Below, in pieces: positions 1-44,521 of a stretch of 44,521 nucleotides of DNA (position 1 is the stretch's first letter; each line of letters opens with the position of its first letter). Under the pieces are notes generated by a model, which made no database searches, was not told the DNA's origin, and was given only the letters and a program-made list of their open reading frames with translations. Made by a program: the position numbers and the translations under genes. Origin of the DNA: a virus; the IMG/VR virus record IMGVR_UViG_3300046660_000166, positions 1-44,521 of that record. One strand, given 5' to 3'.

Positions 1-746
1 TGATCATTCCGCGCGTCAAGCTTCTGCAGGCCGTCTCGGAAGAAATCCAGACTTTCGATGGCCTCAAGGTCGGGCAGTTCTTTCACACGCTGATGGAAGA
101 ATCGATGGGCACCAGCCTGCGGTTCGCACCCATCAGCCTCAAGAAGGAGCTGGTACTCTGGGCACCGCGCGGCGACGACCGTGGCATTCTGGCCCGGTCC
201 AGCGACTGCGTGCGTTGGGATGCGGGGTTTGAAAACCTCGAATTCACCGTCAAGATCAAAGGTGCGGGCGACGTTACCTACAACACGCGGGGCAGCGTCA
301 AGGAATCTAAGCTCGCGGACTTTGGTTCCTCGGTCCCCGGCGACCCTAACAGCCGTCCTGCAGCCAGCCTCACCTACCGCATGATGTTCCTGTTCCTGGA
401 TTTCCTCGATTGGGGTCCGGCTATCGTAATCAACACGCGGTCGTCGATCCGCCCTGCCAAGGGCCTGATCAGCAAGGTCGAACTCCGCCCGCAGGAGCAT
501 TTCGATCAGGTCTTCACGATGGGGACCACCGACGAGAAGGGCGACGAGGGTCCGTACAAGGGCTATTCCTACACGGCAGCCGGATACACCACTGCCGAGG
601 AACATGAGCTGACCAAGGCGACCTACGAAAAGTACGGCTCGCTCGACTGGAAGGCCAACGACGAACTCGACGAGGCCAGCACCGAAAGTGGTGGTTCGAG
701 CCGCTCCAACGTCTCATCCGAAGACGTCAAGAACGCGAAATTCTGA
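1..746 (+). CDS. Conserved phage protein, 3' part of a gene split by the circular junction
   Basis: This is the downstream part of a gene that starts at ATG 44292. Because 44395-44521 equals 1-127, the frame runs through the junction without a stop and gives a protein of 282 residues. The body is a compact alpha/beta-looking domain. The C-terminal 30 residues are rich in Ser, Asp and Glu and end in Phe, which recalls the acidic tails of phage ssDNA-binding proteins. I cannot identify the family with certainty, so a role as ssDNA-binding or replication accessory protein is inference from that tail and from its place between the 43090 gene and the DNA polymerase. No function is claimed from homology. 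Confidence 0.85.
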   Translation, partial: IIPRVKLLQAVSEEIQTFDGLKVGQFFHTLMEESMGTSLRFAPISLKKELVLWAPRGDDRGILARSSDCVRWDAGFENLEFTVKIKGAGDVTYNTRGSVKESKLADFGSSVPGDPNSRPAASLTYRMMFLFLDFLDWGPAIVINTRSSIRPAKGLISKVELRPQEHFDQVFTMGTTDEKGDEGPYKGYSYTAAGYTTAEEHELTKATYEKYGSLDWKANDELDEASTESGGSSRSNVSSEDVKNAKF

Positions 747-812
747 CCGGCAGAGTCCGGGTCATAAAGCCTACCGGTCCCGAAAGGTCGATATTCCGGG
801 GGTGGCAAGGAC

Positions 813-880
813 GCTACATTTGGTAGCATAGGTCAGACGGGGTTGGGTATTGGCGCTGGTCGCATCTCTTGCTCAACCCC
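813..880 (+). promoter_or_regulatory. Structured leader upstream of the DNA polymerase gene
   Basis: Two inverted repeats lie in the 153-base gap before the polymerase. GCTAC/GTAGC (813-817 and 823-827) has a 5-base loop. GGGGTTG/CAACCCC (839-845 and 874-880) has a 28-base loop and ends 19 bases before the ATG. A regulatory role is inferred. No convincing promoter is visible in this gap. Confidence 0.3.
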
Positions 881-899
881 ACAACTTTTCGGAGCAGAA

Positions 900-2735
900 A
901 TGACAATTGAAACTAGCTTGATCGACCCGGAACTGGCGCTGCAGATCGTTGCCGAGGATAGCAACACCATTGCGTACGACACGGAAACCAACGGCCTCTT
1001 GGTGACGAGCATCATCGTCGGGTATGTGGTCACCAACAACGAATTTTCAATCTATGTGCCGGTTCGGCACGAGGGCGGAGGCAACATTCCGAATGTCGAA
1101 GAATTCGAAGTGGAAATGGCTAAAGCGTTTAAGCAACGATCCCGGCTTGGATTTCGAACGGTCGGCCATAATCTGGGGTTCGATCTGCGCGCTAGCCTTC
1201 GTCATGGCGTGGTGCTCGGATCACCTCTAGAAGACACGATGATCAACGAAGCGCTGATCGACGACACGACGCTCGGCTACGGGCTTGACGACTGCTCCGA
1301 AAGGCGGGGGGTGACCGCCAAGAAGGGCGACGAGCTGTATCGGGCTATCGCGGACCGTTTCGGTGGGCTTGCCGACCGCAAGTCGATGCAGCATTTCTAC
1401 AAGATGCCGGGTGACCACCCGCTTGTTCTCGACTACGCGACGGGCGACGGCGTGTCCACGCTCGAATTGTGGGAAAAGCAGCAGTCGCTGCTCGACCGTC
1501 TCGAAGTGCGGAAGCCATGGAAGCTTGAGTGCGACCTGCTGCCCTACGTCGCGCGGATGCACGCACGCGGTCTGAAGATCGACGCTGGTTACGCCACCAA
1601 AGTGGCTGAAAACATCAAGATCGGCATCGAGGCAGCCAAGCAGAAATTCCCACCGGGCTTCAACTCGATGGCACCCACCCAAGTAGAGGCGCTATACCGA
1701 AAGGCTGGTTACGGTGACAATGATTTCAAGTATACCGACCCGACTGCTAAGAAGCCGAACGGCCAAGTCAGCTTCACAGCCAAGTGGCTGGACGGAAACG
1801 CTATCGGTAAGGATATCATTGCGGTCCGACAACTTGAAAAGGCCCGTGACTCTTTTATTGCCCCTCTCGTTGAAACCCACAACATCGGAGGCCGAGTTTA
1901 CCCAATCCTCAATCAGTCTAAGGGCGACGAGTACGGCGTTGCGGGCGCTCGCTTCTCTTGTTCGCTACCCAATCTTCAGGCGTTCCCCAAGCGGGATCAG
2001 GTGATCGGCGGCATCGTACGCCCGCTTGTCATCCCCGACGACGGGATGCTGATCGAAGAAGCCGACGCTATGCAGCAAGAGCCGCGCTTCTTCACCCATT
2101 TTTCGGAGGATGCTGCTCTTGTGGAGGGGTATACCAATGGGACGCTCGACATCCATCAGCGAGCTTCTGACGTGTTGCATCTTGATCGCGAATACGCTAA
2201 GCGGCTTGGTCTTGGTATGCTTACTATGATGTCGCCAAAGACGCTGGCGATGCACATGGGCTACTCTATCGAACAGGCTAGGACCGATCATTCGTCGTTC
2301 CTCAACGATGCTTTTCCGGCGATCCGCGACTTTCAGCAACTGGCCGTGCGGGTCTACAAGGACCGGGGCTACGTCAAGTCGATCCTTGGGCGTCGCGCAT
2401 GGTGCCGAGACCGCCGCTTTGCCTATCAGGCCGTCTCCCGCATCATCCAAAACTGCGGCGGCGACCACATGAAGACAGTGCTGCTGCGGGCCAACCAGTA
2501 CGAGGACGTGTTCCCCGACGCGCTGCAGAACCTGCTGACTATCCACGACTCCGCCATCTGGCAGCGAGACCCCGGCCACGATCCGCACGAGCTTATTCGG
2601 ATCATGGAAAACGTGCCACATGAGCCGGACTTTTCGTTGATTGTGCCCATTCCCTTCGAGTTGGGGTCGGGCCACCACTGGTCGGAGGCATCCTACGGCC
2701 CTAAGCTGAAGGGCAAGAAGGGCTGGAACATATAA
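900..2735 (+). CDS. dpoZ: Family A DNA polymerase with 3'-5' exonuclease (DpoZ-type)
   Basis: The gene encodes a replicative DNA polymerase of 611 residues. The N-terminal DnaQ-like proofreading domain shows D27-T-E29, N91-LGF-D95 and Y179-x3-D183. The polymerase domain shows motif A as D389-xx-Q-x-E-x-R396, motif B beginning R430-xxx-K434, and motif C as H549-D550-S551. ATG 900 is chosen over the in-frame TTG 843 because a GGAG lies just upstream and the TTG would sit in a stem-loop. The motif B aromatic residue is replaced by Leu438, and the usual HDE of motif C is HDS. Grouping with PurZ, a MazG-like protein and a DatZ-like hydrolase identifies it by context as DpoZ, whose exonuclease is reported to remove A opposite T in favour of 2-aminoadenine. 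That specificity is not proven by the sequence. Confidence 0.92.
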   Translation: MTIETSLIDPELALQIVAEDSNTIAYDTETNGLLVTSIIVGYVVTNNEFSIYVPVRHEGGGNIPNVEEFEVEMAKAFKQRSRLGFRTVGHNLGFDLRASLRHGVVLGSPLEDTMINEALIDDTTLGYGLDDCSERRGVTAKKGDELYRAIADRFGGLADRKSMQHFYKMPGDHPLVLDYATGDGVSTLELWEKQQSLLDRLEVRKPWKLECDLLPYVARMHARGLKIDAGYATKVAENIKIGIEAAKQKFPPGFNSMAPTQVEALYRKAGYGDNDFKYTDPTAKKPNGQVSFTAKWLDGNAIGKDIIAVRQLEKARDSFIAPLVETHNIGGRVYPILNQSKGDEYGVAGARFSCSLPNLQAFPKRDQVIGGIVRPLVIPDDGMLIEEADAMQQEPRFFTHFSEDAALVEGYTNGTLDIHQRASDVLHLDREYAKRLGLGMLTMMSPKTLAMHMGYSIEQARTDHSSFLNDAFPAIRDFQQLAVRVYKDRGYVKSILGRRAWCRDRRFAYQAVSRIIQNCGGDHMKTVLLRANQYEDVFPDALQNLLTIHDSAIWQRDPGHDPHELIRIMENVPHEPDFSLIVPIPFELGSGHHWSEASYGPKLKGKKGWNI

Positions 2736-2748
2736 ACCCGGCGGGTTT
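2734..2748 (+). terminator. Short inverted repeat after the polymerase gene
   Basis: AAACCC-GGC-GGGTTT overlaps the stop codon region of the polymerase gene and is followed by GG instead of a long T run. It could be a weak terminator before the promoter at 2758. Confidence 0.3.
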
Positions 2749-2757
2749 GGACTATGC

Positions 2758-2786
2758 TTGACGCCTGCGCCGAGGCGTGATATAAT
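2758..2786 (+). promoter_or_regulatory. Sigma-70 promoter for the purZ-datZ operon
   Basis: TTGACG at 2758-2763, a 17-base spacer ending TGA (extended -10 TGn), and a perfect TATAAT at 2781-2786. It lies 24 bases upstream of the TTG start at 2810 and could drive the cluster through to the helicase gene. Confidence 0.85.
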
Positions 2787-2809
2787 CGGGATACTAAGGA
2801 GAGCAGAGC

Positions 2810-3022
2810 TTGGGGTACAAACGCAACGAAGACGAGTTCACCTTCGAAGGGTTGATCGAGCACAAGACGCCGAAAGCCTACCTAGTAGAAATGACGCTCG
2901 GCGGGAAATACTGGCTGCCGATATCCCAAGTTCTCCACATCGGGGAGCCAGATATCGACGGGCGGCGCGAGTTCATCGTGTCCGAGTGGTGGTGGGGCGT
3001 CAAGACCCCGGTGGAGGACTAA
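2810..3022 (+). CDS. Small unknown protein, 70 residues
   Basis: First gene of the Z-nucleotide operon. It begins with a TTG codon preceded by AAGGAG about 13 bases upstream, directly after the promoter at 2758-2786. The sequence has alternating charged and aromatic residues, with a W-W-W-G run near the C-terminus, and looks like a small soluble beta-rich domain. It ends immediately before the ATG of the nuclease gene (3023), so translation is probably coupled. I do not recognise the family. Its position suggests a link to replication or nucleotide metabolism, but this is only inferred. Confidence 0.8.
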   Translation: MGYKRNEDEFTFEGLIEHKTPKAYLVEMTLGGKYWLPISQVLHIGEPDIDGRREFIVSEWWWGVKTPVED

Positions 3023-3424
3023 ATGAAGACCAAAATGGCGTTGGAGTCTTGGTTCAAGGGCAACATCGTAATTGATGTCCGAGCCGCTGGCGGCTATGCG
3101 CGTCGCGTCGAAGACCAGTACGGCGTCGGCATCCTCGACCTTATCCTTTCGCTGCCTGAAACGGGGCTGATCCTCGCCGAGGCTAAACGGTTTACGGGGC
3201 GGTTCTTCGAACCATCGCCTCGTCAATACATCGAAATGCTGGATGTAGATGCTGGTGGCGGCAAAGCGCTGCTGATCGGCGTCAAAGACGACGTGTTTTA
3301 CCTAAGTGGAACGGTCCGTGACGACGGCGTTCGGGGCAGGGCGTTCATTGAACGGTGTGCCGTGCAGCAAGAGGGGGAGACGTTCCCCCAACTCCTTCAA
3401 CGATGGTACAAAGGGAAATATTGA
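3023..3424 (+). CDS. VRR-NUC-like PD-(D/E)XK nuclease
   Basis: The 133-residue protein matches the small phage VRR-NUC or Holliday-junction-resolvase-like nucleases. The signature is GVGILD39, then a hydrophobic strand, then E53-A-K55 and Q68 in a helix (PRQYIEML). Asp39, Glu53 and Lys55 are the expected metal-binding and catalytic residues of the PD-(D/E)XK fold. Such proteins usually resolve branched DNA during replication or recombination. It starts on the base after the stop of the previous gene, and its TGA overlaps the next ATG by one base, so it is part of a tightly coupled operon. The exact substrate is unknown. Confidence 0.8.
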   Translation: MKTKMALESWFKGNIVIDVRAAGGYARRVEDQYGVGILDLILSLPETGLILAEAKRFTGRFFEPSPRQYIEMLDVDAGGGKALLIGVKDDVFYLSGTVRDDGVRGRAFIERCAVQQEGETFPQLLQRWYKGKY

Positions 3425-3936
3425 TGTCGAAAGATCAAGACCACCGAAAGGTCGCCACTTACATCCTTGGAACCGCCAACAAGGTTGTCACTACCGAGCG
3501 CGGCGGGCAACACGGCGGCGCAGAAGACAGCTTCCAGATGATCGGCCACTTCTGGTCGGTGTATCTCACCAACACTAACAGCCAGCGAGGTGTTCCGGGG
3601 ATCAACATTACACCGAAGGACGTGGCCCAGATGATGGTGCTGCTCAAGATCGCACGAAATGTCCACGGCGCGCTCAAGGACGACGATTTCGTCGATCAGG
3701 CCGGGTACACGGCTTTGGCCGCCGCGTTGAACGGCATTGAAGTGCCGACGCCGGTTGCACCAATCACTCCGCCCGGTCCCATCGCCTCCCACATCCCTGA
3801 CGCGTCGACGGTATCGCTCGCCAAGAAGTTCGCCCCTCGTCCGGACCCCATTCCGGAGACGAAGTCGGTGGTTGTTCCACCGAACGCTGACATGTCCAAG
3901 GTTCTGGATCAGCTGTCCAAGGAGATCGTCGAGTGA
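3424..3936 (+). CDS. DUF6378-like phage protein
   Basis: The 170-residue protein has an N-terminal helical domain (about residues 30-105) with EDSFQMIGHFWSVYL and DVAQMMVLLKIAR. This pattern matches the DUF6378 phage family, whose function is not established. Residues 110-150 form a Pro-rich linker before a short C-terminal helix. The gene overlaps the nuclease stop by one base and the purZ start by four (GTGA), so it is probably co-translated with purZ. The helical EDxF...DV pattern loosely recalls MazG-like nucleotide hydrolases. A role in nucleotide metabolism is plausible but is my inference. Confidence 0.75.
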   Translation: MSKDQDHRKVATYILGTANKVVTTERGGQHGGAEDSFQMIGHFWSVYLTNTNSQRGVPGINITPKDVAQMMVLLKIARNVHGALKDDDFVDQAGYTALAAALNGIEVPTPVAPITPPGPIASHIPDASTVSLAKKFAPRPDPIPETKSVVVPPNADMSKVLDQLSKEIVE

Positions 3937-4979
3937 AGACGCTTTTCTCAGATTTTGGCGTCCACGCGGTTGTGGACGGTCAGTTCGGCTCCACCGGCAA
4001 GGGCGTCCTTGCCGCGTGGTTGGCGCAGCAAGCCTTCCAGCAGGGCGTATCGTTCGGGGCGGTCGTATCGAACGCCGGTCCGAATAGCGGGCACACGTTC
4101 TACAGCGACAGCGGCGAAAAGCACGTGCTCAAGCAACTCCCCACTTTCGCTGTGGCGTCGGTCGTCAATGGATATGGCAACCCGGTGGTTTACCTGTCGG
4201 CGGGGGCGATCATCGACATGGACATCCTGTTCGCGGAGGCACGACGCTACCCGCAGCTGGAAATCTTCGTTGACCCGCTCGCCGCCGTCATCACCCCGGA
4301 GGACAAGGCGGCGGAGCATTCCGGCACCGTCGCCGCCGTGGCTGGTACACGGTCCGGCACTGGCGCTGCCCTAGCCCGGAAGGTACTGCGGGACCCCAAG
4401 GCAGTAATACAGAACTGGTCGATGGTGGGTGCCCCCTCCAACATCTTCTACGGCGGCGTGCCGCTGTCGTACATCTCCGGGGTCCGGACTTTCTTGGAAG
4501 TCAGTCAGGGCTTTTCGCTGGGCCTCAACTCGGAGTTCTACCCGAAAGTGACGAGCCGAGAATGCACCGTTATGCAAGGCATCAGCGACGCTCGCATCCC
4601 ACCTTGGATGGTTGAGCGCGTCTACGCTTCGATGCGGACCTACCCGATCCGGGTGGGCAACGTCGACGGGTTCGACAGCGGGGGTTGCTATCCCGACCAA
4701 TGGGAGACCACATGGGAGGCCCTCAAGCAAGTGCCGGAACTGACGACGGTGACGCAACGCGTGCGGCGCGTCTTCACGTTCAGCGAAATGCAGGCGCGGC
4801 AGGCCATCGACGCCAACGGGGCGGACTTCGTGTTCATGAACTTCATGAACTACCTCGACACGGTGGGGCAGATGGGCATCATCGAGAAAGTGCGCCGTAT
4901 TAACAGTTCGTCGCTAAAGCCGTTCGGGCTGATCCTCGGCCACGGCGCAGCATCGGAGGATGTAAAACAATGGTTATAG
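3933..4979 (+). CDS. purZ: PurZ, N6-succino-2-amino-2'-deoxyadenylate synthase
   Basis: The protein is an adenylosuccinate synthetase homologue of 348 residues, shorter than the bacterial PurA of about 430. PurZ joins dGMP and aspartate, the first step towards 2-aminoadenine nucleotides (dZTP). The PurA P-loop motif GDEGKG appears as G19-S20-T21-G22-K23-G24, so the catalytic Asp of PurA is replaced by Ser, a known feature of phage PurZ. The NxGHT motif is kept (N51-S-G-H54-T). The GTG start at 3933 overlaps the previous stop by four bases. The next gene starts inside the 3' end of purZ after a strong GGAGG. Host enzymes normally finish the pathway. The family call is strong; the reaction is known from homologues. 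Confidence 0.93.
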   Translation: MKTLFSDFGVHAVVDGQFGSTGKGVLAAWLAQQAFQQGVSFGAVVSNAGPNSGHTFYSDSGEKHVLKQLPTFAVASVVNGYGNPVVYLSAGAIIDMDILFAEARRYPQLEIFVDPLAAVITPEDKAAEHSGTVAAVAGTRSGTGAALARKVLRDPKAVIQNWSMVGAPSNIFYGGVPLSYISGVRTFLEVSQGFSLGLNSEFYPKVTSRECTVMQGISDARIPPWMVERVYASMRTYPIRVGNVDGFDSGGCYPDQWETTWEALKQVPELTTVTQRVRRVFTFSEMQARQAIDANGADFVFMNFMNYLDTVGQMGIIEKVRRINSSSLKPFGLILGHGAASEDVKQWL

Positions 4980-5425
4980 ACAACGGCGACATGGGCTACC
5001 CGACGGCGGAAGATCGGGAGCGGTCTTACAGAAATCATCCGTATTTCAAGGGTGAGGAGGCCCGCGACCCCTCCAATACCTACGAGCGGAAGCCGTGGGT
5101 TATCGGGATGGATTTGGCCTCGCCGGGCGGCGATCACACCGCCTTCTCGTTCGTGGTCCGTCTCGAAGGCAACATGGCTCAATACGGAGCGGATATCCGC
5201 CGCTTCGTCGACGCGATGGTGTTCAAGCTCGAAAAGAACGTCAAGAAGGGGAAGTGGGAAGACCTCCCCATCGAACAGGCGTTCGACCTACTTAAGGCCG
5301 AGGTGGCCGAGCTACAGGCCGAGGTCCACGGCGACCGGAACATGGTGCGGACGATGCTTGAAGCAGCGGATGTCGCCAATTTCGCTCTGATCGTGGCGTC
5401 GATTGTAATGGAGCGGGGGCGATGA
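4970..5425 (+). CDS. mazZ: MazZ-like (MazG fold) nucleotide pyrophosphohydrolase with N-terminal extension
   Basis: The C-terminal part (about residues 80-151) is an all-alpha MazG-like domain. It shows KLEKNVKKGKWE, then E111-xx-E114-xxx-E118 and E131-xx-D134, the expected Mg-binding pattern. In Z-phages the MazZ protein converts dGTP to dGMP, which is the PurZ substrate, so the position directly after purZ supports this role. The 75-residue N-terminus is unusual and contains WVIGMDLASPGG (43-54), a beta-strand and turn not part of the MazG domain. The start at 4970 has GGAGG ten bases upstream. The end overlaps the next gene by four bases. A general dNTP pyrophosphatase remains possible. 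Confidence 0.85.
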   Translation: MVIDNGDMGYPTAEDRERSYRNHPYFKGEEARDPSNTYERKPWVIGMDLASPGGDHTAFSFVVRLEGNMAQYGADIRRFVDAMVFKLEKNVKKGKWEDLPIEQAFDLLKAEVAELQAEVHGDRNMVRTMLEAADVANFALIVASIVMERGR

Positions 5426-5604
5426 TCCAACCCAACCTCAGGGACGAGGCGGATTACTGGAACAACGCCTACAAAGAGTGCTACGGCGCTTACCCCGACC
5501 CTTTGATCGGGGCGGGGGTGGCGATGGCACATGTTGCGGCGGTTCAGTCCGCCGTGATGCGGTATTGGACGCACAAGGCCAAGGAGGCCGCTACCCGTGA
5601 ATAA
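5422..5604 (+). CDS. Small unknown protein between mazZ and datZ, 60 residues
   Basis: The gene starts with ATGA overlap on mazZ and ends eight bases inside the datZ start, so it is embedded in the Z-nucleotide operon. The protein is helical. Its first half is rich in Tyr, Trp and Asn, and the second half ([20 protein letters not shown]) is an amphipathic Ala-rich helix, possibly surface-active or an oligomerisation helix. It is too weakly hydrophobic for a clear membrane segment. I do not recognise it. Its conserved tight spacing suggests that it works with the flanking enzymes, but nothing in the sequence shows how. Confidence 0.75.
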
Positions 5605-6148
5605 AATTTTCAATGAGCTGGACCATCGCCTTTCGGTGGTGAAGAGATGGGGCATCCTCCACACTATCCAGACGCAGTCGGTGGCGGAACACTGCTTCAA
5701 CGTCGAAAGGATGGCGGTGCGGATCGCCAAGGAGTGGTTCGGGTATCAGGCGATGCAGCTCTGGCCGGTCATCAAGTGGGCGCACCATCACGACGATCTT
5801 GAGTCCCTGATCGGGGACCCACCAACCATGGTCAAGCCGTACGTCGATGAAGAGGCGATGGCGGAGGACCACAGGGACCTAGTTCCGTTGCGTTCGCCCA
5901 TCAACAACGAGGTGAAAGGTATCGTCAAGCTGGCCGACCAGTTGGAGGCGTTCCACTTCATCTGCATGGAACTGAAGTTGGGCAATCAGTTCGTTCGTAA
6001 CCACTACGACAATTATTACTCCGAGATACACGCCACGTGTCTCTTGTTCTGGCCTAGTCGCACCGACCTATTCAACAGTGAGGTGAGGCCGGTCATGCAC
6101 GACATGGAGACATATGCCTCCACGCGCCATTCACGGAGGGGTCGCTAA
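5597..6148 (+). CDS. datZ: DatZ-like HD-domain dATP triphosphohydrolase
   Basis: The 183-residue HD-domain protein is about the length of DatZ from cyanophage S-2L. Metal ligands can be placed at H32 (SVAEHCFN), H65-D66 in WAHHHDDLE, and D114 (KLADQLEAF). W18-G-I20 near the N-terminus corresponds by position to residues reported to contact adenine and exclude 2-aminoadenine in S-2L DatZ. DatZ removes dATP so that the polymerase uses dZTP. The GTG start at 5597 has a strong AAGGAGG ten bases upstream. Its stop overlaps the helicase ATG by one base. The alternative is a YfbR-like 5'-nucleotidase. The purZ-mazZ context favours DatZ. Confidence 0.88.
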
Positions 6149-7539
6149 TGTGGGAACCGAAAGGAGCGCAGGTAGAGGCGCTGAAACGAAGCCGCGGTAA
6201 ACGCGGCTTCGGCTATTTTATGGAGCAGGGCCTCGGCAAAACGTCGACGTCATATGGGGATTTTCTGGATCATGCGCTGGATTTCGACCTTACGAGGATG
6301 GTTACGATTGCGCCCAACAGCTTCAAGGGTGGATGGGCCGAAGAAGTCGACAAGTTCGGGTTTCCTATCACTCCTATCGTCTATGAGTCCGGTAACGTGG
6401 ATCATTACCGCAGCCTTTTTCGTCGCGGTTTCCAGACTCGTCCGAACCTCATTGTCAACTACGAGGCCATCCGGCATCAGTCTGCTCGCGACGTTATTCG
6501 CGACTTTCTTGGTGATCGGCGTGGTTATCTTGTTGCTGACGAATCCATTAAGCTCAAGGACTTTTCGTCGGATCAAACAAAGGCTGCGCTGGAAATAGCC
6601 CAGGACTTCGAGTTCACCCGCATCCTTTCGGGGAAGCCGATCAGCCAAGGGCCGCACGACCTGTGGGCGCAGATGCGTTTCATCAAGCAGCTTGAGGGGT
6701 TCCGATACCACCCGTTCAAAAACGCGTTCTGCAAGATGGGCGGGTTCAAGATGAAGCAGGTGATGGGGGCGCAGAACGAAGACATACTGGCCGAGCGTAT
6801 TGACCCGCATGTATTCCGCGCCACTAAGGTGGAGTGGACCGACCTACCACCAAAGCTACCCACCACCCGTGAATACACCCTGACGCCCGACATGAAACGT
6901 ATGTACAAGTCGATGGAGGATGACTTCGTATTGTGGCTCAGCGAAAATGAGCACGTCAGCGTCGACATTGCGATAACCAAGTACATCAAGTTGGCTCAGA
7001 TACAGGCCGGGTTTATCATCGACGACGACGGCAACACCCGGCTGCTGGTCGAGCCGAAGAACAACCCGCGCCTCAATGCACTTGAGGAATATGTGGACGG
7101 GGTCGTCGGCAAAACGATCGTCGTGTACAACCACAAGGTGGTTCGCCCGATGCTCTACGAGCGGTTTGCCAAGCTGAACCCGGTACACATCAGCGGCGGG
7201 ATGACCCCGGAGGAAATATCGGCCAACAAGCGCCGCTTCAACGAGGACCCGACCTGCCGCGTTATATTCATCACCAAGGCGGCAAAGTACGGCCACACGC
7301 TTATCGGCGGTCCAGAGCCGGAGAACCACTGCTCGGACATGGTGTTCTACGAGAACACGTATTCGCTGGACGACCGCAGCCAGCTTGAAGATCGCAATCA
7401 CCGATATGGTCAGATCGGCGAGACTAATTGGTATTGCGATATTGTCGGGACACAGCTGGACCGGAATGCTACGCGCGCGTTGCAACGAAAAGAGTCAGTG
7501 TTCCAAGCGGTATTCCAGCACATCGGCAAACGGAATTGA
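6148..7539 (+). CDS. SNF2/DEAD-like superfamily 2 helicase
   Basis: The 463-residue protein has a Walker A variant M25-EQGLGKT, a DEAD-like box V129-A-D131-E-S, and the two-domain layout of phage SNF2-like helicases. The motif VI region near the C-terminus reads QLEDRNHRYGQ, typical of SNF2 proteins. These phage enzymes are thought to remodel or unwind DNA during replication, recombination or transcription. The gene overlaps datZ by one base and is last in the operon. Its stop codon lies inside the -35 of the next promoter (7536-7564). The exact function is not predictable from sequence. Confidence 0.9.
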   Translation: MWEPKGAQVEALKRSRGKRGFGYFMEQGLGKTSTSYGDFLDHALDFDLTRMVTIAPNSFKGGWAEEVDKFGFPITPIVYESGNVDHYRSLFRRGFQTRPNLIVNYEAIRHQSARDVIRDFLGDRRGYLVADESIKLKDFSSDQTKAALEIAQDFEFTRILSGKPISQGPHDLWAQMRFIKQLEGFRYHPFKNAFCKMGGFKMKQVMGAQNEDILAERIDPHVFRATKVEWTDLPPKLPTTREYTLTPDMKRMYKSMEDDFVLWLSENEHVSVDIAITKYIKLAQIQAGFIIDDDGNTRLLVEPKNNPRLNALEEYVDGVVGKTIVVYNHKVVRPMLYERFAKLNPVHISGGMTPEEISANKRRFNEDPTCRVIFITKAAKYGHTLIGGPEPENHCSDMVFYENTYSLDDRSQLEDRNHRYGQIGETNWYCDIVGTQLDRNATRALQRKESVFQAVFQHIGKRN

Positions 7540-7564
7540 CACCGGGCCGGGGGCGTGGTATGAT
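7536..7564 (+). promoter_or_regulatory. Sigma-70 promoter with extended -10
   Basis: TTGACA at 7536-7541 overlaps the helicase stop codon. A 17-base spacer ends TGG and is followed by TATGAT at 7559-7564. It serves the single small gene at 7596. Confidence 0.85.
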
Positions 7565-7595
7565 ACGTACACGAACCCGGCAAGGAGCCGATGCA

Positions 7596-7793
7596 ATGTT
7601 ACTGGATTACATTTACGGGCTGTCATTCGCCGTTGTAGGGTATCTAATACTCAGGGTCGCGTTGTGCGTGTTTATCCACCTAGCGATTTGGACGCCCCGG
7701 CTATTTTGGGCGTCGTTCTGCCAGATGCGCGACGATTTCCGCGTTTGGAAGGCCGACTTCAAACGCCGCTTCAATTCCCACTATTACCGGTAG
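7596..7793 (+). CDS. Small membrane protein, 65 residues
   Basis: The start at 7596 is chosen because AAGGAG lies nine bases upstream and the gene directly follows its own promoter. A longer in-frame reading from 7428 would begin inside the helicase gene and upstream of the promoter. Residues 3-35 are strongly hydrophobic (YIYGLSFAVVGYLILRVALC and onward), giving one or two membrane segments. The C-terminal 25 residues are basic and aromatic and probably cytoplasmic. The last 23 bases overlap the convergent ejection-protein gene tail to tail. Function is unknown; a dedicated promoter for so small a membrane protein suggests host takeover or exclusion. Confidence 0.75.
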   Translation: MLLDYIYGLSFAVVGYLILRVALCVFIHLAIWTPRLFWASFCQMRDDFRVWKADFKRRFNSHYYR

Positions 7794-9348
7794 GAACATT
7801 CATCATCATTATCAGCCGCTCTAGGTCCGCCTCGTTCGTGCGCGACATGGGACCGGCCGCGTTCTTGCCGGTCTGCAACCGACGACCAGTAGCAGTAAGA
7901 TGAAGCAGGTCATCGGTGAGCCTCCTAGAGCTTCGCTCGGAAAGTGACTTCAACATATTTTCGGCGGTTGCCGACGCGCCGAGGCCCGCAACCCCGCCCA
8001 TGCTAATGCCCATGGGGGAACCACCCGTAACGTATCCGCCGATGCCCATACCAGCGCCCGCAGCAGTTGATTTGCCAGCAAACCCGCCCACGACACCAGC
8101 CGCCGAACGGGCCTTGTTACCCAACCAAGTGCCCCGAACTACCTGTTCCATCAGCGCTAGTTCTTCCGGCGTGTAGCCCAACGACTTAGTATCGTTGTCA
8201 AGGATGCCGCGCACGTTTTGACGGATTTGGTTACCCGCAGTGTCACCAGTGCCAGTCGAAGCAGCACGGCGATCAGCACGCTGTACAACGCCGGAAATAT
8301 CCGCCGATTTTCTGTACCTTTGGTTTGCATCGCGCGCCGAAAGGAGGCTTTGGACGGCTTCATCCGGTGTTCCTCGTGCGACCGTTACCCCGGTTGAGTC
8401 TCCCAACAGGTTATCGAGGCCCTGACGCATCTGGTTGCCGAACAGGCCCTCCGAGCCGCCCTTGGAAGTCACGTCCTCATTGACTGTCTGCCGAAGCGTG
8501 TCGAGATTATACAGGCTTTCGCCGTTGGTCTGCGAAGCGACATCGTTCAGTTGGTCTAGCATGTCGTCGGCGGCGGGGTGTCGTGCAATCCGGACGCCAT
8601 TATGCGCGCTGCCGCGCAACTGTGTGTTCAAGTCGTTGACCGTCTGTACGATGCGGTTGGGTGGAACCATGGCTTCGCGCGTCTCGACATCATGATAGGC
8701 GGCGTTTTTGGTGTCGCGCAGCTGATCGACCGACGGGGTCCGGTTGACGCCCGACGCCCTGCGCCACAGTGCGCCGAGGCCGGTGGATAGCCCCTCGACG
8801 AGAGGGCCGCCAATCGCGCCGCCGATCGCCCCGGAAAGTGCTCCTTCTTTGACACCAGTGTCGTGGCCTAGCGCCGAAAGTGTGCCGTATCCCGCACCTT
8901 CCCCAGCTCCTGCCACCCCTGCCATAGCCATCCTGGCTAGCGTCCCCCAGCCCTGCGGAACAGCCATCATTGCAGATGGGAGGCCAAGCCTTGCGGCAGG
9001 CATTATCATGCCTGTGAGTTCAGCGGCATCCCCCGCAGAACCGGCGCGCGCCGAAGCGTCGGCTGTCTTCTTGCGCTCGTCAGCCAGCGGGGTGCCGCCC
9101 ATGTACGAGGCCAGCTTGTCGGCGTAGCCGAAAGTCGCGCCGTCAGCCATCTTGCGAATAACGTCGTCAGCTGCCTGAGGAACCTTCTGCCATAGAGGCA
9201 TCGCGTCGTATTGCGCCTTGACGGCTGTTTCAGGCGGCGCAGACGTGTCGAAGTTGGCGATAGCATCGGCCAATGCTGTCGCCGCTTGTGTGTCCCCCGC
9301 CTTGTCTGCATTGACGAGCGCGTCTTTCAGTTCGTCGAGACTAGCCAC
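7771..9348 (-). CDS. Ejection / internal virion protein (membrane-active), 525 residues
   Basis: This is the last gene of the late block and the third of three large ejection-type proteins. Residues 1-100 are helical and polar. About residues 120-190 and 410-460 are rich in Gly and Ala (GALSGAIGGAIGG, GAGMGIGGYVTGG), with glycine-zipper-like segments as in proteins that enter or cross the host envelope during DNA ejection. The middle is helical with coiled-coil character. The GTG start overlaps the stop of the 490-residue gene (TAGTG). There is no enzyme motif. Role assigned by position at the end of the tail and ejection cluster and by composition. Confidence 0.75.
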   Translation of the reverse strand: MASLDELKDALVNADKAGDTQAATALADAIANFDTSAPPETAVKAQYDAMPLWQKVPQAADDVIRKMADGATFGYADKLASYMGGTPLADERKKTADASARAGSAGDAAELTGMIMPAARLGLPSAMMAVPQGWGTLARMAMAGVAGAGEGAGYGTLSALGHDTGVKEGALSGAIGGAIGGPLVEGLSTGLGALWRRASGVNRTPSVDQLRDTKNAAYHDVETREAMVPPNRIVQTVNDLNTQLRGSAHNGVRIARHPAADDMLDQLNDVASQTNGESLYNLDTLRQTVNEDVTSKGGSEGLFGNQMRQGLDNLLGDSTGVTVARGTPDEAVQSLLSARDANQRYRKSADISGVVQRADRRAASTGTGDTAGNQIRQNVRGILDNDTKSLGYTPEELALMEQVVRGTWLGNKARSAAGVVGGFAGKSTAAGAGMGIGGYVTGGSPMGISMGGVAGLGASATAENMLKSLSERSSRRLTDDLLHLTATGRRLQTGKNAAGPMSRTNEADLERLIMMMNVPTGNSGN

Positions 9349-10820
9349 TATTTCTTCCTCGTCTTGTACTTGTCGACCAGAACGTTGACGTCCGGACCCT
9401 TGCCGTCGCCTTCAAGCTGGAAGTCCTCGAAGATCGGGTTGGCTTCATTATAGTTGGTGACGAGGTCGTCGAACCCGGCATCAAGCTGTTTGTGATCCTT
9501 GACGTACTGATTGGCGAGCTTGCCCACCTCGATGCGACGCTCCTGAATGGCCCGGAATGCCTTGAGCAGCGTCTTGTTGCCGCCTGTCGACGTGTCGATG
9601 CCGACGTTGGCCTGCTTGAGGAACTGGATGTCCTTATCGGACAGTGAACCCGGCATGCCCATCCCGCTTTCGGGGTTGCGCATCGTCAGAGCCATCTGGT
9701 TGGTGACCGCCTTGATCAATTCCGCGCCCTGTAGCTTCGACTGGTCGACGTCCAACCCGGCAGCAAGGCCGATACGACGCGCAGCAGCGACAGCGTCGGC
9801 AGTCGCGCCAGTTTCGAGGCCCGCATCCAACGCCTTCTGCACCAGATCATATTGGCCGAGAAGCTCGCGGGCCGTCTTCGACGCGCCGCGGATTTTCTGA
9901 TAGTCATCCGCGAAGTTTTCGCCGCTCTTCTTGGAGAATGCATTCTCAGACGAGTTGTTGATATTGTTGGTAACAGCAGTAGACGGCGGCTTGGTCATCC
10001 GCCACTCTTGCAGCGACATTATTTTAGCTGGCTCGGTTCCGCGCGTGACTTCATCATCCATATAGGCGGCGTAGTCTTTGGTGTCAGTCGTCGACATATC
10101 AGGCGGCAGAAGTTGCTTGCCAACCTCCTGTTTTTCCGGGTCGAATAGGTACTTAGAGCCATTTGCACCATCCACGATTTGGGGCTTGGCTGGCCCTGCT
10201 GGACCCCCGATCTGCGCCCCGGTTTTCAAATCCGTGACCACCGGACGACCAAGCGCGTCGATCTGCGCTGCTCGATCCGGCTTTTCGAAGTTGGCGAGTA
10301 CCTCATCGAGCTTGCCGCTCTCCATCAGGGAGCGTGCTTCTACCATGGGAATACCCAGACGGGCTGCAATGGCGGGCAGTCCGGCAATCTGTGCGGCTCT
10401 GGAAGCCTGTAGTGCCTTGTTTTTCTGCATCGAAAGGGCGAGGTCAGCAATGCTGGCCGGGTTGACCGACGTCGTGTCGGTGTCGCCAGTGAAGGAGCGC
10501 AGCGTGTCGCTGCGGTTGGCGTCTTGGGAGATTGAGGAACCGATAAGGCCGAAGCCCCGGTCGATGTTACCGGCGCGGCTCTGATACTTCATCAGGTCAC
10601 CATACATCGCGGCAAGGTCCGGAGGGGACTTCAGGCCGTCAGGCATGGGCGCACTGGTGGCACCTGCGGCGGGGGCGGTAGTGGGTGCGGCAGCCGTGGG
10701 GTCCCCCGCGTACTGTGCGCCGCCCGGTCCGCCGCTGGCCTGCCCTACTATGGACTGGATCAGCTGCTGGCGGGGGTCCTGCTGGCCAAGGAGTTGAAGG
10801 ATCGAGCTACCTACAGACAT
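9348..10820 (-). CDS. Ejection / internal virion protein, 490 residues
   Basis: A long, mainly helical protein rich in Gln, Ala, Lys and Asp. It has a Pro/Ala/Gly-rich linker near residues 35-65 and a long C-terminal helical region. The start follows the stop of the transglycosylase-like gene by four bases, and the end overlaps the next gene. Sequence recognition is weak. Composition and the position between the transglycosylase-like protein and the glycine-zipper protein fit the second of three ejection proteins, as in podoviruses such as P22 (gp7, gp20, gp16) and T7 (gp14-16). No catalytic residues are visible. Confidence 0.7.
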   Translation of the reverse strand: MSVGSSILQLLGQQDPRQQLIQSIVGQASGGPGGAQYAGDPTAAAPTTAPAAGATSAPMPDGLKSPPDLAAMYGDLMKYQSRAGNIDRGFGLIGSSISQDANRSDTLRSFTGDTDTTSVNPASIADLALSMQKNKALQASRAAQIAGLPAIAARLGIPMVEARSLMESGKLDEVLANFEKPDRAAQIDALGRPVVTDLKTGAQIGGPAGPAKPQIVDGANGSKYLFDPEKQEVGKQLLPPDMSTTDTKDYAAYMDDEVTRGTEPAKIMSLQEWRMTKPPSTAVTNNINNSSENAFSKKSGENFADDYQKIRGASKTARELLGQYDLVQKALDAGLETGATADAVAAARRIGLAAGLDVDQSKLQGAELIKAVTNQMALTMRNPESGMGMPGSLSDKDIQFLKQANVGIDTSTGGNKTLLKAFRAIQERRIEVGKLANQYVKDHKQLDAGFDDLVTNYNEANPIFEDFQLEGDGKGPDVNVLVDKYKTRKK

Positions 10821-10824
10821 ATCT

Positions 10825-11616
10825 TCATCCCATCCTTATACCAGTGGGCTTGCGCATTTTGGAGAGCAGCGTGGTCATCAGCTGCTGGCCCGCTTGCATA
10901 CGGGCTGAATCGTCGACGCCGAGGTTCGGGTTGGCCTGAATACTCGCGTTGTCGCGGTCGATCTGGGCCTGCCGGTCCTTGGCTGCTCCGCCCCCCAGAG
11001 CACTGGCCATAATTCCGAGGCCAGCTTTGCCGGGTCCAGTTGCAGGAGCGTCAGCGCCGAAAGCACCCTTGAGTTTTGCAGCCAAATCATCGCCGAAAAT
11101 AGCCCCGCCGAGTTGGTCGCCAAGCGGCGCTGCGGCGGCGGTCTGCGTGGGAATACCCGGCGCGGCGTTGAGGGGCGGCATAATGGTGCCGGGGGCGACT
11201 TGCGCTGAAGCGCCCTGCGGGGAACCCATGGTGATGCCGCCGTTGCGGGGAAGGCCATCCCAAGTGCCGACGCCAGCCGCCTTGGCACCCATCCACGGAC
11301 CCCAACCACCCTTGACGGCTTGGTTGAGGGCGAAGTCGACCTGTTGCGGCCATGTCGAGGGATCGCTCGCGTGGAGGCCGGTCGCGGCGGTGAAATCGTC
11401 GCCCATCCCGGCATTGGGCATGGATTTCGACATACCTTTGTAATGCAACTGGAACGGACCGAAGGACGAACCCTCGTCGCCGCCAAGATCGGGCTTGGTG
11501 GGGTCAAAAACGTTCAGAGCCTCAGCCCGCGATACCTTTAGCGCCGTCTCTGGGTCGGCTCCGAGGGCAATGGCGCGCTTGCGGATGTAGTCCGCGACTT
11601 CCTTATTTGCCGCCAT
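10825..11616 (-). CDS. Transglycosylase-like ejection protein
   Basis: The N-terminal 120 residues form a lysozyme-like (SLT) domain. A helix carries RAE32 (likely catalytic Glu), followed by GSSFGPFQLH (49-58), a signature of virion-associated transglycosylases, and then a Trp-rich segment. The remaining 140 residues are a Pro/Gly/Ala-rich tail. Such proteins open a small hole in peptidoglycan as DNA enters the cell. It overlaps the upstream gene by 14 bases and is followed by two more ejection-type genes. An older-style endolysin role is unlikely because a separate endolysin is encoded at 19030. Confidence 0.8.
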   Translation of the reverse strand: MAANKEVADYIRKRAIALGADPETALKVSRAEALNVFDPTKPDLGGDEGSSFGPFQLHYKGMSKSMPNAGMGDDFTAATGLHASDPSTWPQQVDFALNQAVKGGWGPWMGAKAAGVGTWDGLPRNGGITMGSPQGASAQVAPGTIMPPLNAAPGIPTQTAAAAPLGDQLGGAIFGDDLAAKLKGAFGADAPATGPGKAGLGIMASALGGGAAKDRQAQIDRDNASIQANPNLGVDDSARMQAGQQLMTTLLSKMRKPTGIRMG

Positions 11617-12646
11617 TTGCCATCACCTCTCCGATCAGGCCGTAGTTGATGATGCGCTTGCCGTCGACCTTGTGGACAGCTTCCGGCATCTTCTTCTCGA
11701 CATCCGACGCCATGACGCCAACGACCTTCGGGTAGGTCTTCGGGTCTTTCTTGTAGCGATAGGCCCAGAGTTCCAGATCGGTGCCCGGAACCATGCCGAC
11801 CTTCTCCTTGTCGGTCTTGGTGTCGTCTTCGGAGAGGCCGAGAAGCAGTGAGAATATACCCATGCCCATCTGGCCGAAGTCCGTACCGGACGAGCCGCCC
11901 GTGGAGGTTTTCGTTGTAGTGTCGGTCTTGCCGTATGGCGACATGCCGAGCGCCGAAAGCTTCAGGTTGAGGTTGTCGATGTCGTTCTGACGCGGCTCGT
12001 TGAACTTCGTCATGTCGGCGTCGATCTTCGCCTGATTTGTCTGTTGCTCGGTCAGGCCGGTCTGCAGGAGGCCAGCAAGGCTCTTCGTGCGGGCGTCGGT
12101 CGCCGCTGTTGCGCTGGATGCGCGACCTGCGACGTCGTTCTGCGCTGCGCCGAGCGCCGTGTTGAAGCCCTGCGAGCGCATCTGCGATTCCAAGAGGCCC
12201 ATGTTCTTGAGGCTCTCAGAGTTCGTAACCGCGTCGACTACCCCGTGTCGCGATCCGCCGAAAGCACCAGCTGCAGAAGCGGCGTCGGAGTTGCCCATCA
12301 GTGCCTGAATACGTTGGTCGTTCTGGCTGGACAGCGTCTTGTTGATGACGTCGTCCTGATACGGGTTCTGATAGTTCTTCATCAGATCGGCGGCGTTGGT
12401 CTTGCCGGAAGCGATGTCGGCCAGAATGCCGGACATGTCGCCCGAACCAATGGCGGTCTTCGTGTTGTTGATCGCGGTCTGGGTGTCCGCGCCCATCTCG
12501 CCCACGCGGTTGCCCTGATACTGCATGAATGGCTGCGACCCGAGGGCGGAAGCCTCCTTGTAGTTCTCCTGAGAAGCCTTGTCCACCCAAGCGGGCAGCT
12601 CGACCTTCTGAATTTGGGTGGTGGTGGAGGGCTGTTTGCTTGTCAT
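11603..12646 (-). CDS. Virion protein with S74-like C-terminal chaperone-type domain
   Basis: The 347-residue protein has an N-terminal helical region with FGGSRHGVVDAVT (about 129-141). This motif recurs in podovirus tail and ejection-cluster proteins. A Ser/Gly/Thr linker is followed by a hydrophobic stretch (MGMGIFSLLLGLS). The C-terminal 80 residues (LELWAYRYK, then KVVGVMASDVEKKMPEAV) resemble the intramolecular chaperone (Peptidase S74) domain of phage tail spikes, though truncated. Whether it cleaves itself is not clear. It probably helps assemble the tail or ejection apparatus. Confidence 0.7.
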   Translation of the reverse strand: MTSKQPSTTTQIQKVELPAWVDKASQENYKEASALGSQPFMQYQGNRVGEMGADTQTAINNTKTAIGSGDMSGILADIASGKTNAADLMKNYQNPYQDDVINKTLSSQNDQRIQALMGNSDAASAAGAFGGSRHGVVDAVTNSESLKNMGLLESQMRSQGFNTALGAAQNDVAGRASSATAATDARTKSLAGLLQTGLTEQQTNQAKIDADMTKFNEPRQNDIDNLNLKLSALGMSPYGKTDTTTKTSTGGSSGTDFGQMGMGIFSLLLGLSEDDTKTDKEKVGMVPGTDLELWAYRYKKDPKTYPKVVGVMASDVEKKMPEAVHKVDGKRIINYGLIGEVMANGGK

Positions 12647-12647
12647 T

Positions 12648-12995
12648 TCACACCTTGATAAAATTCACGGAGACAAGCTCCCATCCTGGGAAAGCCTTCC
12701 GAAGCCAGCCCTTGCGCCCGGTAGCAGACAGGTAGTCCGCGCCGATACGCTCTTTGAATTCGAGAAGCCTGGGCTCGATCGCCTTTAGGCCCGATTCGTC
12801 ACCCAACACGAACACGATATCGACCACTTTCTTCTGTGGGAATTCGTGTACTTGGGTTACCACCCATGTATCTTGGGCGACGAAGCTCTGCATTTTCCCG
12901 GAGTGGATGCAATCCATGATGTCGCTGTAGGTGTACAGATCACCTTGCTGATGCAGCATTTCCAACATCTCAGATTTGTAATCCCGCTCCGTCAT
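12648..12995 (-). CDS. GNAT-like virion-cluster protein
   Basis: The 115-residue alpha/beta protein ends with ATGRKGWLRKAFPGWELV, a GNAT-like C-terminal pattern (GRKGW) seen in small podovirus proteins encoded between nozzle and ejection genes. Those are sometimes called acetyltransferases or internal virion proteins. The acetyl-CoA-binding loop is not clear, so activity is doubtful. The start at 12995 directly adjoins the stop of the 69-residue gene, and the stop lies just before the next start. A structural or assembly role is the most likely reading. Confidence 0.65.
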   Translation of the reverse strand: MTERDYKSEMLEMLHQQGDLYTYSDIMDCIHSGKMQSFVAQDTWVVTQVHEFPQKKVVDIVFVLGDESGLKAIEPRLLEFKERIGADYLSATGRKGWLRKAFPGWELVSVNFIKV

Positions 12996-13205
12996 TTACC
13001 CCTCGAATAGCTTGGTGGTGCTTAGCACCCCGGCGTCACTCACCTGTACACTATACACTGAACGGTTTGGGGACACAAGTAGTACGGAATCCACGGCCGT
13101 TCGGGATTCCATCTTCCGTGCCAACTCCGCCGTAAGCGTCTTGACGAGCAGCCGCAGATAGTTCTGGGTGCCCGCGTCGGTGACATTCGGATCGGGAAGC
13201 TTCAT
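12996..13205 (-). CDS. Small tail-cluster protein, 69 residues
   Basis: The gene overlaps the nozzle-like gene by four bases (ATGA) and abuts the GNAT-like gene. The protein has a polar N-terminal helix (NYLRLLVKTLTAELARKMES) followed by a beta-rich half (SVLLVSPNRSVYSVQVSDAGVL). Small proteins of this shape are common between nozzle and ejection genes of podoviruses and are usually of unknown function. A structural or assembly role is inferred from position only. Confidence 0.7.
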   Translation of the reverse strand: MKLPDPNVTDAGTQNYLRLLVKTLTAELARKMESRTAVDSVLLVSPNRSVYSVQVSDAGVLSTTKLFEG

Positions 13206-14722
13206 AGTCTGCCCCTCGGAATAGTGTCAAGGATGGTGTCGCCGAAAGTCCAGTCCTTGACATCGGGTGTCTTCTGCCGGATCGTAAGCTGGAAGTCGCG
13301 GCCAGTGTCCCGAAAACCAACGAAACCGCCGATTACGGGAACTTCGGCGGATTTCGCGCTGGTCAACTGCCCGGAGCGCACCGTCTGATAATCCATCTGG
13401 AAAGTGATGCCGTCGGTGTTGGCTCCGATGTCCGCGAGCATTCGCCCGATGGACATCATCATCGCGCCACCGGCCAGATTGAAATTGTAGGTTCTAGCCC
13501 AAGGCAACTCTTCCCCGGCGACCAATGAATACACCGAGCCGCTCTCGTGTTCAAACACGCTGGTCCCATCCGACATGATGGGCTTGCCGATGTACGTCGA
13601 TTTGACGCCGCAAGCGCGCTTCATCTTGCCGGTCCCCCACCACCCGTCCTTGTAGTTCCACACGACGTACAGGTCGTTAACCAGACTGCCCTTGGAGGGA
13701 AAGAAGAAATAAAGCTCCGAGAACGTCGGGAGGATCACGAAGTCGGCGGTAAAGCGGGCCTGAAATTCGTCTATTCGGTCGTCCACCCACTGCCACACGG
13801 AGCAGGGCAGCGGCACGGCGGAGCCACCACTGAAATACCAAAAGCCGTCCAGCGACGCCCAGACGCAGCCCTGAGGCGTGTTGATAATCGCCTTGGGGGA
13901 CATCGGAACTGTGTCGGACTGGAAAAGCTCGGTCGACCAGATATAAGGCATCCCGATGAAGCTGATCACGAACCCATTATTGTTGGCCGTGAACACCACG
14001 ATGTTCGATCCGGACAAAGCCGCCGTGACGATCGGCGAGGCGGGCTGAATGGTGAAGTCCCCACCTTTCGATGTAATGTCGACCAGCGACCAGTTCGTAA
14101 TGTCTTCTTCATCGCACCATTGGTACTTGTTGAAAACACCGCCAGCGCCGAAAAGGATCACGAAGCGTTGGGGGGCAACGATGAAGTCGCGGTTGTTTAT
14201 CGGGGCTCCCGCAACAGCCGCCGCCGCAGTGGAGGGGGTGTTAGGGTTCCACATCAACAACCGCCCGTCGTTGCTGGTCATCGCCAGCAAGTTTTCGCCC
14301 CAATTGTCCAGCCGGTAGATTGGTGGGAGAACCGTGTTGGGGTCGCGGTTGGGGCGCGGGGTATTGTAAAGGCCGAGGTTGTAGGTATTGTCACCATAGC
14401 CGCCTGCGACAACGCTGCCCGAAGGAGGCACGATGGCGACGGTGGGGGAGATGTTCTGCAACCCGTTGCCGAGGTCGACGTATAAGTGCGCTTCGCACAG
14501 GTAGGCAATGACCTGAAGGCCGGTCTGCGTCGTCCAACGGTGAATAGCGCGCAGAGGCGACGCAAACGCCGTGTAATTGTATTTCGACCAGCCGCCAATT
14601 GGGGAAATCTTCCCATCCACCCACCGCATAAGATTAGTCTCGGCCCAATTCGCGCTCTTAGAAGCGCGAGTGGGCACTGCGACGACACCGGGGGGTATAG
14701 CAATGGCCTGGGGATTGATCAT
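13202..14722 (-). CDS. Tail nozzle / needle-base protein (P22 gp10 or T7 gp12-like)
   Basis: The protein has 506 residues and is almost entirely beta strand, with repeated W/Y/G-rich blades suggesting a beta-propeller, as in P22 gp10 and T7 gp12. The N-terminal MINPQAIAIPPGVV and the MRWVDGKISPIGGW segment are typical of this group. It would attach below the adaptor ring and close the DNA channel. ATG 14722 is chosen because it overlaps the upstream stop (ATGA). An in-frame GTG at 14743 is the alternative. The match is by fold pattern and gene order, not by a strict motif. Confidence 0.72.
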   Translation of the reverse strand: MINPQAIAIPPGVVAVPTRASKSANWAETNLMRWVDGKISPIGGWSKYNYTAFASPLRAIHRWTTQTGLQVIAYLCEAHLYVDLGNGLQNISPTVAIVPPSGSVVAGGYGDNTYNLGLYNTPRPNRDPNTVLPPIYRLDNWGENLLAMTSNDGRLLMWNPNTPSTAAAAVAGAPINNRDFIVAPQRFVILFGAGGVFNKYQWCDEEDITNWSLVDITSKGGDFTIQPASPIVTAALSGSNIVVFTANNNGFVISFIGMPYIWSTELFQSDTVPMSPKAIINTPQGCVWASLDGFWYFSGGSAVPLPCSVWQWVDDRIDEFQARFTADFVILPTFSELYFFFPSKGSLVNDLYVVWNYKDGWWGTGKMKRACGVKSTYIGKPIMSDGTSVFEHESGSVYSLVAGEELPWARTYNFNLAGGAMMMSIGRMLADIGANTDGITFQMDYQTVRSGQLTSAKSAEVPVIGGFVGFRDTGRDFQLTIRQKTPDVKDWTFGDTILDTIPRGRL

Positions 14723-15198
14723 AGGTTCTGCGAAGCCATCCACATTGTATCGATTTGTTCGGGGGTGAGGCCCAAAGCAGCGCCGACGGTCAAGATGAGG
14801 TGGTGCAAGCGCTCGAAGTCGCTAGCGTATTCCCACTCTACTAGAGCTTTTTCGCGGTCAACCCCGGCGGGCATTGCTTCGAGGGCTGTCTGCACTTGCG
14901 ATGGCATAATCCCGTTGGCAATAAGCCCAAGACGGAGGCGACGCGCCGAAAGGACGGGCATAGCCGCGCGCTGTTCTGCGGGGGTAGGCGGAACATAGGC
15001 TGCGATGGGCTTTCCTTGGGCAACCCACGATTCCACAGCCGCCTTCATAGCGGGGGCGGCGTAAGGGTCGGTAGGGTTGTAGCCCCACGGTCCCTGAAAT
15101 GTTCCCTCCTCTTCCCCGACGTATTCGACCACCACGTTATAGCGACCAGCAGTCGGCATGTGGGAGACTGAGAGGATCTTGCTGAATTCCACAGGCAT
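14719..15198 (-). CDS. Tail fibre assembly-like protein
   Basis: The 159-residue protein resembles small tail-fibre-associated proteins. The C-terminal half reads LSARRLRLGLIANGI, then EWEYASDFERLHHLI and ALGLTPEQIDTMW. This pattern is frequent in alphaproteobacterial phages and prophages next to fibre genes. The N-terminal half (residues 1-65) is beta-rich with a conserved WGYNPTDPYAAPAM. The gene starts at the last base of the fibre gene and overlaps the nozzle gene, so the products are probably made together. A chaperone or a minor fibre component are both possible. Confidence 0.7.
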   Translation of the reverse strand: MPVEFSKILSVSHMPTAGRYNVVVEYVGEEEGTFQGPWGYNPTDPYAAPAMKAAVESWVAQGKPIAAYVPPTPAEQRAAMPVLSARRLRLGLIANGIMPSQVQTALEAMPAGVDREKALVEWEYASDFERLHHLILTVGAALGLTPEQIDTMWMASQNL

Positions 15199-16223
15199 TA
15201 TGCCACCCTTTCAAAGAGCTGACGGTCATTAGATGCTACACCGCATTGACGCCACGATCCAGCTATCATGGTGGCGGTAGCCGCCCAAGTGTAGTCCGAT
15301 AAGTTGGAGTGAAGGTACAGGTTGACCAACGTGCGGCGTTGCTGTAGCGGGGTGCCGAAGCCCATGAGCTGCATGCCAATGGGGAAATTGGTTTCATCAC
15401 GGTTACCGCTGGCACTCCATCCGGCAGCATTGCCCTTGATGCTGTCTAGAGCGGAATTCAACGCCACTCCGTACGCAGCCATACCAGCGGAGAAAATTAT
15501 GTTACCGTCTGTTTGATACCGCGTCCCACCAGCACCCACAGTTACATCAAGTGTAGACGTTAGACCGTTCCCCACCGTCACCCTGCCGGTGGCGGCGTTT
15601 ATTTGGACCGGGCGAAGGCCATTATAACCGCCGTACTGGTCCCCCGATGCGGTGAACAGTACGTAAAAATCGGAAGCGTCGAACCGAAACATGGTGCCGT
15701 AGTTGCCCGCAACGGCCCTGAGAAAGGTCTGTGCCGTTGTTTGCAGCTCGCCGGTAATCCGCGAAGCCGCCCCGGCCGCCAATCGAAACAACGTTGTGGC
15801 AGCGGGGTATACGATGCACTGGAAGTTGATGCCGTCGCAAAGCAGCAAGAAGCTGTCGCCCGTGGCGATGGTAACGGTGGCTAGACCGTTTACCAACTCC
15901 GCACCGTTCGGGTCGATCACCAAGTTGCCGCTGCCCGCCGTTCCCGTCACGAACCAAGATGAAGTAAGTGTTGCCGCAGCTGTAAGCGACAAGGTGGCAG
16001 CTACCCCGAAATACAGGTGGTCGTGGTTGTCGGCGGCGACGGCGGTGTAATTGGCGTTCTTCGCAACAAAGTTCTCGGTCAGCCGGGTGATCGCGTCGGC
16101 ATTGGCCTTCATCTGTGTGTCGATGCCGTCCAAGTCCGTGTTAAGCTTCGTGCCCCAAGTTGAGTTCGAAGCGCCCGGTTCCGGCTTTACCCACGCGTAA
16201 TTGGCAGTTACTGTATCGGCCAT
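15198..16223 (-). CDS. Tail fibre protein
   Basis: The 341-residue protein begins with [29 protein letters not shown], the opening seen in many phage tail fibres that attach by their N-terminus. This is followed by Ala/Thr/Gly-rich beta-repeats and a distinct C-terminal region from about residue 230 that probably binds the host receptor. It starts two bases after the stop of the 156-residue gene and overlaps the assembly-like gene by one base. The receptor cannot be inferred. No depolymerase motif is apparent. Confidence 0.78.
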
Positions 16224-16224
16224 G

Positions 16225-16695
16225 TTAATTGCTCCAAGGCGGTGGGTTGCCTTCGCGGACCCAGATGTCGTTCAAAGGTACTTTCGGTGTCCAGAGACCA
16301 CCCGACTGTTCGGGGTCCCAGAACTTGCCTCCGAAGGCGTCCGCAAGCATAGCGGCAAAGCAGTCAGCAGTTCCGTTGCTACCGTCGACGATGGTTGACG
16401 GCCTAGCGTTCAGATTGATGACAAGGTCTAGGTAGGCTTCCCCGGCCACCTGCGTTACGAACTTTGGTTCTGCGTACAGCGAAAAGTAGCCACTGACGAC
16501 AGCACCCGCGCCCGCGATGGTCTTGGCTTCTGCAAACAACCAAGCGTTGGAGGTGATAAGCTCGCTGGCTGCAACCATTCGAGAGCCACCCGCAGCAACG
16601 GTCTCCGTGGCAACGATATTGAAATCGGCGTCCTGATTGGTGGACGCCGAGTAGTTGTTGACCCCGTAAGGACCTATGTCGTAGCGGCTGCTCAA
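16225..16695 (-). CDS. Tail-associated structural protein, 156 residues
   Basis: A TTG start at 16695 is chosen because it overlaps the stop of the upstream tail protein (TTGA) and AGGTCAC lies upstream. A longer reading would run through that gene in another frame. The protein is beta-rich and ends in Pro/Trp-rich residues. It looks like a minor fibre or tail decoration protein. No family is recognised. The function is inferred from its place between the gp80-like tail protein and the fibre gene. Confidence 0.68.
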
Positions 16696-17048
16696 TCGAG
16701 TGTGACCTGCAGTTTGTTGGCGAGGAAGCGGAAAACGTCGTCCACTCCGATGAATTTCGACGCAGTCAGAGCCTGCCAAGCGAGCAGGGTGCCAACCGTT
16801 GAAGCTGTCCAGATACCCGCGTGGGTGATCGTTCCCCAATCTGCCGTGGCGGTCGGGAACTGGATGATGGCGCTGTTGTTGGCGACGGTCGGGTCACCGC
16901 CCGACAGCGCGTAAACGTATGCTTGACGCGCGTAAGCGTTGCCCACAATCTCGTTGCCGCTGGTCGGCTGACCCGTGTGGAGGCCAACATACACTGCGGC
17001 GAGCAGTCCATTGAGAGCGCGAACTTCGCCAGCTGCGATAACACCCAT
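16692..17048 (-). CDS. Phage tail fibre-like protein (mycobacteriophage gp80-type fold)
   Basis: The 118-residue protein shows the sequence layout of small tail proteins: a short helix, then AAVYVGLHTGQPTSGNEI, AYARQAYV, and FPTATADWGTITHAGIW, ending in a beta strand. The WG-x-ITHxGI segment is the most diagnostic part. Such proteins often form a beta-sandwich at the baseplate or fibre base. It directly follows the adaptor gene (ends and starts adjacent) and overlaps the following gene by four bases. The role is inferred from family pattern. Confidence 0.7.
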   Translation of the reverse strand: MGVIAAGEVRALNGLLAAVYVGLHTGQPTSGNEIVGNAYARQAYVYALSGGDPTVANNSAIIQFPTATADWGTITHAGIWTASTVGTLLAWQALTASKFIGVDDVFRFLANKLQVTLD

Positions 17049-17648
17049 TTAACCAATCCTTGCCGGGGGCGGGCGACGAAGCACCGAGCCGCTGATGTTT
17101 CCTCGGCGGAACATGCCGTTTGCGGCCTCCACCATGGTTGATACGAACCCTTCAAGCGAGGTAGCGCGCTCAAACTCCTGGGAATACAGGGCGGCGGCAG
17201 CGTTGCATGATTGAAGGTATATGTTGTAATACTTGGAGAATAGCCAAGTAGCGTCGTCGGTGAAGGTGGGAATGTGCTGGTAGTAGCTCATCGTCACCTC
17301 TAGCCCCTCGATTTCGTCTATCGGGGAACCGAACTCGATGTCGTTGCCGAGCAGGGTATACCAATTGGTGCGCTTCTCGTCAGCACCGTAAAAGTCGTTG
17401 TGCGGGGTGTAGATCAGGGGCTTGCCGCCCTTGAACCGGATCAACTCGGCTTCCGCCCAATCAATCGGCAGGGCGACTTTGCCCTCGGTAACGATGGCGT
17501 CGGAGGTGACAATCATCTCCCGGACCCGCAGCGAAAGTGTGAGGGTGGTCTCGGCCATGCGGACGAACGACGTGGTGACGGCGTCGGAGTAATCGGTACG
17601 CCCGACCCACTCCTTGACTACCGCCAGAAAATCTGTGAAGTCGCTCAT
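17049..17648 (-). CDS. Head-tail adaptor protein (gp4 / SU10 adaptor-like)
   Basis: The 199-residue mostly helical protein has the layout of podovirus adaptor proteins that sit below the portal (P22 gp4, T7 gp11, SU10 adaptor). Typical segments are LAVVKEWVGRTDY at the N-terminus, FVRMAETTLTLSLRVREM, LPIDWAEAELIRF, and the C-terminal helices before a basic tail (VLRRPPPARIG). ATG 17648 is chosen because it overlaps the upstream stop by four bases. The extra in-frame start 15 bases upstream lacks support. It is followed by tail and fibre genes, as expected. Confidence 0.82.
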   Translation of the reverse strand: MSDFTDFLAVVKEWVGRTDYSDAVTTSFVRMAETTLTLSLRVREMIVTSDAIVTEGKVALPIDWAEAELIRFKGGKPLIYTPHNDFYGADEKRTNWYTLLGNDIEFGSPIDEIEGLEVTMSYYQHIPTFTDDATWLFSKYYNIYLQSCNAAAALYSQEFERATSLEGFVSTMVEAANGMFRRGNISGSVLRRPPPARIG

Positions 17649-17944
17649 ACCCGCCCTTGCCAAACCCTGAACGCCGCATTATCGGGGTCGTTCAACCACT
17701 TCTTCCAGTCGTCAGGACCCCACTGCTCGACGATTGACTTTTCGTAGACTGTCATCGGAACTGTGGCGAGGTGCTTGTTGACTGACTTTGCCGGGAGCGC
17801 GTCTCGTTTAGCTTTGATGCTTTCGAGGATGGCGTCAAACTGGACCTCGGTGTGCACGACGATGTCGTTCGGTCGGTCCGTGTCAGTGATCAGGGTTCGA
17901 CGTACTCCATCCGAATCCCGGTACACTTGTTTATGTTCGGTCAT
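17645..17944 (-). CDS. Small virion-cluster protein, 99 residues
   Basis: The start at 17944 has AGGG about ten bases upstream. The protein has a beta-rich start (HKQVYRDSDGVRRTLITD), a helical middle, and a C-terminal region with WGPDDWKKWLNDPDNAAFRVW, a pattern I associate with small proteins beside podovirus adaptor genes. Function unknown. A promoter-like sequence (17943-17971) overlaps this ATG. If it is active, its transcript would start downstream of the ATG, so the gene must be read from a longer mRNA. The stop overlaps the adaptor start. Confidence 0.72.
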   Translation of the reverse strand: MTEHKQVYRDSDGVRRTLITDTDRPNDIVVHTEVQFDAILESIKAKRDALPAKSVNKHLATVPMTVYEKSIVEQWGPDDWKKWLNDPDNAAFRVWQGRV

Positions 17945-17971
17945 TATACCATGTCCCTGTGGTGGCGTCAA
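17943..17971 (-). promoter_or_regulatory. Promoter-like sequence overlapping a start codon
   Basis: On the minus strand: TTGACG (17971-17966), a 17-base spacer ending TGG, and TATAAT (17948-17943). The -10 overlaps ATG 17944. It matches the phage promoter pattern closely and could boost adaptor and tail gene expression inside the late block. Confidence 0.6.
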
Positions 17972-17986
17972 GTTGGGGGTGAAACG

Positions 17987-18529
17987 TCAGCGACGCCTGC
18001 AGAAGGCTCGCACGAATACTGGCTTCTCCCCGACGCAATCCAGGGCATTTTGGCTGGATTGCGCGCCGGGGAGACTGATTTCGAAATGCCGGTCGGGTAT
18101 CTGCCGCTCCAATGGAAAGATATACTGCAGCGGATTGCACTGGTAGAGGATGGTCGCCCGATAGATCGCCGGACCCGGCTTGGCCGACGAGGGTATTGGA
18201 ATATTAATGACGAACTCCGGAGCGTCCGAAGGTCTGACAAGGCGTTGGTCGGGGGCGACGGTGTATTGCTGCCCTGCCGAGTCTATCACGAACCGATACC
18301 CCGACACCTTGCAAGACCCATTCCATTTTACCGTATATTGGATGGTAAATGTACCGCCCTGAGGCACGATTGGGGTCAGAACCTCACTAGAACTTTCGCT
18401 TACCGGCTGGCGGTCGACGATTGACCAGTATCCAATGAGGGAGAAAAGCACGCAAGTCACTACGATCAGAACCCAATCGTAGACATTCCGAGGCGCAAGC
18501 CATGCCATAAAACGGCCGCTTTTGTTCAC
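17987..18529 (-). CDS. Membrane-anchored protein in the lysis cluster, 180 residues
   Basis: The protein has one N-terminal membrane segment (about residues 18-40, VLIVVTCVLFSLIGYW), with a basic residue before it, followed by a beta-rich outer domain of about 135 residues with Cys residues (SCKVSGY, YQCNP). This suggests a single-pass inner-membrane protein with a periplasmic domain. It overlaps the upstream small membrane gene by four bases and lies next to the holin and endolysin genes. A spanin-like or lysis-associated role is possible, but the domain does not look like classic coiled-coil i-spanins. Function remains unknown. Confidence 0.65.
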   Translation of the reverse strand: MNKSGRFMAWLAPRNVYDWVLIVVTCVLFSLIGYWSIVDRQPVSESSSEVLTPIVPQGGTFTIQYTVKWNGSCKVSGYRFVIDSAGQQYTVAPDQRLVRPSDAPEFVINIPIPSSAKPGPAIYRATILYQCNPLQYIFPLERQIPDRHFEISLPGAQSSQNALDCVGEKPVFVRAFCRRR

Positions 18530-18834
18530 TGGAAAAATCCTTCCGCAATGGTCTTGTACGCCACCAATACAGCCGTGATGGCTGCACCAAGACCCCCCAA
18601 CATGATGAGGTAGCGTCTACCTTCTTCCCACATTTCCGCCCTACGAAAAAGTGCGATCAGCTTGGGCCTCTTACGGACTAGGTCGATAAGCTGGTCCAAG
18701 TTCTTCACGTCAGCGTCCGCCCGTGATGGGCGGTTGGCAAATTGAGCGAACTCCGCGAGAGTTCTGCGTTCTTCCACCGTCAAGGACCTGAAGTCTTCGA
18801 AGGCGCGTCGTTCTTCCGGAGTAAGCTCTGCCAT
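18526..18834 (-). CDS. Small membrane protein in the lysis cluster, 102 residues
   Basis: The N-terminal 75 residues are highly charged and helical (LTPEERRAFEDFRSLTVEER) with coiled-coil character. One hydrophobic segment (LIMLGGLGAAITAVLVAY) lies at residues 76-93. This is the layout of a C-terminally anchored lysis accessory protein or antiholin, or an Rz-like protein with reversed topology. It lies between the two-segment holin-like gene and the periplasmic membrane protein. The exact role cannot be decided from the sequence. Confidence 0.65.
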   Translation of the reverse strand: MAELTPEERRAFEDFRSLTVEERRTLAEFAQFANRPSRADADVKNLDQLIDLVRKRPKLIALFRRAEMWEEGRRYLIMLGGLGAAITAVLVAYKTIAEGFFQ

Positions 18835-18842
18835 TTACCTTC

Positions 18843-19028
18843 TTACGCTGCGTTTCTCGGTGCGAAGTAAACAACACCGAAGCCGATCACTGCGTTGACA
18901 ACGCCGACGATGACATACCCATACCAAGGCATCTCAACAGTCGACGGAACTGCAACCACAGTACCAACACCCACAACACCACTGGCAACTGCACCAGCGA
19001 TAGCTTTAGAAACACTTTTCAAATCCAT
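18843..19028 (-). CDS. Holin-like protein, 61 residues
   Basis: ATG 19028 is chosen because it follows the endolysin stop by one base and has GAGGCG upstream. The protein has two hydrophobic segments (AIAGAVASGVVGVGTVVAV and YVIVGVVNAVIGFGVVYF) separated by a short turn with MPW, a short basic N-terminus and a short C-terminus. This is a class II holin or pinholin layout. It would open the inner membrane and time lysis with the adjacent endolysin. Small two-segment membrane proteins are hard to classify, so the call rests on topology and neighbour. Confidence 0.7.
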   Translation of the reverse strand: MDLKSVSKAIAGAVASGVVGVGTVVAVPSTVEMPWYGYVIVGVVNAVIGFGVVYFAPRNAA

Positions 19029-19029
19029 C

Positions 19030-19695
19030 TCACGCCTCGTTGTTGAACACTTCACCAGTGAATTTGGAGAAGCCCATCGGGGACCCGATAAAAGGCACAT
19101 TTGCAGGCCACCGATACGCCCGCAATTGTTTCTTGAGTACCTTGGTGACCGAGACGCTGTTGCTCTGGTTTCCCCCAAGGACATGTACATAATTTGAGTC
19201 GTGTCCTACAACGAACCCGACGTGCCCGCCGCCATTCCGCTTGAAGGCGGCTACCGCCCCGTAGTAGGGGTCACCGTCCACGGGGGCTGCCTGAATGCCC
19301 CAGGACGCCCAATTCAGCGCCCACAATGGGTTCGACGGCATAACGGCGTCGGGGAGAACATTTGCGAGGACCATCCCGGCGAAAGCACCGCACCAAGCAA
19401 TGGCGCTGGCGTCTAGGTCGAGCACCTCGTCGAGGATTTTGGCATCCTTCACCTCATTGAGGCCAAGGAACCGGGTCGCCTCAGCGATCCACGGAACAGT
19501 AATCTTGACTGGAGCGACGAAAAGCCGCTCGGATGTTTTCGGACCGACAACGCCGTCCACCGAAAGGCCGACCGCTAGCTGGAATTTCTTAACGGCGGCG
19601 ATGGTAGCACGACCAAAGACACCGTCAGCCCCGGCATTGCCGACAGGGAACCCGAGGGCGATAAGGCGGTTCTGGATGTCTTTGGTCGTTGCCAT
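19030..19695 (-). CDS. Endolysin: peptidoglycan-binding domain plus NlpC/P60-like (TIGR02594) catalytic domain
   Basis: The 221-residue protein has an N-terminal peptidoglycan_binding_1 domain (residues 3-58: DIQNRLIALGFPVG, DGVFGRATIAAVKKFQ, VDGVVGPKT). The C-terminal domain of the TIGR02594 type carries catalytic Cys102 in AWCGAFAG, His158 in GGGHVGFVVG, and the family segment GGNQSNSVSV. It should cleave peptide bonds in peptidoglycan at lysis. No signal peptide is visible, so it needs the holin. The layout is complete and canonical. Confidence 0.88.
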   Translation of the reverse strand: MATTKDIQNRLIALGFPVGNAGADGVFGRATIAAVKKFQLAVGLSVDGVVGPKTSERLFVAPVKITVPWIAEATRFLGLNEVKDAKILDEVLDLDASAIAWCGAFAGMVLANVLPDAVMPSNPLWALNWASWGIQAAPVDGDPYYGAVAAFKRNGGGHVGFVVGHDSNYVHVLGGNQSNSVSVTKVLKKQLRAYRWPANVPFIGSPMGFSKFTGEVFNNEA

Positions 19696-19698
19696 TTG

Positions 19699-19902
19699 TT
19701 ATACTCCAGTTTGGTCGACGAGTTCGTATTCGTCGTAGCCATACGACGTTGCGATGAATTCCGCCATCTGGGCGTGTGTCGCGCCCTCTGGCAGGATTTC
19801 GATGTTGCTGGAACCGCTGCCGTTCGCCGATGGCCCTTCGATGAGGAACTCAACGAAGTATACCGGGGTGACCTTCTGAATAGTAACCTTGCCCTTGCTC
19901 AT
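19699..19902 (-). CDS. Small unknown protein upstream of the endolysin, 67 residues
   Basis: ATG 19902 overlaps the stop of the upstream 330-residue structural protein by four bases. The product begins MSKGKVTIQKVTPVYFVEFLI and is beta-rich, with a later helix (THAQMAEFIATSYGYDEYELV). It ends three bases before the endolysin start. A longer reading to 20055 overlaps the structural gene in a different frame and is rejected. No family recognised. It is probably a small virion or lysis accessory protein. Confidence 0.72.
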   Translation of the reverse strand: MSKGKVTIQKVTPVYFVEFLIEGPSANGSGSSNIEILPEGATHAQMAEFIATSYGYDEYELVDQTGV

Positions 19903-20891
19903 GCTGCTGCGTATCCTTGTACGTTGACGTAGACGCCACCCGTGACCGCAGTCAGCGTGACGACTTCGAGAAGGGTATTCGTGGAACTCTTGATGGGGTC
20001 CTCGAACACAATGTTGACATCTTCTTTGGCGGGCGTCTGTAGTTTCGTCCGCCAAATAACTGCGCCAGCCGCGCCGTCGCGAATAGCAAGTTCGGTAACA
20101 CCGCCGAGCAGGTCGTGGGAAATCTGCATCGACTTGATGTAGTTCCTGAGACCCGATCCAGCCGCCGCCTTCAACTGGACGGCAGTTGTGGTGTTAACAA
20201 TACCCGAAGCGCCCGCTACGGACGACCACTCAAGCTCCGGAATGGAATGAGGCTTGTTGATCGCGACGCCGATCATAGTAGCAATCGGGCGAATCATGTC
20301 GCCGGTAGTCGACATGGCCGTCTTGTTGGTGTTACGAGCTTCGAAGGCGATCGCAACGGGGTTGCCGGAAGCTGGTGAATCTTCCGCCGTAGACCCTGAG
20401 GCGCTGACCGCCGCATTGGCTACGTAAGCCCCGCTTTCGAACAGCGCGGACACCGTGAAAGTGCCAGACGTATACGCCGAAACACGGAAGCGAATCCAAC
20501 GGCAAGCGCACCCAATCGCGGCGTAGTCCGCCGAAGTCAGTGAGCTTGAATCGCCGGTGCTGTTGCCCCGCTTGAACGTCTGGGTATTCCAAGTACCGTC
20601 GTTGCCATCGGTGGAATCGTCCGACATTTCCACCAGCATCGTACCAACGAAAGTGCCGGTCAGCTGGAAAGAACCGAGGGTGTACCCCTCAACATTACGA
20701 GTGAAGATAACACCCGCCGCCGAAATTGACGTAGGGGGTACGATAAGCACTTTTGGCTGGGTTGTCTGGGCAACGCCAGCCGCACCAGCCGACGATCTGG
20801 TGAGCAGAACGCCGTCAGCATCGACGGGAAGGTCCTTGATAACCTGATCGGCAGTCAAGGCCGGGGTAGTAGCGTAGCGACGACCGCCCAT
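19899..20891 (-). CDS. Beta-rich virion protein, 330 residues
   Basis: The protein has a Gly/Thr/Ser-rich beta-sandwich-like middle (repeats of FTVSALFESGAY and VQLKAAAGSGLRNYIKSMQIS type) and a conserved C-terminal half with RTKLQTPAKEDVNIVFEDP. This latter pattern is seen in phage capsid decoration or fibre-base proteins. It starts directly after the stop of the 30-residue Lys-rich gene. Position between capsid genes and lysis genes supports a virion decoration role. No catalytic motif is visible. The identity is uncertain. Confidence 0.7.
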   Translation of the reverse strand: MGGRRYATTPALTADQVIKDLPVDADGVLLTRSSAGAAGVAQTTQPKVLIVPPTSISAAGVIFTRNVEGYTLGSFQLTGTFVGTMLVEMSDDSTDGNDGTWNTQTFKRGNSTGDSSSLTSADYAAIGCACRWIRFRVSAYTSGTFTVSALFESGAYVANAAVSASGSTAEDSPASGNPVAIAFEARNTNKTAMSTTGDMIRPIATMIGVAINKPHSIPELEWSSVAGASGIVNTTTAVQLKAAAGSGLRNYIKSMQISHDLLGGVTELAIRDGAAGAVIWRTKLQTPAKEDVNIVFEDPIKSSTNTLLEVVTLTAVTGGVYVNVQGYAAA

Positions 20892-20984
20892 TTACTTCCC
20901 CTTCTTATTCATAAACGCCGGAAGAGCCTTGCCGCCCTTGGAGGGCTTCTTGCCTTTCGGAGATTTCTTCGGAAGCTTGGCCAC
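20892..20984 (-). CDS. Lys-rich micro-protein, 30 residues
   Basis: A GTG start at 20984 with AGGAG nine bases upstream opens a 30-residue frame ending directly before the ATG of the 330-residue virion gene. The product is very basic, with 11 Lys and short runs of Pro, Gly and Ser (KLPKKSPKGKKPSKGG). It has no acidic residue. A tight RBS, exact spacing and lack of alternative genes in this 109-base gap support it. It may bind DNA inside the capsid or the acidic scaffold, or be a leader that couples translation. Both ideas are inference. Confidence 0.6.
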   Translation of the reverse strand: MAKLPKKSPKGKKPSKGGKALPAFMNKKGK

Positions 20985-20999
20985 TGCAGTTCTCCTGGG

Positions 21000-21467
21000 T
21001 TATAGCTGGATGATCGAGAAGTTGTCATCGATCTCGGCATACTGGCCGATTGCGCTCACAATCACGACAAGGCCAAGGTAAAGATCGATAGTTTGACCCG
21101 CCGTCCACGTGCCGTCGACGAGGAGCGGGTTGCCGCTTAGATCGTCATTGGCTTGGATAGGACCGTCATTCTGAATGGTGTTGTCCGTCGAGACGCGGAC
21201 AAAGAAGTTTCCAGTGTTCGTACCGTGATACCCGGTTCCGTGGAAACGATAGGTCTTGCCAGCAATTGTGTGGAATGGACCTTTGAAGATGCGCGGGTTG
21301 ACGCCCGCATTTTGCGCCGTGGCGCGAGCGCGCCCACCGGGCAAGCTCAGGGTAGTGGAAGCACCCGCCTGCCACGCGAGGGCGCCTATAACGTCCACCT
21401 GCCCGTCACTGACGACCGGTGAACGTATGACGCTCTTCAACGGGGAGTGGAGGGGACTAGTAAACAT
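21000..21467 (-). CDS. Beta-rich decoration-like protein, 155 residues
   Basis: The protein is a likely beta-sandwich of carbohydrate-binding-module type. Strands run through residues 60-155 (TIAGKTYRFHGTGYHG, TGNFFVRVSTDN, TWTAGQTIDLYLGLVVI). The pattern is typical of small capsid decoration or fibre-attached domains. The ATG at 21467 overlaps the upstream gene by 11 bases and has only a weak RBS. A TTG near residue 9 is an alternative start. Neighbouring the major capsid gene, it could stabilise or decorate the head surface. Confidence 0.68.
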   Translation of the reverse strand: MFTSPLHSPLKSVIRSPVVSDGQVDVIGALAWQAGASTTLSLPGGRARATAQNAGVNPRIFKGPFHTIAGKTYRFHGTGYHGTNTGNFFVRVSTDNTIQNDGPIQANDDLSGNPLLVDGTWTAGQTIDLYLGLVVIVSAIGQYAEIDDNFSIIQL

Positions 21468-21717
21468 TGACCACTGCCGTCCCGCTTGTGTATCCGCCAG
21501 TTTTTACCCCGGCCCGCCAATACCAGCCACTGCCGGTAATCGCGTCCTTTTCGGCGGGTACGGTGAACGAATCGACGTCTACCCAGTTGATGTTGTCACG
21601 CGACCGCTGAACAACCACAGTAGCGACGAAAGTGCCAGCGATCGATACACTGATTACAGAGCCGCTCCTCTTGTTGAGGGGGAGAGTAAAAGTGTTTTGA
21701 GCGGTGATATCGGTCAC
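21457..21717 (-). CDS. Small beta-rich head protein, 86 residues
   Basis: GTG 21717 is chosen because AGGAG lies about seven bases upstream and the longer reading would begin inside the terminator at 21731-21759. The protein is beta-rich with VVVQRSRDNINWVDVDSFTV and WYWRAGVKTGGYTSGTAVV, resembling small discoidin- or galactose-binding-like folds used as capsid decoration domains. It is the first gene after the capsid terminator, so its expression is likely lower than that of the capsid protein. Precise function is unknown. Confidence 0.7.
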   Translation of the reverse strand: MTDITAQNTFTLPLNKRSGSVISVSIAGTFVATVVVQRSRDNINWVDVDSFTVPAEKDAITGSGWYWRAGVKTGGYTSGTAVVNVY

Positions 21718-21730
21718 GGTAATTCTCCTA

Positions 21731-21759
21731 GAAAAATGGGGTGGGCCTAAACCCACCCC
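21731..21759 (-). terminator. Rho-independent terminator after the major capsid gene
   Basis: On the minus strand, GGGGTGGG and CCCACCCC (21759-21752 and 21745-21738) form an 8-bp GC-rich stem with a 6-base loop, followed by ATTTTTC (21737-21731). This would stop or reduce transcription after the capsid gene. Confidence 0.85.
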
Positions 21760-21787
21760 TAGGCGCTCCGGTCAAGAAGCGGGGGAA

Positions 21788-22780
21788 TTACGAGCCGAGT
21801 ACTGCACCCTGCTTGACGCCGTTGAACAGGATGTGCGCCATCGGATTGCGCATTTCAACACCCCATTCCGCAAGGATCATGCGGGTTTCCGCGTCACCGA
21901 TCTTGGCGATCGGGAACTGACGGAAGTTGCGGAAGAACGCCACAGCGATATACTGCGGGTCGATCAGCAACGCGGTATCCGTGGCGATCCAACGCGACGG
22001 AATAACCTTGATGCGGCCGAAGTCCGTGGCGATGATGTCCACGGTAGCGACGACTTCCGTCTTGCCGACGAGGACCTGCGTGGAAGCACGGCCTTCGAAG
22101 GTGGAGACGGTACGCTTGATGGCCGGGGGAACGATCAGCAGATCGGGAGCGGCACCGTTGCCGTATGCCGACTGCATAGCGTCACCAACCATGACTTCCG
22201 TGAATGCCACCTGGTTTCCGCCGGCAACTGCAGCGAAAGCGTCGGTGGACACGAGCGGAAGGCCGACTTTGTAGCCGATAACCGCATTGCCCTGGACGTT
22301 GTTGCGGTCACGACCGCGTGCAATCCAGTGCGAAGCAGCTTCCGTGCGACGAGCCGTAGCGTCGTCGCCGTCGTTACGAGCCTGACGCCCCGAAAGGATG
22401 GCCTCGATGTCGGACTTGAGCACCTTGGACTTGAGAGCCATCTGGTGGCCCATTTCCGAGGACTTGCCAGCCGGGTCCGATGCTTCCTGCGAGCCGGTGA
22501 CGGTCGCATCGCGCTTCGAAATCTGCGTGACGTTGCTCAGACGGACAGTCGGGGTGGACGCCGTGCGAGCAAGCTCAAAACCTTCGATCTGGGCATTGTC
22601 CGTGTCGACGGTCGGCAGGTTTTCAGTCTGCCAGTCGAACGTGCGGGCCTTCGCGTTGCGGCGACGGGCAGCGGACATGATCGGGGTATCGAACGGGTCG
22701 ATATTGTAAATGGCGTTCGAGAGGTCTTCCCGGTTCGCCGTAGCGTTGTAGGTAGTGAAAGCCTGTGCCACCTTGGCCAT
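21788..22780 (-). CDS. Major capsid protein (SU10 / DUF5309 family)
   Basis: The 330-residue protein has the HK97-type pattern of the SU10 major capsid group. The N-terminal region reads DLSNAIYNIDPFDTPIMS and then TFDWQTENLP. A central NxTQISKRDATVTGSQEA segment is the hallmark of the family. Helical spine regions (MGHQMALKSKVLKSDIEAILSG) and the C-terminal FRNFRQFPIAKIGDAETRMILAEWGVEM are all present. It forms the icosahedral shell. It follows the scaffold gene with a strong AGGAG upstream and is followed by a terminator, consistent with high expression. Confidence 0.92.
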   Translation of the reverse strand: MAKVAQAFTTYNATANREDLSNAIYNIDPFDTPIMSAARRRNAKARTFDWQTENLPTVDTDNAQIEGFELARTASTPTVRLSNVTQISKRDATVTGSQEASDPAGKSSEMGHQMALKSKVLKSDIEAILSGRQARNDGDDATARRTEAASHWIARGRDRNNVQGNAVIGYKVGLPLVSTDAFAAVAGGNQVAFTEVMVGDAMQSAYGNGAAPDLLIVPPAIKRTVSTFEGRASTQVLVGKTEVVATVDIIATDFGRIKVIPSRWIATDTALLIDPQYIAVAFFRNFRQFPIAKIGDAETRMILAEWGVEMRNPMAHILFNGVKQGAVLGS

Positions 22781-22786
22781 AGCTAG

Positions 22787-23887
22787 TTATCTCCTAGGTC
22801 TGATGAGTTGAGTAAAGACGCTGCCAGCATCCTCGACGGAACCAGTCCGGCTCAGCTGCTGTTGTGCCTTTGTCATCGCCTTAGGAGCCGTGCTATTGCT
22901 TCCCGCTCCGGGTTTGACAGGCTTATTCCCGCGACGGATCGGCTTCGGGCGGTTTGCCTGCAGTCGATCGTATTTCATTGCCTTGGCGAGAAGAGTGATC
23001 ATGCGGGAATCTTTGGTTTCTTTGATCTCTTCGTCGCTGAAACCGGCCTTGCGGGCGGTGTCGGCCATGGCGGCGATATCTTTCGCCATCACGTCTTTGT
23101 CTTTCGCCCACTGTGGGTGGTTGCGAAGGATTTTCTCGTTTTCAGTCTTGACCCAAGTGGTGTGGTTTTCCTTGTCCTCGGCCTTCTGCTCTTCGGAGAC
23201 GCGGGTCGCCTCGGTGCGAAGTGCTTCACGTTGGGTCTTGAACGCGTTGAACTGCTGCTGCAGTACCTTTGCCGCAGCCGGGTCGCGCGTGTATTCCTGC
23301 TCCCAATCCGGCTCCTGTGGAACCATGATGTCCATCAGCTTGATGGCTTCTTCGAGCTTGGTCGAATAGGTGTTGCGCAGTTCGACGACCTTGACGGCCT
23401 CGTTGCGGATTGTCTCTTTGGCCTCGTTGAGGAAGTTCAGGCGGCGACTGAAAGTCTCCTGCCGGATGTATCCATCGAGAGCCTCGCGGAGAGGGACTTC
23501 GACGCGCTCGCCGTCTACGGTAACTTCGTAGACAGGCTCATCATCGTCCTCATCTTCTTCAGCCTTTTTCTTCGCTTTCGGGTCGACATCTTCGTCGTCT
23601 TCCCCATCGGCGTCATCGTCGGCATCCTGCTCGTCTTCCCCATCTTCGAGTTCAAGCTGGTCCGGGTCTTCTTCTTCCTCGACGACCGGTTCCTTGACCT
23701 TCTTCTGGCCCTTCAATGGCAGATCGTCGCCGCCCGCAGGGTCGCTATCCTCGTCCAGCACGCCCATGCGACCGAACATGGTCTCGGTGGGTGCGTTGGA
23801 ACCACTGTCATCACCGCGCGAAGCGGGAGCAGCACGGCCACCAATGGCGGCGTCGAATGCGGAAGCGGCGGACTCAAGACCTGACAT
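22787..23887 (-). CDS. Capsid scaffolding protein
   Basis: The 366-residue protein is highly charged. An acidic block of Glu and Asp (about residues 69-117) is followed by a long helical region (120-290) rich in Lys, Glu and Gln, and a basic C-terminus (RPKPIRRGNKPVK and a final RPRR) that could bind the capsid shell. There is no globular enzyme motif. Placement directly before the capsid gene and after the portal is that of a podovirus scaffold, which guides procapsid assembly and leaves before or during packaging. No protease domain is visible. Confidence 0.87.
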   Translation of the reverse strand: MSGLESAASAFDAAIGGRAAPASRGDDSGSNAPTETMFGRMGVLDEDSDPAGGDDLPLKGQKKVKEPVVEEEEDPDQLELEDGEDEQDADDDADGEDDEDVDPKAKKKAEEDEDDDEPVYEVTVDGERVEVPLREALDGYIRQETFSRRLNFLNEAKETIRNEAVKVVELRNTYSTKLEEAIKLMDIMVPQEPDWEQEYTRDPAAAKVLQQQFNAFKTQREALRTEATRVSEEQKAEDKENHTTWVKTENEKILRNHPQWAKDKDVMAKDIAAMADTARKAGFSDEEIKETKDSRMITLLAKAMKYDRLQANRPKPIRRGNKPVKPGAGSNSTAPKAMTKAQQQLSRTGSVEDAGSVFTQLIRPRR

Positions 23888-23889
23888 TT

Positions 23890-24144
23890 CTATTTCCTTC
23901 GGAGTTGCTTGAAGGCTCCATCATTTTGGTAGGAGCGGAGCCTAGCCTGTACCTCGCTAAGCACCTTCACTTTAGCATGCAGCGTGCTGGCTGTCAAGGT
24001 TCCGACGTCGACCTGAATGAGTGCCTGGATATATTCATCCTGCAACTCGCCGAAAACATCAGCTAGTACTTTTGAACTCAGAAGAGCGCGGGCCTCAGCC
24101 GCGCGCTCGTCGATTTCGTGGGCCTGTAGAGGGCGCTTATCCAT
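23890..24144 (-). CDS. Small helical head protein between portal and scaffold, 84 residues
   Basis: The protein is all-helical and highly charged (AHEIDERAAEARALL, ELQDEYIQALIQV, TLHAKVKVLSEVQARL) and could form a coiled coil or hairpin. It overlaps the end of the portal gene by eight bases and ends just before the scaffold start, with AAGGAA at the junction. Similar small genes at this place exist in other podoviruses without known function. A portal-assembly or capsid-nucleation aid is plausible from position alone. Confidence 0.78.
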   Translation of the reverse strand: MDKRPLQAHEIDERAAEARALLSSKVLADVFGELQDEYIQALIQVDVGTLTASTLHAKVKVLSEVQARLRSYQNDGAFKQLRRK

Positions 24145-26245
24145 TCTGGTCTTGGCTCCTTACGAACGGTGCGGCACTTTCGATGGTGCCGAGGTCTGTC
24201 TTGGCGAGGGCCACGGCCATCTTGGAGAGGGTATCCAGAGCCAGCTTGTCGCGGCGGAAGTCCTCGTCGAGCATTGACTGCTCCTGTTTGTGCTGGTTGT
24301 CCGCGATCTTGCCCGCAGTCTGTGCCTTGACCTTCTCCAACTCGGCCATTGCGATCTTGTCTTCTGCCGAAGGCTCTTTCGGAGCTTCCTGAATTGCCTT
24401 GATCTGCTCCGGAGCCATTGGGGCGAAGTAGCGGGTGATATCCTTGATGTTGGCAATGGCCATGATATCGGACTGAGTGTTCATGAAATGTTCCGGGGTG
24501 ACCATCGTGTTGCCGATGCCGAACTTTTCCATGATCATCAGCTGCGTTTGCTTGATATCCTGCAGCGCCATCAGCCGGGTGGTGTCGGAACCCTTGCCCA
24601 TGGTCGGATTGACCTTGCAGCGCAGGTTCGGATCAAAGATGGAGGGGTTCATAGAAACCCACTGACCCCTGATCTGGATCGTCTTTTCTTTGTTGGGGTT
24701 GCGGACAACCTCGCGGAGCAGCCCCTTGAACATATCCTTGAGGCCGGTTTCAGCGAAAATGCGCGCTATAAGCTCGATGCGTTCCTGAGCGCCCGTGACG
24801 ATAGCTTCGACGCCCATCTGGTTGGTCGACTGCAGCGCCTTTGGATCGATGCCCTTGGACGCCTCGGAAATGCCGGTACGCCGCTGCCGGATACCGTCCA
24901 TAGTGGTCATCATGGCGAATGCTTCGTCGCCGACGAAGTCGTACTTGATCTCAGAGAAAGCCGCGCCGGGGTCGCCCCTCGTCCGGATAACGCGACCGAC
25001 GCCCGAAGCCAACACGTCTTCTGCGTTGGTCGTCATCTCGTTGAAGACGATATCCGGGTTCATCGCACGGGACAAGCTGTCCAGTGACCCGCGCAAAATC
25101 TGCGTGTTGATCTTCTGAATATCCATGACGAGATCGGAGACGGAGCTGCCGATGGCCGTATGGGGTTCCGGGTCGCCGCAGAACAGGGCGAAGTTGACAT
25201 CGTCCACGATCTCGTCTTCGATGATGTCGTAGTTCTGGCCGATGACGCAGACGCGGTGAAGCTCGTCGATGCCGTCCTCGTCTTGGTCGACGTAGATGAA
25301 ATACTCACCATATTCGATCAGGTCCTGACGAAGCACGGAAGTTTCGATGCCGGGTTGGCGCAGATCGGCTTCCGGAGAGTAGTGATCGAAAGAGCCGCGG
25401 TAGTCTTCGATGACTTCCGGGTCGACGCCGCGCGATATCAGATAGGAGGGGGTGACCAGCGTCTGGTGGCCGACAAGGCGCGAATCGCGCACCGACTTGG
25501 CGCGACGATCGATACGGAACTCTTCAGGCGGGACCGACTCTACGGTATGTTTCGGGGTGCTCTCGACGTAGCGCACCGTCACTGTAGCCAGCATGCCGGG
25601 GGTAGGGGAAGGCTCCATATTGAGCACTTCGGCCTTTTGCTCGTCTGCCGACCCGGAATTGTACTCTTGGAGTAGGTTCGAAAGCTCCACGATGGTAATA
25701 TTCTGGAACTTCTTTTGACGCACGATATGCTGGTCTTCGGTCCACCACTTGACGATGCCGATCTTTTGGATCATTGCGTCTTTGAAGACGTCGTGGAGAA
25801 TCAGGAAGCCGTCGTTTTCTTCCCAAAACACATTTTCGATGTAGTCGGTCTGCTGTTTGGCAGCTTCGACCTGATCCTGAGTGCTCGGCGTAAAGTATAC
25901 GACATGTTCGGCTGACGTGAATATGCGCATCAGCGACGGCATGATAGCCAGAACGGTGTCGCGAACGTCGGTGGAGATAGCTTCCGACTGGTTGACATCG
26001 TCGTCATCCACAGCCGGGTCACCGGTAATGTCGCCATCGACCATGATGTCGTCGTTCAGCGCCGGAGACAGCCCGTGGTAATACTTGATGGCCTGCTCGC
26101 GGTTGGGCGACAGATCGCTGTCGTTGAAGTCCTGCGCGTCTTCGATCAGGGACTTGATGTGGACTTCGTAGGTCGTGACGTCGCCGTCCAAAGTTTCCGT
26201 GCGGCCGGTCTTAGTCTCTCCGATACCCTGGAATATGCCTTCCAT
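24137..26245 (-). CDS. Portal protein
   Basis: ATG 26245 is chosen because it shares one base with the terminase stop (TAATG) and has GAGGGG upstream; the longer in-frame reading is another-frame sequence of the terminase gene. The 702-residue protein has the size of P22-type portals. It begins with an acidic helical region, then a core with LDSLSRAMNPDIVFNEM, RTRGDPGAAF and the stem-helix segment VTGAQERIELIARIFAETGLK. The C-terminal 130 residues are helical (barrel-like) and end in a polar tail. It forms the dodecameric ring for DNA entry and exit. Confidence 0.88.
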   Translation of the reverse strand: MEGIFQGIGETKTGRTETLDGDVTTYEVHIKSLIEDAQDFNDSDLSPNREQAIKYYHGLSPALNDDIMVDGDITGDPAVDDDDVNQSEAISTDVRDTVLAIMPSLMRIFTSAEHVVYFTPSTQDQVEAAKQQTDYIENVFWEENDGFLILHDVFKDAMIQKIGIVKWWTEDQHIVRQKKFQNITIVELSNLLQEYNSGSADEQKAEVLNMEPSPTPGMLATVTVRYVESTPKHTVESVPPEEFRIDRRAKSVRDSRLVGHQTLVTPSYLISRGVDPEVIEDYRGSFDHYSPEADLRQPGIETSVLRQDLIEYGEYFIYVDQDEDGIDELHRVCVIGQNYDIIEDEIVDDVNFALFCGDPEPHTAIGSSVSDLVMDIQKINTQILRGSLDSLSRAMNPDIVFNEMTTNAEDVLASGVGRVIRTRGDPGAAFSEIKYDFVGDEAFAMMTTMDGIRQRRTGISEASKGIDPKALQSTNQMGVEAIVTGAQERIELIARIFAETGLKDMFKGLLREVVRNPNKEKTIQIRGQWVSMNPSIFDPNLRCKVNPTMGKGSDTTRLMALQDIKQTQLMIMEKFGIGNTMVTPEHFMNTQSDIMAIANIKDITRYFAPMAPEQIKAIQEAPKEPSAEDKIAMAELEKVKAQTAGKIADNQHKQEQSMLDEDFRRDKLALDTLSKMAVALAKTDLGTIESAAPFVRSQDQNG

Positions 26246-27588
26246 TATCTTACCCCTCGGATGCGGCGGCGTAAGCCCCCACCCATTGAAACGATATTGC
26301 TTGAGCCGATATAGCCGACTACTTGATTGAGTGCGACTGCGCCTGTGCGGAACGAATCGGCGCTGTGGGAGGCCCAATTGTGGACTGGCTTACCCGCTTT
26401 GCTTCGATGGTAGTTGCGCAGGGCCATGAGGCCCGGCTCGCAGTTCTTGTCGTCGATGTAGCACATCTTGAGGACGGATTTCGTCGCTTCGATGCCGTCT
26501 TCGACCTTGTGGAGCGGGCAGATAAACACGTTTTCGAGCAGTTCGCATACCACTTCGTATCGGGAACGCCCGGTTCCGAGTTCGCGAGCTTTGATGTCGT
26601 GCGGGAATACATGCGCCGAAAAGTTGTAGCCGAACTTCTTGATTTCGAGAATGGCATCTGGGAGACCTTTTCCGGTCATCTCGATGCAGCGGATCATGTG
26701 GAGTTCCGAGCCGCACTTCTGGAAGAACCAGACGGACATCGCGTCGTCGATACCAAGGTCCCACCATGTGACGACGCCGGTCGAGCTGTCGTATGGAACA
26801 CCCCTGATGCGCTTCGCAGCAGCCAATTCGTTGATGATGTCGCCGTAGTATGATCCCTCGATCGGCGCGTCGAAGCTGCAGAGCATTTCGCGGGCATATT
26901 CCTCCGGCGTCATATCCTGCGTCATTTCCGACACTTCGTCGGGGTGCAGACTGTCGGTCATCGTGACCGGAATACTGTGTATTGCCCAGTTCGGCTTCTT
27001 GTTGTCGTTCGCCGCCTTGCGGTTGTTGGCCTCGGCGCGCTTTTTCAGCGCCGCGAAATGGTCGTCACCATTAGACGTACCAGACACAATTGCCCATCCG
27101 CGATAATCAGCGAGACAAGGACGAACCACAGTAGAAAATACTGCGGGGTTGAGAAGTGGAAATTCATCAAGCATAATACCGTCAAAGTACATGCCACGCA
27201 TGCGTTCATAAGCAGCAGCGCCGCCGTAAAGACGAATAGTAGCACCATTCGGCAGGATGCACATAAGATCGCCTTCAAGGAATCGTACACCCGGTATCAC
27301 TCCTGCGTATTGTTTGAGGTAGCCCCAGATCAAGTCTTTGGTCTGGTCGAATGACGGGCCGACGTAGGCGTATCGCGGCGGCGGAAACTGTCTGGTGTTC
27401 TGCAGCGCGGCGCGGATCATGTGGTTGATCGCGAACACCGACTTGCCTGCGCGTCGATGCGCTACGAGGAATATGAAGCGGCATGTCTCTTCGTGCAGAG
27501 CGACGAAGTGTGAGCGCGGAGTATATGGGATAACGATATTCTGAGGCTTGACGGCATCGTCGGGGATGTCGAGAAGTGCTTCACTCAT
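26245..27588 (-). CDS. Terminase large subunit
   Basis: The packaging motor protein has 447 residues. The ATPase domain shows Walker A H44-RRAGKS50 and Walker B IML-D141-E142, with a Q-motif-like segment upstream and a coupling-type SGTSNGDDHF. The nuclease domain carries Asp residues at W-W-D-LGIDD, H-D-IKARE and HSAD-SFRTG. The gene overlaps the small subunit candidate by eight bases and the portal by one. The packaging type (headful or cos) is not decided. No cohesive ends are visible, which together with circular assembly favours headful packaging, though only as inference. Confidence 0.93.
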   Translation of the reverse strand: MSEALLDIPDDAVKPQNIVIPYTPRSHFVALHEETCRFIFLVAHRRAGKSVFAINHMIRAALQNTRQFPPPRYAYVGPSFDQTKDLIWGYLKQYAGVIPGVRFLEGDLMCILPNGATIRLYGGAAAYERMRGMYFDGIMLDEFPLLNPAVFSTVVRPCLADYRGWAIVSGTSNGDDHFAALKKRAEANNRKAANDNKKPNWAIHSIPVTMTDSLHPDEVSEMTQDMTPEEYAREMLCSFDAPIEGSYYGDIINELAAAKRIRGVPYDSSTGVVTWWDLGIDDAMSVWFFQKCGSELHMIRCIEMTGKGLPDAILEIKKFGYNFSAHVFPHDIKARELGTGRSRYEVVCELLENVFICPLHKVEDGIEATKSVLKMCYIDDKNCEPGLMALRNYHRSKAGKPVHNWASHSADSFRTGAVALNQVVGYIGSSNIVSMGGGLRRRIRGVR

Positions 27589-28039
27589 GGTCGATCACAT
27601 TCCCTTTGGGTTCGGTGATGCTCTGCCCGTTGCCCCAGGATATTGTGAACGCTCCGTTGCCCGCGCCGGGGTTGAGCGTGATACCCGACCCTTTCGGCCC
27701 ATAGCCGCGACGCGCGCCGAGGTTGGTCAGCACGAATTTCGCCGCATTGTCGGCCCGGATTTTGTCTTCCGTGTCGTCCAGCGCGTCTGCGATGTTATCT
27801 TCTGCCTTGTCCAGCAGCTGTTCCTGTGCCTCTTCGATCTCCGCCGAAAGGCGGGGGGAGGATTTGATAAAACGCCGCAGCCGGATCGACTCAATCTTCA
27901 GCAGCTGAGCCGCCTTGGTAACGTTGCCACGGGTCCGCCAGATAGCCGTGCGGCATTCCTCGACGTCCAGCGGCAGCGAATCTGGCCGGGTGTCGTAGGG
28001 CATGGTGGGTAGTGGAATGAGATCGTAAGGCGTGGTCAT
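27581..28039 (-). CDS. Terminase small subunit candidate with HTH
   Basis: The 152-residue protein has an HTH segment (residues 35-58: AIWRTRGNVTKAAQLLKIESIRL). A coiled-coil-like helix (EEAQEQLLDKAEDNIADALDD) follows, as in small terminase subunits where it drives ring formation. The C-terminus is Gly/Asn-rich and flexible. It lies directly before the large subunit with an 8-base overlap and is preceded by its own promoter (28077-28105). DNA recognition (pac) is the expected function. The start at 28039 has a weak RBS. Confidence 0.82.
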   Translation of the reverse strand: MTTPYDLIPLPTMPYDTRPDSLPLDVEECRTAIWRTRGNVTKAAQLLKIESIRLRRFIKSSPRLSAEIEEAQEQLLDKAEDNIADALDDTEDKIRADNAAKFVLTNLGARRGYGPKGSGITLNPGAGNGAFTISWGNGQSITEPKGNVIDHE

Positions 28040-28076
28040 CGGATTCTCAAATACATTGACGCCGGGAGTTGAAGCC

Positions 28077-28105
28077 AGTATACCACGGCCTCATCCCGGC
28101 GTCAA
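28077..28105 (-). promoter_or_regulatory. Late-block promoter before the terminase genes
   Basis: On the minus strand, TTGACG (28105-28100), a 17-base spacer ending TGG and TATACT (28082-28077). The leader is about 30 bases long. This extended -10 promoter probably drives terminase, portal and head genes. Confidence 0.85.
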
Positions 28106-28121
28106 GATTCCGATAAGATAT

Positions 28122-28520
28122 TCAGCGCATATACTTCGCAATGGTGCGAATGTCGCCGAGGGTGAGCACGACGCCCGCCGCGCCCCAGACAGTGTGGCTG
28201 TCGGGAGTATTTTCCGAGATGCCCTGCATCAGGCGGCGGATTTTGTCGCGGACCAGCGCGAAGTCTTCCGGTGATTCGGTCGGTTCTGCTTCGTCGTCGC
28301 CGTCCAGGATATTTTCGAGTTCCTTTTCCTCGTCCTTGGTAAGCTCGACCGGCTTTTCAGCGGGCTCGGGTGCCTTCTTCTCGTCCGGGTCCTTGATCGA
28401 CGTCGCGGACGCAGAGACCGGCTTCGTCGAGGCGACATCCGGCACGGGGTTCTTCGCTGGTTCAGACGACGGCGCTTCCTTGGCGGGGGTCGGCGCTGCC
28501 GTTGTTTTGGTGTCGGTCAT
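28122..28520 (-). CDS. Acidic Pro/Ala-rich unknown protein, 132 residues
   Basis: ATG 28520 is chosen because AGGAG lies nine bases upstream and the transcript starts below 28560. The longer frame would begin inside the promoter. Residues 5-85 are low complexity (Pro, Ala, Glu, Lys, Ser) and likely disordered. The C-terminal 45 residues form a small helical domain (FALVRDKIRRLMQGISEN, GVVLTLGDIRTIAKYM). Such a long acidic linker resembles decoy or interaction tethers. I do not recognise a family. It is expressed alone from its own promoter. Confidence 0.72.
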   Translation of the reverse strand: MTDTKTTAAPTPAKEAPSSEPAKNPVPDVASTKPVSASATSIKDPDEKKAPEPAEKPVELTKDEEKELENILDGDDEAEPTESPEDFALVRDKIRRLMQGISENTPDSHTVWGAAGVVLTLGDIRTIAKYMR

Positions 28521-28563
28521 TTGAGGGTCTCCTGTGTTGACCGGTTGTTTCGTAGGCGCAGCT

Positions 28564-28592
28564 ATTATACTACACCGAAAGGCGGCTGTCAA
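28564..28592 (-). promoter_or_regulatory. Promoter for the 132-residue acidic protein
   Basis: On the minus strand, TTGACA (28592-28587), a 17-base spacer and TATAAT (28569-28564). The spacer contains one copy of the CCGAAAG motif. Both hexamers are consensus. Confidence 0.88.
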
Positions 28593-29161
28593 GTCGCTGG
28601 CGTGGGGTTCCAGCGGGAATCCGGATCGTGGATCACGACGTTGCCGGACAGGTAGTCCCGCATTACGTAGGCTTCGAGCGAGAACATCTTGCGCATGGCG
28701 TCTTCGTAGGCGTATTCCTGGCCCAGCTTTTCGTTGAAGTTTTCCGGATCAGCCGGAGCCGACATTCCCTGCAGCGCGTAGCCGTTGTCGAGGATGACGA
28801 TCGCAATGGTCATATGTTGGATCGACACCGGGTAAATATATTCCACCGATGCTACTCGGTTCTTCATGCTTTCGAGGCTGACGCGCCACGGTGTCTTCTG
28901 GACGGCGGCGCTGCGGTCGTCGCTGTTCTGCAGGCTCGGCGTGTTGTTTGGGTGTTCCATTATCCATCGCTCCGTTTTGGTTATCCACACTAAGTCTTCA
29001 TCAATACGGTCAGCCGTAATTGATTTCTGTTCCACGTCCTGTTTTAATAGGCGGGAAAATTCCGTTAGGTCGTCTAAGTCTTGCCCGTACTCCACGGTAA
29101 CCTTGGCTACCCCAACTGCCGGATTTTGCATGAATGCGTGGTACGAGCTTGTAAGACCCAT
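28589..29161 (-). CDS. N4 gp49 / Sf6 gp66-family phage protein
   Basis: The C-terminal 105 residues match the Phage_gp49_66 family: a helix with VASVEYIYP, strands with TIAIVILDNGYALQG, ADPENFNEKLGQEYAYEDAMRKMFSLEAYVM. Function in the family is unknown. Residues 1-67 are acidic and helical and overlap the upstream gene by 152 bases in another frame. An alternative start is ATG 28960, with GGAG about ten bases upstream, giving 123 residues and little overlap. The family domain itself is secure; the start is not. Confidence 0.75.
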   Translation of the reverse strand: MGLTSSYHAFMQNPAVGVAKVTVEYGQDLDDLTEFSRLLKQDVEQKSITADRIDEDLVWITKTERWIMEHPNNTPSLQNSDDRSAAVQKTPWRVSLESMKNRVASVEYIYPVSIQHMTIAIVILDNGYALQGMSAPADPENFNEKLGQEYAYEDAMRKMFSLEAYVMRDYLSGNVVIHDPDSRWNPTPAT

Positions 29162-29450
29162 TAGTCTCTTGTCCTGAATATGAGTTCTCTGCTACGTCGC
29201 GCCGAAAGGTCTGGTCCATTGTCCGCGCGAAGTCGCTTGGTTTCTTTGGGGAGGCATTGCTGATGAAATCCATGAAGCTCTGCGGCTGGTTCTTATATTC
29301 CAGCCACGCGTCGCGGATCATTTCGGCGGAGTAGTCCCACGGGGCATTCACCATCATCCGCCTGATCTCGACCGGCAAAGCATCGAAAGTCTTAAGGGCA
29401 AACGCCAAGTCTTCGATAATCGGGATCGGGGCGGATGTGGTGTTGCTCAT
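29010..29450 (-). CDS. Unknown protein, 146 residues
   Basis: The N-terminal 65 residues contain AFALKTFDALPVEIRRMMVNAPWDYSAEMIRDAWLEY (read in two helices), similar in style to DUF6525-type small helical proteins of alphaproteobacteria. The C-terminal 50 residues are Gly/Arg/Ser-rich and lie in the region shared with the gp49-family gene in another frame. The ATG at 29450 overlaps the Tad2-like stop by one base, indicating translational coupling. Function is unknown. If the longer form of the gp49-family gene is real, the two genes truly overlap. Confidence 0.68.
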   Translation of the reverse strand: MSNTTSAPIPIIEDLAFALKTFDALPVEIRRMMVNAPWDYSAEMIRDAWLEYKNQPQSFMDFISNASPKKPSDFARTMDQTFRRDVAENSYSGQETNGSYKLVPRIHAKSGSWGSQGYRGVRARLRRPNGIFPPIKTGRGTEINYG

Positions 29451-29668
29451 TACTTAGCGTATTCCCAATCGTCGGCCAGCAAGTCGGTCTGGCTGCAAAG
29501 CCAAGGGACCAAGTCGCCCTGCGCGGTTCGCATATAGACGTAAGGTAGGGACATCTTCGAATGGGCGTCGGGCGTCTGCAATTCCAGATACATTCCCTTG
29601 CCATTCCACCCGGATCGGGCTACTTTTTCGCCGCATTGAAGCGCGGCTACTGCGTCACCAATGTTCAC
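29450..29668 (-). CDS. Tad2-like (DUF2829) Thoeris anti-defence candidate
   Basis: The 72-residue protein fits the whole DUF2829 family pattern: a helix (IGDAVAALQCGEKVAR), then SGWNGKGMYLEL, a strand with LPYVYMRTAQGDLVPW, and SQTDLLADDWE near the C-terminus. Members of this family, Tad2, bind the signalling molecule made by Thoeris systems and block that defence. The start is GTG 29668 with AAAGGA upstream. It is the first gene after the minus-strand promoter at 29859-29887, with a leader of about 180 bases. The family call is strong; the anti-Thoeris activity of this copy is inferred. Confidence 0.85.
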   Translation of the reverse strand: MNIGDAVAALQCGEKVARSGWNGKGMYLELQTPDAHSKMSLPYVYMRTAQGDLVPWLCSQTDLLADDWEYAK

Positions 29669-29735
29669 TATGGCAGTTCCTTTTAGTACCGCGCTCTAGC
29701 GCCCGCGCGCGTGGGCGTATATAGGCACGTAAGCA

Positions 29736-29766
29736 TTGGCCCTCGGTTAACGACGCCGAGGGCCAA
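29736..29766 (-). promoter_or_regulatory. Strong stem-loop in the Tad2-like gene leader
   Basis: A perfect 11-bp inverted repeat, TTGGCCCTCGG and CCGAGGGCCAA, with a 9-base loop, lies in the leader between promoter and start codon. There is no T run after it on the minus strand, so it is not a typical terminator. It may affect mRNA stability or translation. Confidence 0.5.
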
Positions 29767-29858
29767 AGGGATGCCTAGCAGCCTGACACTTTATCCAATG
29801 ACTTCTAGGGTTCGACTACCTCGTTGAGGCTCTGACCAAGTGCTGCCGTCATACAAGT

Positions 29859-29887
29859 AGTGTACCACAGTGAGGCATGGGTGTCAA
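29859..29887 (-). promoter_or_regulatory. First minus-strand promoter
   Basis: On the minus strand, TTGACA (29887-29882), a 17-base spacer ending TGG, and TACACT (29864-29859). It directs transcription towards the Tad2-like gene and the following cluster. Confidence 0.85.
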
Positions 29888-30805
29888 GTGGCTTGGGAAC
29901 AAAGAAACGGCGCGCGACGAGGCTTGGAGGCGGTGCATATGCACACCCGTTTAACTAGCGTCCGCGAGACCGGGTCCCCTAGAACTTTAGGTTTGCGTTT
30001 AAGGCATGGGGGGTGTCGAACAACCGCGCGTCGTGGAAGCCCTTGTCCATGCAACCACGAAGCGTAGACACGAAGCGCTTGCATCCACGCTTCGCTGTAT
30101 CACGACAGTTGCACAACCAAGACGCGCAGACACGAAGCGCTTCGACACAACGCGGCGCTGTACCACGCAAGCACAGCCGCCACGCGTAGGAAGGAACACC
30201 ACAACCACGACGCGCAGACACGCAACACGTGCGTAAACGCTTCGACACAGCACCGAATTGTAGAGGCGAAGATACAACGAGGCGTGGTGCAAACGCTTCC
30301 ATTGCAGCACCGAATTGCAGACGCGCCGGGGTGGTGCACGGCGAGGCTCTGCACGAGGCGGTTGTAGATGCGGCGTTCCAGCGAAAGCTACGAGCGGGAG
30401 TTGCGACGAGGCGGCGGGCACACGTACGCCGTGCCACGCCCGCGCATCCGGTTCGCATGGTTCCTCCTTTTCTCCCGGGGGTGCAGGCCACCCCCCCACA
30501 GCACCGAAAGTTTGGGACCCCCTACCCCACTCCGCCCATAGTTAAGCCCCCCAGAGAAAAAAAAGAAACAGGAGAACCATATGGAGGGGCGGTGCACTGC
30601 GCACGCCGCATCTTCATTCCTCCTCTGCCCCGCCCTTTTCCTCCCTATCTCTCCGTGTCAAGACGCCCATATCCCACGCCTCGTTGTATCAACGCCTCAT
30701 CCACCACCGACGATTGCTCCTTTTGGTCCGCGCGTCCGCACGCGTAGCAAGCACCGTGCCAATCGCCATGTTCCCGACGCAATGTTGCCATGCGTTCTCG
30801 GTATC
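29888..30805. other. Non-coding divergent region of 0.9 kb
   Basis: No convincing gene lies here. Open frames on both strands encode Arg/Cys- or Thr/Arg-rich products that follow the repeats and have no family pattern. The region holds the degenerate repeats at 30052-30325, Arg-codon-like CG-rich sequence, a C-run at 30489-30497, a purine stretch at 30555-30575 and an isolated RBS-like AGGAGA before ATG 30581. It separates the leftward late block from the rightward early genes. An origin of replication or packaging site is possible, but there is no direct evidence. Confidence 0.6.
30052..30325. repeat. Degenerate direct repeats and palindromes (iteron-like)
   Basis: Unit A begins CAACCA at 30052, 30114 and 30202. 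The 14-mer GACGCGCAGACACG is identical at 30121-30134 and 30209-30222, and the first copy has two changes. Unit B shares CAGCACCGAATTG at 30249 and 30305, each followed by T/C-AGA and GCG. A perfect 12-base palindrome CGAAGCGCTTCG is at 30133-30144. Spacing is irregular (62 and 88 bases). This could bind an initiator or regulator. Confidence 0.6.
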
Positions 30806-30834
30806 TTGACAACAGTCCTCCGCTTTGGTAAAAT
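30806..30834 (+). promoter_or_regulatory. First rightward promoter
   Basis: TTGACA (30806-30811), a 17-base spacer ending TGG and TAAAAT (30829-30834). It lies 28 bases before the first rightward gene at 30862. Confidence 0.85.
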
Positions 30835-30861
30835 AGGGAACAGCAACAGGAGCACACGGCA

Positions 30862-31140
30862 ATGGCAGAATGGGCAGCACACACCACCGAGGACGGAATC
30901 CGCACCACCCACGCGACACTGGCCGACGCCAAGCGCGCAGCCAACGAGCGCACAGGCCGAATCGCCGGATATGGATGGGACAAGCCCGCGACCTATCGCG
31001 TGGCAGGCGTCGCAATCGCCATCCACGAAAAGGCCGAACGCGACGGGCGCGAGTTGCTGGCGCTGGTGTTCCCTGCCTTCCCGCTGGCGTCGCAGCTGGT
31101 CGAGGAAATGTTTGGCATCGAGCCGCCCGAGGCCGAGTAG
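30862..31140 (+). CDS. Early unknown protein, 92 residues
   Basis: First gene of the rightward region, 27 bases after a strong promoter, with CAGGAG upstream of the ATG. The protein has a polar helical start (TLADAKRAANERTGR), a central YGWDKPATYRVAGVAIAIHEK and a C-terminal helix ending in acidic residues. It is soluble and small, as expected for an immediate-early host-takeover protein. No family is recognised. The stop is followed by the 47-bp structured repeat. Confidence 0.78.
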   Translation: MAEWAAHTTEDGIRTTHATLADAKRAANERTGRIAGYGWDKPATYRVAGVAIAIHEKAERDGRELLALVFPAFPLASQLVEEMFGIEPPEAE

Positions 31141-31142
31141 GT

Positions 31143-31189
31143 CGCGCCTTTCGGCGAGGGCCTTCGGGCCTTCTGCGAAACGCACGCAA
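31143..31189 (+). repeat. 47-bp direct repeat, copy 1, with two hairpins
   Basis: Identical over 47 bases to 31533-31579. It contains CGCC-TTTC-GGCG (reverse strand: GAAA loop) and GGCC-TTCG-GGCC, two tandem tetraloop hairpins. It begins two bases after the upstream stop codon and ends next to the parS-like site. Confidence 0.9.
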
Positions 31190-31205
31190 TGTTCCACGTG
31201 AAACA
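31190..31205. promoter_or_regulatory. parS-like ParB binding site
   Basis: TGTTCCACGTGAAACA matches the chromosomal parS consensus TGTTNCACGTGAAACA at every fixed position. It differs from the perfect palindrome at one base. It lies in an intergenic gap between two early genes. No ParA or ParB gene was recognised in the phage, so the expected partner would be host ParB. Confidence 0.7.
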
Positions 31206-31223
31206 CAACAGGAGAACGCAGCA

Positions 31224-31529
31224 ATGGACATCCGGAATTGGGACGCAGACGCAATGGCCTTCCTCAACAGGGGCGACGCAATGGACGCGCTCGTCGCGGC
31301 CAACAACACCGACGGCTGTGACGCCGTGCTGCTCTACTGCCTGCCGGAAGAAGCCGAGTGGCAGGAAGCCACACACGAGCAGGTCGAGGACGCAGACCGC
31401 TACCTCTGGCAGATCGTGGACGCAGGCGGCAACACGGTACTGGTGCCGCGCGCCGCGTACGACGCCAACGAGGACTACGACGATCTGGACGCACCAGCCC
31501 CCGATGGCTACCTCTGGGTCGTTCCGTAA
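31224..31529 (+). CDS. Early acidic unknown protein, 101 residues
   Basis: ATG 31224 has AGGAGA about nine bases upstream. The protein is strongly acidic (rich in Asp, Glu, Ala) with few Lys, in the style of DNA-mimic or host-inhibitor proteins, although that is only a compositional comparison. Motif-like segments are VLLYCLPEEAEWQEA and DGYLWVV at the C-terminus. It lies between the two copies of the 47-bp repeat, in the same order of parts (gene then repeat) as the 92-residue gene. Confidence 0.78.
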   Translation: MDIRNWDADAMAFLNRGDAMDALVAANNTDGCDAVLLYCLPEEAEWQEATHEQVEDADRYLWQIVDAGGNTVLVPRAAYDANEDYDDLDAPAPDGYLWVVP

Positions 31530-31532
31530 GGC

Positions 31533-31579
31533 CGCGCCTTTCGGCGAGGGCCTTCGGGCCTTCTGCGAAACGCACGCAA
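31533..31579 (+). repeat. 47-bp direct repeat, copy 2, with two hairpins
   Basis: Identical to 31143-31189. It begins three bases after the stop of the acidic gene and ends just before the RBS of the next gene. The parS-like sequence is not repeated here. Confidence 0.9.
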
Positions 31580-31593
31580 CGGAGAATACGAAC

Positions 31594-31986
31594 ATGCAGC
31601 CCCACGAGATATCCGCCCACCACATCGCCGACGCACTGGAAACGATCGCCCGCGAGCTACGCGCCATACAGCCGATCTTCGAACCGGCGTCGCTCGTCGG
31701 AGAGACACCCAACGACAAGGCTCGCCGCCACATCGACGCGAACATGTCGAACTGGATTCCGGGTTTGAACAGCGCAGACAAGCTGGAGTGGACGGCAATG
31801 GCCGTGCGTTCGGTGGTTCCGTTTGTCCCCCTCGACGACGACCAGAAGCAGGAGTTGTTCGAGCAGACGTCTGAGGAACTGGCCGACATGTCCACCCGCG
31901 ACCGCGCACGCGACTATATGGACGTTCCTGACTGGCAGCTGCGCGCGGACTACGACGAGCGACAGGAGCAGGAGGGCGACGACTGA
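31594..31986 (+). CDS. Early acidic unknown protein, 130 residues
   Basis: ATG 31594 has GGAGAA about ten bases upstream. The protein is helical and acidic at its C-terminus (DYDERQEQEGDD). Segments include ISAHHIADALETIARELRAI at the N-terminus, a WIPGLNSADKLEWTAMAVRS helix, and DRARDYMDVPDWQLRADYDE. It looks soluble and could be an inhibitor or mimic. No family recognised. It follows the second 47-bp repeat and shares the upstream promoter at 30806. Confidence 0.78.
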   Translation: MQPHEISAHHIADALETIARELRAIQPIFEPASLVGETPNDKARRHIDANMSNWIPGLNSADKLEWTAMAVRSVVPFVPLDDDQKQELFEQTSEELADMSTRDRARDYMDVPDWQLRADYDERQEQEGDD

Positions 31987-31988
31987 AC

Positions 31989-32014
31989 CCTGCTTTCGGC
32001 GCAGATTAACCCTG
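31989..32014 (+). terminator. Stem-loop after the first early cluster
   Basis: CTGC-TTTCGGC-GCAG, again carrying the CTTTCGG motif in its loop, is followed by an A/T-rich stretch and a second CCCTGCG. It lies between the stop at 31986 and the promoter at 32038. There is no T run, so termination is uncertain. Confidence 0.35.
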
Positions 32015-32037
32015 CGTTCCAAGCATGGCAGACACCA

Positions 32038-32066
32038 TTGACAAACGTGCAAGCCTGTGGTACAAT
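32038..32066 (+). promoter_or_regulatory. Sigma-70 promoter with extended -10
   Basis: TTGACA (32038-32043), a 17-base spacer ending TGG and TACAAT (32061-32066), upstream of the 32115 gene. Confidence 0.87.
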
Positions 32067-32114
32067 ACTCAGATCGGCACTGACGCCGAGCCCAACACCG
32101 AATGGAGAACAGCA

Positions 32115-32633
32115 ATGTCAGACGCAAACGTAAAGAGCATCGTCCGTAGCATCGCCAACGCGATGGGTCTCGGCGACGACAACCACAACACCAACGACGA
32201 GGCATTCGTGCCGCTGGCGCAGATGGAAGCGGAAGATGGCGACGAAGACGACTATCGCGGCAATAGCGTAGTGTCGGCCGAGTACAAGGCCCGCTACCGC
32301 GAGCGCGCAGAGACAATGGCCCGCAAGCCCAAGGACATCTCCGCGAAGGCCCTGCGCCGCTGCAACACCGACTGGTTGGCGATCCAGCTGGCCCGACTGA
32401 CGCTCGACGAAAAGCAGCACACGAACGTTCCCGCGCTCGAAGCCATCCTTTCGGCGAACGGCGTCAAGCACGAGCACTGGAACCGGACAACACGTGGCTG
32501 GCAGGGTCGCCTGCGGATGACCGGGCGGCTCGCCCTGCAGCGCAAGGTGGCCGAGAACGACGGCGAACTGGTACTGCCCGACGGCGCAGTCCTGAAAGCC
32601 CCACGCACATGGGTCGAGAAGACCATCCGCTGA
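32115..32633 (+). CDS. Member 1 of a three-paralogue early protein family
   Basis: The C-terminal two-thirds (about residues 52-172) align with the proteins from 36812 and 42322. Shared elements are NSVVSAEYKARY, TDWLAIQLARL, LEAILSANGV and the strongest block TTRGWQGRLRMTGR. The N-terminus is short, acidic and variable. It has its own promoter and AGAACAGCA before ATG 32115. The conserved GWQGRxRMTxxxxL segment suggests a small helical nucleic-acid-binding domain, but this is only from charge and shape. Function is unknown. Confidence 0.78.
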   Translation: MSDANVKSIVRSIANAMGLGDDNHNTNDEAFVPLAQMEAEDGDEDDYRGNSVVSAEYKARYRERAETMARKPKDISAKALRRCNTDWLAIQLARLTLDEKQHTNVPALEAILSANGVKHEHWNRTTRGWQGRLRMTGRLALQRKVAENDGELVLPDGAVLKAPRTWVEKTIR

Positions 32634-32659
32634 ACGGTAGTGCGTAGCGGATCGTAGAC

Positions 32660-32681
32660 GCCTCGCCGCGAATGGCGAGGC
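32660..32681 (+). other. 8-bp stem-loop before the 32704 gene
   Basis: GCCTCGCC and GGCGAGGC form a perfect 8-bp stem with a 6-base loop. There is no T run. It may act on mRNA stability or as a weak Rho-independent signal. Confidence 0.45.
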
Positions 32682-32703
32682 CGCTTAATGGAGAGGAACG
32701 ACC

Positions 32704-32898
32704 ATGTCCACCGACGCTGCAGCGCGCATCGCCGCTGCCTTCCACGTACTATCCCGCGAATGGGCAAACCTGCCGACCGTCGACCAGCAGCGCATCCTGC
32801 CGCAAGTCGGCCTGCGCTGGAACACCCACCCGCTGACGGTCGCGCTCCGTTGGGAGCACGCCGCCAAAATGCTGGAGGTGCCGCTCAATGGTCGCTAA
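32704..32898 (+). CDS. Small unknown protein, 64 residues
   Basis: ATG 32704 has GGAGAGGAA about nine bases upstream. The protein is helical (AARIAAAFHVLSREWANL, ALRWEHAAKMLEVPL). It overlaps the next gene by 11 bases, and both are read from the promoter at 32038. No family recognised. Confidence 0.75.
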   Translation: MSTDAAARIAAAFHVLSREWANLPTVDQQRILPQVGLRWNTHPLTVALRWEHAAKMLEVPLNGR

Positions 32899-33091
32899 GA
32901 AGTACCCGATCACCCCGCAACAGCGCGACCGCATCTGCTACATGGTGTCGATGGTCGCCCTAGCTGCGAAGCGCGGCCACTCTGACCCCGTGCTTTTCAC
33001 CGCGCTCGTGTTCGCCAAGGCGTGGGACAAACCGCCCACATGGTACAGCCACTACAGCCGCCTAGGGCCACGCATGCCGCCGCTAGCCTGA
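32888..33091 (+). CDS. Small unknown protein, 67 residues
   Basis: The start overlaps the end of the 64-residue gene by 11 bases. The product has a helical N-terminus (ITPQQRDRICYMVSMVALAAK), a FTALVFAKAWDKPPTWY core and a basic Pro-rich C-terminus. The hydrophobic stretch is too short and mixed for a sure membrane segment. No RBS stands out, so translation is likely coupled. Function unknown. Confidence 0.7.
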   Translation: MVAKKYPITPQQRDRICYMVSMVALAAKRGHSDPVLFTALVFAKAWDKPPTWYSHYSRLGPRMPPLA

Positions 33092-33094
33092 CCG

Positions 33095-33111
33095 CCGCGT
33101 ACCGTACGCGG
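33095..33111. repeat. Intergenic hairpin with GCGTACCGTACGC core, copy 1
   Basis: CCGCGTA and TACGCGG form a 7-bp stem with a CCG loop directly after the 33091 stop. The 13-base core GCGTACCGTACGC recurs at 38798-38810, also just after a stop codon. Confidence 0.7.
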
Positions 33112-33226
33112 AAGCTCCTGCGCCCACCACCCGCACTGCCGTAGCCTGCAGCCGCCTGCGCCCCCGCGTACGGCGGCTATGCAGTCAGAACATACCAACT
33201 GTGCAACACGTGCATGGTCGCATATC

Positions 33227-33255
33227 TTGACAGATGTGGCACGGTATGGTACAAT
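33227..33255 (+). promoter_or_regulatory. Sigma-70 promoter with extended -10
   Basis: TTGACA (33227-33232), a 17-base spacer ending TGG and TACAAT (33250-33255). It drives the DUF2786-like gene and two following genes. Confidence 0.88.
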
Positions 33256-33283
33256 AGGGCACCAATCAAGGAGAGCAGGGCAC

Positions 33284-34270
33284 ATGGAAAAGATCATCGA
33301 CCGCATCAAGAAGTTGCTGGAACTGGCCAACAACAACCCGAATGAGCACGAGGCGCAGGCCGCAATGGCCAAGGCGACCGAAATGCTGGAAGCCTACAAC
33401 CTCGACATGGCGGTACTCGGCACGTCGGGCAAGGGCGCGCAGCGCTCGGACACCAAAAAGAATGGCGGGCTGTACGGCTGGCAACGCAAGCTGTGGAAGG
33501 CCGTGGCGGAGATGAACTTCTGCCACTATCTTTCGGTGAAGGGTCTGGCCAAGGGCAGCACCTACGAACACCGGCTGATCGGCAGCCACGCGAATGTGGT
33601 GTCGACCGAGATGATGGCCGCCTATCTGCAGGAAACGGTGGAGAAGCTGGCACAGCAATGGGCCAAGTCCGAAGGCTTCAAGTCGGTGTTCGTCCGCGAC
33701 GCTATCGCCTATCGCGAAGGGATGGCCTACCGCATCACCGAAAGGCTGCAGGCGCGGCGCGACCAGCTAGTACGTGAGGAACAGCAGCGCACGGAAGAGC
33801 GCAAGCGGGAAGAAGCCGCACGCGGCCAAGCCTCGACATCCTCCGCCCTGACCCTCGTCGACATTATCAGCACGGAAGCCGACTTCAACAACGACTACCT
33901 GAACGGCTGGGAATTGGGCACCACAGCCCGGAACCGCCACGAACGGGATATGGCTGCCAAGGCCAACGAAGCTCGGCACGCCGAGAATCGCCGCGTCCAC
34001 GAAGAGAAGATGCTGACCGACCCGGCATACCGGGCTATGAAGGAAGCCGAGGCAGTCGTGAACGCCGCCTATTGGGCTGAGTGGGACAAGAAGCACGCAG
34101 CCAAGGCCGCGCGTCGCAGCAGCTACGTCTCCAAGGGACCACGCGCTCGCGCCCAGACCGAAGAAGAAAAGCGTCAGGGGCTGGCCGCATTCTGGGAAGG
34201 CCACGACGCAGGCAAGAACGTCGGCATCGACACACAGGTTGACAAGAGCGCAAATAAGGAGCTGAAATGA
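33284..34270 (+). CDS. DUF2786-domain protein, 328 residues
   Basis: The start has AAGGAGA about 13 bases upstream. Residues 2-40 (IDRIKKLLELANNNPNEHEAQAAMAKATEMLE) match the DUF2786 signature, and the following 150 residues have the usual partner region. Residues 185-250 form a charged coiled coil, and the C-terminus is basic. DUF2786 proteins are common in phages and plasmids, and their function is unknown. The end overlaps the next ATG by four bases. Confidence 0.85.
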   Translation: MEKIIDRIKKLLELANNNPNEHEAQAAMAKATEMLEAYNLDMAVLGTSGKGAQRSDTKKNGGLYGWQRKLWKAVAEMNFCHYLSVKGLAKGSTYEHRLIGSHANVVSTEMMAAYLQETVEKLAQQWAKSEGFKSVFVRDAIAYREGMAYRITERLQARRDQLVREEQQRTEERKREEAARGQASTSSALTLVDIISTEADFNNDYLNGWELGTTARNRHERDMAAKANEARHAENRRVHEEKMLTDPAYRAMKEAEAVVNAAYWAEWDKKHAAKAARRSSYVSKGPRARAQTEEEKRQGLAAFWEGHDAGKNVGIDTQVDKSANKELK

Positions 34271-34614
34271 CACAACGCTTGAGAGCGGCACACATCCGCC
34301 CCAATGAACCAGAATATGCGGCGATCCACACGGCGCTGGTGAACCTCATCACCGAAAGTCACGACGACTCGGACCTGACGCTGCGCATGGAGTCCGTATT
34401 CGGCAGCCACGCGTTCGACAAGGGGTTCAGCAACATCAGTACCAGCGACTTGTTCGACCAGATCGCGGAGTTTGCGGACGACGAAGAGGAAGGATGGGGT
34501 CCCATCAAGGACTTCCTTGGCACTGTGCTGGAGTACGAAATGATGCCAGTGGTCAGCTTGCGGACGAGAATGCTACAGGCCGTGCGTCGCGCCGCCCAAC
34601 CCAGAGGAACCTGA
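34267..34614 (+). CDS. Unknown protein, 115 residues
   Basis: ATG 34267 overlaps the DUF2786 gene stop (ATGA). The protein is helical with an acidic middle (DLFDQIAEFADDEEEGWGPIKDF) and a basic C-terminus. It is probably a soluble partner of the upstream protein because of coupling. The stop is one base before the next start. No family recognised. Confidence 0.75.
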   Translation: MTQRLRAAHIRPNEPEYAAIHTALVNLITESHDDSDLTLRMESVFGSHAFDKGFSNISTSDLFDQIAEFADDEEEGWGPIKDFLGTVLEYEMMPVVSLRTRMLQAVRRAAQPRGT

Positions 34615-34615
34615 A

Positions 34616-34828
34616 ATGACACCCCAGATCAAGCTGCTGATTCGCCTTTTCGATCCGGACACGTTCACGATCGAAATCCGCCCGTCAGACGCCATCACGG
34701 CGGAGGATATCAACCAAGCCGTGTCCGAAGGATACATCTACCGGCACCCCGGCATCTTCGGATCGCGCTGCTCGTACTTCCTCACCGAAAAGGGACAGGA
34801 AGCTTGGCAGGACATGTACTACAAATGA
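34616..34828 (+). CDS. Small winged-helix-like unknown protein, 70 residues
   Basis: The product contains AITAEDINQAVSEGYIYRH followed by RCSYFLTEKGQEAW, an order of helix, turn and wing-like strand that recalls small winged-helix domains, but the match is too weak for a firm call. The start directly follows the upstream stop and shares GAGGAAC as RBS. The stop lies just before the next promoter. DNA binding is only a suggestion. Confidence 0.72.
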   Translation: MTPQIKLLIRLFDPDTFTIEIRPSDAITAEDINQAVSEGYIYRHPGIFGSRCSYFLTEKGQEAWQDMYYK

Positions 34829-34846
34829 TCGCCCTTCCCAAACCAC

Positions 34847-34875
34847 TTGACCCGGCGTGGCTCATGTGCTACACT
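34847..34875 (+). promoter_or_regulatory. Promoter for the HTH regulator gene
   Basis: TTGACC (34847-34852), a 17-base spacer ending TGC and TACACT (34870-34875). It is 33 bases upstream of GTG 34909. Confidence 0.78.
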
Positions 34876-34908
34876 GCGTCACTATCCCGTACCACAGGAG
34901 CTTGCCTA

Positions 34909-35541
34909 GTGCTGAACCGACCCGATCTACCACCTTCCCACCCCGCCAACCAGCTGCCCGCCTCTGTGCTCAAGCTTGGCGACAATCGCTTCGCGGCAAA
35001 ACTCACCTTCCACGAGCGCTGCCAGATGCTGGCCCTCCACCATGCCAACATGAGCATCGGGGCGATCGCCATCGCTTTCGGTGTTAACCGGCGAACGGTC
35101 ACCCACATCTACAACCCGAAATCGCCTCGCTACCACAACGTGCGGGCGATGCGCGACAATTTGGGTGAAAGCGCCTTCATGTCCGAGTATCTGACGCAGG
35201 ACCTGATGCAGCGCGTCATCGCAGCGGCGTCCACGCCGGAAGCGAGCGCCACGTGGGAAGAAGACCGAAAGCTGCCGGGTCCGGCGAAGCTCGGCCACTT
35301 CAACCGACACGCCAACGGCAAGGTCGGCATCAACATCCACAAGGGCAGCAACCACCAGCATTCCCACCGGATCGAGATCGGCATCTACGCAGCCGAAGAC
35401 TACCCGGAAGGCTGGTATGCCAAGCTTCTGGACGTCCCTGATCTGGCCGACGACTGGATGGGTGACCCCGACAAGAAGACCCACCTGACTAGCAACACGG
35501 CGCTGCAATACGCCAAGTCCTTCCTTGACGAGAACTACTGA
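34909..35541 (+). CDS. HTH DNA-binding protein, 210 residues
   Basis: GTG 34909 is chosen because it follows the promoter at 34847 and has CAGGAG ten bases upstream. The longer frame from 34804 begins upstream of the promoter. Residues 33-75 contain a resolvase or sigma-like HTH (ERCQMLALHHANMSIGAIAIAFGV, then NRRTVTHIYN). The remainder has a beta-rich C-terminal domain (KVGINIHKGSNHQHSHRIEIGIY). It could regulate phage or host transcription. No repressor-type cleavage site is visible. Confidence 0.78.
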   Translation: MLNRPDLPPSHPANQLPASVLKLGDNRFAAKLTFHERCQMLALHHANMSIGAIAIAFGVNRRTVTHIYNPKSPRYHNVRAMRDNLGESAFMSEYLTQDLMQRVIAAASTPEASATWEEDRKLPGPAKLGHFNRHANGKVGINIHKGSNHQHSHRIEIGIYAAEDYPEGWYAKLLDVPDLADDWMGDPDKKTHLTSNTALQYAKSFLDENY

Positions 35542-35560
35542 TAAGGACTGAGAAACGCCA

Positions 35561-35589
35561 TTGCGCGGGCAATCCGGGCGTGGTATACT
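35561..35589 (+). promoter_or_regulatory. Promoter with extended -10
   Basis: TTGCGC (35561-35566, weaker -35), a 17-base spacer ending TGG and TATACT (35584-35589). It serves the 59-residue membrane protein and following genes. Confidence 0.75.
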
Positions 35590-35614
35590 GTAGGACACAA
35601 CGGGGACAACTGAC

Positions 35615-35794
35615 ATGGCACGCAAAGTAGTAAGAGTGGCTAGCCACAACCTCACCAAGGAGCAGCGTCTCCGCGAGGTGCTGAAGGAACAGGCCAAGGT
35701 GGCGGCAGAGATCGCCGCGATGGGTGCATTCATCGCGATGGTTGTGTTGATCTGCATCCTCTACAACCAGACACACGGCTGGCCGAACGTATGA
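35615..35794 (+). CDS. Small membrane protein, 59 residues
   Basis: The gene starts 25 bases after the promoter at 35561. The N-terminal half is basic and helical (RVASHNLTKEQRLREVLKEQ). Residues 33-50 (IAAMGAFIAMVVLICILY) form one membrane segment, with a short C-terminal tail. The stop overlaps the next start (ATGA). It is a candidate for early changes to the host membrane, such as exclusion of other phages or inhibition of an inner-membrane protein. This function is inferred from timing and topology. Confidence 0.72.
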   Translation: MARKVVRVASHNLTKEQRLREVLKEQAKVAAEIAAMGAFIAMVVLICILYNQTHGWPNV

Positions 35795-36063
35795 CCGTTT
35801 TGCTGGACAACTACATCCGCTCGTACGACACGACGGTGGACGCTTGGAAAAAGCGCTCCGACGCAGCCGATTTCGCCCTCTACCTCGCGGGCGAATTCAA
35901 GCTTAACCCCAAGGCGGTGGTCGTGGACAAAGACGGCACCAACTACAGGGTATTCATCCCGTTAGTGGCGGGCTACTGGTGCCCGCCTGATAACCACGCC
36001 GCTACATGGCTGGAACACTACCACGCATTCGACAAGAAGGTCAAAAAATGGCTTTCCGAGTGA
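35791..36063 (+). CDS. Unknown protein, 90 residues
   Basis: The gene overlaps the small membrane gene by four bases. The product is a soluble alpha/beta protein with helix DAADFALYLAGEFKL, strands AVVVDKDGTNYRVFIPL and a C-terminal basic helix. The end overlaps the next start by 16 bases. It belongs to no family I recognise. Confidence 0.74.
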   Translation: MTVLLDNYIRSYDTTVDAWKKRSDAADFALYLAGEFKLNPKAVVVDKDGTNYRVFIPLVAGYWCPPDNHAATWLEHYHAFDKKVKKWLSE

Positions 36064-36248
36064 TCGTCTCGCCGGTCGTCCGCTTCGATGGGGACCGGTG
36101 GGAGAACAACATCTACATTGAACGGGCTGTGGGTGTCAAAGAGCTTTTCGCCACCGCTTTCGGCGACAGCAAACACATTGCAACGATGCGCGCGGAGCTT
36201 GTAGCCCTCGCCATCAATCGAGGAACGGGGAATTTCCAAAATGACTAA
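36048..36248 (+). CDS. Small unknown protein, 66 residues
   Basis: ATG 36048 has AAGG about eight bases upstream. The product is beta-rich (FRVIVSPVVRFDGDRWENNIYI) followed by a helix (KHIATMRAELVALAI). The stop lies eight bases inside the next gene. The compact coupled layout supports a real gene. No family recognised. Confidence 0.7.
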   Translation: MAFRVIVSPVVRFDGDRWENNIYIERAVGVKELFATAFGDSKHIATMRAELVALAINRGTGNFQND

Positions 36249-36744
36249 GATTCAGATTTGCTATTGCGGTTCCAATCACGACGCCGTCGACGCCGCGATG
36301 CGCGTCGCACGCCAGAGCATTCGCTACCACTACGGGAATAGCGAGAATTGCACCATCTTTCTGATGGCTGTGGCCGAGGCATACCGTAACATCGTCGTCC
36401 AGCTTACACAGGCCGCGCTGTTGCAGACCGTCATCGAGGGCGATGCGCAAGATGGTCGGACCCACGACCGCGAGCAGGCGCTGGAGATGATCAACAGAAA
36501 GATAGTGGACGTCAGCCGCGAGACTTTCGCTGCGCACTTCGAGAACAAGGAGCAGAACGCCGATCTGGCCAAATTTGTGTGCGACGAGTGCGGCGTTCCC
36601 CCGGTGACCCGCGCGCAGATCGAAAACGGCCCGAGCGCCGAAAGCATGGAGCTGGCCGGGTTCGAGGTAGTATCCGAGGATGTTGGCGGCGCCATCGGCG
36701 AACTGCTGACCGAGCTGCTGACACGGGGTAGGAAAACCCATTGA
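36241..36744 (+). CDS. Unknown protein, 167 residues
   Basis: The product has helical segments (AAMRVARQSIRYHYG, FLMAVAEAYRNIVVQLTQA) and a Cys-containing region FVCDECGVPPVTR, where two Cys could bind metal with partners elsewhere. The C-terminus has a helix AIGELLTELLTRG. The stop is overlapped by the -35 of the next promoter. It is the last gene of the cluster starting at 35615. Function unknown. Confidence 0.74.
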   Translation: MTKIQICYCGSNHDAVDAAMRVARQSIRYHYGNSENCTIFLMAVAEAYRNIVVQLTQAALLQTVIEGDAQDGRTHDREQALEMINRKIVDVSRETFAAHFENKEQNADLAKFVCDECGVPPVTRAQIENGPSAESMELAGFEVVSEDVGGAIGELLTELLTRGRKTH

Positions 36745-36769
36745 CACCCTGAACGCCACGTGTTAAAAT
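36741..36769 (+). promoter_or_regulatory. Sigma-70 promoter
   Basis: TTGACA (36741-36746) overlaps the upstream stop codon. A 17-base spacer ends TGT, followed by TAAAAT (36764-36769). It drives the 36812 gene. Confidence 0.83.
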
Positions 36770-36811
36770 ACACGGGTAATCGAGACAACGAGCCAATCTA
36801 GGAGACACAAG

Positions 36812-37774
36812 ATGGCCATCCACCACGCACAGCAGAAATCCGCCGAAAGCATGGGCTACACGCTCGAAGAAGTCGACAACGGTCTCGTCCGGGCATTCAT
36901 GGCCTCGGTCGGCCAGCAGATTTTCGGCGTTTCGGCCAAGGACGCGATGAATCAGATGATCGCATTCCAGAACATTCTCAAGCGCGACCCGGAAATCAGG
37001 TTCCAGCCGTCGACCCCGCCGACGCTCGGCCAGCTGCGCCGCACCGACAATGACTTTTTGACTCGTGGCACGGCGACGACGCCCGTCGAGCTTTACCGCA
37101 ACTACGACAAGCTGATATGGCAGAAGGTTGAGCCGATCGAAGAAGAACCGGTCCACCACGTCGCGGATGCGGATATCAGCACCGAAGATGGTCCGGAGCC
37201 GGAACCCTTCGAAGAGACCCCCAAGCCCCCGGTGGAGGATACGCCGGTGATCAAGCGCAGCGAAAAGGGCGTGGCGCTCGACGGGGCGACGGCCTACAAG
37301 GAAGGCATTATGGCCGCCGACAACCCGTTCGACGAGGGCACCGAAGAAGGCGACGCGTGGGATGCGCAGTGGGATCAGGCAGCCGACGAGGCACCGGACC
37401 CGGCTGACAAGAAGGGCGGGTCCGTCGTGGCGAGCCGCTACCGCACCAAATACAAGGAACAGGGCCACCCGACCCATTCCGGCGACTGGCTGGCGATCCT
37501 GCTCAACAACTTCTGCGTCGGCAAGAAGGAGACCGATCTGGCCATGTTCGAACGCATCTGCGGGCTGAACGGCGTCGACACCAGCAAGTACAACCGCACG
37601 ACACCGGGCTGGCAGGGTCGGGTCCGAATGACTGGCCGCAACCTGCTCGCTCGCCAGATTTTCACCACCAAGCACATCATCGTGCCGGGCGACGGCGCTG
37701 ACGGAACCATGGAGATCGCCGCCCCCGCTGACTGGCTTTCGGCGCAGCGCTTTGCCCAACCGAAAGGGGAGTAA
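36812..37774 (+). CDS. Member 2 of the three-paralogue family, with N-terminal domain
   Basis: Residues 1-115 are a helical domain specific to this member (GYTLEEVDNGLVRAFM, AMNQMIAFQNILKRDPE), followed by an acidic linker to about 205. The C-terminal 110 residues match the shared domain: GSVVASRYRTKYKEQG, GDWLAILLNNF, FERICGLNGV and TTPGWQGRVRMTGRNLL. It has its own promoter and AGGAGA before ATG 36812. The larger N-terminus suggests that it tethers the shared domain to another partner. Function unknown. Confidence 0.8.
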   Translation: MAIHHAQQKSAESMGYTLEEVDNGLVRAFMASVGQQIFGVSAKDAMNQMIAFQNILKRDPEIRFQPSTPPTLGQLRRTDNDFLTRGTATTPVELYRNYDKLIWQKVEPIEEEPVHHVADADISTEDGPEPEPFEETPKPPVEDTPVIKRSEKGVALDGATAYKEGIMAADNPFDEGTEEGDAWDAQWDQAADEAPDPADKKGGSVVASRYRTKYKEQGHPTHSGDWLAILLNNFCVGKKETDLAMFERICGLNGVDTSKYNRTTPGWQGRVRMTGRNLLARQIFTTKHIIVPGDGADGTMEIAAPADWLSAQRFAQPKGE

Positions 37775-37780
37775 TAACCA

Positions 37781-38314
37781 ATGGGCAAGTCTACTTGGAG
37801 GGGGTCGCGCGGTCGACCCCCATTCAACGTCCTCGACATGGTGACACCCAACGGCAATTACAAGTACCAAGGATGGGCACCGGGTGAGGCGCGCGAGGTA
37901 GTAGAGGTGGTGTACCTCGAACTGTCGGATGTCTGGGTTATAAAGATTTCAAACCCGCTGTCCCCGCTTGGGTACAGCAACTACACCCCCACCAACTTCA
38001 AGCGTGCACCATTCCAATACTCCGGCAAGCAATGGGTGGCGCAACAACAATTCAAACAAAAGGACACACCAATGGAACGCGTAAAGTTCTTCGCAATGAA
38101 AATCGGCAATTTTCAGGAAGACGACGAAAGGCTGACCTTAAGCTCCGGGAAGTGGCCTGAAATCATGACCCCGCTGCGCGACAGCCGTCATCAGACACAG
38201 ATCGACGTCCAGAAGCAGATCGTCGAAGGAGAGCAGTGGGTCGTGGTGTCGACTGTCCAGAAGATGGAGGGGCTGGCACCGCGTCCGCCCATTCAGATCA
38301 CGGAGTACAAGTAA
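37781..38314 (+). CDS. Unknown protein, 177 residues
   Basis: The gene starts six bases after the stop of the paralogue gene, with AAAGGGGAG upstream. It has an aromatic, beta-rich N-terminal half and a C-terminal half with MERVKFFAMKIGNFQEDDE and IVEGEQWVVVSTVQ. It could be two small domains. No signature motif. The stop is directly followed by the 25-residue membrane peptide gene. Confidence 0.72.
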   Translation: MGKSTWRGSRGRPPFNVLDMVTPNGNYKYQGWAPGEAREVVEVVYLELSDVWVIKISNPLSPLGYSNYTPTNFKRAPFQYSGKQWVAQQQFKQKDTPMERVKFFAMKIGNFQEDDERLTLSSGKWPEIMTPLRDSRHQTQIDVQKQIVEGEQWVVVSTVQKMEGLAPRPPIQITEYK

Positions 38315-38392
38315 ATGGATTGGTTCACCGCCCTTACGATCGTCGGGGCGGTGTTATTCGTTTTGTTATACGCAGCTTCTCAAAAGGATTAG
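38315..38392 (+). CDS. 25-residue membrane peptide
   Basis: A 25-codon frame begins on the base after the stop of the 177-residue gene and ends five bases before the next start. It encodes MDWFTALTIVGAVLFVLLYA followed by a short polar end, a single membrane helix. The spacing fits a translated leader or a very small membrane effector. Annotated only from its hydrophobic pattern and tight position. Confidence 0.5.
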   Translation: MDWFTALTIVGAVLFVLLYAASQKD

Positions 38393-38397
38393 ACACT

Positions 38398-38796
38398 ATG
38401 AAGGGTCCCAAATTCAACGCCCGCGTCACCAAGGCCAACCAGCAGTCCGACATTGCGCTGGCGCGCATCCTCGCCACCTATGGTCCGAGCATGTCGTCGA
38501 CCAAGCTGATATTCATCAAAGAGGTGTTGCGCTCATTCATCCACACGCTCAACCTCGTGCAGGAAGAGGGCTGCGAGCCGATCGAGGTACACGAAGCCAT
38601 CACGTCGCTCACCGCTTCGATGTTCATCGAGTTCATGTCGCGCAGCGTTGCTGTCGGGGCGACGCCGGAGAAGCTCACCAAAATCATCAACGACTTCCTG
38701 ACCGACGTCACCAGCGACGTTGTTATGGCGGTCAACGCCCTGTACGGACCCGGCACCGTGCCCCCGGCTGACCCCGCCCCTGACACCGTCCAGTAG
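38398..38796 (+). CDS. Unknown helical protein, 132 residues
   Basis: ATG 38398 has AAAGGA about ten bases upstream. The protein is helical with a basic N-terminus and long amphipathic helices (MSSTKLIFIKEVLRSFIHTL, LTASMFIEFMSRSV, KIINDFLTDVTSDVVMAVN), and ends in a Pro-rich tail. It does not look like a membrane protein. No family recognised. A hairpin with a repeated core follows the stop. Confidence 0.74.
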   Translation: MKGPKFNARVTKANQQSDIALARILATYGPSMSSTKLIFIKEVLRSFIHTLNLVQEEGCEPIEVHEAITSLTASMFIEFMSRSVAVGATPEKLTKIINDFLTDVTSDVVMAVNALYGPGTVPPADPAPDTVQ

Positions 38797-38810
38797 GCGT
38801 ACCGTACGCC
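38796..38810. repeat. Intergenic hairpin with GCGTACCGTACGC core, copy 2
   Basis: GGCGTA and TACGCC form a 6-bp stem with a CCG loop, overlapping the end of the 38398 gene. The core is identical to that at 33095-33111. No T run follows. Confidence 0.7.
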
Positions 38811-38872
38811 ACACGGCTGCGCGGGGTGGCCGCTACCTACACCCCGCACCCTCCCTAGAAGGACCTGCGTAC

Positions 38873-39136
38873 ATGAAAGAGACTAAAATCCGTATCGTGC
38901 CTTACGAGCCGCTCGGTGTTAAGTGGTTCAAGCACCTGATATCGTTCACGGCTGTCATCCTCGCGCCAATCAGCCTCGGCATTTATATGGACAGCACCGC
39001 GATGCAGTGGATGGGGTTCATCACGACGATCATGATGGTCGCGGGCGTTGCTACCATCATGGGCGACCGCTACACGGTTCACACGACCGACGAGGCCCGC
39101 AAGCTGCTGGACCAGATCGATGCCGAGCGCGCGTGA
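38873..39136 (+). CDS. Small membrane protein, 87 residues
   Basis: The product has two membrane segments: residues 21-38 (LISFTAVILAPISLGIYM) and 45-64 (QWMGFITTIMMVAGVATIMG). A basic N-terminal region is in the cytoplasm by the positive-inside rule, as is the C-terminal helix (DEARKLLDQID). The start has AAGGAC about nine bases upstream. The end overlaps the HTH gene by 17 bases if the longer start of that gene is used. Possible superinfection or host-membrane factor. Confidence 0.74.
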   Translation: MKETKIRIVPYEPLGVKWFKHLISFTAVILAPISLGIYMDSTAMQWMGFITTIMMVAGVATIMGDRYTVHTTDEARKLLDQIDAERA

Positions 39137-39389
39137 AATAATGCTCGCCACCGGGCGGCTCGTGAAGGACAACGAGCTGTCCCGAAACTGCGTCGCCGAA
39201 AGGGCGGGCTACAGCACCAAGATGATCCAGGAATGGCAGAGCGGCTTACCGCAGAACCCACGTCTTGCCTCGATCGTCGACGTGCTCAACGTAATGGGTT
39301 ACGAGCTGGTCATCCAGAAAATCCCCGCGCCTAAGTCGGAGACACTGGACGAAATCGACACATGGAATTACCTGCAAATGGGTCCATAA
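39120..39389 (+). CDS. XRE-like HTH protein, 89 residues
   Basis: The product resembles a short XRE-type repressor: helix 1 REIMLATGRLVKDNEL, HTH SRNCVAERAGYSTKMIQEW and helix 5 RLASIVDVLNVMGYEL. The ATG at 39120 gives a full helix 1. ATG 39141 would trim it and has a weak RBS too. It lies just upstream of the promoter of the primase gene, so it may control early or replication genes. No lysogeny genes are recognised, so a lysis-lysogeny switch is not implied. Confidence 0.72.
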   Translation: MPSAREIMLATGRLVKDNELSRNCVAERAGYSTKMIQEWQSGLPQNPRLASIVDVLNVMGYELVIQKIPAPKSETLDEIDTWNYLQMGP

Positions 39390-39393
39390 CGAC

Positions 39394-39422
39394 TTGACCC
39401 CGCCACCCCGGCGTGGTATACT
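39394..39422 (+). promoter_or_regulatory. Promoter for the primase-helicase gene
   Basis: TTGACC (39394-39399), a 17-base spacer ending TGG and TATACT (39417-39422). The hairpin at 39449-39487 lies inside the leader. Confidence 0.82.
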
Positions 39423-39448
39423 GTGCACTGTCTCCTCGTAAGCAAACT

Positions 39449-39491
39449 CACCGAAAGGAATCAGGTCCGGCCAGACCCCTTTCGGTGTTTT
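39449..39491 (+). promoter_or_regulatory. Terminator-like attenuator in the primase leader
   Basis: CACCGAAAGG and CCTTTCGGTG form a 10-bp stem. After a 5-base bulge, GGTC and GACC form an inner 4-bp stem with loop CGGCCA. TTTT follows (39488-39491). It lies about 20 bases after the expected transcription start and 29 before the ATG. The stem arms carry the CCGAAAG motif in both orientations. Confidence 0.6.
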
Positions 39492-39519
39492 GCGGGGGAG
39501 GACAGCAACGAGGGCACCA

Positions 39520-42048
39520 ATGTTTGAGACTATAATGGGCGGATTTGACATCCGCAACGAAGACAAACCATTCATCGCTTCGCAGCGCGCCATCACCAAG
39601 CAGATAAACGAAAAGTTCATCCCGGTTGGCGCCGTCTACCTCAAGATGTCGGGCAAGATGCCCATCGACGAAGAGTGGGCGAAATCCGCATACAAGGATA
39701 CGAACCTTCAGGATTGGATCGATGACGAATCTCGCAGCTTCCACAATGTTGGTTTCAATCTGCAGCAGGGATGGGTCGACTTTGATATCGACGCTGGTGA
39801 CCCTGAGTTCAACCGTTGCGTCATCGCTGCCATGGAGCACCTTGGGCTGGATACTCGGTTTCGTTTTGGGCGTCGCTCTGCTGGAATTCCTACTCATGTA
39901 CTTATTCAGCTTGGTGAGGAAGAAGCCTCCAACTTCGAGCAGCTATCCCGCTTCGCCCCCAAAGAGTTCCGAATTGACGGAGACCGATACCACGTCGAAA
40001 TCCGCAGCTACCCCACCAACACCGACAGCAAAAATCTCTATCGATCCGCCAAGCAAACCGTAATGCCGGGGTCGATCTACTCCCACAAGAGTAAGGCCGA
40101 CGAGTACGACATTTCCGTGTGGTGGGACAGCGAAAACAAGCCCGCTGACCGCATTCAGCGCATCGCCTCGACAACGCCTCGCCGCGCGTCGTTCAACGAC
40201 CTAGTCCGCGCCATCGCCTTTGCAACATTCCTATATGTGGTCAAGGATAAGTGGGTCGAAGGCTCGCGCCAGTCGACAGCGACGAAAGTGGCAGGCTGGC
40301 TCGCCCGCGTCGTAGCGGATTCCCAAGCGATGAACAACCACGAAGTCCTTTCGGCGGATGTGTATTGCCCGGTCGACGACGATAGTATCGTTGAGAGCAT
40401 GATTCACTTCGTGTGCGGATACATGGGGGACGACGAACCCCACATGAGAATAAGGACGTATTACGATGCCCAAGGAAAGCTCGCCCGCAACCCCGACGCC
40501 AAAATCCCCGGATGGCCATCCATCGAGCAGCTTTTTGGCGGAGAGCGGGTTATGGCTCTGCGTGCCGTCTTCACCCCCGGCAGCGACGTGTCAATTCTCT
40601 CGGCTATGGCTGAACGATATATCTACGATGAAACCGATAACCTATACATCGACCGAAGACGGCATGTGGGGAACGGAAGATTTGCTCACGAAAATAACGA
40701 ACTCTATACTCGGCACAAAGGCGACGTCGTCCGCATCGGAGGCAAGCCGAAAGAAGCTTTCAAGGTTTATGAGTCGTCTGACATGCGGAAGCGCGTTGAT
40801 CGCCGTGACATGTTCCCCGAACTCGGACCCGGAGGTATTTATCGAGTTGATAACTACGGAAATGTACTTGAGGACGATGACGAAGACGTTTCTGCCTCGG
40901 CCATCTTCAACACGTGGCGCGGCTGGCCGATCCCGCCGACGGACCACGTCAACGAAGAGTTGATGGCGGAGTGCATCTCCAAGCTGGACCAACTATTCGC
41001 CTACCTGACCCGCGACAACGCCAACCAGATCAAGTGGGCCAAGGACAACATCGCCTGGATATTCCAGAACCCGGCGCGCAAGCAGCAGATCGCGTGGGTC
41101 TGCGTCGGCGGTCAGGGCGTCGGCAAATCTTTCTTCGGCAACGTGTTCATGAAGGCGATGATGGGCCGACTGTGGGGTTCCGCTTCGCCGAAAGTGATGG
41201 AGGGCAACTTTTCGGTCGAGCCTTTCGTTGACAAGATGTTTGTATTCATCGACGAGGCCAAGTTCAGCGGCGACGCCAGCACCGACGAAGTAAAGAAGAT
41301 CATCCGCAACGTGGACATCGGCGGCTCGGAGAAATTCCAATCAGCCCGCGACTACCGGATATACAGCCGCGTCATGTTCGCATCCAACCGGTTTGATGTC
41401 AACGTCGGCCAGTCGGGTGTCGTCGACCGCGCGCTGTTCTACACCAGAGCCTATGACAAGGACCACCTGCACAAGTCGGAGCTAGAGTTCCGGTCATGGG
41501 CCGAAGGGCTCAAGCCGTGGTTCGTCGAGTACGCGGATTTCATGGAGCGCCGCGACGTGAAAGAGCACTATATGCGATATTTCATGGAATTGCCGGTATC
41601 TAAGCAGGACGTCGAAAGTATAAAGTATTCGTCATCCTCCGACGCGCTGATCGTCGAGGCCAACATGAGCTGGTCGCGCCGCATCGCCAAGGCCATCATC
41701 GAAGAGGGCCGCATCCACGACGATCTGGCGCTTGAGTACCCGTTCACACAGGCCGATCTCAACCGGCGTGTGGTCGAGCAGACCAAGGAGATGGGCCTCC
41801 GCGCTGTTCAGGGGGGACGCGTCCTGCAAGAGTGGGACGACGCAGGGCTGGTTGAGCGCTACAAGGAAGGTCCCAAGATATACTTGCGCTTCACACACAA
41901 GCACGCCACCAGCGTCGAAATGTTCGAAAAGGCTACGGGCCTTACATTGCATCCGCCTTACGAGTTCACGGAAAACGACGTGGGGCTTAACACTACAACC
42001 ACCAGAGACCGCGCTCCGTGGCGCGGCGGCAAGGAGTACAAATTCTAA
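39520..42048 (+). CDS. Primase-helicase (Prim-Pol-like plus D5-type SF3 helicase)
   Basis: The 842-residue protein has an N-terminal Prim-Pol-like domain with D87-F-D89-I-D91, and a later PT4Q-like region. The C-terminal D5-type helicase domain (DUF5906 pattern) has Walker A V529-GGQGVGKS537, Walker B F-I-D578-E579 and a sensor-like FASNRF. It should prime and unwind DNA at phage replication forks. ATG 39520 is chosen for its CGAGGG RBS and position after the attenuator. The stop shares one base with the next ATG. It is the only replicative helicase-primase recognised. Confidence 0.88.
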   Translation: MFETIMGGFDIRNEDKPFIASQRAITKQINEKFIPVGAVYLKMSGKMPIDEEWAKSAYKDTNLQDWIDDESRSFHNVGFNLQQGWVDFDIDAGDPEFNRCVIAAMEHLGLDTRFRFGRRSAGIPTHVLIQLGEEEASNFEQLSRFAPKEFRIDGDRYHVEIRSYPTNTDSKNLYRSAKQTVMPGSIYSHKSKADEYDISVWWDSENKPADRIQRIASTTPRRASFNDLVRAIAFATFLYVVKDKWVEGSRQSTATKVAGWLARVVADSQAMNNHEVLSADVYCPVDDDSIVESMIHFVCGYMGDDEPHMRIRTYYDAQGKLARNPDAKIPGWPSIEQLFGGERVMALRAVFTPGSDVSILSAMAERYIYDETDNLYIDRRRHVGNGRFAHENNELYTRHKGDVVRIGGKPKEAFKVYESSDMRKRVDRRDMFPELGPGGIYRVDNYGNVLEDDDEDVSASAIFNTWRGWPIPPTDHVNEELMAECISKLDQLFAYLTRDNANQIKWAKDNIAWIFQNPARKQQIAWVCVGGQGVGKSFFGNVFMKAMMGRLWGSASPKVMEGNFSVEPFVDKMFVFIDEAKFSGDASTDEVKKIIRNVDIGGSEKFQSARDYRIYSRVMFASNRFDVNVGQSGVVDRALFYTRAYDKDHLHKSELEFRSWAEGLKPWFVEYADFMERRDVKEHYMRYFMELPVSKQDVESIKYSSSSDALIVEANMSWSRRIAKAIIEEGRIHDDLALEYPFTQADLNRRVVEQTKEMGLRAVQGGRVLQEWDDAGLVERYKEGPKIYLRFTHKHATSVEMFEKATGLTLHPPYEFTENDVGLNTTTTRDRAPWRGGKEYKF

Positions 42049-42242
42049 TGGCTGACCTTATCAAAGCAGCGCAAGAGCTGATCGACTCAATCCACAACGA
42101 CGTTGTGGGCACCAATGGAAGGGGAGGGAACGGCGGCATCGTTTCGGTGGAGACGATGAAAAAGACTGACAAGGTCCGCGTCGCAATCTGGGCCGCAGAA
42201 CGGGAGAAGAACGCCCAGAAGCAGCCCAACATTCCTGCATAG
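42048..42242 (+). CDS. Small unknown protein, 64 residues
   Basis: The gene overlaps the primase stop by one base (TAATG). The product has an N-terminal helix (DLIKAAQELIDSIHND), a Gly-rich loop (TNGRGGNGGI) and a charged C-terminal helix. It may be a replication accessory because of coupling to the primase gene. No family is recognised. The stop is two bases before the next promoter. Confidence 0.75.
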   Translation: MADLIKAAQELIDSIHNDVVGTNGRGGNGGIVSVETMKKTDKVRVAIWAAEREKNAQKQPNIPA

Positions 42243-42243
42243 G

Positions 42244-42272
42244 TTGACACGCCCCCTCCCGCGTGATACACT
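42244..42272 (+). promoter_or_regulatory. Promoter with extended -10
   Basis: TTGACA (42244-42249), a 17-base spacer ending TGA and TACACT (42267-42272). It drives the third paralogue. Confidence 0.85.
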
Positions 42273-42321
42273 AAGGGCAGATCAAGAGAGCAATTCCGCA
42301 ACTGGATCAAGGAGAGATAAA

Positions 42322-42798
42322 ATGAACGACACCACGGCAGAAGTCGCAGTCAAGAAGTCCATCGTACCGGCAAAGTACAGCGGCAAGTACAAGGGCGGCG
42401 GGTCCGACCCGGTCGCAGTTTTCATCAACGAACAGTCCAAGGGCAAGGACGGCTTCGAGTTCCCGGCCTTCTTCGCGCTCGCACGCAAGAACGGCATCGA
42501 CGACACGAAGGTCTCGCACTACGAGGGCATCGTTGCTGCCAAGGAACACGGCGCGGAAGGCCGCGCTCGCATGACCATCGGCAATATGCTGCGCGCCAAG
42601 GCTCGCAAGGAATCGAAGCTGATCGGCCTCAACGACGCTGAAACCGCTTTTGACCTTCCGAAGCCTGCTGTCTCCGGCGCAGCCGCCGCTGCACAAGCAT
42701 CTGCTGAAACAGCTGCTCCCGCCGATGCCGGCGAAGCAGCCACGGAAACCGTAGCCGACGAGACCGTCGCTGCTTCGGCCGCTGAAGCCACCGAATAA
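42322..42798 (+). CDS. Member 3 of the three-paralogue family
   Basis: Residues 10-100 contain the shared domain in a more divergent form: KSIVPAKYSGKY, DPVAVFINEQ, FFALARKNGI and EGRARMTIGNMLRAKAR. The C-terminal 55 residues are Ala/Glu/Pro/Thr-rich and likely disordered. It has its own promoter and AAGGAGA before the ATG. A strong terminator follows. Domain conservation on three separate transcription units points to distinct but related roles, perhaps at DNA or RNA. Function unknown. Confidence 0.8.
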   Translation: MNDTTAEVAVKKSIVPAKYSGKYKGGGSDPVAVFINEQSKGKDGFEFPAFFALARKNGIDDTKVSHYEGIVAAKEHGAEGRARMTIGNMLRAKARKESKLIGLNDAETAFDLPKPAVSGAAAAAQASAETAAPADAGEAATETVADETVAASAAEATE

Positions 42799-42830
42799 AT
42801 CCTCCCAAGGTTCGGACTGGTACAGCAATG

Positions 42831-42867
42831 GCGGGCCTCGCGTAGTGTCGAGGCCCGCTCTGTTTTT
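42831..42867 (+). terminator. Rho-independent terminator
   Basis: GCGGGCCTCG and CGAGGCCCGC form a perfect 10-bp stem with an 8-base loop, followed by TCTGTTTTT. It ends transcription of the 42322 gene. Confidence 0.92.
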
Positions 42868-42870
42868 GGT

Positions 42871-42931
42871 TAATGTGGAAGGGATGGGGCGTCCAAGGGC
42901 CAGGCGCTTGTGAAAGCTAAGTTCCACATTA
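42871..42931 (+). ncRNA. Possible structured RNA between two terminators
   Basis: TAATGTGGAA and TTCCACATTA (42871-42880 and 42922-42931) form a perfect 10-bp closing stem. Inside it, GCTT-GTGA-AAGC (42906-42917) is a hairpin with a GNRA tetraloop, and GGA...TCC near 42882-42894 could give a third arm. No gene fits here. No clear promoter was found, so it could be processed from read-through. Confidence 0.4.
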
Positions 42932-42955
42932 GCCGCCTCCGTGGGCTCAAGAGGT

Positions 42956-43005
42956 AGAACCCCGTCACTTTCTTCTAGGAAAAGGTGGCGGGGTTCTCTG
43001 TTTTT
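42956..43005 (+). terminator. Second rho-independent terminator
   Basis: AGAACCCCG and CGGGGTTCT form a 9-bp stem (42956-42964 and 42989-42997), extended by TCAC-like pairs inside, followed by CTGTTTTT. It lies ten bases upstream of the next -35 and could insulate the replication operon. Confidence 0.88.
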
Positions 43006-43014
43006 CGGGACCCC

Positions 43015-43043
43015 TTGACACGGGCCTGCGCCTAGTGTATAAT
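43015..43043 (+). promoter_or_regulatory. Promoter for the replication operon
   Basis: TTGACA (43015-43020), a 17-base spacer ending GTG and a perfect TATAAT (43038-43043). With both hexamers consensus it is probably among the strongest. It drives the genes from 43090 through the junction into the polymerase. Confidence 0.9.
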
Positions 43044-43089
43044 AAGTACACGATCGCAGGACGTGGTCGCGACAACGGAGCAGCACAGC

Positions 43090-43578
43090 ATGCAAGAAGA
43101 TACTAAGGAAATTCTGGGCAAAGTCACACGTGGCCTAGTCCAAGTCGCCGGGATGGTCCGCGACGATACCAACGCCGTTCTGGCATCTGGCGACCACATC
43201 GCAGCCATCAAGCACTACGTCGATGTGAAGGCCGCAACCGACACCATCAAGACAGCGCGCGAAGCACTCGCAGAGATCGAGGACTCCCTTTCGAAGGAGC
43301 AAATCCCCGACGTACTGCGCGCCAAAAATATCAAGTCGATCAAGATCGAGGGCATCGGCACGGTGGGCTATTCCAACCGGTTCAGCTGCTCGATCCTCGA
43401 CAAAGAATCCGGCTACAAGTGGCTACGTGACAACAATCACGGGTCGCTGATCACCGAAACGGTGAACGCCAGCACCTTGGCCGCGTTCGCCAAAGATCTG
43501 CTCGAAAATTCGGGCCTTGAGTTGCCCACCGAGATGTTTAAGGTCGGCACCTCCACCTATACCTCTATTCGCAAGTAG
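43090..43578 (+). CDS. Conserved phage replication-cluster protein, 162 residues
   Basis: ATG 43090 has CGGAGCA about 12 bases upstream. The product has a helical N-terminal half (AAIKHYVDVKAATDTIKTAREALAEIEDSLS), then EQIPDVLRAKNIKSIKIEGIGTVGYSNRF, a beta region, and YKWLRDNNHGSLI with a final helix. This order recurs in a phage protein group encoded near replication genes, of unknown biochemistry. It is the first gene of the operon ending in DNA polymerase. Confidence 0.8.
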   Translation: MQEDTKEILGKVTRGLVQVAGMVRDDTNAVLASGDHIAAIKHYVDVKAATDTIKTAREALAEIEDSLSKEQIPDVLRAKNIKSIKIEGIGTVGYSNRFSCSILDKESGYKWLRDNNHGSLITETVNASTLAAFAKDLLENSGLELPTEMFKVGTSTYTSIRK

Positions 43579-43585
43579 GTTCGCC

Positions 43586-43801
43586 ATGGGCCGGAAGCTT
43601 TACAAGAAGCCACGGAGCTATGTTGTGGCTCTCCCTGACGAGCAGATATTTAAGCTGCAAGCACATTTTGCATTTGATAACGGCGAGGGCGGCCTGCTCT
43701 TTCGGCGTTACAACGATGACTCCATCGAGGGGAAAACCCACGTGGTGATGGCCTTTGCGAAGGGCGCATGGTCATGGTTTAAGGAAGAGGAACCAACATG
43801 A
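43586..43801 (+). CDS. Small unknown protein, 71 residues
   Basis: The start has TAGGT upstream, a weak RBS, seven bases after the previous stop. The product has a basic start (GRKLYKKPRSYVVALPD) and a C-terminal WSWFKEEEPT. It overlaps the lipoprotein gene by four bases (ATGA). No family recognised. Confidence 0.72.
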   Translation: MGRKLYKKPRSYVVALPDEQIFKLQAHFAFDNGEGGLLFRRYNDDSIEGKTHVVMAFAKGAWSWFKEEEPT

Positions 43802-44124
43802 AAACCTACAGCCTCATTGGGGCAATGCTTGCGTTGAGTGCCGTTTTGGTACTTAGCTCCTGCGTGACAACGGGCAGCGATGCACAGGCCAGCGCCGAAA
43901 AGGCGTTCGACCGGATTTGTACCGCTGAACCACCTATCTACGCGTCGGTGTCCGTCATCGCCGTGGCCAAGGAATGGAAGCAGTCGAAGATCGACAAGCT
44001 TAATGGCGTCCATACCGTGGTCACCAATCTTTGCACGAACCGCCCGACGGACTTCATCAGTGCTCTGATCACGGTGACTGCGTCCTACGCGCAGATTCTC
44101 GCCATCAAAGCGCAGACGGAATAA
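43798..44124 (+). CDS. Predicted lipoprotein, 108 residues
   Basis: The N-terminus is a bacterial lipoprotein signal: MKTYS, a hydrophobic core (LIGAMLALSAVLVL), and a lipobox LSSC with Cys22. The mature part is small and helical, with Cys at RICTAEP and TNLCTNR that could pair. Surface or periplasmic lipoproteins encoded with early phage genes often block superinfection or protect receptors (T5 Llp is an example), so this is a plausible role. A spanin subunit is less likely because the gene is far from the lysis genes. Confidence 0.78.
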   Translation: MKTYSLIGAMLALSAVLVLSSCVTTGSDAQASAEKAFDRICTAEPPIYASVSVIAVAKEWKQSKIDKLNGVHTVVTNLCTNRPTDFISALITVTASYAQILAIKAQTE

Positions 44125-44128
44125 GACC

Positions 44129-44332
44129 ATGGCGAGGGATAAGTGGTACGACAACGGACAGCCTTGCCCTCATCACCACGGCGACGGGGCTTGGCTCGAA
44201 GATGGCGACGACGCAATCCCTCGCCCTGAACCGCGATACAACGTAACACCCAACATGAGGCCGAAAGACTTTGAGCCTCGGAGACAAGTAAATGGCCGAC
44301 ACGAACGCAGTAGCAAAAATAAATCAGTCTGA
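44129..44332 (+). CDS. Small unknown protein, 67 residues
   Basis: The product is polar with a His/Asp-rich N-terminal segment (CPHHHGDGAWLEDGDD) that could bind metal, and a basic C-terminus. ATG 44129 follows the lipoprotein stop by four bases. The last 41 bases overlap the next gene in another frame, whose RBS lies inside it. It has one Cys and a cluster of His. Function unknown. Codon use is ordinary, but the size of the overlap leaves some doubt about the C-terminal end. Confidence 0.62.
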   Translation: MARDKWYDNGQPCPHHHGDGAWLEDGDDAIPRPEPRYNVTPNMRPKDFEPRRQVNGRHERSSKNKSV

Positions 44333-44521
44333 CCTCCCGGCGCATCTGCAGGGCGGCAAGAAATCCTCCTTCGGTAACATCGACAGTACCGATCTGATCA
44401 TTCCGCGCGTCAAGCTTCTGCAGGCCGTCTCGGAAGAAATCCAGACTTTCGATGGCCTCAAGGTCGGGCAGTTCTTTCACACGCTGATGGAAGAATCGAT
44501 GGGCACCAGCCTGCGGTTCGC
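44292..44521 (+). CDS. Conserved phage protein, 5' part of the junction-spanning gene
   Basis: ATG 44292 opens a frame that runs to the end of the window and continues at position 128 in frame to the stop at 746. The complete product has 282 residues. The N-terminus is MADTNAVAKINQSDLPAHL, then FGNIDSTDLIIPRVKLLQAV, a helix and strand order that recurs in a phage family encoded beside replication genes. AAGTAA lies before the ATG, so the RBS is weak, and translation may be coupled to the overlapping 44129 gene. Confidence 0.85.
   Translation, partial: MADTNAVAKINQSDLPAHLQGGKKSSFGNIDSTDLIIPRVKLLQAVSEEIQTFDGLKVGQFFHTLMEESMGTSLRF
44395..44521. repeat. Terminal 127-base copy of the window start
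   Basis: 44395-44521 equals 1-127 without a mismatch. The length is that of the largest k-mer used by common assemblers, which points to a circular assembly and not to a biological terminal repeat. The unique length is 44,394 bp. Confidence 0.95.

Follow-up and report, generated by a model that had tools for sequence, protein, structure and literature searches.

How a DNA polymerase chooses 2-aminoadenine (Z) over adenine is, to our knowledge, unsolved, and the structural study of phiVC8 DpoZ reportedly found no single determinant of this choice. The locus described here, where a family-A polymerase gene lies close to putative genes of Z metabolism, raises the questions of whether its phage replaces adenine by Z and whether its polymerase has a part in the selection.

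Genome and gene block

The window, the whole 44,521-nt stretch of DNA analysed (IMG/VR record IMGVR_UViG_3300046660_000166), is bounded by an exact 127-bp direct repeat, so that the record represents a closed genome of 44.5 kb; a Wolominvirus-like podovirus is its best explanation, with a host probably among the alphaproteobacteria, in agreement with the first-pass annotation on both points. The four genes which that annotation had assigned to a Z-genome set (PolA, PurZ, a MazG-like protein and an HD protein) are all open on the plus strand, and both their order and their positions agree with those it had given (Table 1). Two further small genes, encoding a VRR-NUC-like nuclease and a DUF6378 protein, lie between PolA and PurZ, and a helicase gene closes the block, which recurs in identical order in dozens of IMG/VR contigs, excluding a chance arrangement.

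Table 1. Features of the window discussed in the text
Feature	Position	Strand	Evidence or remark
Terminal direct repeat	1..127	.	exact copy at 44395-44521
Family-A DNA polymerase of the OH-like lineage, 611 aa, including a 3'-5' exonuclease domain	900..2735	+	DNA_pol_A Pfam 1e-32
Thr442, codon ACT, helix-O steric gate	2223..2225	+	alignment: E. coli Pol I Tyr766, phiVC8 DpoZ Phe459
VRR-NUC-like endonuclease, 133 aa	3023..3424	+	PHROG 93 endonuclease 1.8e-6
DUF6378 protein	3424..3936	+	PF19905 5.5e-26
PurZ, 2-aminoadenylosuccinate synthetase (predicted), 348 aa, GTG start	3933..4979	+	profile, PDB, OH and tree matches
MazZ-2-like MazG/HisE-type dNTP pyrophosphohydrolase (predicted)	4970..5425	+	phmmer, catalytic acids, AF2 model
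DatZ, HD-type dATP triphosphohydrolase (predicted), 183 aa, GTG start	5597..6148	+	PHROG 7076, PDB 6zpa, residues
SNF2-type DNA helicase, closing the block	6148..7539	+	PF00176 6.7e-10; PHROG 62 2.8e-88
Primase-polymerase/helicase, homologue of OH gp22 PrimPol	39490..42048	+	DUF5906; PHROG 1156 DNA primase

Conserved residues of PurZ, MazZ and DatZ

As previously annotated, Ser replaces the catalytic Asp13 of PurA in the window PurZ (DGQFGSTGKG), a substitution found also in all 110 of the 110 aligned PurZ-like sequences, with Asp in E. coli PurA. The protein matches phiVC8 PurZ (PDB 6fko, E = 1.5e-51), PHROG 1211 (1.8e-60) and, as its top family, NCBIfam PurZ NF038379 (4e-68), where its 230 bits lie below the curated cut-off of 300, the model having probably been built from nearer relatives of known phages. 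Grouping with PurA had been named in advance as a result that would overturn the assignment; a tree with E. coli PurA as the only outgroup instead places the window protein within PurZ, together with its homologue from Ochrobactrum phage vB_OspP_OH (65% identity). An activity converting dGMP, aspartate and ATP to dSMP is predicted.

Homology of the MazG-like protein is confined to its last ~85–100 residues, and its true start may be an internal ATG at 5174. The matches by phmmer are to phiVC8 p26 (7.7e-5) and ZP6 gp22 (1.6e-6), with invariant acids E111, E114, E131 and D134 equivalent to E35, E38, E50 and D53 of S-2L MazZ; the earlier MazG-like call stands as regards the catalytic acids, and the kind is the MazZ-2 of phiVC8 and ZP6, not that of S-2L. 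A MazG/HisE helical fold is moderately supported by an AF2 model and its match to PDB 2p06, the E-value of which is weak (0.17), and the PRA-PH Pfam domain was detected in 15 of 24 relatives. The predicted activity is hydrolysis of dGTP to dGMP.

Identification of the HD protein as DatZ-like is borne out by matches to PHROG 7076 dATPase (8.4e-16) and PDB DatZ 6zpa (3.4e-4), and by the retention of the metal-, phosphate- and base-contacting residues R19, W20, I22, Q29, H34, H66, D67, K81, K116 and D119, including all four HD metal ligands (H34, H66, D67, D119); the one exception is P79, replaced by Met. I22 excludes the 2-amino group, the roles of this and the other residues, including W20, being taken from PMC8065100, and the enzyme would hydrolyse dATP and leave dZTP intact.

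Because these three proteins keep the residues that define PurZ, MazZ-2 and DatZ, the window phage most likely makes Z-DNA, in keeping with the original proposal, and we put the probability that it replaces adenine by Z at roughly 0.85. In the proposed pathway, MazZ would convert dGTP to dGMP, which PurZ would condense with aspartate to dSMP; host PurB and kinases would carry dSMP to dZTP, DatZ would destroy dATP, and the genome would be copied with Z opposite T by the phage family-A polymerase, together with its PrimPol. A literature search found Z reported neither for phage OH nor for other members of the OH-like lineage.

A separate polymerase lineage

What is new at this locus is the polymerase, which belongs to an uncharacterised lineage. 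Its best PDB match is phiVC8 DpoZ (7pbk, E = 8.5e-42), and it is 57.7% identical to the PolA of phage OH, but the DpoZ label given to it earlier does not hold: its score against NF038380 is 249 bits (curated DpoZ cut-off 500), the gate residue of helix O, Phe in both known Z-selective clades (phiVC8-like and Wayne-like), is Thr442, Ser occupies the position of phiVC8 Gly548, and insertions 2 and 3 are absent. The equivalent of Leu455 is Leu, and a stretch resembling insertion 1 is present. In the polymerase tree the protein falls outside the phiVC8-like DpoZ clade, within an OH-like lineage of 39 rows (support 100/100), and membership of this third lineage, neither phiVC8-like nor Wayne-like, is the best explanation of its features. 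The enzyme may prefer dZTP over dATP.

Although the OH-like lineage has few of the DpoZ signatures, it is closely associated with PurZ, and it departs from the two known DpoZ clades at the one active-site residue that has changed in each of them. Pol-selected loci, collected without PurZ as a criterion, carried PurZ in 54 of the 59 cases with at least 2.5 kb downstream. The gate was Thr in 75, Ser in 2, Phe in 18, Tyr in 4 and Asn in 1 of the PolAs accompanied by PurZ (Thr, Ser or Phe in 95/100), and Tyr in 28, Asn in 7 and Phe in 1 of those without (Tyr or Asn in 35/36); the PurZ-linked exceptions with Tyr or Asn fall mostly within one sister clade. Across an 80-row tree PurZ switches state seven times, the gate following in about five of six independent pairs and the opposite never occurring (sign test, median p 0.0625); with only six independent pairs, the association among relatives is suggestive. 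Two separate losses of PurZ inside the Thr clade (L090; L101, L102 and L174) are both accompanied by an Asn gate, and the early-branching PurZ-less OH-like members L106, L186 and L191 have Tyr. A PurZ hidden elsewhere was sought in the whole records of all these PurZ-less relatives, and none was found. Sinorhizobium phage phiM5, considered as an isolated PurZ-less control, was set aside as a structural relative only, with a PolA of another kind and a Tyr gate.

A bolder reading, possible though short of probable, is that family-A polymerases became selective for Z on three separate occasions, in the OH-like lineage by a change of the Tyr gate (Klenow 766) to Thr, or Ser in OH, and in the phiVC8-like and Wayne-like lineages by a change to Phe, with Asn arising upon loss of PurZ; the OH-like change would adapt the enzyme to Z, and the position would mark, and may help to set, the choice between A and Z. 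PurZ-less close relatives with another gate residue amount to a natural experiment, and offer ready enzyme pairs for comparing Z and A choice.

Alternative explanations

It is conceivable, at a level short of probable, that the phage makes Z-DNA with a polymerase indifferent to Z and A, where the nucleotide pool alone (DatZ, MazZ, PurZ) selects, as in S-2L with its PrimPol, and the Thr gate is a quirk of the lineage. Neither the PrimPol of S-2L nor E. coli Klenow distinguishes A from Z (PMC8342488, PMC8065100), the window phage has a PrimPol too, and the gate argument draws on only about six independent comparisons. Against this, 38 distinct PurZ-bearing relatives have no DatZ between PurZ and the helicase, so that not every such phage can rely on DatZ to purge its pool; the lineage shows DatZ to be dispensable in many relatives and MazZ in a few. 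The gate moreover shifts with PurZ, including the two parallel changes from Thr to Asn, and this polymerase almost always has PurZ beside it.

OH-like and phiVC8-like polymerases could instead share one origin, the former having diverged within the phiVC8-like DpoZ clade and later exchanged Phe for Thr or Ser, an account we consider rather unlikely. A smaller 60-row tree joins the two clades as sisters (96/86), both have the motif C Ser (VC8 S583) and insertion 1 in common, and a single PurZ-linked DpoZ-2 group has been described (PMC12884076); the better sampled 80-row tree, however, groups the phiVC8-like clade with PurZ-less PolAs (100/96), and uniting it with the OH-like lineage is disfavoured yet not rejected at 0.05 (AU p 0.062). 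The missing insertions 2 and 3 and Gly548, and the Tyr of early-branching PurZ-less OH-like members, also speak for separate origins. Ordinary purine salvage, with PurZ and its neighbours serving adenylosuccinate synthesis and nucleotide recycling in a phage with normal adenine, as the OH genes were read in 2020 (PMC7139368), is very improbable given the Ser at the catalytic PurA Asp, the placement in the PurZ tree, DatZ residues that spare 2-amino purines, and clustering with Pol and MazZ like that of proven Z phages.

Further genes

The VRR-NUC-like gene is co-conserved, occurring in nearly all related loci. DUF6378 was considered as a possible, though less likely, second MazG-like enzyme replacing an absent MazZ: a fold search with its predicted four-helix structure gave no match, S-2L MazZ appearing only at E = 5.2, profile comparison with MazZ gave E = 0.13, PDB sequence matches were none, and the protein is kept also in the PurZ-less relative L090. 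The window PrimPol is 60% identical over 841 aa to OH gp22, described as a PrimPol (PMC7139368), and is possibly a second Z-incorporating polymerase.

Relation to known Z systems

Within its phage group the Z cassette is ordinary. A complete set in an alphaproteobacterial podovirus had been singled out as notable, but it is not new, since phage OH (NC_070933, Wolominvirus) carries the same set, listed in PMC8342488, where OH was already treated as a Z-cluster phage in 2021. OH shares the order PolA, VRR-NUC, DUF6378, PurZ, MazZ, (orf), DatZ, helicase, with identities to the window of 63% for TerL, 79% for the capsid, 65% for PurZ, 58% for PolA, 52% for MazZ and 51–53% for DatZ, and likewise has a PrimPol; it differs in its Ser gate, in a small gp34 between MazZ and DatZ, in its genome length (41.2 kb), and in being an isolated phage of known host, Ochrobactrum sp. 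POC9. Vibrio phage phiVC8 and Alteromonas phage ZP6 are likewise podoviruses with PurZ, MazZ-2, DatZ and PolA close together, but their PolA belongs to the phiVC8-like DpoZ clade, with Phe459, Gly548 and insertions 2 and 3, their PurZ is ~31–36% identical to that of the window, and a DNA primase gene lies between Pol and PurZ. The cluster of cyanophage S-2L resembles the window in its purZ-mazZ-datZ order, PrimPol and VRR-NUC gene, and differs in having no PolA, in carrying MazZ-1 and in its virion type. Arthrobacter phage Wayne (PurZ0/DpoZ-1) likewise pairs a Ser-bearing PurA homologue with an adjoining PolA; unlike the window, it belongs to the PurZ0 branch, has a Phe gate, and carries DutZ/DmtZ in place of DatZ/MazZ.

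Genome and cassette

The gene complement of the window, which is the entire IMG/VR record, makes a Z-DNA phage, with 2-aminoadenine (Z) replacing adenine, the probable reading (roughly 85%). An exact 127-bp direct repeat at its ends shows the genome to be closed; assemblers also often use a word length of 127, and the repeat would be compatible with a circular assembly graph. Once rotated, the genome is collinear with that of Ochrobactrum phage vB_OspP_OH (OH), a podovirus by electron microscopy (PMC7139368), with identities of 63% for TerL, 79% for capsid, 60% for PrimPol, 58% for PolA, 65% for PurZ and 52% for helicase. The portal matches the SU10-like Pfam family at 542 bits, and because phages of Ochrobactrum, Sinorhizobium, Sulfitobacter and Pelagibacter are among its relatives, an alphaproteobacterial host is likely.

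The four Z genes placed on one strand by the first-pass annotation are open reading frames at exactly those positions. The MazG-like frame may start at an internal ATG at 5174, since homology and high model confidence are restricted to its C-terminal part. DUF6378, labelled 'phosphofructokinase' in PHROGs and the OH record, features a conserved motif (HGxxExSFxMI...DVAxMMxLLKxAR...DxxGYxAL); analyses of this stretch gave no support for the label.

Cassette features in the window
Feature	Position	Strand	Basis	Location
Family-A polymerase (PolA)	900-2735	+	open reading frame, homology	
VRR-NUC-like gene				between polymerase and PurZ
DUF6378 gene	3424-3936			between polymerase and PurZ
PurZ	3933-4979	+	open reading frame, homology	
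MazG-like protein	4970-5425	+	open reading frame, homology	
HD protein (DatZ)	5597-6148	+	open reading frame, homology	
SNF2 helicase				end of cassette block

The gene set is an already known cassette, such sets being covered by PMC8342488, where datZ, mazZ and purZ occur together in ten phages and the OH MazZ-2 is named, and by PMC12884076; the polymerase lineage is previously uncharacterised. MazZ would convert dGTP to dGMP, PurZ dGMP to dSMP, and host PurB and kinases dSMP to dZTP, with DatZ removing dATP and PolA and PrimPol copying the genome with Z; we infer all catalytic steps from homology, and the residue evidence for these proteins is direct.

PurZ, DatZ and MazZ

The closest solved structure to the window PurZ is phiVC8 PurZ (6fko, E=1.5e-51), followed by S-2L PurZ, and the column of PurA Asp13 (Asp in E. 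coli PurA) holds Ser in 110/110 PurZ-like sequences. Placement against PurA, proposed earlier as a check, puts the protein within PurZ beside OH, inside an OH-like clade (31 rows, 100/96); the phiVC8/SH-Ab/S-2L group and Wayne PurZ0 lie outside that clade.

In an alignment with S-2L DatZ, the window protein retains R19, W20, I22, Q29, H34, H66, D67, G74, K81, K116 and D119, with Met at P79; I22 shuts out the 2-amino group and W20 ribose (PMC8065100). The MazG-like protein is similar to phiVC8 p26 and ZP6 gp22, both MazZ-2, and its E111, E114, E131 and D134 are invariant in 25 aligned sequences. Its model (pLDDT 80) is closest to MazG-like proteins (2p06, probability 1.00, E=0.17), 2p06 is also matched by the family profile (4e-5), and 15/24 family members match a HisE-type Pfam family.

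Between PurZ and the helicase, distinct relatives encode MazZ and DatZ (n=29), MazZ without DatZ (n=38) or DatZ without MazZ (n=3); these absences are real, the interval being shorter where a gene is missing, with a distant copy possible elsewhere. Two MazZ sequence types occur, KGxWE...EAADVANF and KDTPT...ELMDQANF, the latter common among DatZ-less genomes; by analogy with the SH-Ab 15497 enzyme, which removes dATP as well (PMC8342488), we suspect that it may do likewise.

A DatZ-like HD protein of podovirus ctfPj964 (MW202557; L033:5962-6522, L-numbers denoting the sequences compared) is encoded next to a deoxyguanosine kinase gene and one resembling pyrimidine hydroxymethylases; that stretch lacks PurZ, and the protein perhaps belongs to another base-modifying phage. 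Two alphaproteobacterial MAGs with small genomes, both from the same order (GTDB UBA6503 and OFTM141; L170:7965-9008 and L171:8001-9035), also carry a chromosomal PurZ-like gene with the PurZ Ser, in the shared arrangement glpD-glpK-cmk-purZ-rdgB/HAM1-rpsA-sppA. Each is the sole adenylosuccinate-synthetase-family gene found in its genome, and both nest among the phage PurZ proteins, with IMG/VR contig L190 as sister; it looks as if a phage PurZ had replaced PurA.

A polymerase lineage linked to PurZ

PolA is present in all Z phages except S-2L (PMC8342488), with just two groups in PMC12884076 (2026), DpoZ-1 with PurZ0 and DpoZ-2 with PurZ. The phiVC8-like DpoZ is marked by Leu455, Phe459, Gly548 and three insertions; of these signatures only Phe459, which replaces the steric-gate Tyr, is common to phiVC8-like and Wayne-like clades (PMC8599892). 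In the alignment, Phe459 corresponds to window Thr442 (E. coli Tyr766), Gly548 to Ser513, Ser583 to Ser551 and Leu455 to Leu438, and insertions 2 and 3 are absent from the window polymerase. The gate is Ser in OH and L054, and Thr in nearly all other PurZ-bearing members. In Klenow, Tyr766 and Glu710 form a pair in the pocket that receives the nascent base pair, where changes shift fidelity (PMC4882331, PMC3121766), so the gate could plausibly influence base choice.

Searching with only the polymerase returned 80 loci, of which 59 extend 2.5 kb or more downstream; PurZ is present in 54 of the latter, the exceptions being one short contig end and L090, L101, L102 and L106, with no PurZ across their whole records. 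The gate is Asn in L090, L101, L102 and later L174, where no purZ block separates the small genes from the helicase, and trees place the Asn-gate PurZ-less loci on two separate branches within the Thr clade. Among distinct PolAs of known state, whose counts are not independent, the gate is Thr in 75, Ser in 2, Phe in 18, Tyr in 4 and Asn in 1 with PurZ, and Tyr in 28, Asn in 7 and Phe in 1 without. The tree holds seven PurZ state changes and six independent pairs on well-supported branches, over which the gate follows PurZ in 4.9 on average and opposes it in none (p about 0.06). The PurZ-bearing Tyr/Asn exceptions L169/L259, L188, L189 and L190 fall in one sister clade; L224 is another, distant Tyr case.

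A third origin is favoured for the OH-like PolA lineage. In an 80-row tree the phiVC8-like clade joins PurZ-less PolAs (100/96), with the OH-like lineage apart (100/100); a 60-row tree makes the two sisters (96/86), and a tree constrained to unite them is worse by 10.8 log-likelihood units (p-AU 0.062). The lineage turns Z selectivity into a testable question.

Five loci (L223, L236, L237, L243 and L245) represent a separate, distant phage PolA family with Asn at the Tyr766 position and without PurZ. A Phe-gate PolA on a 27-kb contig without PurZ (L240) is either a lone PurZ-less Phe case or has purZ off the contig. In a Deltaproteobacteria MAG contig (L172), probably of phage origin, PurZ adjoins a PolA that is highly divergent and likewise has a Thr gate; the genome has a normal PurA elsewhere, and the locus is possibly a further independent case.
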